NCBI RefSeq assembly: GCF_037040815.1
Contig: NZ_CP146232.1
Coordinates: forward strand, 5,401,727-5,465,726
From: Pararoseomonas sp. SCSIO 73927
GTDB taxonomy: Bacteria; Pseudomonadota; Alphaproteobacteria; Acetobacterales; Acetobacteraceae
DNA length: 64,000 bases
Direction of reading: 5' to 3'
A program made the position numbers and the translations under genes. The notes under the pieces are model-generated. The model was not told the origin of the DNA and did not search any database. It saw only the letters and a list, made by a program, of their open reading frames with translations. Positions 1-64,000 of this stretch are shown here, piece by piece (the first letter of the stretch is position 1; the number at the start of each line of letters is the position of its first letter).

Positions 1-479
1 AGGCCCTCTTCACCCTGCTCTACGGCTGCGGCCTTCGCATCTCGGAAGCCCTGGCGCTGGACATGCGCGATGCGCCGCGCGCGGGCCAGGGGCTTCGCGT
101 GATGGGCAAGGGGCGGAAGGAGCGGGTGGTGCCCGTTCTGCCGGCGGTGGAGGCCGCGATGGCGGAATGGCTGCGCCACCGCGGCGCCGCGGGGCCGAAC
201 GACCCGCTCTTCACCGGCGCCAAGGGCGGGCGGCTGGCGGCCACCGTGGCGCAGCGGGCGCTGCAGGACCTGCGCCGCGCCACGGGGTTGCCGGAGCACG
301 CCACGCCCCACGCGCTGCGCCACTCCTTCGCCACCCACCTGCTGGGCGGTGGGGCCGACCTGCGCGCCATCCAGGAGCTGCTGGGCCATGCCAGCCTCTC
401 CACCACCCAGCGCTACACGGCGGTGGATCAGGCGGGGCTGCTGGAAACCTGGCGGCGGGCCCACCCGCGGGCCGATTGA
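1..479 (+). CDS. Tyrosine recombinase XerC/XerD, 3' part only
   Basis: Site-specific recombinase that would resolve chromosome dimers at dif. The gene enters from the left edge, so the N-terminal SAM-like domain and the start are outside the window; the frame is read from base 3. The visible catalytic domain shows the first active-site Arg in YGCGLRISEAL, the Lys-bearing GKGRKERVVPV turn, the HALRHSFATHLL box (His-x-x-Arg), the LLGHASLSTTQRYT box and the nucleophile Tyr in QRYT. It ends in TGA, convergent with the next gene. XerC and XerD cannot be told apart from this fragment; downstream ORFs do not help. The family call is secure. Confidence 0.93.
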   Translation, partial: ALFTLLYGCGLRISEALALDMRDAPRAGQGLRVMGKGRKERVVPVLPAVEAAMAEWLRHRGAAGPNDPLFTGAKGGRLAATVAQRALQDLRRATGLPEHATPHALRHSFATHLLGGGADLRAIQELLGHASLSTTQRYTAVDQAGLLETWRRAHPRAD

Positions 480-521
480 TCACGGAGCCGCAGGGGAGCC
501 GCAGGTCCCGGCGCGATGGCC

Positions 522-557
522 GGGGCCGGAAGCCGCTTAATCCCCCTGCCCGGCCCC
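522..557. terminator. GC-rich inverted repeat between convergent genes
   Basis: GGGGCCGG at 522-529 pairs with CCGGCCCC at 550-557, directly between the stop codons of two convergent genes. There is no clear T-run on either side, so it is only a candidate bidirectional terminator. Confidence 0.3.
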
Positions 558-1454
558 TTACCTCGACCGGCGCGTCGCCCGGGCCCGCTCCCGGGATGCC
601 GCCCCGCGGCGCTCTTCCCGCAGCACCTCGATCGTCGGCTGCCACCAGCCGCGCGCCAGCTCGTCGGGGCCGGGCGGCGTCCGGGCCGGCCAGGCGCGGA
701 CCAGCTCCTCATGCTCCGGCCTGCGCCAGGACGCCCAGACCAGCGCCGCGGGGGCGGCAGCGACGGCAGGGTAGAAGCGGGCGGCGAGCGCGGGCTCGAC
801 GGGCTCGCCCGTGACGGCCTCGAACACCACGCTCCCGACATGGGTCATCAGGACACGGTCCGTCGGCGGCAGGGCCTGCTCCGGCACGGGATACCGCTTC
901 CGGCGACGCTCGGCGGCCTCGGCCCGCCTCTCTCCATCTTCCGGGGCGGTGGCGCGGGCCTCCCGGCGCTTCCGCCGTTCCTCGGGCTCCGCCTGTCGGG
1001 CCGCGGCCTCGATGGCCGGCCAGTGGCGGCGCAGAGCCTCCAACGACCGGAACGGCACCTGCCACGCCCTGGAGGCCGGGTCCCAGCGGGCCCAGGGCAC
1101 CTCCCGCAGCTCGGCGATGACAGCCCGGGAATACGGTGTCCGGACCACCAGCGCATCGGCGGCCTCCAGGTAGGGACTCTCGATCGGCTCGAAGGTGAAG
1201 GCGTCCCGGCCGCGCTCGTCGGCATAGGCCAGCACGCCCGTCCATTCCCGGCCCATCCAGGCCGTCAGCCGCCGTTCCGCCCGGGTGCCCGGCACGAACC
1301 AGGCGCCGAGATCCTCGCGCCACCGCGCCTGCGGGAAGGCCTCGCGGAACCGCTCCACCGTCATGCGGTCATAGGGAAAGGCGGCCGTCGCGCCGGGCGG
1401 GCCGTCGCCGGCGTCCCGCTGCTTCGCCCTGAAATCCGGTCCGTCCTCGGCCAC
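558..1454 (-). CDS. Protein with two HARP-like repeats, function unknown
   Basis: About 298 residues from a GTG at 1454 that follows a purine-rich stretch (GGGAAGGGAGAGG); an ATG at 1364 is the alternative, but it would cut into the first repeat. Residues about 26-67 and 106-147 share a pattern of Pro-Tyr-x-Arg, then Arg-Glu, then Ala-Arg-Trp, then Ala-Trp-x-Val-Pro. The pattern (PYSRAVIAELREVPWARW, then AWQVP) resembles the HARP module found beside the SNF2 motor of SMARCAL1/HepA-related proteins. No helicase motif is present. A charged Arg/Glu-rich segment follows, then a C-terminal part with several Trp. HARP domains bind DNA or RPA in eukaryotes; a nucleic-acid role here is inference. Confidence 0.65.
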   Translation of the reverse strand: MAEDGPDFRAKQRDAGDGPPGATAAFPYDRMTVERFREAFPQARWREDLGAWFVPGTRAERRLTAWMGREWTGVLAYADERGRDAFTFEPIESPYLEAADALVVRTPYSRAVIAELREVPWARWDPASRAWQVPFRSLEALRRHWPAIEAAARQAEPEERRKRREARATAPEDGERRAEAAERRRKRYPVPEQALPPTDRVLMTHVGSVVFEAVTGEPVEPALAARFYPAVAAAPAALVWASWRRPEHEELVRAWPARTPPGPDELARGWWQPTIEVLREERRGAASRERARATRRSR

Positions 1455-1510
1455 CGGCCCTCTCCCTTCCCCCCGAGAGACGCCGGGACAGCCCTTCTGG
1501 CCCCCGGCCG

Positions 1511-2095
1511 TCAGCCCCGCGGCGGCGCGGGCAGGCGCAGGCCGAGGTTGCTCGGCACCGGCCATTCCTCCCGCACCCGCCGCACCGCGCGGAACCCGGC
1601 CGCGACGTAATTCGGCAGGGCGCGCGGGTGGTCCGCCGTGCAGGTGTTCACCGTCATGAGGTTGCAAGCACCGTCCCAGGCCGTATCGATGGCGTGGCGG
1701 AGGAAGGCGCGGCCCATGTGCTGCCCGATGGCCTGCGGCATGAGGCCGAAATAGGAGAGGTTGGTGGTGCCGTCCCAGCGCCGCTCCAGCTCGTAGAACC
1801 CCGCCGGCTCCCCGCCGCGGTAGAGGACGTGGATGGACACGGCCGGGTCGCGCAGGATGGCCTCGATCTTCGCGTCCGGCACGGTGCGGCGCAGCCACCA
1901 GCACCAGTCGCGCCCCACCGTGTTGTAGAGGTAGCGGTAGAAGGCCACGCTGCAGCCGGGCACGTGGATCACGCCGGCATCGGGCGGCAGGGCCGCCGGC
2001 GCGTCCGCCGGCGGGTTCTCCATCCGCAGGAAGGTCACCTCAACCTGGACCGGGATGGTCGTGACCCGGTTCAGGGGATCGGGGGCCGCGGACAC
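1511..2095 (-). CDS. GNAT family N-acetyltransferase
   Basis: 194 residues from a GTG that lies one base after the rpoD stop codon; a later start is possible, but the segment [12 protein letters not shown] looks like genuine family sequence. The core shows the acetyl-CoA binding region ([19 protein letters not shown]) followed by a helix ([11 protein letters not shown]) and the strand with [18 protein letters not shown], which are typical GNAT motifs A and B. Substrate unknown. Its position directly behind rpoD suggests readthrough co-expression with the yqeY-dnaG-rpoD unit. Confidence 0.82.
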
Positions 2096-2096
2096 C

Positions 2097-4037
<1,941 letters not shown>

Positions 4038-4108
4038 GCCAATCTCCCGCCACGGATCCAGATGCCGGCCGGCGGTTTCCACCGCCACCGGAACGAAGCT
4101 TCCCTACC

Positions 4109-6016
4109 CTATGCGCTGGCGCCCTCGGCGCCATCCTCCAGCCCGGTCTCGCCGCTGCGATAGGCGCGCAGGGTCCGAGAGAGGCTGACGACGCGGGCCT
4201 GGGCGGCGGGGTTCCCCGCTTCCAACTCCCGCCTTGCCTCTTCCAGGTCCTCGACCAGCGCGCCCTCGCCCCGCAGGAAGCCGAAGAAATGCCACCACCC
4301 CGCGAGGGCTTCCCCGGGCTGGGCCTCCGGCCCGGCCTCCCGCGGGAGACCGGTCGCGCGAATCACCCAGGCCCGGGCCTCGTCGAGGCCGGTCTCGTGC
4401 AAGTGGGAGACGAGTTCGGCCGAGTCAAGCGAGCCCGGCCCGGCTTCTGACGCTTCCGTGAGGACGAGCCCGGCGTGCCAGGCCAGCAGGGCCGCCTGGA
4501 GGGCGGCGGGGTGGCCGTGGGGGAGTTCCAGCAGGGCGAAGGCCTCCTCCACCTCGTTCAGCAGCCAGGGATGAGCGAGGGTGATGCCGAGCAGGCAGCG
4601 GGCCTGCTCCTTCCGGGTGGCCTCCTGCTCCGGCACCGTGCGGGGGGGCAGGCGCGGCGGCGGGCGGAAGCCCGGCCGGGCGCCGCCCCTGCCGCCGCCC
4701 CTGCTACCGTCCGGGGAGAAGGAACCGGGGGCCGGGCGCGCCTCCCGCGGGCGGCGGGTGCTCTGGAAGAAGCGGTCCAGCAGGGCGCTGCGGTACTCGG
4801 CGGCCAGGGATTTGTCGGGAATCTGCCCTGCCGCCGCGACGAGGTCGTTGCGGAAGGCCGCCCTCCCTTCCGGCGTGCCGAGGGGGCGGCCATCGGCCAT
4901 CAGGTCGTAGAGGGCGACCGAAAGGGGCTTCTTCGCCTTCAGCACCGCCTCGAAGGCGGCCGGGCCCTTGGCGCGGATCAGCTCGTCCGGGTCCTTGCCG
5001 CTCTCGACGGTGGCGAAGTGCAGGGTCCGCTCCGTGCCGAGCAGGGGCAGGACCATCTCGGCGGAGCGGGCAGCGGCGCGGAGGCCCGCCGCATCGGCGT
5101 CCAGGCAGAGGATCGGCTCCGGCGTGACCTTCCAGATCTCCTCCATCTGCTCCGGTGTCAGGGCCGTGCCGAGCGGGGCCACCGCGCCCGTGAAACCCGC
5201 CTGGTGCAGGGCGATGACGTCCATGTAGCCCTCGGCCACGATCAGGTCGGCCTGGCCGCGGAACACCGCCTCCCGCGCCAGGTCCAGTCCGTAGAGGGTG
5301 CGGCGCTTGGCGAAGACCTCCGTCTCCGGCCCGTTCAGGTATTTCGGCTGGCCGTCGCCCAGGATGCGGCCGCCGAAGGAGACGATGCGGCCGCGCCGGT
5401 CCCGGATGGGGAACATCACGCGGTTGTAGAAGAAGTCGTTGTAGGTCCCCTCCCGCCCCTCCGCTGGCTTCACCAGCCCGGCTTCGGCCAGCTGCCGGGG
5501 CTCGATGCCCAAGGGCTTGAGGGCGGCGGTCAGGGCACCCCGGCCGGCGCCGGACCAGCCGAGGCCGAAGCGCTCGATCGTCTCGTCCGTCAGGCCGCGG
5601 CGGCGGAGATAGTCCAGGCCCTCGCGGCCCTCCGGCGCGCGGAGCTGGCGCTGCATCTGCTCGGCGGCGGCGGCGAGAACGTCGTGAAGGGTCCTGGCCT
5701 TGGCCTCTCGCGCGGCCTGACGGGGGGACTCCTTCGGCACCTCCAGCCCGGCCTCGTGCGCCAGGCGCTCCACCGCCTCCCGGAAGGGCAGGCCCTCGGT
5801 GCCCATGGTAAAGCCGATGGCGTCGCCGTGCTGGCCGCAGCCGAAGCAGTGGTAGTGGTCGTCATAGACGTAGAAGGAGGGAGTCTTCTCGTTGTGGAAG
5901 GGGCAGCATCCCTTCCACTGGCGCCCGTTGCGGGTGAGCTTGACCTTCCGCCCGATCAGCGGCGGCAGGGGGGTGCGGGCGCGCAGCTCGTCCAGGAAGT
6001 TGGGGGGAAGGGGCAT
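4109..6016 (-). CDS. dnaG: DNA primase
   Basis: Synthesises RNA primers at the replication fork. 635 residues. The N-terminal CHC2 zinc ribbon is seen as CCPFHNEKTPSF, then YHCFGCGQHGDAIGF. The catalytic TOPRIM domain has IVAEGYMDVIALHQAG with its metal-binding Glu and ILCLDADAAGLRAA with the Asp pair. A Pro/Arg-rich linker precedes the DnaB-interacting C-terminal region. The ATG follows GGGGAAGGGG. It sits 41 bases after yqeY and 71 bases before rpoD, a layout shared with many alphaproteobacteria. Confidence 0.98.
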   Translation of the reverse strand: MPLPPNFLDELRARTPLPPLIGRKVKLTRNGRQWKGCCPFHNEKTPSFYVYDDHYHCFGCGQHGDAIGFTMGTEGLPFREAVERLAHEAGLEVPKESPRQAAREAKARTLHDVLAAAAEQMQRQLRAPEGREGLDYLRRRGLTDETIERFGLGWSGAGRGALTAALKPLGIEPRQLAEAGLVKPAEGREGTYNDFFYNRVMFPIRDRRGRIVSFGGRILGDGQPKYLNGPETEVFAKRRTLYGLDLAREAVFRGQADLIVAEGYMDVIALHQAGFTGAVAPLGTALTPEQMEEIWKVTPEPILCLDADAAGLRAAARSAEMVLPLLGTERTLHFATVESGKDPDELIRAKGPAAFEAVLKAKKPLSVALYDLMADGRPLGTPEGRAAFRNDLVAAAGQIPDKSLAAEYRSALLDRFFQSTRRPREARPAPGSFSPDGSRGGGRGGARPGFRPPPRLPPRTVPEQEATRKEQARCLLGITLAHPWLLNEVEEAFALLELPHGHPAALQAALLAWHAGLVLTEASEAGPGSLDSAELVSHLHETGLDEARAWVIRATGLPREAGPEAQPGEALAGWWHFFGFLRGEGALVEDLEEARRELEAGNPAAQARVVSLSRTLRAYRSGETGLEDGAEGASA

Positions 6017-6067
6017 GTCTCCCCTTCCTTGTATCCTCTCCGGCTACATCCTCCCAGCAGCCAGCCC

Positions 6068-6526
6068 TCAGCCCCCCAGCGCCGCCTTCACCATCGGCCC
6101 GGCCTTGGCCATGTCCAGCACCGCGGCGTGCTTCGCCTTCAGCGCCGCCATCACCTTGCCCATCTCCTTGATCGAAGCCGCGCCGGTCTCGGCCACGGCC
6201 TCCTTCACGGCGGCCTCCATGGCGGCCTCGTCCATCTGCTGGGGCAGGAAGGACTCGATCACCGCGATTTCCGCCTCCTCCTTCTCCGCCAGCTCCGGGC
6301 GGTTGCCCTGCCGGTACATCTCCACGCTCTCCCGCCGGCTCTTCACCATGCCGCGGAGCATGGAGGTGATCGCCTCGTCCCCAATCTGGTCCACCCCGCT
6401 GGGACGGGAGGCGATGTCCGCGTCCTTCAGCTTGGCGGTGATCATCCGGATGGCGGAGGTGCGGGCCGCGTCGCCGGCGCGCATGGAAGCCTTCAATTCT
6501 TCGGTGAAGCGGGCGCGCAGGCTCAT
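6068..6526 (-). CDS. GatB/YqeY domain protein
   Basis: 152 residues from an ATG preceded by CAGGAGAACCCGCA. The sequence is the standalone YqeY fold related to the tail domain of the GatB amidotransferase subunit (LRARFTEELKASMRAGD, IESFLPQQMDEA, GKVMAALKAKHA). It is likely to bind tRNA or an aminoacylated RNA, but its role is not established in the family. It heads the yqeY-dnaG-rpoD unit and diverges from carA, sharing the intergenic space with the two palindromes at 6593-6652. Confidence 0.9.
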   Translation of the reverse strand: MSLRARFTEELKASMRAGDAARTSAIRMITAKLKDADIASRPSGVDQIGDEAITSMLRGMVKSRRESVEMYRQGNRPELAEKEEAEIAVIESFLPQQMDEAAMEAAVKEAVAETGAASIKEMGKVMAALKAKHAAVLDMAKAGPMVKAALGG

Positions 6527-6592
6527 TGCGGGTTCTCCTGATCTCGGGGGCGCGGTGTAGATCGGATCGGCCTGGAGGGCCATGCAAGCGGT

Positions 6593-6609
6593 TGGGAAGA
6601 GACTTCCCA
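6593..6609. promoter_or_regulatory. Palindromic operator candidate 1
   Basis: TGGGAA-N5-TTCCCA, 17 bp, in the divergent yqeY-carA spacer. The same half-sites and spacing recur 43 bp downstream, about four helical turns, so a regulator would meet both on one face of the DNA. It is a plausible site for the HTH module encoded just downstream. Confidence 0.65.
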
Positions 6610-6635
6610 GGCCGCCAGGCGGGCCGCTCTTCCAT

Positions 6636-6652
6636 TGGGAAAAAATTTCCCA
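6636..6652. promoter_or_regulatory. Palindromic operator candidate 2
   Basis: TGGGAA-N5-TTCCCA again, here with an A/T core (TGGGAAAAAATTTCCCA). It ends 12 bases before the ATG of the HTH-CarA frame. A CATAAG at 6653-6658 could be a -10 element with this palindrome as its exact 17-bp spacer, which would place transcription start near the ATG; the matching -35 (TTCCAT) is poor, so that reading is tentative. Confidence 0.65.
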
Positions 6653-6664
6653 CATAAGGGTGGC

Positions 6665-8062
6665 ATGCGGACGGTCGAGCAGATTCTCACCCTCATGGGG
6701 GGCGCCAGCGCCGCGGCGGCGCATTGCGGCGTGGGCACAGAGGCGATCCGGAAGTGGCGCCAGGCCCGCGCCATCCCGCCGCGCCACTGGACGGCGGTGC
6801 TGGCCGCCACCGGCCTCTCTCTTGCAGATCTTCCCCGCGCCGAAACCAACCCCGCCCCGGAGCCCGAGATGAGCCCTGCCGCCACCCCTGCCCCGGACGC
6901 CAACGCCGACACCGTGCCCGAGGGGGCGACGGCCTGCCTCGTGCTGGGAAACGGCAAGGTGATCTGGGGCCACGGCTTCGGGGCCGCCGGCAAGAAGGTC
7001 GGCGAGGTCTGCTTCAACACGGGCATGACCGGCTACCAGGAGACGCTGACCGATCCCTCTTACGCCGGGCAGATCATCACCTTCACCTTCCCCCATATCG
7101 GCAATGTCGGCGCCAACGCCGAGGACACGGAGGCGACCACCGCCGCCGCGCTCGGGCTGGTGGTGAAGGCGGACATCACGGAGCCCTCCAACTACCGCGC
7201 CACGCGGGACCTGGATGACTGGCTGAAGAGCAACGGCCTGCCCGGCATCTCCGGCGTGGACACCCGGGCGCTCACCACCCTCATCCGCGAAGCCGGCGCG
7301 CCGAACGGCGTGATCTGCCACGCCCCGGACGGGGTCTTCGACCTGCCTGCGCTGCGGGCGGAGGCAGCGGGCTGGCCGGGGCTGGAGGGGATGGACCTGG
7401 CGAAGCAGGTCTCCTGCACCCAGTCCTACCGCTGGGATGGCGGGCTCTGGGCCTGGGGCCAGGGCTACGCGAAGGAGACGGCGCCGAAGCACAAGGTCGT
7501 GGCGGTGGATTACGGCGCCAAGCGCAACATCCTGCGCTGCCTGGCCGATGCGGGCTGCGACGTGACGGTGGTGCCCGCCACCGCGACGGCGGAGGAAATC
7601 CTGCGCCACGGGCCGGACGGCGTGTTCCTCTCCAACGGCCCCGGAGACCCGGCGGCGACGGGCGAGTACGCGGTGCCGGCGATCCGGGGCGTGCTGGACG
7701 CAGGCAAGCCGGTCTTCGGCATCTGCCTGGGCCACCAGCTCCTCGCCCTTGCGCTGGGCGCGAAGACCTACAAGCTGGACCGCGGCCACCGGGGCGCGAA
7801 CCAGCCGGTTAAGGACCTCGCGACTGGGAAGGTGGAGATCACCAGCCAGAACCACGGCTTCGCGGTGGACGACAAGTCGCTGCCCGAGGGCGTGAAGGTC
7901 ACGCATGTCAGCCTCTTCGACGGGTCCAACGAGGGCATTTCCTGCGAGGGGCGCAACGCCTTCTCCGTGCAGTATCATCCGGAGGCCTCGCCGGGGCCGA
8001 GCGACAGCCACCACCTGTTCCACCGCTTCACCGACATGATCGACCGGGTGAAGGCGGGCTGA
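6665..8062 (+). CDS. carA: Carbamoyl-phosphate synthase small subunit with N-terminal HTH module
   Basis: Glutamine amidotransferase subunit that feeds ammonia to CarB for arginine and pyrimidine synthesis. From the ATG at 6665 (AAGGG upstream) the frame encodes 465 residues. Residues 1-58 look like a small Cro/YdaS-type helix-turn-helix (ILTLMGGASAAAAHCGVG, then AIRKWRQARAIPPRHW). A Pro/Ala-rich linker follows, then a full-length CarA from about residue 87. The class I amidotransferase triad is intact: Cys354 in GICLGHQ, His438 and Glu440 in QYHPEAS. An internal ATG at 6869 with GGAG upstream could start a plain CarA, so one frame may give two products. No stop codon separates the two parts. 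CarA identity is secure; the fusion needs protein evidence. Confidence 0.93.
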   Translation: MRTVEQILTLMGGASAAAAHCGVGTEAIRKWRQARAIPPRHWTAVLAATGLSLADLPRAETNPAPEPEMSPAATPAPDANADTVPEGATACLVLGNGKVIWGHGFGAAGKKVGEVCFNTGMTGYQETLTDPSYAGQIITFTFPHIGNVGANAEDTEATTAAALGLVVKADITEPSNYRATRDLDDWLKSNGLPGISGVDTRALTTLIREAGAPNGVICHAPDGVFDLPALRAEAAGWPGLEGMDLAKQVSCTQSYRWDGGLWAWGQGYAKETAPKHKVVAVDYGAKRNILRCLADAGCDVTVVPATATAEEILRHGPDGVFLSNGPGDPAATGEYAVPAIRGVLDAGKPVFGICLGHQLLALALGAKTYKLDRGHRGANQPVKDLATGKVEITSQNHGFAVDDKSLPEGVKVTHVSLFDGSNEGISCEGRNAFSVQYHPEASPGPSDSHHLFHRFTDMIDRVKAG

Positions 8063-8063
8063 C

Positions 8064-8696
8064 TTGCCGTCCCTCGCCTCCCTCCTCGCCTTCGCGGCGC
8101 TCTCGGTCGGCCTGGCGATCACGCCGGGGCCGAACCTGTTCTACCTGGTGTCGCGCACGCTGACCCAGGGAACACGGGCGGGGATGCTGTCGCTGATCGG
8201 GTGCCAGACCGGCAGCCTCGTCATCATGCTCGGCGCGGCGCTGGGCGTGACGGCGGCGTTGCTGGCCGTGCCCTATGCCTACGACGCCATGCGGCTGGGC
8301 GGCGCGGCCTATCTCGGCTGGCTGGCCTGGGGGAGCCTGCGGCCGGGCGGGCAGGCACTGTTCTCCCCGCGGCCCATCCCGGCGGAGAGCGGGCGGCGCC
8401 TCTTCATCCTCGGTTTCGCGACGGCGGCGCTGAACCCGAAGGTGGCGCTGTTCTACGTCGCCGTGCTGCCGGCCTTCATGGACCCGGCGCGGGGCAGCCT
8501 CTTCACCCAGGGCCTCGTGCTCGGCGCGGTGCAGATCGCCATCTGCACGGTGTTCGACGCGCTTCTGGTGGGCGGTGCCGGCGGCGTGGCGCGGTTCCTC
8601 TCCACCCGCCCGGCCTGGCTGGCCGTGCAGCGCTGGGTGCTGGGCGGGGCGCTGGCCCTGCTGGCCGTGAAGCTGGCGACGGATCGACGCGCATGA
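8064..8696 (+). CDS. LysE family amino-acid exporter
   Basis: 210 residues from a TTG two bases after the carA stop; no better start is visible. About six hydrophobic segments are present. The N-terminal GLAITPGPNLFYLVSRT box and the later FATAALNPKVALFYVAVLP segment are hallmarks of the LysE/RhtB exporter family in the inner membrane. The substrate is unknown. Being wedged between carA and carB, an arginine- or pyrimidine-linked export role is conceivable but only inference. The end overlaps the next gene by ATGA. Confidence 0.85.
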   Translation: MPSLASLLAFAALSVGLAITPGPNLFYLVSRTLTQGTRAGMLSLIGCQTGSLVIMLGAALGVTAALLAVPYAYDAMRLGGAAYLGWLAWGSLRPGGQALFSPRPIPAESGRRLFILGFATAALNPKVALFYVAVLPAFMDPARGSLFTQGLVLGAVQIAICTVFDALLVGGAGGVARFLSTRPAWLAVQRWVLGGALALLAVKLATDRRA

Positions 8697-8941
8697 TCCG
8701 CCTGCTGGTCCTCGCCCTCCCCCTCTCCCTGCTGGCCTGGTGGACGCTGACCCGCGTGGGCCAGCCGCGCGACAGGGCGTGGCTGGGCGGGATTGCGATC
8801 TCCTTCGTGGCGCTCGGCGGGATCGTGTTCTTCGCCGACGACGACCGGCAAGGGGGCCGCGCCCTGGCCGCCGCCCTCTGGGCCGGGGTTCACGCGGTGC
8901 TGTTCCTGATCGGCAGGCCGTTCCTGGGGAGGGCGCGATGA
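8693..8941 (+). CDS. Small membrane protein, function unknown
   Basis: 82 residues. The start overlaps the exporter stop codon by four bases (ATGA) and the end overlaps the next start the same way, which argues for a real, translationally coupled gene. Hydrophobic segments are [30 protein letters not shown] and a third near the C-terminus ([15 protein letters not shown]), with a DDDRQ turn between the last two. I do not recognise the family. Confidence 0.7.
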
Positions 8942-9324
8942 CGCCGCAGCTGCTCGCCGGCGCCGTCGCCATGATCGGCGTGCTGGCGCTGATCCTGAAC
9001 CTGACGATCGTGCAGGCGATCTATCTCTTCGCCTTCTCCTACCTGCTCTTCGCGGCCGCCGCGGCGGCCACGACGCTGCTCTTCCGCTGGGCCATCAAGC
9101 TCTTCCTCACCCCGGCCCTGCGCGTCGCCGCGGCCCTGACCGGTTCGCTCGCCCTGCACGGCTGGGCCTGGTGGGACGGGTGGCACCCGCTCGCCGAACT
9201 CGCGCCCTCATCGGACCCGGCCGCCGTGGCCGGCGCCCTGCTCATCGCCCATGCGCCGGTGGCGGTCCTGCTGCTGCGCGACCTGCCCGGCGCGGCCCCG
9301 CCCGCCGCCCCGACCTCTCGCTGA
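8938..9324 (+). CDS. Membrane protein, function unknown
   Basis: 128 residues beginning in an ATGA overlap with the previous gene. At least three or four hydrophobic stretches are visible ([54 protein letters not shown]), with a short Pro/Ala tail. The stop lies 11 bases before carB. With the preceding two genes it forms a three-gene membrane block inside carAB. No family recognised. Confidence 0.65.
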
Positions 9325-9335
9325 ACGAGACGCCC

Positions 9336-12584
<3,249 letters not shown>

Positions 12585-12609
12585 GGTCCGAGAGGGCCCC
12601 ACCCGACAA

Positions 12610-12644
12610 GGGGCGGGACCGGCCGAAAGGCCGGCACCCGCCCC
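12610..12644 (+). terminator. Hairpin after carB
   Basis: GGGGCGGG-A-CCGGCC, loop GAAA, GGCCGG-CA-CCCGCCCC: a 14-bp interrupted stem 25 bases after the carB stop. The T-run behind it is weak (AAGCGTTTC), so it may be a partial or Rho-assisted terminator. Confidence 0.55.
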
Positions 12645-12783
12645 AAGCGTTTCAGCCGCCGCGTCCCCATGCTCCTGCGAGGGCTGGGGGCGCGGCGGCC
12701 GCATCTAGGCCGGCCCGGTGCCCTGAAGGGGTGCGGGGCCGGATTCGTGAGACGTGACCGCCAGTCCCGGGGGAAACCCGCCC

Positions 12784-13254
12784 ATGCAGAAGTTCCCGAT
12801 GACCGCCGAGGGCCTCGCCCGTCTCGAGGACGAGCTGCGCGTCCTGCGCGCCGAGGAGCGTCCGGCCGTGATCCGCGCCATCGCCGAGGCCCGCGCCCAT
12901 GGCGACCTCTCGGAGAACGCCGAGTACCACGCGGCGCGCGAGAAGCAGTCCTTCATCGAGGGCCGTATCGCCGACCTGGAAGGGGTGATCCCCTCCGTCG
13001 AGGTGATCGACGTCTCCAAGATGTCCGGCGACCAGGTGCGCTTCGGCGCCCGCGTCACGATCGTCGACGAGGAGACGGAGGACGAGAAGACCTACCGCAT
13101 CGTCGGCGCCTACGAGGCGGACATGAAGAACGGGTCGATCTCCATCTCCTCGCCCCTCGCCAAGGCCCTGCTCGGGCGCAAGGTGGGGGACAGCGTCGAG
13201 GTCCCGGCGCCGGGCGGGGCCCGCTCCGTCGAGATCACCAAGGTCGCCTTCTGA
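12784..13254 (+). CDS. greA: Transcription elongation factor GreA
   Basis: Rescues backtracked RNA polymerase by stimulating transcript cleavage. 156 residues from the ATG at 12784, which follows CCGGGGGAAA; an in-frame GTG at 12754 is less likely. The N-terminal coiled coil carries the functional tip ARAHGDLSENAEYHAAREKQ with the acidic Asp and Glu, and the C-terminal FKBP-like domain ends in SVEITKVAF. Length is normal. It starts about 140 bases after the carB hairpin and is followed closely by the dehydratase gene. Confidence 0.97.
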   Translation: MQKFPMTAEGLARLEDELRVLRAEERPAVIRAIAEARAHGDLSENAEYHAAREKQSFIEGRIADLEGVIPSVEVIDVSKMSGDQVRFGARVTIVDEETEDEKTYRIVGAYEADMKNGSISISSPLAKALLGRKVGDSVEVPAPGGARSVEITKVAF

Positions 13255-13261
13255 GCCGGCC

Positions 13262-14497
13262 GTGCTGAGCGCCGCCGCGGACGCCCCGGTGGCGCCGGCC
13301 ATCACGCTCGCCGATGTGCGCGCGGCGGCGGAGCGGATCCGCGGCGCCGTGATGCGCACGCCCACCATCCCGGCCCCTTCCGTGGGCCGTGCGACGGGCT
13401 GCGACGTCTGGCTGAAGCTCGACAACCTCCAGGCCACCGGCGCCTTCAAGGAGCGGGGCGCGGCGAACCGCCTGGCGCTGCTGACGGCGCGGGAGAAAGC
13501 GACGGGCGTGATCGCCATGTCCGCCGGCAACCACGCCCAGGCGGTGGCGCGCCACGCCAGCCTGCTGGGCATCCGCGCCACCATCGTCATGCCGCGCTTC
13601 ACCCCGGCGACGAAGGTGGTGCGGACGGAGAGCTGGGGTGCCACGGTGGTGCTGCACGGGGAGACCCTGGCCGAGGCCGCGGCCCACGCCCATGCGCTGG
13701 CCCTGCGCGAGGGGCTGACCTTCATTCATCCCTACGACGATCCTGGCGTGATCGCGGGCCAGGGCACGATGGCGATCGAGATGCTGGAGGACGCCCCGGC
13801 CCTCGACACCCTCATCTTCCCCGTCGGCGGCGGCGGCCTGCTGGCCGGCTGCGCCGCGGCCGCGCTGGAGATGAACCCGAACCTCCGCATCTACGGGGTG
13901 GAGGTGGAGGGCTATCCGGCGATGGCGCAGCGCCTGGCGGGCCAGCCCGTCTCCGTCGGCGGCCCGACGATCGCCGAGGGCATTGCCGTGCGGGACGTGG
14001 GCGAGGCCCCGCTGGCCCTGCTGCGGCGCCTCGGGATCGAGGTGCTGGTGGTGCCAGAGCGCGCGGTGGAGCAGGGCATCGCCCTGCTGGCAGAGGGCGC
14101 CAAGGTGGTGGCGGAGGGCGCGGGCGCCACGGGCGTGGCGGCCCTTCTGGCCCACCCCGCCCGCTTCGCCGGCCGCCGCGTGGGCACGCCCGTCTGCGGC
14201 GGCAACATCGACGCCCGGGCCCTCTCCAACGTGCTGCTGCGCCAACTCCTGCGCGATGGCCGCATCATGCGCCTGCACTTCGACATCCCGGACCGGCCGG
14301 GCGTGCTGGCCGACATCTCCCGCCGCATCTCGGAGGCGGGGGGGAACGTGATCGAGGTGAAGCACCAGCAGCTCTTCGGCGCCCCCACCGTGCAGTCCAC
14401 GGAGCTGGAGCTGATGATCGAGGTGCGGGATGCCGCCCAGGGCGCGGCGCTGATCGCCGCGCTGGAGGCGGGCGACTACGTGGTCCGCCGCGGCTGA
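13262..14497 (+). CDS. Threonine ammonia-lyase (PLP-dependent)
   Basis: Deaminates threonine to 2-oxobutanoate. 411 residues from a GTG seven bases after greA. The PLP lysine lies in the ATGAFKERGAANRL box, the phosphate-binding loop is VGGGGLLAG, and MSAGNHAQAVARHA matches the fold-II signature. A C-terminal ACT-like domain (LHFDIPDRPGVLADISRR) indicates an amino-acid-sensing short form rather than the two-ACT IlvA. Either a catabolic (TdcB-like) or a biosynthetic role is possible. Serine dehydratase activity is an alternative. Confidence 0.9.
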   Translation: MLSAAADAPVAPAITLADVRAAAERIRGAVMRTPTIPAPSVGRATGCDVWLKLDNLQATGAFKERGAANRLALLTAREKATGVIAMSAGNHAQAVARHASLLGIRATIVMPRFTPATKVVRTESWGATVVLHGETLAEAAAHAHALALREGLTFIHPYDDPGVIAGQGTMAIEMLEDAPALDTLIFPVGGGGLLAGCAAAALEMNPNLRIYGVEVEGYPAMAQRLAGQPVSVGGPTIAEGIAVRDVGEAPLALLRRLGIEVLVVPERAVEQGIALLAEGAKVVAEGAGATGVAALLAHPARFAGRRVGTPVCGGNIDARALSNVLLRQLLRDGRIMRLHFDIPDRPGVLADISRRISEAGGNVIEVKHQQLFGAPTVQSTELELMIEVRDAAQGAALIAALEAGDYVVRRG

Positions 14498-14573
14498 GAC
14501 GCCGCCCGTGGCGCAACCGAAGGGGCGCGACAGGGGTTGTCCGGGGCATGTAGCAGCCCGGAGGCCCCTTTCC

Positions 14574-15086
14574 TTGCCAGCCCCTGCCCGCACGATCCCC
14601 TTCCTGCTGGCCGTGCTGGCCCTTTCCCTGCTGGTCCCCTCGGAGGCCGAGGCCCGCCGGCGGGGCCGCGGCTGGAGCCCGGAAGCGGCCGTTGCCAGCA
14701 TCTTCGGCCTGCGCCTCTACGCGCCCGCGCCCCGCTACGCGGCGCCGAGGCGTTCCCGGCGCCCGGCCCGGACGCGGGAGGCACCGCCCCCTCAACAGCC
14801 CGAGGCGCCCGCCCTGGCGGACGCGGCGCCGAGGTCCGCCCCCTCTCCTGCTCCCGCGGCCGTCACGGCGCAGCCGCTCCCGCCTGCGCGCCCGGCCGTG
14901 CCCCCCACCATGGTGAGCGCCGCGCCCGCCGCCCCGGTCGCGCTCCAGCCCACGGCGCCCGCCGCGGCGGCCACCGCCCCAGTGGCTGCTCCAGTGGCTG
15001 CCCCAATGGCTTCCCCGGTTGCTGCTCCGGCGGCCGCAGCGGCCCGCGCGCCGCAGCGGGGCAGCTGGATCGATCCTGTCCGCTGA
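14574..15086 (+). CDS. Pro/Ala-rich secreted protein, function unknown
   Basis: About 170 residues from a TTG at 14574 with GGAGG nine bases upstream; an upstream GTG at 14508 in the same frame would put 22 residues ahead of the signal peptide. The N-terminus is a clear export signal (IPFLLAVLALSLLVPSEAEA). A basic Arg-rich segment follows, then a long low-complexity Ala/Pro region with repeated PVAA units, ending in RGSWIDPVR. It may span or decorate the periplasm. It lies 28 bases before the penicillin-binding protein gene, so a cell-wall link is plausible. Confidence 0.6.
   Translation: MPAPARTIPFLLAVLALSLLVPSEAEARRRGRGWSPEAAVASIFGLRLYAPAPRYAAPRRSRRPARTREAPPPQQPEAPALADAAPRSAPSPAPAAVTAQPLPPARPAVPPTMVSAAPAAPVALQPTAPAAAATAPVAAPVAAPMASPVAAPAAAAARAPQRGSWIDPVR
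14979..15026 (+). repeat. Four degenerate 12-bp tandem repeats (PVAA-coding)
   Basis: Units CCAGTGGCTGCT, CCAGTGGCTGCC, CCAATGGCTTCC and CCGGTTGCTGCT follow each other within the secreted-protein gene. They encode Pro-Val/Met-Ala-Ala/Ser blocks. Every copy is 12 bp, so copy-number change would keep the frame. Confidence 0.75.
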
Positions 15087-15114
15087 TGCCGGCCGAGTTG
15101 GGGACGAACTGAGA

Positions 15115-17466
15115 ATGGCGCGAGGGTCAGGGCGCAACAGCTTCGGTCGCTCCGAACCGGGAACGGGGCCGGGAACGGGGCCGGAGCCCGTGCCGCAACC
15201 CGCGCAGGGCATGCCGGCCCAGCCACCTCCCCCACCTCCGGCCGCAGCACCTAACCCACCGTCCTCCCCGCTGCCGGCGCCGCCCGCCCCATCCCCGCCA
15301 CGGCGGGCGCCCTTCGCGGGCCGTGCCCTGCGCGGGCTCCGCGCCGCGCTCCGGCCGGGCCGGGTCCTCCTCGCCCTGTGCCTCGTCGCTCTGCTGGGGT
15401 TGGGATCCCTCGCCTGGATCATGTTCCAGGTCCCGGTCGGCGGCGGCATGCAGCCCGATGCGACACCGGCCTCCCTCATCCTCGAATCCCGCGACGGCAC
15501 GGCCTTCGCGGCCCGGGGCGTGCTGCGCGGCGACGCGATCGAGGCGGACAAGCTGCCCAGGCCCCTCGCCGATGCCGTCGTGGCCATCGAGGACCGGCGC
15601 TTCCACAACCATGGCGGGGTGGATCCGCGCGGCCTGCTCCGCGCCGTGCTGCGGAACGCGGAGGCTGGGCGGGCGCGGCAGGGCGCCAGCACCATCACCC
15701 AGCAGCTGGCCCGGCTGAACTACCTGTCCCAGGACCGGTCCCTGATCCGCAAGATCCAGGAGGCGGTGCTCGCCCTCTGGCTGGAGGCGCGGCTGAGCAA
15801 GGAGGAGATCCTCGCCCGCTACCTCAACGCCGCCTATTTCGGCGCCGGCGCATGGGGGGCCGATGCCGCGGCCCGCCGCTACTTCGGCAAGGGCGCGGCG
15901 GAGCTGAGCCTCGGCGAGGCGGCGATGCTCGCCGGCCTTGTCCGCGCGCCGTCCAGCCTCGCGCCGAACCGCAACCCGGAAGGGGCATGGAAGCGGGCGG
16001 AGCTCGTCCTCTCCGTGATGCAGGAGACCGGGCACGCCACGACGGAGGCGGTGACCGCCGCCCGCGCCGCGCCGCCCGTCCTCCGCGCCCCGCCGGAGAC
16101 CCCTCCCGGCCGCGGCTACTTCGCCGACTGGGTGGAGGCCGAGGCGCGGCGCCTGATCGGCCCGCTGCCGGTGGACCTCTCCGTCCGCACCACGCTGGAC
16201 CCGGCCCTGCAGGACCTGGCGGAACGGGTTGTGGCGGGGTGGCTGGACGGCGAGGGGAAGCGCGTGAACGCCTCCCAGGCCGCGCTGCTGGCAATGACGC
16301 ATGACGGCGCCGTGCTGGCGGCGGTGGGGGGGCGGGACTACGCGGTCAGCCAGTTCAACCGCGTAACCCAGGCGCGACGGCAGCCCGGCTCCCTCTTCAA
16401 GCTCTTCACCTACGCCGCGGCGCTGGAATCCGGGATGTCGCCGGGCAGCACCGTGATCGACCAGCCCGTGCGGATCGGGGACTGGGAGCCCGGCAATTAC
16501 GGGGACCGCTTCCGCGGCCCGATGAGCCTGCGGGACGCCTTCGCGCAATCCGTGAACACGGTGGCGGTGCAGCTCTACGCCAATCTCGGCCGGCAGCGCG
16601 TGATGGACATGGCCCGGAAGATGGGGCTGCGCTCGGAGATGCCGGACGCGCCGGCCGTCTCCCTCGGCGCGGGGGAGTCGACGCTGCTGGAGATGACGGC
16701 CGCCTTCGCCGCGGCGGCCGGCAATCGGGCAGTGGAGCCCTACATCGTCCGCAGCGTGCGGGCGCGGGACCGGGCGCTCTTCACCCGGCCGGACACCATG
16801 CCCGGCGGCGCCCCCATCCTCTCCCCCGCGGCGCATCAGGGGCTGCTGGACATCATGCTCGCCGTGGTGGCGAACGGCACCGGCACCGCCGCGCGGCTGG
16901 ACCGGCCCGTGGCGGGCAAGACCGGCACCACCCAGGACAGCCGCGACGCCTGGTTCATTGGCATGACCGCGGACGTGGTCGTCGGGGTCTGGGTGGGGAA
17001 CGACGACAACTCGCCCATGCGGAACGTGACGGGCGGCGCCCTGCCCGCCCGCATCTTCCAGGACTTCGTCCGCAACGCGGACCGCGCCAAGACCGCGGAG
17101 GCGCCAATGCCCGCCACCCGGCCCGCCCGCGCGCCGGAACCCACCCGCGCGCCGCCGGTCCGCGGCGTGGCGAGCGTGGTGGACACGGCCACGCTGCGCC
17201 TCGGCAACCGCGCCCTGCAGCTGACCGGGGTGATCGGGATGCGCGGGGAGTATGCCCGCCAGCTCGCCCTCTACCTCGCCGGGCGGGAGGTGGCGTGCGA
17301 GCCCGTGGGGGACGGCGCGCATCGCTGCAGCGTGGAGGGGCGCGACCTGTCGGACGTGGTGCTGTTCAACGGCGGCGGCCGCGCCAGCGCCGATGCCTCG
17401 CCCGAGCTGCGGCGGAGCGAGACGGAGGCGCGGGAGGCCGGGCGGGGGGTCTGGGCGGGGGGCTAG
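15115..17466 (+). CDS. Class A penicillin-binding protein with degenerate SNase-like tail
   Basis: Bifunctional peptidoglycan synthase, 783 residues from the ATG at 15115. A Pro-rich cytoplasmic N-terminus precedes one membrane anchor (LLALCLVALLGLGSLAWI). The GT51 glycosyltransferase has its catalytic Glu159 in AIEDRRFHNHGG and the GASTITQQLARL motif. The transpeptidase has Ser426 in SLFK, SVN, and KTGT at 602-605. Residues about 683-783 form an extra domain whose pattern (VVDTATLRLGNRALQL, ARQLALYLAGREVACEP, VEGRDLSDVVLFNGG, then GVW) resembles the staphylococcal-nuclease OB fold without its full set of catalytic Arg and Glu. PBP1A- and PbpC-type assignments are both possible. Confidence 0.92.
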   Translation: MARGSGRNSFGRSEPGTGPGTGPEPVPQPAQGMPAQPPPPPPAAAPNPPSSPLPAPPAPSPPRRAPFAGRALRGLRAALRPGRVLLALCLVALLGLGSLAWIMFQVPVGGGMQPDATPASLILESRDGTAFAARGVLRGDAIEADKLPRPLADAVVAIEDRRFHNHGGVDPRGLLRAVLRNAEAGRARQGASTITQQLARLNYLSQDRSLIRKIQEAVLALWLEARLSKEEILARYLNAAYFGAGAWGADAAARRYFGKGAAELSLGEAAMLAGLVRAPSSLAPNRNPEGAWKRAELVLSVMQETGHATTEAVTAARAAPPVLRAPPETPPGRGYFADWVEAEARRLIGPLPVDLSVRTTLDPALQDLAERVVAGWLDGEGKRVNASQAALLAMTHDGAVLAAVGGRDYAVSQFNRVTQARRQPGSLFKLFTYAAALESGMSPGSTVIDQPVRIGDWEPGNYGDRFRGPMSLRDAFAQSVNTVAVQLYANLGRQRVMDMARKMGLRSEMPDAPAVSLGAGESTLLEMTAAFAAAAGNRAVEPYIVRSVRARDRALFTRPDTMPGGAPILSPAAHQGLLDIMLAVVANGTGTAARLDRPVAGKTGTTQDSRDAWFIGMTADVVVGVWVGNDDNSPMRNVTGGALPARIFQDFVRNADRAKTAEAPMPATRPARAPEPTRAPPVRGVASVVDTATLRLGNRALQLTGVIGMRGEYARQLALYLAGREVACEPVGDGAHRCSVEGRDLSDVVLFNGGGRASADASPELRRSETEAREAGRGVWAGG

Positions 17467-17481
17467 CGCCCCTTCACCCCT

Positions 17482-17973
17482 TCACCCCTCCACCGGCACC
17501 CCGGCCTCGTCCTTGGATGTCCGGATGGTCTGCAGGGTGCGGACGTGCATGACGAGCTCCGAGCCCGTCAGCCGGTTCGTCAGCTCGTTCTCGTGCGCGG
17601 GGTTGCGGGCGACGAGGCGCAGCAGGAAGTCGCCGCCGCCGCGGATCATGTGGCACTCCCGCACCTCCGGCCAGTCCCGCACCATGGCCTCGAAGGATTC
17701 CAGCACCGGCAGCTTCTGGCTCTCCAGCCCCACCACGGCGAAGAAGGTGATCTCCCAGCCGAGCGAGGCCGGGTCCACGTCGGCGTGGTAGCCGCGGATC
17801 ACGCCGGATTCCTCCAGCCGGCGGACGCGGCGCAGGCAGGGCGGGGCGGAGAGGCCCACCCGGGCGGCCAGCGCCACGTTCGTCATGCGGCCATCGGCCT
17901 GCAGCTCGCGCAGGATCTCGCGGTCGGTTGCGTCGAGGGCGCCGGGCGCGAAGCCGTTGCCGAGGTCTTTCAA
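17482..17973 (-). CDS. Lrp/AsnC family transcriptional regulator
   Basis: 163 residues from a TTG at 17973 behind a purine-rich AGAAGAA; no closer ATG exists. The N-terminal winged helix reads LDATDREILRELQADGRM and the recognition helix VGLSAPPCLRRVRRLEESG. The C-terminal RAM/ligand domain includes ECHMIRGGGDFLLRLVA. It ends convergently 15 bases from the penicillin-binding protein stop. Target and effector are unknown; amino acids are the usual effectors in the family. Confidence 0.92.
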   Translation of the reverse strand: MKDLGNGFAPGALDATDREILRELQADGRMTNVALAARVGLSAPPCLRRVRRLEESGVIRGYHADVDPASLGWEITFFAVVGLESQKLPVLESFEAMVRDWPEVRECHMIRGGGDFLLRLVARNPAHENELTNRLTGSELVMHVRTLQTIRTSKDEAGVPVEG

Positions 17974-18191
17974 GGGCGGTTCTTCTCTCGGGCCGTCTTG
18001 AGGGGCCGGTCGCGGGTCGGGTCTCGGGTAAGGCTTGCCGCCCGAGCTGCGGGCCGGAGCTCCTGCCCCCGACTATCCCCTGAGCGGGGGGGCGGCTTCA
18101 AGGCCCGCCGTATCCCGAGAGGTCCAGGGGTGGTGCAAGGCGGCGCGCGCACCGATATGGTGGTGCCGCGACTCTGCACTGCCTTCAGGAC

Positions 18192-19187
18192 ATGGACGTG
18201 GCCAACACCCACCGTACGCGACTGCTCATCCTCGGCGCCGGCCCGGCCGGCTACACCGCCGCCATCTACGCCGCGCGCGCCGGGCTCGAGCCGATCCTCG
18301 TCGCGGGGCTCCAGCCGGGGGGTCAGCTCACCATCACCACCGATGTCGAGAACTACCCCGGCTTTGCCAGCGCGGTTCAGGGCCCCTGGCTGATGGAGCA
18401 GATGCAGGCCCAGGCCGCCCATGTCGGCACGCGCATCATCCAGGACGTCATCACCGGGGTGGAGCTGGGGGCGAAGCCCTTCCGGGCCGTCGGCGATTCG
18501 GGCGACACCTACGAGGCCTCCGCCATGGTGATCGCCACCGGCGCCCAGGCGCGCTGGCTCGGCATCCCCGGGGAGAAGGAGCTCTCGGGCTTCGGCGTCT
18601 CCGCCTGCGCCACCTGCGACGGCTTCTTCTTCCGCAGCCGCGAGGTGGCGGTGATCGGCGGCGGCAACTCGGCGGTGGAGGAGGCCCTCTACCTCGCCGG
18701 GCTGGCGTCCAAGGTCACGCTGGTCCACCGGCGGGACAGCCTGCGGGCGGAGCGGATCATGCAGGAGCGGCTGTTCAAGCACCCCCGCATTTCCGTGGTC
18801 TGGAACGCGGTGGTGGAGGAGGCGCTGGCGACCGAGGGCAAGTTCCGCGCCCTGCGCGCCCTGCGGCTGCGCGACCTCGCCGGCGGCGGCACCACCGAGC
18901 TTCCGGTGGACGGCATGTTCGTGGCGATCGGGCACGACCCCGCCACCGCCCTGTTCCGCGGCCAGCTGGAGACGGATGCGGACGGCTACATCGTGACCGA
19001 GCCGGGATCGACCCGCACCAGCATCCCCGGCGTTTTTGCGGCCGGCGACGTGCAGGACCGGATCTACCGCCAGGCCGTCACCGCCGCGGGTTCGGGCTGC
19101 ATGGCAGCGCTGGACGCCGAGAAGTGGCTGGCCCACATGCCCGACGACGCCCCCGCTGTGGCGGCCTACGACGCGGTGGACGGCTGA
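18192..19187 (+). CDS. trxB: Thioredoxin-disulfide reductase
   Basis: Cytoplasmic FAD enzyme that reduces thioredoxin with NADPH. 331 residues. FAD binding is seen in LLILGAGPAGYTAAIYAARA, the redox pair is Cys139 and Cys142 in SACATCDGFFF, and NADPH binding in VIGGGNSAVEEALYLA. The C-terminal FAD segment GVFAAGDVQDRIYRQA is intact. Its TGA overlaps the ATG of the following lysR gene (TGATG), so the two are probably co-translated. Confidence 0.97.
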   Translation: MDVANTHRTRLLILGAGPAGYTAAIYAARAGLEPILVAGLQPGGQLTITTDVENYPGFASAVQGPWLMEQMQAQAAHVGTRIIQDVITGVELGAKPFRAVGDSGDTYEASAMVIATGAQARWLGIPGEKELSGFGVSACATCDGFFFRSREVAVIGGGNSAVEEALYLAGLASKVTLVHRRDSLRAERIMQERLFKHPRISVVWNAVVEEALATEGKFRALRALRLRDLAGGGTTELPVDGMFVAIGHDPATALFRGQLETDADGYIVTEPGSTRTSIPGVFAAGDVQDRIYRQAVTAAGSGCMAALDAEKWLAHMPDDAPAVAAYDAVDG

Positions 19188-20077
19188 TGCCGCTGGACTG
19201 GGACAAGCTGCGGGTCTTCCACGCCGTCGCGGAGGCGGGATCCTTCACCCATGCCGGGGACACGCTGAACCTCAGCCAGTCCGCCGTCTCCCGCCAGATC
19301 CAGGCGCTGGAGGAGAGCCTGAACGTGCCGCTGTTCCACCGGCACGCGCGCGGGCTGATCCTGACGGAGCAGGGCGAGACGCTGAACAAGACGGTGCGCG
19401 AGGTCTTCGCCAAGCTGGCGATGACGGAGGCCCTGCTGACCGAGAGCCGGGAGCGCGCGGCGGGGCGGCTGAAGGTGACGACCACCACTGGCTTCGGCGC
19501 CAACTGGCTCGCCCCGCGGCTGGAGCGCTTCCTGAAGCTGCACCCCGACATGACGGTGACGCTGCTGCTGGACGACACGGAGCTGGACCTGGCGATGCGG
19601 GAGGCGGACCTTGCCATCCGCATGCACGCGCCGCGGCAGCCGGACCTGATCCAGCGGCACATCGCGACCTTCGGCTGGAAGGTGGTGGGATCGCCGGACT
19701 ACCTGCGCGGCGCCGGGATCCCGCAGCGGGCGGAGGACCTGGATGCCCACCGGCTGATCATCTACGGCGACTATCACCCGCCCGTGGAGGACATTAACTG
19801 GCTGGCCGAGGCGGGCCGTCGGCAGGGATCCCCTCGCCGGGCGGCGGTGGAGGTGAACTCGCTTCCGGCCATGCTGCGGGCGGTGCGCTCCGGCCTCGGG
19901 ATCGCCGCCCTGCCCGACTACATGGGCGAGGACCTGGCGGACCTGGTGCCCGTGCTGACGGAGCTGAAGACCCCGAAGATCGAGGCCTTCTTCGTTTATC
20001 CGGAGGAGATGCGGAACTCCAAGCGCGTGGCGGTCTTCCGCGACTTCCTCGTGGCGGAGCTGGCCGGGCATGTCTGA
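19187..20077 (+). CDS. LysR family transcriptional regulator
   Basis: 296 residues; the ATG shares one base with the trxB stop. The N-terminal helix-turn-helix is FHAVAEAGSFTHAGDTLNLS followed by QSAVSRQIQALEESL. The co-inducer domain begins near GRLKVTTTTGFGANWL and contains MREADLAIRMHAP. The tight coupling to trxB suggests a redox-linked regulator, but no binding site or effector can be seen. It is transcribed with its neighbour rather than divergently, which is atypical for an autoregulated LysR. Confidence 0.93.
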   Translation: MPLDWDKLRVFHAVAEAGSFTHAGDTLNLSQSAVSRQIQALEESLNVPLFHRHARGLILTEQGETLNKTVREVFAKLAMTEALLTESRERAAGRLKVTTTTGFGANWLAPRLERFLKLHPDMTVTLLLDDTELDLAMREADLAIRMHAPRQPDLIQRHIATFGWKVVGSPDYLRGAGIPQRAEDLDAHRLIIYGDYHPPVEDINWLAEAGRRQGSPRRAAVEVNSLPAMLRAVRSGLGIAALPDYMGEDLADLVPVLTELKTPKIEAFFVYPEEMRNSKRVAVFRDFLVAELAGHV

Positions 20078-20401
20078 CCGACGCCGCCGTTCCGTGCTGC
20101 GGTGCGTCATGCAGCACCCGCATGGCCGCTGGACGTTATTGGCGCGCCCGGCATCGGAGGGCCGGGCCTAACCTTTCCTTCGTTCGGTGATTGATCCGGA
20201 CGGGGTCCTCGGGACCCCGCGTCTCCCAGACGTGAAGCCTCCCTGTATGCACTTGCCCGGAAGGCTCAGGCTTCAGGCCGTCGCTTTCCGGGCTTTCTTT
20301 TTTGCCCGCGCAGTGCCACCTGAGCGCCAGCGCGAAGCGGAGGGGCGGGCGGGCAGCACCAGCCGGCAGGGCCCCGCACCGGCACCCATCAGAGAGAGAC
20401 G
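20078..20401 (+). promoter_or_regulatory. 324-bp non-coding region with structured leader of the DUF6481 gene
   Basis: No coding sequence is seen. Three ordered structures precede the terminator. CGGGGTCC/GGACCCCG form an 8-bp hairpin at 20201-20219. CGTCT/AGACG form a small hairpin at 20220-20232. TGAAGCCT (20233-20240) can pair with AGGCTTCA (20268-20275). The last pairing interlocks with the terminator stem at 20255-20293, so the two form a pseudoknot or exclude each other. The arrangement resembles a transcription attenuator or a short stand-alone RNA. The promoter is not identified. Confidence 0.5.
20255..20303 (+). terminator. Intrinsic terminator about 100 bases before the DUF6481 start
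   Basis: GCCCGGAA (20255-20262) pairs with TTCCGGGC (20286-20293), followed by TTTCTTTTTT. It lies in the leader of the downstream gene, 178 bases after lysR, so it may end lysR transcripts, end a small RNA, or act as a conditional terminator. Confidence 0.75.
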
Positions 20402-20779
20402 ATGCGAACCCTCAAGGGCACAGACTTCAACGACCGCAGCAAGAACTCCGACGAGGCCAAGAAGGCCCTTCTCGAGCGCTTCAAGGCGCGGCCGACGGCC
20501 GAGGATCCGGCCGTGCAGGCCCGGATGGAGGAGCGCCGGCAGATTATCCAGGCGCGCGAGGCGCGCGAGGCCGAGCGCCGCCGCCTGAAGGAGGAGGAGA
20601 AAGCCCGCCAGGAGGCCGAGCGCCTGCGGCTGATCGCCGAGGAGGAGGCCCGCCAGGCCGAGCTGGCCCGCGAGGCCGCGGAGGCCGCGGAGCGGGCCCG
20701 CCAGGAGCTGATCGAGGCCAAGCTGGAGCGCGACCGGCGCTACGCGGCCCGCAAGGCCCGCGCTAAGGGCAAGAAGTAA
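20402..20779 (+). CDS. DUF6481 family coiled-coil protein
   Basis: 125 residues, very rich in Glu, Arg, Ala and Lys. The N-terminus (MRTLKGTDFNDRSKN, then AKKALLERFKARP) and the basic end (RYAARKARAKGKK) fit the DUF6481 family as I know it from alphaproteobacteria. The middle (about residues 40-110) is one long predicted helix or coiled coil. The ATG follows AGAGAGACG. Function is unknown; the basic tail could contact nucleic acid. It is preceded by the structured leader and followed by a strong terminator, so it is a one-gene transcript. Confidence 0.85.
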   Translation: MRTLKGTDFNDRSKNSDEAKKALLERFKARPTAEDPAVQARMEERRQIIQAREAREAERRRLKEEEKARQEAERLRLIAEEEARQAELAREAAEAAERARQELIEAKLERDRRYAARKARAKGKK

Positions 20780-20801
20780 GCGCCACCGCGCCGCCATTCC
20801 G

Positions 20802-20842
20802 CGCCGCTGGCCCGGGGGAGAACCCGGGGCCGGCGGCGTTTT
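20802..20842 (+). terminator. Strong intrinsic terminator after the DUF6481 gene
   Basis: CGCCGCTGGCCCGGG pairs with CCCGGGGCCGGCGGCG (15 bp with one bulge), followed by TTTT. It starts 23 bases after the stop codon. The opposing gene ends at 20852. Confidence 0.78.
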
Positions 20843-20851
20843 CGTGTACCG

Positions 20852-21844
20852 CTACTCCGCCCTGATACCGGCGTCCCGGACCAGCGCGCCCATCTCGGCG
20901 CGTCCCCGGACGATGAAGCGGGCGAAATCGGCGGGCGAGGAGCCGACGGGCACCGCCACCAGCCCGTCCAGCCGCGACTTCACCTCCGGATCGGCAAGGG
21001 CGGAGGTGGTCGCGGCGTGCAACCGCTCCGCCACCGCCGCCGGCGTGCCGGCCGGGGCGAAGAGGGCGCACCACTCCGCGATGGTGAGGCCGGGCAGCCC
21101 CGCCTCGGCGAAGGTCGGCACGTCCGGCCGCGCGGCGATCCGCGATTCGGTCGCCACCGCCAGCAGACGCGCCCGGCCCGAATCGGCCACGGGCCCGGCG
21201 GAGAGCACGGTGATGAAGGCGCCGTCCAGCACCCCGGCCGCTAGGTCCCGCGCCGCGTCGGCGCCGCCGCGGTAGGGGGCGTGCGTCACCTCGATCCCCG
21301 CCAGCCGTCCGAACTGGGCGAGCGCCAGGTGGCCTGCCGTGGCGTTGCCCTGGGTGCCCATGTTCAGCGCGCCCGGCCGCGCCTTCGCCGCCGCGACGAA
21401 GTCCGCCACGCTGCGGATCGGGCTGTCGGCCTTCACCGCCAGCACCTGCGGGAAGGTGGCCGCCAGCGTCACCGGCAGGAAGGCCGTGGCGTAGTCGAAG
21501 GCGAGGCCCCGCAGCAGGCTGGGGTTCACCACATGGGAGGAGGCGTCCCAGAGCAGGGTGTGCCCGTCCGGCGCCGCCTGGGCCACCACCGCCCCGCCGT
21601 TGGAGCCGCCGCCGCCCGTGCGGTTCTCCACCACCACCGTCTGGCCGAGCCGGTCGCCCAGGCGGGGTGCGAGCACGCGGGCCACGCTGTCCGCGGCGCC
21701 GCCGGCGGCGAAGGCGACGATCAGGCGGATGGGGCGGTTCGGCCAGGCTGCCTGGGCGCGCGACGGGCGCGGCGCGGTGAGGGCGGCGATGGCGGCGCCC
21801 GCGGCCGTCCATCCCAGCATCGTGCGGCGTCCGAGCATGGCCAT
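20852..21844 (-). CDS. Bug/TctC family tripartite tricarboxylate receptor
   Basis: Periplasmic solute-binding protein of about 330 residues. Start is ATG 21844 or, with better spacing from GAGGAG, ATG 21838. A Tat/Sec-like signal is seen (LGRRTMLGWTAAGAAIAAL, cleaved near SRAQA). Family motifs are WPNRPIRLIVAFAAGGAADS and the later HAPYRGGADAARDL. No TctA or TctB membrane partners are nearby, so it is an orphan receptor of unknown substrate, as is common for the Bug expansion in these bacteria. Confidence 0.93.
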   Translation of the reverse strand: MAMLGRRTMLGWTAAGAAIAALTAPRPSRAQAAWPNRPIRLIVAFAAGGAADSVARVLAPRLGDRLGQTVVVENRTGGGGSNGGAVVAQAAPDGHTLLWDASSHVVNPSLLRGLAFDYATAFLPVTLAATFPQVLAVKADSPIRSVADFVAAAKARPGALNMGTQGNATAGHLALAQFGRLAGIEVTHAPYRGGADAARDLAAGVLDGAFITVLSAGPVADSGRARLLAVATESRIAARPDVPTFAEAGLPGLTIAEWCALFAPAGTPAAVAERLHAATTSALADPEVKSRLDGLVAVPVGSSPADFARFIVRGRAEMGALVRDAGIRAE

Positions 21845-22017
21845 CTCCTCACCCCCTGTCGTTGCCGGGATGGAGGCGGCGGGCGCGGCGGACGTCAAGC
21901 CCTGCGGCTTGCGGCGCGCCCGCCTCTCGCGCTTGATGGGGTCATGCCGATGATGACGAGAGCCGGGCGGTCGCACGCCCCCTGCCCGCGTGCCGTGTCC
22001 TGGCCGGTCCGCCGGGC

Positions 22018-22845
22018 ATGACGGCCGCCCTTCTCGGCAGCGCGCCCGATCCCGACGGGCCGCGCGACCTGCCGGAGGACCTCTGCGGCCGGATCGCTTT
22101 CGTCGCGGCAACCTCGGAGGAGGCGGCGGCGGCCAGGGCGGCGCTGGTGGCGATCTACGGCGACGCCCCGCCGGAGGAGGCGGCCGTGGTGGTGGCGCTG
22201 GGGGGCGACGGCGCGATGCTGGAGACGCAGCACCGCCTGCTCGGCCGCAATCTGCCGGTCTACGGCATGAACCGCGGCAGCGTCGGCTTCCTGATGAACC
22301 CCTACCGCGAGGAGGGCCTGACGGAGCGGCTGCGCGCCGCCCAGGCCGCGCTGCTGCAGCCCCTGCGGATGCGGACGACGGGCGCCGATGGCAGCGTGGC
22401 GGAGGCGCTGGCGATCAACGAGGTTTCCCTGCTGCGGGAGACGCGGCAGGCCGCGAAGATCCGCATCCTGGTAGACGGGAAGGAGCGGATGGCGGAGCTG
22501 ATCTGCGACGGCATCCTGGTGGCCACGCCGGCGGGCAGCACGGCCTACAACCTATCCGCCCACGGGCCGATCATCCCGCTGGGGACGAACCTGCTGGCGA
22601 TGACGCCTATCTCCGCCTTCCGGCCCCGCCGCTGGCGAGGGGCGCTGCTGCCGGGCACCGCCTCAGTCGCCTTCGAGATCCTGGAGGCGGAGAAGCGGCC
22701 CGTGGCGGCGGTGGCGGACTACACGGAGGTGCGCGACATCCGCCGCGTGGAGATCTGCGAGGACGCGCGCGTGCGGCTGACCATGCTGTTTGACCCCGAC
22801 CACGGGCTGCCCGAGCGCATCCTGGCGGAGCAGTTCACGGTCTGA
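22018..22845 (+). CDS. nadK: NAD kinase
   Basis: Phosphorylates NAD to NADP. 275 residues. The diagnostic GGDG is in [14 protein letters not shown]; other family boxes are [30 protein letters not shown] and [16 protein letters not shown]. It stands alone on the plus strand and its last 11 bases overlap the 3' end of the convergent hydrolase gene. The ATG lies in a purine-poor context, so a nearby alternative start cannot be excluded. Confidence 0.96.
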
Positions 22846-23719
22846 GAAAACCTTCCAGCGTGGCCAGCACCTCCTCCGGCGCTTCCTCCGCGAGGTAGTG
22901 GCCGCTGTTCACCGGCCCGCCCTCGATCGTGCCGTCGGCGTAGTCGCGCCAGAGCTTCAGCGGCTCGTACCACTTGCCGATCTTGCCTTTCGACCCCCAG
23001 AGCACGAGCATGGGACAGCGCACCCGGACGCCCTCGGCGCGGGAGGCGCGGTCGTGCTCCAGGTCGATGCCCGTCGCGGCGCGGTAGTCCTCGCAGATGG
23101 ATTCCACCGTGCCGGGCAGGTTCAGGGCGGCGAGGTAGTCGGCCCGCGCTTCCGGGTGGAAGAACCCGTCATCCTTCGGCTCGCGGGTGGTGTGAAGGCG
23201 GAACCAGTCCTCCACGTCGCGGCGGATCAGGCGTTCCGGCAGAGGGTGCGGCTGGGCGAGCAGGAACCAGTGGTAGTAGCCGAGCGCGAAGTCCATGTCC
23301 GTGCGCTCGAAATGCGCGAGGGTGGGGACGATGTCCATGGTGCAGAGCCGCTCCACCCTGTTGCCATGGTCCAGCGCCAGGCGGTGCGCCACGCGGGCGC
23401 CGCGGTCATGGCTGACCACGCGGAAGGTGTCGTGGCCGAGCGCGGTCATCAGCGCAGCCATGTCCGCCGCCATCTCCCGCTTGCTGAAGGCGGCGCTGCC
23501 GGGAGCGACGTGGGGCTTGCCGCTGAAGCCGTAGCCGCGCAGGTCCGGCAGGACCACGGTGAAGCGCTGGGCCAGCACGGGGGCCACCTTGTGCCACATG
23601 GCGTGGGTCTGCGGGTTGCCGTGCAGCAGCAGCAGCGGCGGCCCCTCCCCCGCGCGGCGGAGGCGGAGCGTGGTGCCGTTTGCCTCCCGGGTCTCCAGCG
23701 TGAAGCCCTCGAACAACAT
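22835..23719 (-). CDS. Alpha/beta hydrolase, fluoroacetate-dehalogenase-like
   Basis: 294 residues from an ATG behind GGGAAGG. It carries the full residue set I associate with fluoroacetate dehalogenases: nucleophile Asp105 with Arg106 and Arg109 in [13 protein letters not shown], Asp129 in TMDIVPT, the halide-pocket pair His150-Trp151 in [11 protein letters not shown], Tyr212 in CEDYRAATG and catalytic His274 in [11 protein letters not shown]. The oxyanion loop is [18 protein letters not shown]. Hydrolysis of haloacetates is therefore likely; whether it cleaves C-F bonds needs assay. Epoxide hydrolase is the main alternative. It diverges from a Bug receptor gene. Confidence 0.85.
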
Positions 23720-23905
23720 GCGCCCTTCCCTTCCCGGTGCGGGCGCATCCTGCGCCGGCGCGCGGCGCGCGTCAGCCCGGCCACGCGCGGGGCGCGGGCG
23801 TGCTGCCGTCAGGGCGCCGTTTCCAGCGCGGGCGATCCGTGCGATCCGTGCTGGCAATCCCCCGCGCCGCGCGGTTCACCAATCAAGGGATGGGAGGTTC
23901 CCGCC

Positions 23906-24892
23906 ATGCTCACCCGTCGTCACGCCCTGGCCCTGCCAGGCCTCATATCCATGCCCGCCGTGGCGCGCGCGCAGGGGGGCAGCCCGGACTGGACGCCGAC
24001 GCGGCCGGTCGTGCTGGTCGTTCCCTACCCCGCCGGCGGACCGACAGACGTGCTGGCGCGGATGGTGGCCGGGGAGATGGCAAAAGACCTGGGCACGCCC
24101 GTGGTGGTGGAGAACGTGGCGGGTGGCGGCGGCTCCATCGGCTCCCGTCGCGTGGCGACAGGGCCGGCGGACGGCACGCAGATTATGCTCGCCTCCAACC
24201 AGACCCACGCCACCAACATCTCCCTGCTTCCGGACGGCGGCGGCTACGATCCGGTGAAGGACTTCGTGCCCGTCGCCGGGCTGGCGGACCTGCAGCACAT
24301 CCTGGTGGTTCGCCCGGACGTGCCGGCCACCACCGTGGCGGAACTGCTGGGCCTGACGAAGGCGCGGCCGGGGGCAATCACCTGCGCCTCCACGGGCCAG
24401 GGCTCGGCCTCCCACCTCACCCTGGAGCTGTTCCGGGCCAGGACCGGGGCGGACATGGTGCATGTGCCCTACCGCGGCTCATCCCCAATGCTGAACGACC
24501 TCCTGGGCGGCCACGTGCAGGTCAGCTTCGCGACCGCCCCCACCGTGCTGACGCAGGTGCAGACGGGCAGGTTGCGCGCGCTGGCCGTGGCGTCGCCGCG
24601 CCGCTCCCCTCACCTGCCGGACTTGCCGACCCTGGCGGAAGCGGGGGTGCAGGGCGTTGAGGCGGATGCCTGGTTCGGCCTCTTCGCCCCGGCAGCCGTT
24701 CCCGCCCTGGCCCTGGCCCGGCTGCGCGCGCTCGCGCTGGCCGCCATGGCGCGGGAGCCGGTGCGCGCCCGCACCACGGAGGTGGGGATGGCGGTGAACG
24801 TCCGGGACGCTGACGCGATGGGCGCCTTCCTGAAGGAGGACATCGCCCGCTGGGCCGAGGTGATCAGGGTGGCGCAGGTGAAGCCCGAGTGA
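23906..24892 (+). CDS. Bug/TctC family tripartite tricarboxylate receptor
   Basis: 328 residues from the ATG at 23906 with GGGAGG eight bases upstream. The signal segment is HALALPGLISMPAVARAQG. Family boxes are PVVLVVPYPAGGPTDVLARM, VVVENVAGGGGSIGSRRV and HVPYRGSSPMLNDLL. It is only distantly similar to the receptor at 20852-21844. It lacks transporter partners nearby. Its divergence from the dehalogenase-like gene raises the possibility that it binds a related carboxylate. Confidence 0.93.
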   Translation: MLTRRHALALPGLISMPAVARAQGGSPDWTPTRPVVLVVPYPAGGPTDVLARMVAGEMAKDLGTPVVVENVAGGGGSIGSRRVATGPADGTQIMLASNQTHATNISLLPDGGGYDPVKDFVPVAGLADLQHILVVRPDVPATTVAELLGLTKARPGAITCASTGQGSASHLTLELFRARTGADMVHVPYRGSSPMLNDLLGGHVQVSFATAPTVLTQVQTGRLRALAVASPRRSPHLPDLPTLAEAGVQGVEADAWFGLFAPAAVPALALARLRALALAAMAREPVRARTTEVGMAVNVRDADAMGAFLKEDIARWAEVIRVAQVKPE

Positions 24893-24905
24893 CGGGCCTG
24901 CCGGA

Positions 24906-25103
24906 CTAGCCCCTTCGGTCGGGCGGTGGTGGCGAAGCATCGCGGCCCGCCCCGGCCCTCGCCATCAACCCCGTGACAAGAGCCGCCACGAGCGCGACGG
25001 CGGCCACGGCCAGCAGCGCGACGGAGAAGCCGAATTGCAGCACCCTCGCCAGAAGGGCGAGGAGTGCGAAGAGGACGGCGAGGCCGAGGGCCCAGCGCAT
25101 CAT
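24906..25103 (-). CDS. Small two-segment membrane protein, function unknown
   Basis: 65 residues. AAGGA lies upstream of the ATG. Two hydrophobic segments are visible (LGLAVLFALLALLARVL and VALLAVAAVALVAALVTG), with a charged Pro-rich tail (ASPPPPDRRG). It converges with the Bug receptor gene at 14 bases. No family recognised. Confidence 0.5.
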   Translation of the reverse strand: MMRWALGLAVLFALLALLARVLQFGFSVALLAVAAVALVAALVTGLMARAGAGRDASPPPPDRRG

Positions 25104-25160
25104 GGCGGTTGTCCTTCCCGATCCTCCCTCGAACGGCGCCGCGGGCCGGTCGTTTCCGCG

Positions 25161-25643
25161 CTACTCCGCCCGGAAGGACCTGAGGTCCGGCTTTAAGGCC
25201 AGGACGGCCTCGGCCAGCGGTGCCGGCCAGGGGGCGCCGCGGGTGGGAACGGTAAGGCTGGCGGAGCCCTCGTCTAGCAGCAGCAGGTAGAAGCGTTCCG
25301 TCCGGCTGTCGTAGCCGAGGAACAGTCCGGCCTCCGCGCAGTCACCACCGTCGCAGGTCCAGCCAAAGACGTAGCGGTCCTCCGCGACCCGCAGCGCGCC
25401 CGGGTCCTCGGCCCGGAGGTGGCGCAGGATGTAGGTCTGCCGACCGCGCGCGACGGAGCGGAAGCCGATGGAGACGTCCGGGTGCGCGGCCAGATCCGCC
25501 ACGGGCCGCCCGGCCAGGGTGAGCGGCGAGGGTTCCGGCACCGGCTGAGAGGCGGCAGGGGCCGCCAGCAGACCGGCCAAAAGCAGAAGGGCGAGTGGTC
25601 GCCCACCCGCCCTTCGCAGAACCTTGCGGAGAGGCGAATTCAC
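25161..25643 (-). CDS. Exported hypothetical protein coupled to rplQ
   Basis: 160 residues from a GTG that overlaps the rplQ stop codon (GTGA), so translation is probably coupled to the ribosomal operon. A signal peptide is clear ([18 protein letters not shown]). The mature part has a Cys pair in [12 protein letters not shown] and a Tyr/Leu-rich strand ([10 protein letters not shown]). I do not recognise the family. A periplasmic or outer-membrane-associated role is inferred from the signal only. Confidence 0.65.
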
Positions 25644-26062
25644 GCCTCGGCCGCTTCCTCGACCACCTCGGGCTTCGGACCGCTGTCCAGGCCCTTGGCG
25701 GCCACGTCGCGCTCGACGAGCTCGATCACCGCCATCTGGGCGGCATCGCCGTAGCGGATGCCGGCGCGCAGCACGCGGGTATAGCCGCCGTTGCGGGCGG
25801 AGTAGCGCGGCGCGAGCGTGTCGAACAGCTTGCGGACCACGGCCGCGTCGCGGATCTGCGCGGCCGCCTGGCGGCGGGCGTGCAGGTCGCCGCGCTTGCC
25901 GAGGGTGATGATGCGCTCCACGTAGGGGCGCAGCTCCTTGGCCTTCGGCAGCGTGGTCGTGATCTGCTCGTGCTTGAGCAGGCTGGTCGCCATGTTCCGG
26001 AACATGGAGATCCGGTGGGAGGAGGTAACGCCGAGCTTCCGGCCCGAGACCCCGTGACGCAT
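25640..26062 (-). CDS. rplQ: 50S ribosomal protein L17
   Basis: 140 residues, starting [20 protein letters not shown] as expected for L17. The RNA-binding core ([19 protein letters not shown]) is followed by the conserved [19 protein letters not shown]. An acidic Glu/Ala tail extends the C-terminus, as in other alphaproteobacteria. It is the last ribosomal gene of the alpha operon, 25 bases after rpoA. Confidence 0.98.
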
Positions 26063-26087
26063 TGACTTAGTCCTTTTCTCGGCCGCT

Positions 26088-27113
26088 CTAGAAGGGCTCG
26101 TCGACCTTGCGGGCCAGGTCCTCGATGTTCTCGGGCGGCCAGCCCGGGACGTTCATGCCGAGCTGCAGCCCCATGGAGGTGAGGACCTCCTTGATCTCGT
26201 TGAGAGACTTGCGGCCGAAGTTCGGGGTGCGCAGCATCTCCTGCTCGGACTTCTGAACGAGATCGCCGATGTAGACGATGTTGTCGTTCTTCAGGCAGTT
26301 CGCCGAGCGGACGGAGAGCTCGAGCTCGTCCACCTTGCGGAGCAGGTTGCGGTTGAACGGCAGGTCGTCCTCGACCTCGGCGGGGCGCGCCTCGCGCGGC
26401 TCGTCGAAGTTGATGAAGAGCTGCAGCTGGTCCTGCAGGATGCGCGCGGCGAGCGCCACGGCGTCATCCGGCGTGACCGTGCCGTCGGTCTCCACGTTCA
26501 GCACCAGCTTGTCGTAGTCCGTGCGCTGGCCGACGCGGGTCGGCTCGACGCGGTAGGCCACGCGGCGCACCGGGGAGTAGATGGCGTCCACGGGGATCAG
26601 GCCGATCGGCGCGTCCTCGGGGCGGTTCTCGGAGGCGGGGACATAGCCCTTGCCGGTGGAGACGGTGAGCTCGGCGTTCAGCCGCGCGCCGTCGTCCAGC
26701 GTGCAGATCACCATCTCCGGGTTGGCGATCTCGATATCGCCCGTCACCTGGATCTGGCCGGCCGTCACCTCGCCCGGGCCGGTCGCGGTCAGGGAGAGGC
26801 GCTTGGAGCCCTCGCCCTGCATGCGGATGGCCAGGCGCTTGATGTTCAGCACAATGTCCGTCACGTCCTCGCGGACGCCCGGGAGCGAGCTGAACTCGTG
26901 CAGCGCGCCGTCGATCTGCACCGCCGTCACCGCCGCGCCCTGAAGGGACGACAGCAGGATGCGACGCAGCGCGTTACCGAGGGTCATGCCGAAGCCGCGC
27001 TCCAGCGGCTCCGCGACGATGGTCGCGGAACGGGAGGGGTCGTTGCCCCCCTCCACGTCCAGACGCTCGGGCTTGATGAGGGAACGCCAGTTGCGATCCA
27101 TCGCGCCACTCAT
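26088..27113 (-). CDS. rpoA: RNA polymerase alpha subunit
   Basis: 341 residues. The N-terminal dimerisation domain has [20 protein letters not shown], and the C-terminal domain ([20 protein letters not shown], then [17 protein letters not shown]) binds UP elements and activators. An ATG four residues later (27101) is possible, but GGGGGA upstream favours 27113. Placed after rpsK as usual. Confidence 0.98.
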
Positions 27114-27128
27114 GGTGGTGTGTCCCCC

Positions 27129-27524
27129 TTAGACGCGGCGCCGCTTGCGGGGGCGGCAGCCATTGTGCGGGATCGGCGTCACGTCCTTGATCGCGGTGAC
27201 GTAGAAGCCGACGGCCTGCAGGGCGCGAAGCGCGCTCTCGCGGCCCGAGCCGGGGCCGGAGACCATGATCTCCAGCGTTTCCATGCCGTGCTCGCGCGCC
27301 TTCTTGCCCGCGTCCTCCGCCGCCACCTGGGCCGCGTAGGGGGTGGACTTGCGGCTGCCCTTGAAGCCCTGGGAGCCGGAGGACGACCAGGCGATCGCGT
27401 TGCCCTGGCTGTCCGTGATCGTGACGATCGTGTTGTTGAAGGAGGCGAGCACGTGGGCCACGCCGGAAGAGATGTTCTTCCGCTCCTTCTTGCGGGGACG
27501 GTTCCCGCTCGGCTGACGCGCCAT
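27129..27524 (-). CDS. rpsK: 30S ribosomal protein S11
   Basis: 131 residues. The S11 core is seen in [18 protein letters not shown] and [18 protein letters not shown], ending in [12 protein letters not shown]. Lines the platform near the 3' end of 16S rRNA and the Shine-Dalgarno helix. The ATG directly abuts the rpsM stop codon. Confidence 0.98.
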
Positions 27525-27902
27525 TTACTTCGTCACCTTCTTCTTGCCGGCGATCGCGACGGCCTTGCCCTTGCGGGTGCGCGCGTTCGTGTGCGTGCGC
27601 TGGCCGCGCACCGGCAGGCCGCGGCGGTGGCGCAGGCCGCGGTAGCAGGCCATGTCCATAAGCCGCTTGATGTTCATCGCCACCTCGCGGCGGAGGTCAC
27701 CCTCCACGCGGTAGTCGCGGTCCATCATCTCGCGCAGGCGGAGCAGCTCATCCTCGGAGAGCTGGTTCACGCGGCGCTCCTCGGGGATGCCGAGCTTCTC
27801 GCAGATGTCGGCCGCGTTCTTGGGGCCGATGCCGAAGATGTAGCGCAGCGAGATATGCACGCGCTTGTTGTCGGGGATGTTCACGCCGGCGATGCGCGCC
27901 AC
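27525..27902 (-). CDS. rpsM: 30S ribosomal protein S13
   Basis: 125 residues from a GTG at 27902 with AGGAGAG upstream; the in-frame extension to 28025 has no S13 sequence. The start [14 protein letters not shown] and the basic tail ([18 protein letters not shown]) are diagnostic. S13 contacts the P-site tRNA and the L5 bridge. The 171-base gap to adk holds an inverted repeat (GACCCGG at 27967, CCGGGTC at 27989) that may be a leader structure. Confidence 0.97.
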
Positions 27903-28073
27903 GTTGCTCTCCTGGAACCCAGGGTTCCGTTCGGGCCGGGCGGGAACCGTCCGGCGAGGTGATCCTGACCCGGGCACCGCGGAGGCGACCGGGTCAACGA
28001 CGAGTCCTGGACGGAAGCCGTCCATGCAAGCGGAATGGCGGCAGGGTTTGGCCCGGCCGCGAAGAACGGCGAT

Positions 28074-28757
28074 TTACGGGCTGGTGCCCCGGGAGTCAAG
28101 CCTGGATTCGGCCCCGTCGAGGATGGCCTCGATCTGGCCGGCAACCGTGGCCATCTCCGCCATCCCGTCCACGTGCTTCAGCTTTCCCTGCGCCGCGTAG
28201 TAGGGCAGCAGCGGCGCGGTGGAGCGGTGGTAGGCCTCCAGCCGGGCCGCCACGGTCTCTGCCTTGTCGTCCGCCCGACGCGTGAAGTCGTGGCTGCCGC
28301 AGACGTCGCAGATGCCCGGGACCTGGGTGGGCTTGAACCGGTCGTGGTAGCCCGTGCCGCAGGAGGAGCAGGTGAATCGGCCGGCGATCCGCTCGACCAG
28401 CGCCCCGTCATCGACCTTCAGCTCGATCACGTGATTCAGCGCCAGTCCCATCTCGGCCAGCATTACGTCCAGCGCCTCGGCCTGGGGCACGGTGCGGGGA
28501 AAGCCGTCCAGGATGAAGCCGGCCGCGCAGTCCGGCTTCTGCACGCGGATGGCCAGCATGGCGGTGATGATGGCGTCGGGCACCAGGTCGCCCCGCTCCA
28601 TGATCGCCTTCGCCTCGTTCCCGATGGCGGAGCCCGACCGCACCTCGGCCCGCAGCATGTCCCCGGTGGAGATCTGGGCGATCCCGTGCCGGTCCTGCAG
28701 CATCTTCGCCTGGGTCCCCTTCCCCGCTCCCGGCGGGCCCAGAAGGATCAGGTTCAT
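28074..28757 (-). CDS. adk: Adenylate kinase
   Basis: Interconverts AMP, ATP and ADP. 227 residues, long-LID form. The P-loop is [13 protein letters not shown], the AMP-binding region [11 protein letters not shown] and the GFPRT box [13 protein letters not shown]. The LID carries a four-Cys zinc site ([14 protein letters not shown], then [11 protein letters not shown]), more typical of Gram-positive and some alphaproteobacterial enzymes. Its ATG overlaps the secY stop by four bases. Confidence 0.97.
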
Positions 28758-30142
28758 CGCCGGGGGCTCCCTCCGCGCGGGGTGACGGGGGCGGGGCCGG
28801 CACCGCGGCCGCCCACCCGGGCCTTGCGAATCAGGCCCTCGTACTGGTGCGCGAAAAGATGGGACTGCACCTGGGCCACCGTGTCCATGGTGACGGAGAC
28901 GATGATCAGGAGCGAGGTGCCGCCGAAGTAGAAGGGCACCCCGTACTGGCTGATCAGGAACTCCGGGATGAGGCAGACGATGCAGAGATAGACGGCGCCC
29001 ACCAGGGTCAGGCGCGTCAGCACCCGGTCGAAGTACTCCGCCGTCGCCGCGCCGGGGCGGATGCCCGGCACGAAGCCGCCATACTTCTTCAGGTTGTCAG
29101 CGGTCTCCACGGGGTTGAAGACCACGGCCGTGTAGAAGAAGGCGAAGAAGATGATGAGGGCGACGTAGAGGCCCATGTAGAGCGGCTGCCCATGCGCCAG
29201 CAGCGCCGCCGTGCGCGTCAGCCAGTTCTCCTCGCCCTGAGTGGCGGAGAAGCCGGAGAAGGTGGCGGGCAGCAGGAGGAGCGAAGATGCGAAGATCGGC
29301 GGGATCACGCCGGCCGTGTTCAGCTTCAACGGCAGGTGCGTGGAATCCCCGCCGAACATGCGGTTGCCAACCTGGCGCTTCGGGTACTGGATGGGGATCT
29401 TCCGCTGCGCCCGCTCAATGAAGACGACGAAGGCGATCACGGCCAAGGCCATGACGAGGAAGAAAAGGATGAAGAAGGGCGAGAGCGCCCCGGTCCGCCC
29501 CAGTTCCAGCGTCGAGACAAGGGCGTGCGGCAGGTTCGCCACAATGCCCGCGAAGATGATGAGCGAGATACCGTTGCCGACGCCGCGGGCGGTGATCTGC
29601 TCGCCCAGCCACATCAGGAACATCGTGCCGCCCACCAGGGTAGTGACGCAGGAAATGCGGAAGAACCAGCCGGGATCGAGCACCGCCAGCCCGAACTGCC
29701 CGCGCATCCCCTCAAGCCCGACCGCGATTCCATAGGCCTGGAAGAACGCGATAAGCACAGTGAGGTAGCGGGTGTACTGGTTCAGCCGCTTCCGCCCGGC
29801 CTCGCCCTCCTTCTTGAGAGCCTCCCAGGCAGGGATGGCGGCCGACATCAGCTGCACGATGATGGAGGCGGAGATGTAGGGCATGATGTTCAGGGCGAAG
29901 ACGGTCATCCGCCCGAGAGCACCGCCCGTGAACATGTCGAACATGCCGAGGATGCCGCCGCCGTGCTGGTTCAGGATCTCGGCCATCACGGCCGCATCCA
30001 CGCCCGGCACGGGGATGTAGGTGCCCAGGCGGTACACGATCAGCGCACCCAGGGTGAACCACAGCCGCTTCTTCAGCTCGGTCGCGCGCGATAGCACGCC
30101 GAGGTTCAGATTGGCCGCGAGCTGCTCGGCGGCGGACGCCAT
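28754..30142 (-). CDS. secY: Preprotein translocase subunit SecY
   Basis: Channel subunit of the Sec translocon, 462 residues with ten predicted membrane segments. The N-terminus ([20 protein letters not shown]) and plug ([20 protein letters not shown]) match the family. The cytosolic ribosome/SecA-binding loops show [20 protein letters not shown] and the C-terminal [15 protein letters not shown]. Start chosen at ATG 30142 behind GAGGG; upstream in-frame sequence is not SecY-like. Confidence 0.98.
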
Positions 30143-30241
30143 GGGATCGACCCTCTTTCTCACGACTGCGGCGCCGAGGGAGAGCCCGCGGCGCCGCAGC
30201 ACATTACAGCAGAATCAGCTTGGGGTGAGCCAAGGCCGCAA

Positions 30242-30736
30242 TCAAGCGGCCGGGGCTTCCTCGGCAGCGGCCTGGACGCGCACCGTGATGGTGCCGCCGG
30301 CGGCCTGGACCGCCGCGATCGCCGCCTCGGAGGCGCCGGCCAGCGACAGGGTCACGGCGCGCTTGATCTCGCCCTTAGCCAGCAGGCGGACGCCCGCCTT
30401 CTTGCCCACGCGGACCAGTCCGGCCGCCTCGAGCGCCGCCTCGTCCAGCGTGCCCTCTGCGGAGAGCTTGCCGTCCTCGATCGCCTTGTCGAGCGTCCCG
30501 AGGTTGATGACCGCGTACTCCTTGCGGAACAGATTGTGGAAGCCGCGCTTGGGCAGGCGGCGGTACAGCGGAAGCTGACCACCCTCAAAGCCGTTGAGCG
30601 ACACGCCGGTCCGGGCCTTCTGGCCCTTCACGCCGCGACCACCGGTCTTGCCCTTGCCGGAGCCGATGCCCCGGCCGATGCGCTTGAACTTCGGGCGGGC
30701 GCCCTCGTTGTCGCGCAGTTCGTTCAGCTTCGGCAT
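30242..30736 (-). CDS. rplO: 50S ribosomal protein L15
   Basis: 164 residues. The L15 N-terminus ([20 protein letters not shown]) and [20 protein letters not shown] are diagnostic. A short Ala/Glu tail is present. It sits three bases after rpmD, in the standard spc order. Confidence 0.98.
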
Positions 30737-30739
30737 GGT

Positions 30740-30928
30740 TCAGCCCACCTTGATCAGGTGCGCGACCTTGCGGATCATCCCCTGCACGGCAGGGGTGTCC
30801 TCAAGCTCGCGGGACCGATGCATCTTGTTCAGCCCGAGCCCGATCAGCGTCTCGCGCTGGCCGGGCTTGCGGCCGATCGGCGACCCGATCTGGGTCACCT
30901 TCACGGTCTTCTTCGTCGTCTCAGACAC
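30740..30928 (-). CDS. rpmD: 50S ribosomal protein L30
   Basis: 62 residues from a GTG at 30928 with GGAGG upstream, overlapping the end of rpsE by eight bases. The core [19 protein letters not shown] and [16 protein letters not shown] are L30. Too short to be obvious without its neighbours, but the context makes it secure. Confidence 0.95.
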
Positions 30929-31568
30929 CTGCGGCCTCCGTCGCCGGCTCCGCACCGCCGCGGGGCGGGTTGGGGAGCAGGTCGGCCACCTTCTTGCCGC
31001 GGCGAGCCGCGACCGCCCGGGGGGAGGTGCAGCGGGCCAGGCCGGCGAAGGTCGCCTTGACCATGTTGTGCGGGTTCGTGGTGCCCGTGCACTTCGCGAC
31101 GACGTCGCCCATGCCAAGGACCTCGAAGACGGCGCGCATCGGGCCGCCGGCGATGATGCCCGTGCCGGCCGGGGCCGCGCGCAGGATCACGCGGCCGGCG
31201 CCGAACTCGCCGATCACGTCGTGGTGCAGGGTCCGGCCCTCGCGCATGGGCACGCGGATCAGGCCGCGCTTGGCCCGCTCCGTCGCCTTGCGGATCGCCT
31301 CCGGCACCTCGCGCGCCTTGCCGGCGCCCCAGCCGACCCGGCCCTTCTCGTCGCCCACGACCACGAGGGCCGCGAAGGAGAAGCGCCGGCCGCCCTTCAC
31401 GACCTTGGCGACGCGGTTGATGGTGACGAGCTTGTCCTTGAACTCGTCCTGCTCGCGATCCTGCCGCTGCTCGCGGTTGTCGTCGCGACGGCGGCCGCGG
31501 CGGCGATCGCCGCCCTCGCCGCCCTCGCCGCCGGTGCGCGGGGCGCCCGAACGGGGTGCGTATGCCAT
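30921..31568 (-). CDS. rpsE: 30S ribosomal protein S5
   Basis: 215 residues, long because of an Arg/Asp-rich N-terminal extension ([20 protein letters not shown]). The S5 core shows [20 protein letters not shown] and VRILRA-like [19 protein letters not shown]5 guards translational fidelity. The C-terminus also has an extra Pro/Glu tail. The gene overlaps rpmD. Confidence 0.98.
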
Positions 31569-31579
31569 TTATCCGCTCC

Positions 31580-31942
31580 TCAGAACGACAGCCCGCCCTC
31601 GCGGGCGCCGTCCGCCAGGGCCTTGACCCGGCCGTGGTAGAGATAGGGACCGCGGTCGAAGACCACCTCGGTCACGCCGGCGGCGAGAGCGCGCTCCGCC
31701 ACCAGCTTGCCGATCGCCGTCGCCGCGTCGATGTCCGCGCCCGTATTGCCGGCCTCGCGCACCGTCTTCTCCAGGGTGGAGGCGGCGGCGAGGGTACGGC
31801 CCTGCACGTCGTCGATCACCTGGGCGTAGATGTGCCGGCCGGAACGGTGGACGGAGAGGCGCACGCGCCCCGCGCCCTTCAGCTTGATCTGATAGCGCGT
31901 GCGCGAGCGCCGGCGCTGGGTCAGTGCGAGCTTGTTCGACAT
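31580..31942 (-). CDS. rplR: 50S ribosomal protein L18
   Basis: 120 residues. [20 protein letters not shown] and the C-terminal [20 protein letters not shown] are L18, which binds 5S rRNA. Its ATG overlaps the rplF stop (TAATG). Confidence 0.98.
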
Positions 31943-32475
31943 TACTTCTTCTTACCCTCCTTCCGGAGGATGGTCTCGTTATCGTACCGGATGCCCTTGC
32001 CCTTGTAGGGCTCGGGGCCGCGATACGCCCGGATCTCCGCCGCAACCTGGCCGACGCGCTGCTTGTCGGCCCCCTCGACCTTGATCGCCGTGGGGCGCTC
32101 GGTCGTGATCTTGATGCCCTCGGGGATCGGGTAGCGAATCTCGTGGCTGTAGCCGAGGCTCAGCACGAGGTCCTTGCCCTGGATCGCGGCGCGGTAACCC
32201 GTGCCGGTGATCTCCATGGACTTGGAGAAGCCGGTCGAAACGCCGGTCACCATCCCGTTGATGAGGGAGCGCGTGGTGCCCCACATCGTGCGGGCGGCGC
32301 GGTCCTCGCCCCGGGGGGCGACGGCCACTTCGCCGTTCTCGATCGTGACGTCGACCTTGTCGGTCAGCGGCAGGCGCAGCTCGCCGAGCTTGCCCTTCGC
32401 GACGACGACGCCGTTGTCGATGGTGAGGGTGACGCCGGAGGGCACCTTCACCGGATACTTGCCTACGCGAGACAT
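31942..32475 (-). CDS. rplF: 50S ribosomal protein L6
   Basis: 177 residues from the ATG at 32475. [20 protein letters not shown] is the L6 start, followed by the [15 protein letters not shown] region and the conserved [16 protein letters not shown]. Sits near the peptidyl transferase stalk base. Confidence 0.98.
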
Positions 32476-32491
32476 GTTCCCCTGCCCTCCG

Positions 32492-32890
32492 TCAGAACAC
32501 GCGGCAGAGGACCTCGCCGCCGACATTGGCGGCGCGGGCCTCGAGGTCGCTCATCACGCCACGCGGCGTGGAGAGGATGGAGATGCCGAGCCCGTTATAG
32601 AACTTCGGCAGCTCCTTGATCTTGGAGTAAACCCGGCGGCCCGGCTTGGAGACGCGGGTGATCTCCTTGATGGCGGGCTCGCCCTCGGAATACTTCAGCT
32701 CGATGTCGAGCACCTTGATGCCCGGACGGAGCTCCTCGCCGCGGAAGCCACGGATGTAGCCCTCGCGCTTCAGAACCTCGAGCACGTCGGAGCGCAGACG
32801 GGAGGCGGGGGAAACCACACGGGCCTGGCGCGCGCGCTGGCCGTTGCGGATGCGGGTGAGCATGTCACCCAGCGGATCGGAGAGCTGCAT
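32492..32890 (-). CDS. rpsH: 30S ribosomal protein S8
   Basis: 132 residues. [20 protein letters not shown] and the C-terminal [20 protein letters not shown] are typical of S8, a primary 16S rRNA binder and, in E. coli, the spc operon repressor. Lies between rplF and rpsN. Confidence 0.98.
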
Positions 32891-32901
32891 GGCCCCTTAC
32901 C

Positions 32902-33207
32902 TTACCAAGAGGCCTTGACCAGCCCCGGGATCTGGCCGTTCGAGGCCAGCTCGCGGAGCATGTTCCGGCTCAGCTTGAACTTGCGGTAGTTCCCGCGGGG
33001 ACGGCCGGTCAGCTCGCAGCGCAGGCGGATGCGGTTCTTCGCACCGTTCCGCGGCAGCTGCGCCAGCTTGATCGTCGCCTCGAAGCGGTCCTCCACCGGA
33101 AGCTCGCGGTCCATCACCACGCTCTTCAGCGCGGCGCGCTTCTCCGCATGCGCCTTCGCGAGATGCATGCGGTGCTTGTTCTTCTCGACTGCCGAAGTCT
33201 TGGCCAT
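32902..33207 (-). CDS. rpsN: 30S ribosomal protein S14 (zinc-free long form)
   Basis: 101 residues. Long S14 form: only one Cys ([18 protein letters not shown]) is present, so the four-Cys zinc site is absent. The tail [20 protein letters not shown] is diagnostic. Standard position after rplE. Confidence 0.97.
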
Positions 33208-33270
33208 TCGATCAGTGTCCTCCGGAACCTGCCCGGCCGAGCGACTGCTCGGGCGGGCGGTTTTCCAAGA

Positions 33271-33834
33271 TCAATTGATGAAGGGAAGCTGGAAGCCCTT
33301 GAGCAGGGCCTTGGCTTCCTTGTCCGTCTTCGCCGTGGTGACGAAGACGATGTCCATGCCGCGGATCGCATCGACCTTGTCGTAGGCGATCTCCGGGAAG
33401 ATGATCTGCTCCTTCAGGCCGAAGGCGTAATTGCCACGGCCGTCGAAGCCCTTGCCGGAGATGCCGCGGAAGTCGCGAACGCGCGGCAGCGCGATCGTGA
33501 CCAGGCGGTCGAGGAACTCGTACATGCGGGCCCGGCGCAGCGTCACCTTCGTGCCGATGGCCATGCCCTCGCGGATCTTGAAGCCCGCGATCGCCTTCTT
33601 CGCCTTCGTCTTCACCGGCTTCTGGCCGGCGATGGCCGTCAGCTCCGCGACGGCGGCGTCGAGCTTCTTCTGGTCGCCCGCGGCTTCGCCGACGCCCATG
33701 TTGATCACGATCTTCTCCAGCTTCGGAACCTCCATCGGGTTCTTGTAGCCGAACTCCTCGGCCAGGGCCTTGCGGACCTGATCGAGGTAGTGCTGCTGGA
33801 GACGCGGGAGCTCCTTCGTCTGGGTCTCGCTCAT
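33271..33834 (-). CDS. rplE: 50S ribosomal protein L5
   Basis: 187 residues. [19 protein letters not shown] and [20 protein letters not shown] are L5, which binds 5S rRNA and forms the bridge to S13. The ATG overlaps the rplX stop by four bases. Confidence 0.98.
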
Positions 33835-34145
33835 GCGATCACCTCGCCGGAGGCCTTCGCCACCCGGACCTTCTTGTCACCGTCCATGCGGAAGCCGACA
33901 CGGGTCGGCTTGTCGCTCTTCGGGTCGATCACCGCCAGGTTGGAGAGGTGGATCGGCGCCTCCTTCTCCTGAATGCCGCCCGGCTGGTTCATGCCCTGCG
34001 GCTTAGCGTGACGCTTCACGATGTTCACGCCCTGAACCACGGCGCGGTTCTCGGTCGGGGACACGGAGAGAACCTCCCCGCGCTTGCCCTTGTCCTTGCC
34101 GGCCAGGACCTGGACGCGATCGCCCTTCTTGATCTTGGCAGCCAT
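33831..34145 (-). CDS. rplX: 50S ribosomal protein L24
   Basis: 104 residues from the ATG at 34145, which shares a base with the rplN stop. The KOW motif ([20 protein letters not shown]) and [18 protein letters not shown] identify L24, an assembly initiator of the large subunit. Confidence 0.98.
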
Positions 34146-34513
34146 CACAGCACCTCCGGAGCCAGGGAGATGATCTTCATGTACTTCCGCGCGCGCAGCT
34201 CGCGCACGACCGGCCCGAAGATGCGGGTGCCGATCGGCTCGTTCTGCTTGTTGATCAGCACGGCCGCGTTGTTGTCGAAGCGGATCGCGGTGCCGTCCTG
34301 ACGGCGCACGGCATAGGCCGTGCGCACGATCACGGCGCGGTGCACCTCGCCCTTCTTCACCTTGGCCCGGGGGATGGCGTCCTTGACGGAGACTACGATG
34401 ATGTCGCCCACCGAGGCCGTCTTCCGCTTGGAGCCGCCCAGCACCTTGATGCACTGGACCCGGCGCGCGCCGGAGTTGTCGGCGACGTCGAGATTGGACT
34501 CAACCTGGATCAT
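34145..34513 (-). CDS. rplN: 50S ribosomal protein L14
   Basis: 122 residues. [20 protein letters not shown] and [20 protein letters not shown] are the invariant L14 blocks. It overlaps rpsQ upstream by four bases and rplX downstream by one. Confidence 0.99.
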
Positions 34514-34815
34514 GCGCCCTGCTCCTCGGGCAACTCGATGTTCTCGAGCAGCTCATAGGCCACCGGACGCGCCACGGTCTCGCCGTTCCGCTGCACCACC
34601 AGCCACGACTTCCGCTTGGAAATCGGGCGGCACTCCTCGATGGAAACCGTGTCGCCCTCGCGACACAGGTTCTCCTCGTCGTGCGCGGCGTACTTCTTCG
34701 AGCGCCGGATGAACTTCTTATAGAGCGGGTGCATCACGCGACGCTCGATCAAGACGGTGACCGTCTTGTCCTGCTTGTCGCTCGTGACCCGCCCCGTGAG
34801 GACTCGCTTCGGCAT
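34510..34815 (-). CDS. rpsQ: 30S ribosomal protein S17
   Basis: 101 residues from the ATG at 34815. [20 protein letters not shown] and [20 protein letters not shown] are S17. The C-terminal extension ([19 protein letters not shown]) makes it longer than the E. coli protein. The upstream in-frame stretch to 34905 is not S17. Confidence 0.98.
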
Positions 34816-34831
34816 CAGCCGGGGTCTCCTC

Positions 34832-35038
34832 TCAGGACTTCGGGGATGTGCGGGCCTGTTCGCCCAGCACGGTCTTAACACGGGCAATGTCGCGCCGAAC
34901 AGCACGAATTCGCCCCACCGCCTCCAGCTGACCCGTGGCCCGCTGGAAACGGAGGTTGAACTGCTCCTTCCGGAGGTCGAGCAGCATGGTCTTCAGCTCG
35001 TCCGCGGTCTTGCCGCGGACGTCCGCGATCTTCGTCAT
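34832..35038 (-). CDS. rpmC: 50S ribosomal protein L29
   Basis: 68 residues. [20 protein letters not shown] is the L29 signature near the polypeptide exit, where SRP and trigger factor dock. Four bases separate it from rplP. Confidence 0.98.
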
Positions 35039-35042
35039 AGCC

Positions 35043-35465
35043 TCAAGCCTCCGCCGCGCCCAGACGGGCGACGACCTTCGTCTTGATCGGCAGCTTGGCG
35101 GCCCCGAGAGCCAGCGCCTCGCGGGCCGTCTCCTGGCTCACGCCGTCGATCTCGAACATGATCCGGCCCGGCTTGATCCGGGCCACCCAATACTCAGGGG
35201 CACCCTTGCCGGAGCCCATGCGGACCTCGGCCGGCTTGGTGGAGACGGGCAGGTCCGGGAAGATCCGGATCCACACGCGCCCCTGACGCTTCATGGCGCG
35301 GGTGATCGCGCGGCGAGCCGCCTCAATCTGCCGGGCGGTCACCCGCTCCGGCTCCAGCGCCTTCAGGCCGTAGCCGCCAAAGGAGAGGGTGAACCCGCCC
35401 TTGGCCACGCCCTTGATGCGGCCCTTATGGGCCTTACGATACGTCGTCCGCTTCGGCGACAGCAT
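35043..35465 (-). CDS. rplP: 50S ribosomal protein L16
   Basis: 140 residues. [20 protein letters not shown] and the block with [20 protein letters not shown] are L16, placed close to the A-site tRNA. The Arg-82-type hydroxylation region (KGAPEYWV) is conserved. Confidence 0.99.
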
Positions 35466-35489
35466 TGTTCGTGTTCCCTAGACCGTCGC

Positions 35490-36167
35490 TCAGCGCTGCG
35501 GCGCCTGCTCCGCGGCGCGCTTGTCCTGCGCCATCGGATCATGCCCCATCACCTCGCCCTTGAAGATCCAAACCTTGACACCGCAGGTGCCATAGTTGGT
35601 CTTCGCGGTCGCCGTGCCGAAATCGATGTCCGCGCGAAGGGTGTGCAGGGGCACGCGGCCCTCGCGGTACCACTCCATGCGGGCGATCTCGGCGCCGCCC
35701 AGGCGGCCGCCGCAGTTGATGCGGATCCCGCCGGCGCCGAGGCGCATGGCGGACTGCACGGCGCGCTTCATCGCGCGGCGGAATGCCACGCGGCGCTCCA
35801 GCTGCTGGGCGATGCTCTCGGCGACGAGAACGGCGTCCAGCTCCGGCTTGCGGATCTCGACGATGTTCAGCGACACCTCGGCCCCGGCCATCTTGGCCAG
35901 GTCCTTGCGCAGCACCTCGATGTCGGCGCCCTTCTTGCCGATCACGACACCCGGCCGGGCAGCGTGGATCGTGACGCGCGGCTTCTTGGCCGGGCGCTCG
36001 ATCACGACCTTCGCCACGCCCGCGCCCTTCAGCCGCTCACGCAGCTTGTTGCGGAGCTTCAGGTCGTCGTGCAGCAGGGAGGCGTAGTCGCCACCGGCGT
36101 ACCAGCGGCTGTCCCAGGTGCGGTTGATGCCGAGCCGGAGCCCGATCGGATTGACTTTGTGACCCAT
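35490..36167 (-). CDS. rpsC: 30S ribosomal protein S3
   Basis: 225 residues. [20 protein letters not shown] starts the protein; the KH domain has [20 protein letters not shown], and the C-terminal half contains [21 protein letters not shown]3 lines the mRNA entry tunnel. It begins one base after rplV. Confidence 0.99.
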
Positions 36168-36168
36168 A

Positions 36169-36567
36169 CTATGCGGCCTCCTCGGCCACCGGCACCGGCT
36201 GCTGCTCGGCGACGACGATCTTCAGGTGGCTGAACCACTTCTCCACGCGCGCCGCCTTGCCGCGGCCACGCGCCTGGAAGCGCTTCATGACGATGGAGCG
36301 ACCCACCTCGACCCGAGCCACCACCAGCTTGTCCACGTCCAGGCTGTGGTTGTTCTCGGCGTTCGCGATGGCGCTCTCGAGCGTCTTCTTCACCGTGTCG
36401 GAGATGCGGCGCTTGCTGAAGGTCAGCGTGGCGACTGCATCCTGGGCCCGGCGGCCGCGGATAAGGCCCGCCGCCAGGTTGAGCTTGCGCGGCGACACCC
36501 GGATGTTCCGGGTCACCGCTTGCGCCTCGGTCTCCGCAAGGGAGCGCTCGTGCTTCGGCTTGCTCAT
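36169..36567 (-). CDS. rplV: 50S ribosomal protein L22
   Basis: 132 residues from the ATG at 36567. [20 protein letters not shown] and the loop [20 protein letters not shown] are L22, part of the exit tunnel wall. The N-terminus ([18 protein letters not shown]) is slightly extended and the C-terminus has an Ala/Glu tail. Confidence 0.98.
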
Positions 36568-36571
36568 CGGA

Positions 36572-36850
36572 TCAGCCCCGCTTCGCCTTCTTGTCCGACG
36601 AGTGGCCGGTGAAGGTGCGCGTCGGCGAGAACTCGCCGAACTTATGGCCCACCATGTTCTCGGACACCTGGACGGGGATGAACTTCTTGCCGTTATAGAC
36701 ACCGAAGGTCAGCCCGACGAACTGCGGCAGGATCGTGGAGCGGCGCGACCAGATCTTGATGATCTCGTTGCGCGTCGACGAACGGGCCGCCTCCGCCTTG
36801 TTGAGCAGGTAGCCGTCGACGAACGGCCCCTTCCAAACGCTGCGCGACAT
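36572..36850 (-). CDS. rpsS: 30S ribosomal protein S19
   Basis: 92 residues. [20 protein letters not shown] and the tail [20 protein letters not shown] are invariant in S19. The gene order rplB-rpsS-rplV is canonical. Confidence 0.99.
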
Positions 36851-36855
36851 CGCGA

Positions 36856-37692
36856 TCAGCCCTTCTTAGCCGAGCGCCGACGGACGATCATGCGATCCGT
36901 GCGCTTGTTGGTGCGGGTCTTGTAGCCCTTGGTCGGCTTGCCCCACGGGGTAACCGGGTGGCGGCCGCCCGAGGTCCGGCCCTCACCACCGCCGTGCGGG
37001 TGATCGACCGGGTTCATGACGACGCCGCGGTTGTGCGGACGGAAGCCCATCCAGCGACGGCGCCCAGCCTTGCCGAGCTGCTGGTTGGAGTTGTCCGGGT
37101 TAGAGACGGCGCCGATCGTGGCGAGGCACTCGCCGCGGAGCAGCCGGACCTCGCCGGACATCAGCTTCACCTGGGCGTAGCCGGCGTCCTTGCCGACCAG
37201 CTGGCAGTAGGTGCCGGCCGAGCGGGCGATCTTGGCGCCGGCGCCCGGCTTCATCTCCAGCGCGTGCACGATCGTGCCGACCGGGATGGCCGAGAGCGGC
37301 ATGGCGTTGCCGGGCTTGATGTCCACGCGGTCGCCCGCCACCACCGTGTCGCCCGCTTTCAGGCGCTGCGGCGCGATGATGTAGGACAGTTCGCCGTCCT
37401 GATACTTGATCAGGGCGATCCAGGCGGTGCGGTTCGGATCGTATTCGAGCCGCTCGACGGTGCCGGGCATGTTGAACTTCGCGCGGCGCTTGAAGTCCAC
37501 GTAGCGGTAGGTCTGCTTGTGTCCGCCGCCACGGAACCGAACCGTGGTGCGGCCGTGGTTGTTGCGGCCGCCCGAGTGGCTCTTGCCCTCGGTCAGCGCC
37601 TTGACGGGCTTGCCCTTCCACAGCTCGGACTTGTCGACCAGCACCGTGCCGCGAAGGCTCGGCGTGACCGGATTGAATTGCTTCAGCGCCAT
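36856..37692 (-). CDS. rplB: 50S ribosomal protein L2
   Basis: 278 residues. [20 protein letters not shown] and the C-terminal [20 protein letters not shown], with its conserved His, identify L2, which supports peptidyl transferase and subunit joining. Normal length. Confidence 0.99.
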
Positions 37693-37695
37693 GGC

Positions 37696-38022
37696 TTACG
37701 CGAGCCCCGTCGTCAGATCGATGCTCTGGCCCTCGGCCAGGCTGACGATCGCCTTCTTCCAGTCGGAGCGCTGGCCGGGACGGCCGCGGAACCGCTTGGA
37801 CTTGCCCTTGACCACCACCGTGTTCACGGCGGTGACGTTCACGCCGAACAGGCCCTCGACCGCCGCCTTGATCTCCGGCTTCGTCGCGTCCGAGACGACC
37901 TTGAAGGTCACCTGGCCCACCTCGTTCAGCATCGTCGCCTTCTCGGTGATCACCGGGGCGACGATCAGCTGGTACATCCGCTCCCGCGAGATGACCGGCG
38001 GCTTGGCCTTGGTCTCGCTCAC
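37696..38022 (-). CDS. rplW: 50S ribosomal protein L23
   Basis: 108 residues. [20 protein letters not shown] and [20 protein letters not shown] are L23, at the exit site that docks trigger factor and SRP. The ATG overlaps the rplD stop by four bases. Confidence 0.98.
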
Positions 38023-38639
38023 GACAGGCGCTCCTTCAGGGCCTCGACACCCGCGCGGGTCACGACGAGCACGTCGTGGCGCACGATGTCGTACACGTTG
38101 GCGCCGACGGTCGGCAGAACCTGGAACTTCGGCAGGTTCCGCGCGGCGCGGACGAAGCCGGCATCCGGCGTCGCGTCGAAGAACAGAGCGCTGTCCCAGC
38201 CGAAGGCCTTCACCTGCGCGGCGAGGGTCTTCGTCTTGGCGGCCTCGCCCGGCGCGGCGGCGTCGAGCACCACCAGCTTGCCGTTCGCGGCCTTCTCGCT
38301 CAGCGCGCTGATCAGGCCCAGGCGGCGGACCTTCTTCGGCAGGCTGTACTCATGGCTGCGCACAACCGGGCCGTGGACGGTGCCACCGGTCCGGAACTGC
38401 GGCGCGCGCAGCGAGCCCTGGCGGGCGCTGCCCGTGCCCTTCTGGCGATAGGGCTTCTTGGTGGTCCCGGAGACCTCGCCCATGCCCTTCACCTTGTGCG
38501 TGCCCGCGCGGCGCTTTGCCAACTGCCAGTGCACGACCCGCGCCATGATGTCGGCGCGCGGCTCGGCGCCGAACACCTCCGCGGGAAGCTCGATCTCGCC
38601 GGCCTCGGCATTGTCGAGCGTGATGACCTTTACCTGCAT
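38019..38639 (-). CDS. rplD: 50S ribosomal protein L4
   Basis: 206 residues from the ATG at 38639 (a GTG one codon earlier is possible). The internal loop with [20 protein letters not shown] and [17 protein letters not shown] is L4, which in E. coli also represses the S10 operon. Confidence 0.98.
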
Positions 38640-38649
38640 CACCTGATCC

Positions 38650-39336
38650 TCAGGCCGTCGCGGCCGGGTACGGCGCATCGGCGTGGCGCTTCCGCTTCAC
38701 CGCGTCGCGCACCATCACCCAGCCGTTCGCGGCGCCGGGAACGGCGCCCTTCACGAAGAGCAGGCCCTTCTCCACGTCCACGCCGGCGATCTCCAGGTTC
38801 TGGGTCGTCACGCGCTCGACGCCGAGGTGGCCGGCCATCTTCTTATTCTTGAACGTCTTGCCCGGATCCTGCCGGTTGCCCGTGGAGCCGTGCGAACGGT
38901 GGGAGATCGACACGCCGTGCGAGGCCTCGAGGCCCGAGAAGTTCCAGCGCTTCATCGCGCCGGCAAACCCCTTGCCCTTGGTCACGCCGGTGACGTCGAT
39001 CTTCTGCCCCTTCACGAAATGCGCGGGGGAGAGCTTCGCGCCCGCCTCGAGCACGGCGTCGGCGGCCGTGCGGAACTCCATCACCTTCATCGGCGCCTCA
39101 ACGCCGGCCTTGGCGAAGTGGGCGCGGTTCGGCTTGGACACGTTCTTCGGCTTCGCCTGCCCAGCGCCGAGCTGGACGGCCGTGTACCCGTCCTTCTCGG
39201 CGGAGCGCACCGCCACGACGCGAACGTTATCCACGTGCAGCAGCGTCACCGGCACGGTGGAGCCGTCCTCGTTGAACAGCCGGGACATGCCCAGCTTCCG
39301 GGCGATCAGGCCGGTGCGGCCATCTTTCGCGGACAT
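38650..39336 (-). CDS. rplC: 50S ribosomal protein L3
   Basis: 228 residues. The start [20 protein letters not shown] and the loop around [20 protein letters not shown] reach the peptidyl transferase centre. The Gln in [15 protein letters not shown] that PrmB methylates is conserved. It follows rpsJ by 20 bases. Confidence 0.98.
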
Positions 39337-39356
39337 GGTGTGTGCGCCCCTCGAAC

Positions 39357-39671
39357 TCAGATCTTGATCTCGACGTCCACGCCGGAGGCGAGGTCGAGCT
39401 TCATCAGCGCGTCCACGGTCTGCGGGGTGGGGTCGACGATGTCCAGAAGGCGGCGATGGGTCCGGATCTCGAACTGCTCGCGCGACTTCTTATCGACGTG
39501 CGGAGAACGGTTCACGGTGAACCGCTCGATGTGGGTCGGGAGCGGGATAGGACCCCGCACCCGAGCGCCGGTCCGCTTCGCGGTGTTCACGATCTCCCGC
39601 GTGCTGCCATCCAGCACGCGGTGATCGAACGCCTTGAGGCGGATCCGGATGTTCTGCGCGTCAGCGGCCAT
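39357..39671 (-). CDS. rpsJ: 30S ribosomal protein S10
   Basis: 104 residues. [20 protein letters not shown] and the loop [20 protein letters not shown] identify S10, which also partners NusB in antitermination. It follows tuf by only six bases, so str and S10 operons are fused. Confidence 0.99.
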
Positions 39672-39677
39672 GGTTCT

Positions 39678-40865
<1,188 letters not shown>

Positions 40866-40899
40866 TGTCGTGCCTCTGCCCGGATGGGTCTTCTATGGG

Positions 40900-41376
40900 T
40901 TACCAGCGGTAGTGGCTGAAGGCCTTGTTGGCTTCGGCCATCCGGTGCGTGTCTTCGCGCTTCTTCACAGCGGCGCCGCGGTTGTTCGCCGCGTCCATCA
41001 GCTCGGCGGAGAGGCGATCCTCCATCGTGTGCTCGCCGCGCTTGCGGGCGGACTCGATGATCCAGCGGATCGCGAGGGCCTGGCGCCGCTCCGGGCGGAC
41101 CTCGACGGGCACCTGGTAGGTGGCGCCGCCGACGCGACGGGACCGCACCTCGACCGCCGGCTTCACGTTGTCCATCGCCTCGTGGAACAGGCGCAGCGGG
41201 TCGCTGTTCGCGCCGCCACGCTTCTTCAGCGTGTCCATGGCGCCGTACACAATGCCCTCGGCGATGCTCTTCTTGCCGTCGTACATCAGCACGTTCATGA
41301 AACGGCTGAGAACGAGATCCCCAAACTTCGGATCCGGCAGGACCTCGCGCTTCTCTGCGCGGTGACGACGCGACAT
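40900..41376 (-). CDS. rpsG: 30S ribosomal protein S7
   Basis: 158 residues. [20 protein letters not shown] and [20 protein letters not shown], with [20 protein letters not shown], identify S7, the primary binder of the 16S head domain. It is followed directly by tuf rather than by fusA. Confidence 0.99.
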
Positions 41377-41387
41377 CTCTCAGTTCC

Positions 41388-41759
41388 TCACTTCGGCCGC
41401 TTGGCGCCGTACAGCGAACGGCGCTGGCGCCGCTTGGCGATGCCCTGGGTGTCGAGCACGCCGCGCAGGATGTGGTAGCGAACGCCCGGAAGGTCCTTCA
41501 CGCGGCCGCCGCGGATCAGGACGACCGAGTGCTCCTGAAGGTTGTGCCCCTCGCCGGGGATGTAGCTCACCACCTCGTAGCCGTTCGTCAGGCGCACCTT
41601 GGCGACCTTACGAAGCGCCGAGTTCGGCTTCTTCGGCGTGGTGGTGTAGACGCGCGTGCACACGCCGCGCTTCTGGGGGCAGCTCTGCAGGGCCGGCACC
41701 TTGTTGCGGCTCGGCTTCGGCTCGCGCCCCTGCGCGATAAGCTGGTTGATCGTCGGCAT
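41388..41759 (-). CDS. rpsL: 30S ribosomal protein S12
   Basis: 123 residues from the ATG at 41759. The start [14 protein letters not shown] and the streptomycin-related loops [16 protein letters not shown] and [18 protein letters not shown] are intact; the Lys positions that confer streptomycin resistance when changed are wild type. First gene of the superoperon. Confidence 0.99.
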
Positions 41760-42156
41760 GACGCCCCTTCGTAACCCTTCTGCGTCCGACTTCATCCCAA
41801 GCGAAGGCGCCCGCCTGGCCGCGTTCGCGGCCCTGCGGGCTACTTCCCCGTCCCCGGCCTGACCCGCCCGTGGAACCCGGCCTCGTTGGACCGTGTTCAT
41901 TTGAGAGGCGGTGGCTACGGCGACGCTAGATGTCGTCGTCCAAACCCGTTCGAACCTGATGACGCAGCCCCGTTCGTCAGGACGAGGGGGCGATGCCGTA
42001 AGGCCCGTAGAGGGGCGGACACCTACCCCCCCTACCCCCGTGAGTCAAGCATATTACGCCACGTGATTCGGGCGGGGCCGGGATCCTCTCCCCGCCCCGC
42101 CCGATGCAAGCCCGACCGCCTCGCAGGGCGACCAAATTTAGCCCAATTCCAGAGAC
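41760..42156 (-). promoter_or_regulatory. 397-bp non-coding region between rpoC and rpsL
   Basis: No gene is seen. On the minus strand it holds, in order, an inverted repeat CGGGCGGGG...CCCCGCCCG (42069-42103) shortly after rpoC that may end or attenuate rpoC transcripts, a candidate promoter, and about 260 bases of untranslated rpsL leader rich in GC. The last 120 bases contain no obvious S12/S7 binding mimic that I can assign. Confidence 0.5.
42020..42048 (-). promoter_or_regulatory. Candidate sigma-70 promoter for the rpsL superoperon
   Basis: TTGACT (42048-42043), a 17-base spacer made almost only of G (CACGGGGGTAGGGGGGG), then TAGGTG. The -35 is good, the -10 weak. A G-rich spacer is unusual. 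It is the best match in this gap. Confidence 0.4.
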
Positions 42157-46395
<4,239 letters not shown>

Positions 46396-46491
46396 GGGGC
46401 CTTCCTTCTAAGTCCAGCCTGCCGTGCGTGACCACGGCACAATCAGCGGCCGGCCCCGCTGGGAAGGGGCCGGCGCGATCCTTGTCAGACC

Positions 46492-50685
<4,194 letters not shown>

Positions 50686-50840
50686 GCCAGCCCTGCGTCC
50701 TCTCGTCCTTCGAGGAGACCCGGGCGCCGCCGCGCGCCCTGCCCTCCCCGACATCGCCACCGGACCGCACCTGCGCTCCGGCGAAAAGCGGGCGCGGGCG
50801 GAAACCCGAAGGTCTCCGCCCGGCCCTTAACCACTCTGTT

Positions 50841-50862
50841 CCCCCGCCCCGAAGGGCAGGGG
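50841..50862 (-). terminator. Hairpin between rplL and rpoB
   Basis: On the minus strand CCCCTGCCC-TTCG-GGGCGGGG forms a stem with a TTCG loop 17 bases after rplL, without a T-run. It fits the partial attenuator usually found between rplL and rpoB, which sets the ratio of ribosomal protein to polymerase. Confidence 0.4.
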
Positions 50863-50878
50863 ATCGCCGACCGAGGTC

Positions 50879-51262
50879 TTACTTGACCTCGACCTTGGCA
50901 CCGTTCTCCTCGAGGACCTTGCGGATCTTCTCCGCCTCGTCCTTGGAGACGCCTTCCTTCACGGTCTTCGGAGCGCCCTCGACCAGGTCCTTGGCCTCCT
51001 TCAGGCCGAGACCGGTGATGGTGCGGATCTCCTTGATCACGTTGATCTTCTTGTCGCCACCGGCGGCAAGGATCACGGTGAACTCCGTCTGCTCCTCAGC
51101 GGCGGGGGCAGCAGCGCCACCACCAGCAGCCGGGGCAGCGGCCACGGCGACGGGCGCCGCGGCGGAAACGCCCCACTTCTCCTCGAGCATCTTGGAGAGC
51201 TCGGCGGCCTCCAGGACGGTGAGGGAGGACAGCTCGTCAACGAGCTTCGCGAGATCGGCCAT
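50879..51262 (-). CDS. rplL: 50S ribosomal protein L7/L12
   Basis: 127 residues. N-terminal dimerisation helices ([20 protein letters not shown]), an Ala/Gly hinge, and the factor-binding C-terminal domain with [20 protein letters not shown]. Start at ATG 51262. Present in multiple copies on each ribosome through L10. Confidence 0.99.
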
Positions 51263-51350
51263 GATTGTATCCTTCGATCTAATGGCTTGACTTGACGTTT
51301 GCAACCCCGGGTGCCGCCTTCATGGGCAACCCACCCGGGGATACGGCGTT

Positions 51351-51887
51351 TCAGGCGGCTTCCGCGCCCTCGGAGGACCCATCCTTGTCGGCATAGGCCT
51401 TGAACACCCGCGCCAGCTGCCCGGCCGGAGCCTGCAGCACGCCCGCGATGCGCGTCGCCGGGGTCTGGATCAGACCCAGCAGCTGCGCCCGCAGCGTCTC
51501 GAGCGAGGGCAGCTCGGACAGAGCCTTGACGCCATTGACGTCGAGGGTCTGCGTCCCGATTGCCCCGCCCAGGATCACGAACTTGTCGTTACCCTTGGCG
51601 AACTCCACGGCGGTCTTCGCCACGGCCACCGGGTCCTTCGACCACGCGAGCGCGGTCGGGCCCTTCAGCAGCGGCGAGATGCCCTGGAAGCGGGTGCCTT
51701 CGAGGGCGAGATTGGCCAGCCGGTTCTTCGCGACCTTGTACGTCGCACCGGCCGCCCGCATCCGGCGCCGCAGATCATCCACCGCCGCGACCGTCAGCCC
51801 GTTGTTCTGGGCGACGAGCACGAAGGAGGTGTCGGCGAACACCGAACCGAGGGTGGCGACGAACTCGCGCTTCTCCGTACGGTCCAT
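51351..51887 (-). CDS. rplJ: 50S ribosomal protein L10
   Basis: 178 residues. [20 protein letters not shown] and the [20 protein letters not shown] region bind 23S rRNA; the C-terminal helix ([17 protein letters not shown] region) carries L7/L12 dimers. GTAGGAGACGGGA precedes the ATG. In many bacteria L10-L12 represses its own leader. Confidence 0.98.
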
Positions 51888-52209
51888 TCCCGTCTCCTAC
51901 GAAAAGCCGGTGCCTGGTGGAGGGGCCCCGGCCGGTTCACACGGGGGCGGCCCCGAAAAGGGTCACCCCGGTTCGCCTGTCAGAAAAAGCCGGAAGCCAA
52001 GCCAAGCCCGCCGGGGCCCATCATGGTGAAGGGCCCGGCGGATCATCGTCTCTGGCACCCCGTCTCCCCGTTGCGGGCTCTCGCCCATCAAGCCTCAGCA
52101 GGCACACCGGGTCTCGGACAGGTCAGGCGAGTTTCCCCGCCCTGCCCGCCCACCCCTTCGGGGGTGGGCGTATCTCGTGCCCCGGGCCGCACGGCCCGAG
52201 GCGTCAGAC
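51888..52209 (-). promoter_or_regulatory. 322-bp rplJ leader with stem-loops
   Basis: No gene is seen. On the minus strand the first element is a strong GCCCACCCC/GGGGTGGGC hairpin (52148-52169) after rplA. About 110 bases later CCGCCGGG pairs with CCCGGCGG (52041-52008), followed 20 bases on by GCTTTTT (51984-51988). Position and length fit the autoregulated L10 leader, in which an L10-L12 complex binds a kink-turn; I could not assign that motif with certainty. Confidence 0.45.
52148..52169 (-). terminator. Hairpin after rplA
   Basis: GCCCACCCC, loop TTCG (plus strand), GGGGTGGGC: a perfect 9-bp stem about 40 bases after the rplA stop. No T-run follows on the minus strand, so it may be an attenuator or mRNA-stabilising stem. 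Confidence 0.45.
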
Positions 52210-52905
52210 TCAGGCGGAGAGGCTCGCCACATCCACCTTCAGGCCGGGGCCCATGGAGGAGGACACGGCCACCTTCTTCACGTAGGTGCCCTTGGCGCCC
52301 GTCGGGCGGGCGCGCTGGATGGCGTCCACGAAGGCCTTGGCGTTCTCGAGCAGCTTCTCGGACTCGAAGCTCGCCTTGCCGATGCCGGCGTGCACGATGC
52401 CCGCCTTCTCCGCGCGGAACTCCACCTGGCCGGCTTTGGCGGCCGAGACCGCGCCCTTCACGTCCATGGTCACGGTGCCGAGCTTCGGGTTCGGCATCAG
52501 GCCGCGCGGGCCGAGAACCTTACCGAGACGGCCCACCAGGCCCATCATGTCCGGGGTAGCGATGCAGCGGTCGAAGTCCATCGTGCCGCCCTGGACCGTC
52601 TCCATCAGGTCCTCGGCGCCCACGATGTCGGCGCCGGCCGCGCGGGCCTCGTCCGCCTTCGGGCCACGGGCGAACACGGCCACGCGCACGGTCTTGCCCG
52701 TGCCGTTCGGCAGGCCCACCACGCCGCGGACCATCTGGTCGGCGTGGCGCGGGTCGATGCCGAGATTCATCGAGATCTCGATCGTCTCGTCGAACTTGGC
52801 GTTGGCGTTCGCCTTGGCCGTCGCGATGGCCTCGGCCAGCGCGTAGTTCTTCTCGAGGTCCGTGCCCTCGGCGATCTTGCGGAGACGCTTGCCCTGCTTG
52901 GCCAT
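52210..52905 (-). CDS. rplA: 50S ribosomal protein L1
   Basis: 231 residues. [20 protein letters not shown] and [20 protein letters not shown] are the L1 signature blocks, with the C-terminal [16 protein letters not shown]1 forms the mobile stalk at the E site and commonly represses the rplKA transcript. Three bases after rplK. Confidence 0.99.
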
Positions 52906-52908
52906 CGA

Positions 52909-53343
52909 TCAGCCCTCCACCACGCTCATGCCCATGGCGCGGGCGGAGCCGGCCAGCATCCGAACCGCGGCCTCTTCGGTCTCGCAGTTCATGTCCTTCA
53001 TCTTCACCTTGGCGATCTCGGCCAGCTGCGTCTTCGTCACGCGGCCGACGATGCCACCCTTGCCCGGGGTCTGGCTGCCCTTCTCGATCTTCGCCGCCTT
53101 CAGCAGGAAGTAGGTGTTGGGCGGGGTCTTGGTGATGAAGGAGAAGGTGCGGTCCGAGTAGGCGGTGATCACCACCGGCGTCGGGGTCCCGGGCTCCATG
53201 CCCTGGGTGGCCGCGTTGAATTCCTTCACGAACTGCATGATGTTCAGGCCGCGCTGACCCAGCGCCGGACCCACCGGCGGGGACGGATTCGCCTTGCCCG
53301 CCGGGATCTGCAGCTTGATGTAGCCGACGATCTTCTTCGCCAT
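52909..53343 (-). CDS. rplK: 50S ribosomal protein L11
   Basis: 144 residues from the ATG at 53343. [20 protein letters not shown] and [18 protein letters not shown] start the protein; [20 protein letters not shown] is in the rRNA-binding half. L11 is needed for RelA activation and release-factor function. First gene after the candidate promoter at 53482-53510. Confidence 0.99.
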
Positions 53344-53481
53344 CTCTGGCACCTCTCTCGATCAGAGGCCCGCGGTACCGGCGGCCCGCCCCACAAGTCG
53401 GGGCGCTGGCCTCCCGCGTTCCTGAAAACGCGCGGCGGCCGGGCGGGGAAATCATCCCCGGCCCGGCCGGCGCGGGGGCGG

Positions 53482-53510
53482 CTTATAGGCGGGGGCGGCC
53501 GGCGAGTCCA
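53482..53510 (-). promoter_or_regulatory. Candidate sigma-70 promoter for rplKAJL-rpoBC
   Basis: TGGACT (53510-53505), a 17-base spacer, then TATAAG (53487-53482), about 140 bases before rplK and entirely after the allE stop. Spacing is ideal and the -10 strong, so rplK probably has its own promoter. Confidence 0.6.
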
Positions 53511-53562
53511 GAAATAGTTTCACCCCCGGCCACCCCTTCAGCCGCCCGGATCGGATTCCCGA

Positions 53563-54330
53563 TCAGATCACGTCCCGGTTCACGTCCTTGTACAGCAGGT
53601 ACTCGCAGACCTCGTTGCCCGTCGCGTAGATCTGCTGCGGCACGTAGGGGCCCATCCAGACGAAGTCGCCCGCCCAGAGCTCGTGCCAGTCCCGCCCTAG
53701 CAGCTGCAGCGCCTGCCCTTGGAGCATCACCATCCCATGCTCCATCACATGCGTCTCGATGCACCAGAAATGGGCGCCGGGCGCGTAGCACATGATGTTC
53801 ATCTCGAAGTCCATGGGCATGTCGCGCAGCCCGATCAGGCAGTGCCGCCAGCGCGGCCCGCTCTCCTCCTTCAGCGCCGTGTCGCGGTGCCCCAGGATCA
53901 CATTCGGCGCCGGCACCCCGGACGCGGGCTGGTAGGGCTTGCGGACCCAGATCGCCCTCGCCTCGCCTTGCCCGGCGTTCCGCACGGAGTAGGGGACACC
54001 CTGCGGCACGTACACGTAGGCACCCGTGCCGAGAGGATGGGCCGCCCCCTCCACGGTCACCTCCAGCGTCCCGTCCTGGACGTAGAGGAAGGCCTGCACC
54101 CCGTCATCCACCGCCCCCGCGCTCCCCGTCCCCGGCGGCAGGATCAGCAGGGCCTGGGCGAAGCCCGCGCCCATCCTGCGACTGGTCTGGAACCGCACGG
54201 TCACGCCCGGCCAGTTCGGCAGCAGGCTGTCCATGATCCCCTCGGGCGGGAAGACGCAGTAGCCCGGCATCAGCATCGTCCGGTTGTGGCCGATGATGCC
54301 GGGCGGGGGGTTGTGGGTGGGGACGCGCAT
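53563..54330 (-). CDS. allE: (S)-ureidoglycine aminohydrolase (bicupin)
   Basis: Converts (S)-ureidoglycine to (S)-ureidoglycolate and ammonia in allantoin breakdown. 255 residues with two cupin halves. The first holds PGTGSAGAVDDGVQAFLYVQ and YVYVPQGVPYSVRNAGQG; the second holds the metal-site region HFWCIETHVMEHGMVMLQGQ and FVWMGPYVPQQIYATG. The family match (MLMPGYCVFPPEGI, NWPGVTVRFQTSRRMG) is clear. No other allantoin gene is nearby. It sits between nusG and rplK, set off by a terminator before it and a promoter after it. Confidence 0.9.
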   Translation of the reverse strand: MRVPTHNPPPGIIGHNRTMLMPGYCVFPPEGIMDSLLPNWPGVTVRFQTSRRMGAGFAQALLILPPGTGSAGAVDDGVQAFLYVQDGTLEVTVEGAAHPLGTGAYVYVPQGVPYSVRNAGQGEARAIWVRKPYQPASGVPAPNVILGHRDTALKEESGPRWRHCLIGLRDMPMDFEMNIMCYAPGAHFWCIETHVMEHGMVMLQGQALQLLGRDWHELWAGDFVWMGPYVPQQIYATGNEVCEYLLYKDVNRDVI

Positions 54331-54423
54331 GGACCTGCCTCAGGACGAAGGGAATAGCGGCACCATGCCGCCCGCCCGCCATCAAGCAAGCGGCCTGCCG
54401 GAAGCGGAAGCGCAGGAATCGGA

Positions 54424-54455
54424 AAGGGCCGCGCCGGTTGCCCGGCACGGCCCTT
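54424..54455 (-). terminator. Intrinsic terminator after nusG
   Basis: On the minus strand AAGGGCCG-T-GCCGG, loop GCAA, CCGGC-G-CGGCCCTT, then TTCC. A 13-bp stem with one mismatch, 27 bases after the nusG stop. It separates nusG from allE transcription, though the T-tract is short. Confidence 0.6.
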
Positions 54456-54482
54456 CGAAACCCTGGGGCGGGCCCCGGCGGA

Positions 54483-55019
54483 TCAGGCCTTCTCGACCTG
54501 CCCGTACTCCAGCTCCACCGGCGTCGCGCGGCCGAAGATCGAGACGGAGACCTTCACCCGGCCCTTCTCCTCGTCCACTTCCTCCACCACGCCGTTGAAG
54601 CTGGTGAAGGGGCCGTCCGCCACGCGGACGTTCTCGCCCACCTCGAAGGTGATGGCGGGGCGGCGGGGCTTCTCCACGGTGTCCTGCACCTGCTGAAGCA
54701 TCCGCATCGCCTCCCGCTCCGGGATCGGGCTGGGCTTGTTCCGGGCGCCGAGAAAGCCGGTGACCTTCGGCGTGTCCTTCACCAGGTGCCAGGCGTCGTC
54801 CGTCATCTCCATCTTCACCAGCACGTAGCCGGGGAAGAACTTGCGCTCGGTGTTCACCTTCTGCCCGCGGCGCACCTCGACCACCTCCTCGGAGGGGACG
54901 AGGACGTCCTCGATCCGGTCGGCCAGGCCCTTCTGGGCGGCCTGCTCCTTGATCTGCTGGGCGATCTTCTTCTCGAAGCCCGAGTAGACGTGGACCACGT
55001 ACCACTTCTTGTCGGCCAT
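54483..55019 (-). CDS. nusG: Transcription termination/antitermination factor NusG
   Basis: 178 residues. NGN domain: KKWYVVHVYSGFEKKIAQQI and the GYVLVKMEMTDDAWHLVKDT segment, which binds the polymerase clamp; the KOW domain has FEVGENVRVADGPFTSFNGV, which binds Rho or S10. Follows secE by 83 bases, as in most bacteria. Confidence 0.98.
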   Translation of the reverse strand: MADKKWYVVHVYSGFEKKIAQQIKEQAAQKGLADRIEDVLVPSEEVVEVRRGQKVNTERKFFPGYVLVKMEMTDDAWHLVKDTPKVTGFLGARNKPSPIPEREAMRMLQQVQDTVEKPRRPAITFEVGENVRVADGPFTSFNGVVEEVDEEKGRVKVSVSIFGRATPVELEYGQVEKA

Positions 55020-55102
55020 GGCCGTGAACCTCCGATCTGTGGCGCCGCCGCCTCCGGCCCGGGCGTCCCCGGGGCCTCCGGCGCGGCGCGGAATGAGTGC
55101 GG

Positions 55103-55297
55103 TCAGCCGAAGCCGAAAAGCAGGCGCATGCCGAGCTGGATGAGCCAGTCCGTCACCAGGAAGAACACCGCCGCCAGCGCCGACAGGGCGAGCACGAGCC
55201 CCGTGGTGATCAGCGTCTCCTTCCGGCTCGGCCAGGTGACGCGGCCGATCTCCTGGCGGACATCGCGGAAGTAGCCCACAGGATTGAAACCGGCCAC
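55103..55297 (-). CDS. secE: Preprotein translocase subunit SecE
   Basis: 64 residues from a GTG at 55297 with GGGAGGG upstream; the ORF continues upstream into tRNA sequence and is not coding there. The amphipathic helix (FRDVRQEIGRVTWPSRKET) and one membrane segment (TTGLVLALSALAAVFFLVTD) are the minimal SecE form. Partner of SecY. Confidence 0.95.
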   Translation of the reverse strand: MAGFNPVGYFRDVRQEIGRVTWPSRKETLITTGLVLALSALAAVFFLVTDWLIQLGMRLLFGFG

Positions 55298-55385
55298 GTC
55301 AGGCGCCCTCCCGGCGCGGGGCCCGCTGGTGGGGCCCAGGGACGGTCCGGCGCCATGCCGAAAAATGGTCATGCGCGGCCCGCCC

Positions 55386-55462
55386 TGGCAGGGGCGGAGG
55401 GTCTCGAACCCCCAACCTCCGGTTTTGGAGACCGGCGCTCTAGCCAATTGAGCTACGCCCCT
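55386..55462 (-). tRNA. tRNA-Trp (anticodon CCA)
   Basis: On the minus strand AGGGGCG pairs with CGCCCCT; the D arm is GCTCAATTGGCTAGAGC; the anticodon stem is CCGGT/ACCGG around CTCCAAA, giving anticodon CCA; the T arm is GGGGGTTCGAGACCCTC. The discriminator is G and CCA is encoded in the DNA. Located directly before secE, the usual place for trnW. Confidence 0.97.
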
Positions 55463-55554
55463 AAGGCGGGTCCGCGCAGGGGGCGTGCCTTACGGCAAGC
55501 CGCGGCGCCTGTCGAGAGGGGGCGGCCATGGAACAGGCGGGCGGCGCGCCACGC

Positions 55555-56667
55555 CTAGCGCGGGAGCCGCTCCATGTAGTCCTGGCACAGCACCCGCAGC
55601 ACGGCCCGCTGGAACGAGACGGGGTCGCGCAGATCGATCCCGTACTGGCGCAGCGCCAGCAACAGGTAGCGCCGGACAAGGTCCGGGTCGTGCGCCGCCT
55701 CGGCCGCGGCGATAGCGGCCGGCGCCGCTTCGGGATCGGCCAGCTCCGTCGCTACCGCCCGGTACTCCGCCTTTCCCGCCGCAACCACCGGCCGCGCGTG
55801 CAGCAGCGCCTCGAATCCCACGCCGGAGTTGACGGTCAGCACGGCCCGCGCCCGCGGGATCAGGGCGTGGACCGAGGCCCGGCTGACGGAGACGGGGCCG
55901 GCAGGCAGCGCCTCCAGGAAGCGGCCTACCGCCGGGTCCGTGCAGTGCGGGTGGCGCTTGATCACCACGGGGATCCCCGCCCCGGCCAGGGCCGCCACCA
56001 TGCGCCGCACCCCCTCCAGGTAGGGCGCCTCGAAGAGCTTCAGCGCGATCACCGAGTCGTTGGGGAGTTGCAGCGGGAGGAAGACGAACCCCTCCCCCTC
56101 CACCGGCACGGAGGCGTCCTGCCGGTACTTGGACCGCCCCTCCGCCAGCCAGGGCCGGGTGGTTCCCTCGTGGAAGGCCTCCGCCGTGGCGGCGTCCACC
56201 GCCAACAGGTCCCGCCGCTCCAGCGCGGCGAGTTCCGACCAGCCGGAGTACCCGAGCCGGTCGAAGAGGAGCATGTGCGGCAGCGCGCCCGCCTTGTAGT
56301 GCCAGCGGCCCGTGGCCTTGCCGTTGCTGTGCCAGGTCAGCCGCACCGGAGGCCGGTCGGCACTACCAGCGGGCAGCGGCTCGTGCGGGGAGTGGAGCAG
56401 CAGGGGGGCGTTGGCGGCCGCCAGCACCTCCACCACACCGTCCCGCATCGCCCGGTACTCCGGCGCCTCTACCCGGTGCGCCATGGTCCAGGTCGGGCGC
56501 GTCACGCCCTGCAGGATCCGGATGGCGGGCATGGGGTCGGCCACGCGCCAGGTCTCGCGCGCCATCTTCCGGACCAGGGGCCAGAAATCCGTCCGCCCTT
56601 TCCAGAACGCCGCCTCCAGCGCCGTCCCCTCGGGGATCGCCAGCGCGGCCTCGTCCGTCAGGGGCAC
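55555..56667 (-). CDS. Capsular-polysaccharide export/Kdo-transferase-like protein (KpsC/KpsS type)
   Basis: 370 residues from a GTG behind GAGGG. The C-terminal half shows KRHPHC in GIPVVIKRHPHCTDP and the box AVLTVNSGVGFEALLHARPV, both typical of KpsC/KpsS-like glycosyltransferases that act on capsule lipid anchors. FVFLPLQLPNDSVI corresponds to the family's PLQ(x)DS box. Sequence before residue 100 is not recognised. A role in surface polysaccharide is inferred; substrate unknown. Last gene of a run of minus-strand genes. Confidence 0.75.
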   Translation of the reverse strand: MPLTDEAALAIPEGTALEAAFWKGRTDFWPLVRKMARETWRVADPMPAIRILQGVTRPTWTMAHRVEAPEYRAMRDGVVEVLAAANAPLLLHSPHEPLPAGSADRPPVRLTWHSNGKATGRWHYKAGALPHMLLFDRLGYSGWSELAALERRDLLAVDAATAEAFHEGTTRPWLAEGRSKYRQDASVPVEGEGFVFLPLQLPNDSVIALKLFEAPYLEGVRRMVAALAGAGIPVVIKRHPHCTDPAVGRFLEALPAGPVSVSRASVHALIPRARAVLTVNSGVGFEALLHARPVVAAGKAEYRAVATELADPEAAPAAIAAAEAAHDPDLVRRYLLLALRQYGIDLRDPVSFQRAVLRVLCQDYMERLPR

Positions 56668-56677
56668 CGCCGCGCCC

Positions 56678-57106
56678 TCAGCCGCGCGGCGGGTCCTGCA
56701 CCACCAGGGTGCGGGCCAGCCGGTCGTGCCAGCACTGCCGGCGCGGATCCCAGAGCATCCAGAAATAGCCCAGTCCCAGCGGCAGGCCGGAGATGATGTA
56801 GCCGACGTAGCGGGCCACCAGCCGCGGGAAGGGCGGCATGCCGCCCGTCTCCGCGTCCACCACCCGCAGCCGCATCAGCATCTTGCCCGGAGAGGCCTGC
56901 CGCGTGACCCAGAACTGCAGGATGATGAGGGCGGAGATGAGCTGGAGCAGGAGGTCGGCGCCGGCGGAGAGGGCCTGCCCACCGCGCACCCCCTCCCCGA
57001 GCGTCACGAGGACGAAGCCCAGGGGCAGCATCCACGCCGCGTCGATCAGCTGCGCCGCGGTGCGCGACCAGAAATCCGCCAGCTCCACCCCGTGCCGATC
57101 GGACAT
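56678..57106 (-). CDS. RDD family membrane protein
   Basis: 142 residues from the ATG at 57106 with GGAGGG upstream. The RDD motif region is ELADFWSRTAAQLIDAAWML, followed by hydrophobic segments and the conserved ASPGKMLMRLRVVDAETGG. The C-terminal QCWHDRLARTLVV is also typical. RDD proteins sit in the inner membrane, some linked to transport of ions or compatible solutes; the role here is unknown. Ten bases separate it from the KpsC-like gene, so they may be coupled. Confidence 0.85.
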   Translation of the reverse strand: MSDRHGVELADFWSRTAAQLIDAAWMLPLGFVLVTLGEGVRGGQALSAGADLLLQLISALIILQFWVTRQASPGKMLMRLRVVDAETGGMPPFPRLVARYVGYIISGLPLGLGYFWMLWDPRRQCWHDRLARTLVVQDPPRG

Positions 57107-57283
57107 GCCGCCCTCCACCTCCGTCCCTTCTCCGTGGCGGAAGATGGCTTGTCCAGCCCTCCCGTCAGCCCCCCGGCCGCCGTTTCCAACCAGTCAGTTC
57201 GTTGGGCTGAAGGCCGCGATCCCCGTGCCGGCAGGCCGGTAGGTGACGCCGTATGGCGGCCGTGCGCCCCTACGCCAGCCCTG

Positions 57284-59119
57284 TCAGGCGACGGCCTCAG
57301 GCACCTCCAGCAGCGCCCGCCAAGGCCCGGGCCGGGCGGCCAGCTCGGCGGGCGATCCCTGCTCCCGCACCTGCCCCTCGCCCACCACCACGATCCGGTC
57401 GAAGCCGCGCAGGGTGGAGAGGCGGTGCGCCACCGCGATCACCGTGCGCCCGCGCATCAGCCGCTCCAGCGCCGCCTGCACCGCCTCCTCGGATTCCGTG
57501 TCGAGCGCGGAGGTCGCCTCGTCCAGGAGCAGGATTGGCGCGTCCTTCAGCAGCGCGCGGGCGATCGCCAGCCGCTGCCTCTGCCCGCCGGAGAGGCGCG
57601 CGCCGCGCTGCCCCACCTCCGTCCGGAAGCCCTGCGGCAAGGCCTCGATGAACTCCCGGCAGTGCGCGGCCTCGGCGGCGCGCATCACCTCGGCATCCGT
57701 CGCGTCCGGGCGGCCGTAGCGGATGTTCTCCAGCACCGATCGCTGAAACAGGGATACGTCCTGCGGCACCACCGCCAGCGCCGCCGCCAGGCTCGCCTGG
57801 GTGGCGCCGGCGATGTCCTGCCCGTCGATCAGGATCCGCCCCGATCCCGGCGCGCCCAGCCGCTGCAGCAGCGCCAGTGCCGTGGACTTGCCGGAGCCGG
57901 AGCGCCCGACCAGCCCCACCCTCTCCCCCGCCGCGATGGAGAGGTCGAAGTGGCGCAGCACGTGGCCGGTGCCGGGATAGGCGAAGGAGACGTCCTGGAA
58001 GGCCACCGCCCCGCCGCGCGGCCGGATCGGCGCCGCGTCCTCCCGGTCCGCCAGGGCGTGCGGCACCAGCAGGGCTTTCACCGCCTCGGACAGCCGCGCC
58101 ACGTGCTGGGTCAGCTCCACCAGCGCCACCGCCAGGTCGCGCGTGCCGTGCAGGATCACGAAGCCCAGCCCGCAGGCCATCACCACGTCGCCCGTGGTCG
58201 CCCGCCCGGCCTGCCACAGCAGCAGCGCCCAGCAGAGCAGCCCCACCGTCAGCGCCACCGTCGCCACGGCATGGGCCAGGCGCAGCTTCTCCAGGTAGCG
58301 CAGGCTGCGCTTGCGGGAGGCGACCTCCTGCCCGACCGTGGTGCCGAAGCGCTGCCTCTCCCGGATCGTGGCGCCGAAGGCGCGGACGAGGCCGATGTTC
58401 TGCACCACGTCCACCAGCTCGCCATCCACCGCCGCGGCCTTGGCGGCGTAGTCCTGGTGCAGGTCGCGCCCGCGCCCGGCCGCCCAGGTCAGCAGCGCCG
58501 CCATCCCGGCGGCAACCGTGAACAGCACCCCCGCCATCACCGGGTCCACCCCCGCCAGGAAGGCGTTGGCGACGAGCACGGCCACCATCGGCGGCAGCGC
58601 GTTCCAGGTGATGGTGGAGAGCACGGTCCAGGCCGCATTCGCCGTGGCGCTGATCCGCCCGGCCATCAGCCCGGGGGAGCGCTCCGCGAAGTAGTCAGGC
58701 GCGTGGCCGGAGAGGTGGTGGAATAGGTCGGAGCGCAGGTCGCCCGTCACGCGCGTGAAGCTGTCCGCCGCGATCCAGCCGCCGAGCCGCCAGAGCAGGT
58801 TGTCCCCCGCCACGATCGTCGCCAGCACGCCCAGGGCCATCCAGGGGGCGCCGCCGGCGCCGGGCCCGGCCGCCAGCGTGTCCACCAGGTGCTTCACCGC
58901 GTACTGCGAGCCGACGGAGCAGCCCACCGCCGCCAGCACCGCCGCCAGCACCACCGCATGCGCCGCCCGGTGCAGCATGACGTAGCGCAGCAGGAAGGCG
59001 ATCGGCCGCTCGGCATAGGGCAGCAGCGCCGCCCGCTCATCCCGCGGGTGGGATGGCTGGGCCAGGCCCGCTTGCGCGCGCCGTGTCGTCCGGGGGGCGC
59101 CGAAGACGGTTGCCGACAT
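57284..59119 (-). CDS. ABC exporter, fused permease and ATPase
   Basis: 611 residues with an N-terminal six-segment membrane domain (AVVLAAVLAAVGCSVGSQYA, GVLATIVAGDNLLWRL and others) and a C-terminal ATPase. Walker A is VGRSGSGKST with Lys411, the Q-loop is VVPQDVSLFQ, the signature LSGGQRQRLAIA, and Walker B ILLLDEATSALD. It works as a homodimer, as in MsbA-like or multidrug exporters. Given the glycan neighbours, export of a lipid-linked sugar is possible. The DNA upstream is a 257-base divergent spacer. Confidence 0.93.
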   Translation of the reverse strand: MSATVFGAPRTTRRAQAGLAQPSHPRDERAALLPYAERPIAFLLRYVMLHRAAHAVVLAAVLAAVGCSVGSQYAVKHLVDTLAAGPGAGGAPWMALGVLATIVAGDNLLWRLGGWIAADSFTRVTGDLRSDLFHHLSGHAPDYFAERSPGLMAGRISATANAAWTVLSTITWNALPPMVAVLVANAFLAGVDPVMAGVLFTVAAGMAALLTWAAGRGRDLHQDYAAKAAAVDGELVDVVQNIGLVRAFGATIRERQRFGTTVGQEVASRKRSLRYLEKLRLAHAVATVALTVGLLCWALLLWQAGRATTGDVVMACGLGFVILHGTRDLAVALVELTQHVARLSEAVKALLVPHALADREDAAPIRPRGGAVAFQDVSFAYPGTGHVLRHFDLSIAAGERVGLVGRSGSGKSTALALLQRLGAPGSGRILIDGQDIAGATQASLAAALAVVPQDVSLFQRSVLENIRYGRPDATDAEVMRAAEAAHCREFIEALPQGFRTEVGQRGARLSGGQRQRLAIARALLKDAPILLLDEATSALDTESEEAVQAALERLMRGRTVIAVAHRLSTLRGFDRIVVVGEGQVREQGSPAELAARPGPWRALLEVPEAVA

Positions 59120-59376
59120 GCCAAATCCTTCTCGCCGGTCCCGGCGCGGCCGGGACGCGATTCCTCCTTGAGACCGTGCTTTCCTCCTCTCCCGGCCACC
59201 GCGCGCGGCCGGGCCGGCCCTTGTCGGGCCCTGCCTGACGTGAGAACGCCGGAGAGGATGGGGGTTTCTGGCGGGATCTGGACGCGGCTGCCCCTTTTCG
59301 GCCGCAATCTCTGCGTTGGGAGGAGAAGCAAGAAAAGTTAAGCGGCGGGAGGCGCCCCCTTGCAGGAGAAGTCTTG

Positions 59377-60438
59377 ATGCGTATCGCCCAGGTCGCGCCG
59401 CTGCACGAGGCGGTTCCCCCGAAGCTCTACGGCGGGACGGAGCGGATCGTCTCCTTCCTGACGGAGGCGCTGGTGGAGCGCGGACACGAGGTGACCCTCT
59501 TCGCCACCGGGGACGCGGTGACGAAGGCCAACCTCGTCCCGATCCGCGAGAAGGCCCTGCGCCTGGACCCCACCGTGCGGGACGCCTGCGCCCCCCACAT
59601 GCTGATGCTGGAGACGGTGGCCCGCCGGGCGGCGGAGTTCGACGTCATCCACTTCCACCTGGACTACCTGCCCTTCTCCCTCTTCAGCCGGCAGTCCGTG
59701 CCCTGGGTCACCACCCTGCACGGCCGCCTGGACCTGCCGGAACTGGAGCCGGTCTTCGACGCCTTCCCCGAGGCGCGGGTGGTCTCCATCTCCGACTCCC
59801 AGCGCCGCCCCCTGCCCCGCGCCAACTGGGCCGCCACCATCCAGCACGGGCTGCCGAAGGACCTTCTCACGCCCCAGGGGGACGGCTCGGACGGCTACTT
59901 GGCCTTCCTCGGACGCATCTGCCCGGAGAAGCGGCCGGACCGCGCCATCAAGATCGCCGGCCTCTCCGGCGTGCCGCTGAAGATGGCCGCGAAGGTGGAC
60001 AGGGTGGATGCCGAGTACTTCGCGAAGGAGATCGAACCCCTGCTCGGCGGCGCCGACGTCGATTTCGTCGGCGAGATCTGCGACCTGCGGAAGCCCGGCT
60101 TCCTCTCCGGCGCCCGCGCCCTGCTGCTTCCGATCGACTGGCCGGAGCCCTTCGGCCTGGTGATGATCGAGGCGATGGCCTGCGGCACCCCCGTGATCGC
60201 CTACCCCGCCGGCTCCGTGCCGGAGGTGGTGGAGGACGGGCTGACCGGCTTCATCGTCCGCGACGAGAGGGAGGCCGCGGCCGCCGTCGCCCGGCTGGGC
60301 GAGCTGGACCGGGCGAAGATCCGCGCGCGCTTCGAGGAGCGCTTCACCGCCGACCGCATGGCGGCCGACTACGAGGCCCTGTTCGAGCGGATGCGGACGG
60401 AGACCCGCCCGCGCATCCGGCTCGCGGCGGGGGACTGA
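59377..60438 (+). CDS. Glycosyltransferase family 4
   Basis: 353 residues from the ATG at 59377 with CAGGAGAAG upstream. GT-B fold: the N-terminal KLYGGTERIVSFLTEALVER GH-box and the donor-site segment YLAFLGRICPEKRPDRAI, then PEPFGLVMIEAMACGTPVIA with the catalytic EX7E-like Glu pair. Cytoplasmic sugar transferase, substrate not determinable. It is the only plus-strand gene in the glycan block and diverges from the ABC exporter. Confidence 0.92.
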   Translation: MRIAQVAPLHEAVPPKLYGGTERIVSFLTEALVERGHEVTLFATGDAVTKANLVPIREKALRLDPTVRDACAPHMLMLETVARRAAEFDVIHFHLDYLPFSLFSRQSVPWVTTLHGRLDLPELEPVFDAFPEARVVSISDSQRRPLPRANWAATIQHGLPKDLLTPQGDGSDGYLAFLGRICPEKRPDRAIKIAGLSGVPLKMAAKVDRVDAEYFAKEIEPLLGGADVDFVGEICDLRKPGFLSGARALLLPIDWPEPFGLVMIEAMACGTPVIAYPAGSVPEVVEDGLTGFIVRDEREAAAAVARLGELDRAKIRARFEERFTADRMAADYEALFERMRTETRPRIRLAAGD

Positions 60439-60445
60439 ACCCGGC

Positions 60446-61108
60446 CTACCCGGCCCCGCCGGCCTGCTGCGACCGCAGCCAGGCCTCGGCCAGGAGGAAA
60501 TCGGCCTCGGTGTCGATGTCGATGTCCTCCGGGAAGTCCGTGACGATGAAGTAGGGGTTGCTGCCCACCCGCCGCCCCTCCGTCTCCATCAGCCCGCGCG
60601 GGAACAGGTAGCAGGCGCTGGTCTCTGCGTGGACGGGCTCCAGGTCCTGGGTCCGCTTCACATGGGTCAGCTCGTAGTTCAGCGGCCGGCCCCGGTACCA
60701 ACAGAAGGTCTGGATCGGCCGCACAGTCAGGGCCGAATCATGGGTCCCCCGCCGCACCGCCTCGATCGCGCCGGCAAAGGTGGCCGGCCGGATGAAGGGC
60801 GAGGTCACGTGGGCCAGCAGGTAGAAGTCGCTCCTCACCGCCGCCAGGAAGGCCCGGTAGATCTCCACGCCGAGAGTGCTGTCGCCATCCAGCTCCGCCG
60901 GGCGGAGGATGAACTCGACACCGTCCGGCAGGTGGTCCCGTACCGCCTCGTCCGAGCAGTAGACGCACACCCGGTCCAGCCCGGGCGTTACGAGGAGCGT
61001 CTCCAGCAGGTAGCGGGAGAGCGACTTGCCGCCGAGCGGGCGGATGCTCTTCCGCGCGACCCGCGTGCTGTTCAGGCGGATAGGCACGAAGGCGGTGATG
61101 CCGGGCAC
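60446..61108 (-). CDS. CMP-sugar synthetase-like cytidylyltransferase (NeuA-type)
   Basis: 220 residues from a GTG with GAGGAG upstream. The nucleotide-binding start VPIRLNSTRVARKSIRPLGG follows the pattern of acylneuraminate and Kdo cytidylyltransferases; later boxes are LLAHVTSPFIRPATFAGAIE and IDIDTEADFLLAEAWL. It would activate a nonulosonic or Kdo-like acid with CTP. Substrate is not predictable. Eight bases separate it convergently from the GT4 gene; it lies ten bases after the large unknown gene in the same direction. Confidence 0.85.
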   Translation of the reverse strand: MPGITAFVPIRLNSTRVARKSIRPLGGKSLSRYLLETLLVTPGLDRVCVYCSDEAVRDHLPDGVEFILRPAELDGDSTLGVEIYRAFLAAVRSDFYLLAHVTSPFIRPATFAGAIEAVRRGTHDSALTVRPIQTFCWYRGRPLNYELTHVKRTQDLEPVHAETSACYLFPRGLMETEGRRVGSNPYFIVTDFPEDIDIDTEADFLLAEAWLRSQQAGGAG

Positions 61109-61118
61109 GATGCTCTCC

Positions 61119-62681
61119 TCAGCTCGCCACGCCCAGGGCCGGGTTTCCGGGGGGCAGGCTTCCGGCCAGGGCGCGCTGCATCGCCTCCTCCAGGCCCCAG
61201 GGCGCGAGGCGGAAGCAGCGGCGCGCCACCAGCTCGGGATCCCCGGGCTCCTCCACCGCCCGCTGGTCCACGGAGAAGGCGGCCCCCTCGTCGAGGCAGG
61301 AGCGGTCCCGGACCATGCTGGCCACGTGGTAGACGATGGTCGGGCGCCGGAGCAGCCAGCAGGGGATCACGGCACCCGTGCCCTGGGTGACGAAGGCCAG
61401 GTCGCATCCCGCCGTGAGGGCGACCTTGGCCTGCGCCGAACGGCCGTAGAACCGGTGCTGGCGCGCGATCCGGACCGGTAGTCCTTCCAGGATCCGGGCG
61501 ACGATGCCCTCGATCCGCTCGATGACCTCGAGATCCTTTGCGGCGGGCCTGTCGGGGACGGTCCACCCGTCCCAGGCCACCTCCAGGTCGCGCCCGTCCC
61601 GGGCGCAGGCCTCGCCGAGCCGGGTGAGGACGTACCGGAACGCCTCCTCCTGGTTCAGGACGCGCTGGCGCTCCGCGTCGATCGAGATCATCACGCGGAA
61701 GCGCCGCTCCGGCAGCGCCTCCTCTCCCATCTCCTCTCCGGGCGCGATGGCCTCGAAGCGGCGGCGAAGCCAGAGCGGGTTGGCGTGCGTGCTGAAACGA
61801 TAGACCCGGTGCGCGTCCCACCCCTCCGCCAGGATGCGGTCGAGCAGCGCTGCGCTCTCCACGCTCACCCGCTCCAGCGGCGCCAAGGCGGGAATAATCG
61901 TGAAGGGGTCCATGGCGCACCAGTCCGGCACCTGCACCAGCAGCCCGCCCCGGCCGGCGAAGCCGATCAGGTCGGCCTCGTGCCGGTCCAGGAAGGCGAG
62001 GCTCTGCTTGATAAAGTGGCCGGGCCGGTTGTCCCCGATGACATAGGCCTGGCGGAGGTGCCCGGCGCGCGCCGTCCGGATCCAGTTCATCCAGGGGAGA
62101 GGCCGCGTGAGGATCGCGTCCAGCATCACGCGGGGCATGAGCGGCATGTTCAGCCCAAAATCCGTCGTGACGAGAAAGAGCCTCTCGGTCGGGTAGAGGA
62201 TGCCCACCGGGAGGTAGCCGATGGTCATGAGGATCATCGGCCGCCCCCCGTCGAGCGCCAGCGTGAACTGCTGGTGCTGCACCGTCACGCTGCCGAGCAC
62301 CGTCGCCTGCCCCCCGGAAAGGGGCGAGGGCAGGCCCGGCGCGGCCTCATGGGCCAGGAAGGCAGCGTTAGCCGCGTGGAAGACCGGCATCCAGGCCTGG
62401 CGCGCATAGGCGGCCCTGGTGCGCTCGCGCAGGCCGGGATCGGTGCCCCGGCGCCCCGTGCCGGGACCGAAGCGCCCGAAGTGATCCACCAGCTCGAACT
62501 CGGCGGCGAGCGCGGCCGATCCGTGCAGGGCGCGATCCGCCTCACGGCCGGGGAAGTGGAAGAAGAGCGGATCGAAGCCCATCAGCTCCGCGAGCTCGAA
62601 GGCCGCGGACCGCGCTGCGGCGTGCCGCTCCTCGCGCGTCGGCCCTGGCGCAGACGGGCTGCTCAACGGGCTGTTGCTCAA
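61119..62681 (-). CDS. Large uncharacterised protein of the glycan block
   Basis: 520 residues from a TTG at 62681 that has GGAGG five bases upstream; an in-frame GTG/ATG-like start at 62750 is less supported. The middle region reads AYVIGDNRPGHFIKQSLAF; near the C-terminus, VTQGTGAVIPCWLLRRPTIV and YHVASMVRD recall the donor-site loops of KpsC-like or other retaining glycosyltransferases. No catalytic motif is certain. It is probably co-transcribed with the NeuA-like gene. I do not recognise a named family. Confidence 0.7.
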   Translation of the reverse strand: MSNSPLSSPSAPGPTREERHAAARSAAFELAELMGFDPLFFHFPGREADRALHGSAALAAEFELVDHFGRFGPGTGRRGTDPGLRERTRAAYARQAWMPVFHAANAAFLAHEAAPGLPSPLSGGQATVLGSVTVQHQQFTLALDGGRPMILMTIGYLPVGILYPTERLFLVTTDFGLNMPLMPRVMLDAILTRPLPWMNWIRTARAGHLRQAYVIGDNRPGHFIKQSLAFLDRHEADLIGFAGRGGLLVQVPDWCAMDPFTIIPALAPLERVSVESAALLDRILAEGWDAHRVYRFSTHANPLWLRRRFEAIAPGEEMGEEALPERRFRVMISIDAERQRVLNQEEAFRYVLTRLGEACARDGRDLEVAWDGWTVPDRPAAKDLEVIERIEGIVARILEGLPVRIARQHRFYGRSAQAKVALTAGCDLAFVTQGTGAVIPCWLLRRPTIVYHVASMVRDRSCLDEGAAFSVDQRAVEEPGDPELVARRCFRLAPWGLEEAMQRALAGSLPPGNPALGVAS

Positions 62682-62748
62682 CCGGACCTCCTGACGGGCG
62701 GGACGCAGGCTGGCAACGCGGGCCGGGCTTGCCAAGCGGGCGCGCAGC

Positions 62749-62784
62749 AAAAAAGGGGCGGGCCGCCTTCCGGCAGCCCGCCCC
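62749..62784 (-). terminator. Strong intrinsic terminator after tuf copy 2
   Basis: On the minus strand GGGGCGGGCTGCC, loop GGAA, GGCGGCCCGCCCC, then TTTTTT. A near-perfect 13-bp stem 28 bases after the tuf stop. It isolates tuf transcription from the glycan block. Confidence 0.9.
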
Positions 62785-62811
62785 CTTCCTCCCGGGCCTT
62801 GCGGCCGGGGA

Positions 62812-63999
<1,188 letters not shown>

Positions 64000-64000
64000 T

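Follow-up and report, generated by a model that had tools for sequence, protein, structure and literature searches.

The synthesis of arginine and that of pyrimidines branch at carbamoyl phosphate. Among enzymes that also bind DNA, the biotin protein ligase BirA of Escherichia coli has an N-terminal helix-turn-helix (HTH), and the DNA-binding part of the proline dehydrogenase PutA is a ribbon-helix-helix. Enzymes that repress their own operon are a known kind: BirA also represses the operon of its pathway, and PutA is both an enzyme and a direct repressor of the put operon (PMC6978683). In the carAB operon of E. coli, the trigger enzyme PepA represses promoter P1, and ArgR binds paired palindromes that overlap the -35 element of promoter P2 (PMC6245113). 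YdaS, in turn, binds operators that overlap promoters (PMC8630535).

The locus described here lies in a 64,000-nucleotide stretch of the Pararoseomonas sp. SCSIO 73927 genome (the window), where carA encodes a putative DNA-binding domain and an apparently intact enzyme joined in a single chain, HTH-CarA. As we propose below, HTH-CarA would be like BirA in being both an enzyme and a repressor of its pathway's operon. The two differ in enzyme and in HTH type; furthermore, unlike BirA, HTH-CarA is the product of the very gene that it would control, and a second product lacking the HTH is predicted. While PutA is catabolic, CarA is biosynthetic; and while PepA and ArgR are separate proteins, in HTH-CarA the DNA-binding part sits on CarA. 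YdaS and prophage Cro resemble the HTH of CarA in sequence and fold; however, they are stand-alone prophage proteins, and the Pfam scores of the CarA HTH fall below cut-off. Among the open-licence literature matches listed, we found no paper on an HTH-bearing CarA, nor on the spacer operator and likely second CarA product considered here.

Results

Domain organization of HTH-CarA

A first-pass annotation of the window had described one open frame joining an HTH, a linker and a CarA with its Cys-His-Glu residues, and profile matches and alignment confirm this arrangement (Table 1). Residues 4-56 match the NCBIfam model NF046037, 'carph-isopro', with 63.3 bits for the N-terminal 68-residue piece and 58.6 bits for the whole chain. 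Both scores exceed the cut-off of 38, so the HTH domain is already modelled by NCBIfam; to judge by the name, its curators knew the domain from CarA. In the same 68-residue piece the Pfam models YdaS_toxin (22.0 bits, gathering cut-off 30) and P22_Cro (19.6 bits, cut-off 30.2) both score below threshold. AlphaFold2 models the HTH with a mean pLDDT of 93 and helices at residues 4-10, 14-21, 25-34 and 39-49, and the pLDDT drops below 50 at linker residues 59-77; the fold match of the modelled HTH is middling, with a best Foldseek E of 0.016. Residues 90-460 match TIGR01368 (CarA) with 451 bits, against a curated cut-off of 307.35, and the glutaminase residues Cys354, His438 and Glu440 are invariant in an alignment of 36 sequences. 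By this score, these residues and the carB partner downstream, the enzyme part is assigned to CarA.

Table 1. Coordinates of genes, domains and predicted regulatory elements in the window.
Feature	Position	Strand	Basis
HTH-carA, full-length product 465 aa	6665..8062	+	open frame, 465 codons and stop
HTH domain, residues 1-56; likely recognition helix residues 25-34	6665..6832	+	NF046037, AlphaFold2, pN/pS
Variable Pro/Ala/Glu linker, residues 57-89	6833..6931	+	pLDDT, linker table
CarA (glutaminase) part with Cys354/His438/Glu440	6932..8059	+	TIGR01368, Pfam, alignment
Operator O1 (distal), TGGGAAGAGACTTCCCA	6593..6609	.	exact match; putative binding site
Predicted -35, TTCCAT	6630..6635	+	alignment
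Operator O2 (proximal), TGGGAAAAAATTTCCCA; fills predicted 17-bp promoter spacer	6636..6652	.	exact match; putative binding site
Predicted -10, CATAAG, 6 nt before ATG; leaderless transcript start predicted at or near 6665	6653..6658	+	inference
Internal Shine-Dalgarno GGAG within linker, -5.8 kcal/mol	6859..6862	+	sequence
Internal ATG, candidate start of CarA without HTH	6869..6871	+	position equals CarA start in HTH-less loci
Divergent neighbour yqeY, not counted in the circuit	6068..6526	-	PF09424
carB, large subunit with MGS domain; possible target along with carA	9336..12584	+	Pfam; putative co-transcription

The HTH-CarA fusion is a trait of the Acetobacteraceae

We scanned 150 Acetobacteraceae genomes (96 genera), found CarA in 148, and used 145 loci, the window's own included: 30 were returned by the scan and 115 were fetched, and G063, G100 and G104 were left out as cut matches. 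The HTH is present in 142 of these 145 loci, and in 141 of the 142 it is in frame with no stop before CarA. This comparison of N-termini, suggested by the first-pass annotation, identifies the fusion as a family trait; of the findings which that annotation had named as fatal to its proposal, close relatives do not carry a stop between the two parts, and the palindromes are kept, as described below. In the exception, L194, CarA falls out of frame past a C5G6 linker run, with no start codon seen there in its own frame; this frameshift is likely a sequencing error. The stop of L153 lies inside CarA, not in the linker. Our first catalytic-motif pattern matched 141 of the 145 loci; L254 and L255 carry GICMGHQ instead, and the other two are L153 and L256, which lies on a cut contig.

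A further 150 genomes sampled from the order, which overlap the first set and are all Acetobacteraceae, carry the HTH in 148 cases, with G066 and G190 lacking it. In a class sample of 150 alphaproteobacterial genomes outside the family, 117 have a CarA match, and HTH-CarA was not seen in any of these; no CarA match in them starts before model position 18, and the match in G335 (18-455) contains three stops, with no HTH match upstream. In the named-record set the fusion occurs in 59 of 80 loci, L081 being excluded as cut at a contig end; records with the fusion include Pararoseomonas, Belnapia, Acetobacter, Komagataeibacter, Gluconobacter, Acidocella and Commensalibacter. A search with residues 1-75 against about 5.8 billion proteins gave 138 matches, and wherever one of the 120 listed carries a name, that name is carbamoyl-phosphate synthase small subunit; annotation thus hides the fusion. 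Of six short database matches to the HTH alone, P0122 and P0126 continue into CarA and P0123-P0125 hold linker-like sequence, past which P0124 leaves the CarA frame; P0127, on a 567-base contig, continues into unrelated sequence. In L203, L212 and L237 the linker has been lengthened by tandem copies of a short unit that ends in APEG or APAG and resembles the first CarA residues.

Paired palindromes accompany the HTH

Both upstream copies of TGGGAA-N5-TTCCCA reported in the first-pass annotation are exact and lie 43 bp apart. The search for further copies proposed there returned only these two exact sites in the 5,592,142-base genome, both at carA, while the reversed-pattern control gave one; with one mismatch allowed, palindrome and control gave four sites each, so the two extra sites look like background. 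Over this genome and 35 other Acetobacteraceae genomes, 48 of 51 exact sites lie at carA (positions compared by hand), and outside the family three of 24 genomes have a single exact site, which in no case is at a carA that was found. The three Acetobacteraceae sites away from carA (G005:C87:125189, G012:C1:351106 and G028:C45:127126) may be chance or a further target. The spacing of about four helical turns, on which the first-pass annotation had remarked, is not general: in the 78 loci with exactly two exact-core sites it is 36-40 bp in 54, 41-44 bp in 14 and between 33 and 82 bp in the other 10. Two or more core sites with up to one mismatch, some of which may be chance, occur in 129 of the 142 HTH loci.

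Within 300 bp upstream of carA the palindrome (up to two mismatches) is found in 132 of 145 loci, and the reversed control in none of the 145. The 13 loci without a match are the truncated L203, the HTH-less L254 and L255, and ten with variant outer bases such as CCGGAA...TTCCGG. The core, GGAA-N5-TTCC, is exact in 137 of the 142 HTH loci and within one mismatch in all 142; the exact core occurs in none of 142 control coding stretches and in eight of 2840 mononucleotide shuffles. The outer bases differ (CCGGAA type) where HTH residue 33 is Ser. This rule is not strict, as the Gln33 loci L171, L189 and L215 have mostly non-G operators. We rejected the idea that His33 likewise marks the CCGGAA operator: L049 has His33 with TGGGAA, and His33 also occurs without TGGGAA (L185). 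The inner part of the Acidocella-type site, CGGAA-N5-TTCCG, is present in 3-10 copies in five Ser33 genomes (controls 5-21), so genome-wide uniqueness supports the TGGGAA type only.

Neither the exact core nor the full pattern (up to two mismatches) is present in the 231-350 bp upstream of carA in any of 33 HTH-less loci, which are not 33 independent tests because many are close relatives of each other. They consist of three losses and 30 loci taken as outgroup, 20 of the latter coming from the named-record set with their family assumed; outgroup locus L093 is titled Asaia bogorensis, yet its CarA start looks like Reyranella-type records. In the leaf order of a FastTree CarA tree, the losses L254/L255 and L267 are separate, each among HTH-bearing loci, and the two co-losses of HTH and operator are apparently independent. 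No exact TGGGAA-N5-TTCCCA occurs anywhere in the genomes of L254, L255 and L267. As to a stand-alone HTH gene beside carA as source of the domain, 29 HTH queries against the 33 HTH-less loci gave a single marginal match (L094, E 0.010, 2834-2899).

These patterns bear on whether a separate, trans-acting regulator binds the palindromes, with the HTH of CarA having another role such as docking to DNA or a partner. Our HTH-to-site link comes from sequence comparison, and in E. coli carAB is run by the separate proteins ArgR, PepA, RutR, PurR and IHF (PMC6245113). Such a regulator would, however, need to be a dedicated single-target protein whose sites track the HTH codons (142/142 with, 0/33 without), and the outer operator bases change where residue 33 of the HTH is Ser. 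We therefore regard a separate regulator as improbable and favor the HTH of CarA as the binder.

The proximal palindrome fills a predicted promoter spacer

Alignment on the proximal site places it as the 17-bp spacer between -35 and -10 in 91 of the 142 loci, with the ATG 5-12 nt past the -10 directly behind the operator. Since loci were placed by their last exact-core site, some that have an imperfect site nearer by (e.g. L163, L188 and L230) were counted as long-leader, which probably makes 91 an underestimate. In 83 of these 91 loci the ATG follows the predicted -10 by 6-7 nt. TTG stands at the predicted -35 in 80 of the 91, so the -35 of the window departs from the consensus. No Shine-Dalgarno sequence is seen at the first ATG of the 91 loci (median +0.4 kcal/mol), and pairing at the first ATG of the window is weak (-3.5 kcal/mol). 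A leaderless message is predicted for this promoter type because the proximal operator is the promoter spacer and the ATG usually lies 6-7 nt past the -10. The leader is longer in 50 of the 142 loci, where the ATG is more than 20 nt away and has a median Shine-Dalgarno pairing of -5.7 kcal/mol; in one more locus the distance is 19 nt. In the 50 longer-leader loci the operator may overlap the -35, but only 10 of them have at least four TATAAT matches at the best offset, 17 nt on. In Gluconobacter oxydans a 'ttGnnn' -35, an 'aGGAg' ribosome site and leaderless messages almost solely with ATG are described, in a paper whose main text makes no mention of carA (PMC5756330); these features fit the layout predicted here.

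The position of O2 also bears on a reading of the palindromes as RNA hairpins acting in leader attenuation. Each could fold as a 6-bp hairpin with a 5-nt loop, but in the 91 loci the predicted transcription start comes after O2, inner positions hold their purine or pyrimidine type without complementarity (73% versus 28%), and the commonest variant, at 31 of 215 sites, is a pair-breaking outer change with CG in the left and TG in the right half. Attenuation thus seems scarcely credible to us, and we continue to treat the palindromes as DNA operators. The suggestion of the first-pass annotation that the HTH part of CarA binds these sites and sets carA expression is upheld as likely, given the complete co-occurrence, the two co-losses and sites that lie inside the predicted promoter.

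A candidate internal start is conserved in most linkers

The first-pass annotation had offered translation from the internal ATG of the linker as an alternative. We examined the linkers of 137 of the 142 HTH loci, leaving out L194 (frameshift) and L198, L239, L245 and L251 (CarA border unrecognised). ATG occurs in 91, only GTG or TTG in 22, and none of the three in 24. The 100 linker ATG codons have a median Shine-Dalgarno pairing of -5.8 kcal/mol. A pairing of -4 is reached by 71% of linker ATGs versus 21% of 2990 other linker codons, and by only 15% of 171 ATG codons within CarA. Random replacement of the seven codons ahead of the ATG by synonymous ones, taking the best-pairing ATG where a linker has several, weakened the mean from -5.54 to -3.86 kcal/mol over 91 loci (Wilcoxon p 3e-11, the species not being independent); single loci are weak evidence, with 11 of the 91 among the best tenth of their own recodings and 58 among the better half. 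In this analysis G was at -10 in 85%. The 18 GTG linker cases show no pairing excess (-4.04 versus -4.03). The internal start coincides with the CarA start in the HTH-less L267 and other HTH-less loci. An in-frame internal start with a Shine-Dalgarno sequence is thus conserved by these sequence measures, although it is not universal. A second, HTH-less CarA product is likely in most species and is not expected in the 24 loci whose linkers lack a start codon.

The same position in HTH-less loci, together with better pairing at the linker ATG than at the first ATG (median -5.8 versus -2.3 kcal/mol), would also be compatible with the internal start alone being used, the upstream frame then being a separate small gene or an untranslated relic. 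Against this, purifying selection acts on the HTH codons (across 19 chosen pairs of relatives, a few of which share a member, pN/pS is 0.00-0.50 with a median of 0.09), and 24 of the 137 linkers have no ATG, GTG or TTG at all. In 141 of the 142 HTH loci there is an in-frame ATG no more than nine codons from HTH residue 4, and a leaderless ATG needs no Shine-Dalgarno sequence. Exclusive use of the internal start is accordingly very unlikely; the start proposed in the first-pass annotation stands as a plausible second one that does not exclude the fusion, and its further idea of a separate HTH gene lacking its own stop is not supported, with 141 of 142 frames free of a stop between the parts. 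We hold both products to be likely because the internal ATG has Shine-Dalgarno signals in most species.

Neighboring genes

Control of the divergent yqeY unit, also raised in the first-pass annotation, finds no support: divergent yqeY was not found in 10 of 140 loci and the operators persist in those 10, while L254 and L255 keep divergent yqeY yet lack both HTH and operators. In the window a LysE-type exporter gene (PF01810) lies between carA and carB, along with two short frames that have no Pfam match (8064-9335). In L217, L222, L223 and L229, by contrast, at most a few bases part the carA stop from a carB-like start; a CarA-CarB fusion, considered for frames of about 1550-1790 aa, was rejected, as a TGA ends carA in all four of these loci. 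The greA gene (12784-13254) follows carB on the same strand and may share its transcription unit.

Discussion

Computation gives the fusion, its conservation, purifying selection on the HTH, the operator position, and the co-occurrence and co-loss of HTH and operator; binding, its sign and the leaderless start are what we infer. The best reading, and in our judgement a quite probable one, is that HTH-CarA is an autoregulatory subunit that represses its own promoter. Paired Cro-like HTH modules on CarA would bind one or both 17-bp palindromes in the carA promoter. Because the proximal operator fills the space between -35 and -10, bound HTH-CarA would exclude RNA polymerase and repress carA, and carB behind it would probably be repressed too. 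Most of the Acetobacteraceae thus appears to have a regulator on the enzyme itself, with its operator built into the promoter spacer.

The internal Shine-Dalgarno sequence and start codon should also give HTH-less CarA in most species, a likely route to the same subunit without the regulator, so that repressor and catalytic subunit could be present in different amounts. Candidate signals for binding are free versus CarB-bound CarA, and UMP or ornithine acting through CarB; that the signal is the occupancy of CarA by CarB is our guess. A fuller version of the proposal, to which we give an even chance, is that one gene makes two proteins: an HTH-CarA repressor-enzyme from the leaderless or separately led start, and a plain catalytic CarA from the internal Shine-Dalgarno sequence, with HTH-CarA that is free of CarB, or held by UMP-inhibited CarB, binding its own spacer operator. 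If so, the cell would gauge its own carbamoyl-phosphate synthase directly, with no separate carAB regulator.

The HTH is also seen away from carA. Further copies in frames of about 100 codons occur in some genomes of the genus (G014:C23:76324-76482, G014:C45:25080-25232 and G005:C46:24328-24477). Outside the family, near position 1500 of L285, L287, L294 and L300, NF046037 matches long proteins in their N-terminal part; judged by eye, these proteins also contain a transmembrane segment and stretches resembling coiled coil, that of L300 running off its contig. They would thus be membrane proteins bearing a DNA-binding-like module, and the gene preceding them is presumably a uroporphyrinogen-III synthase.
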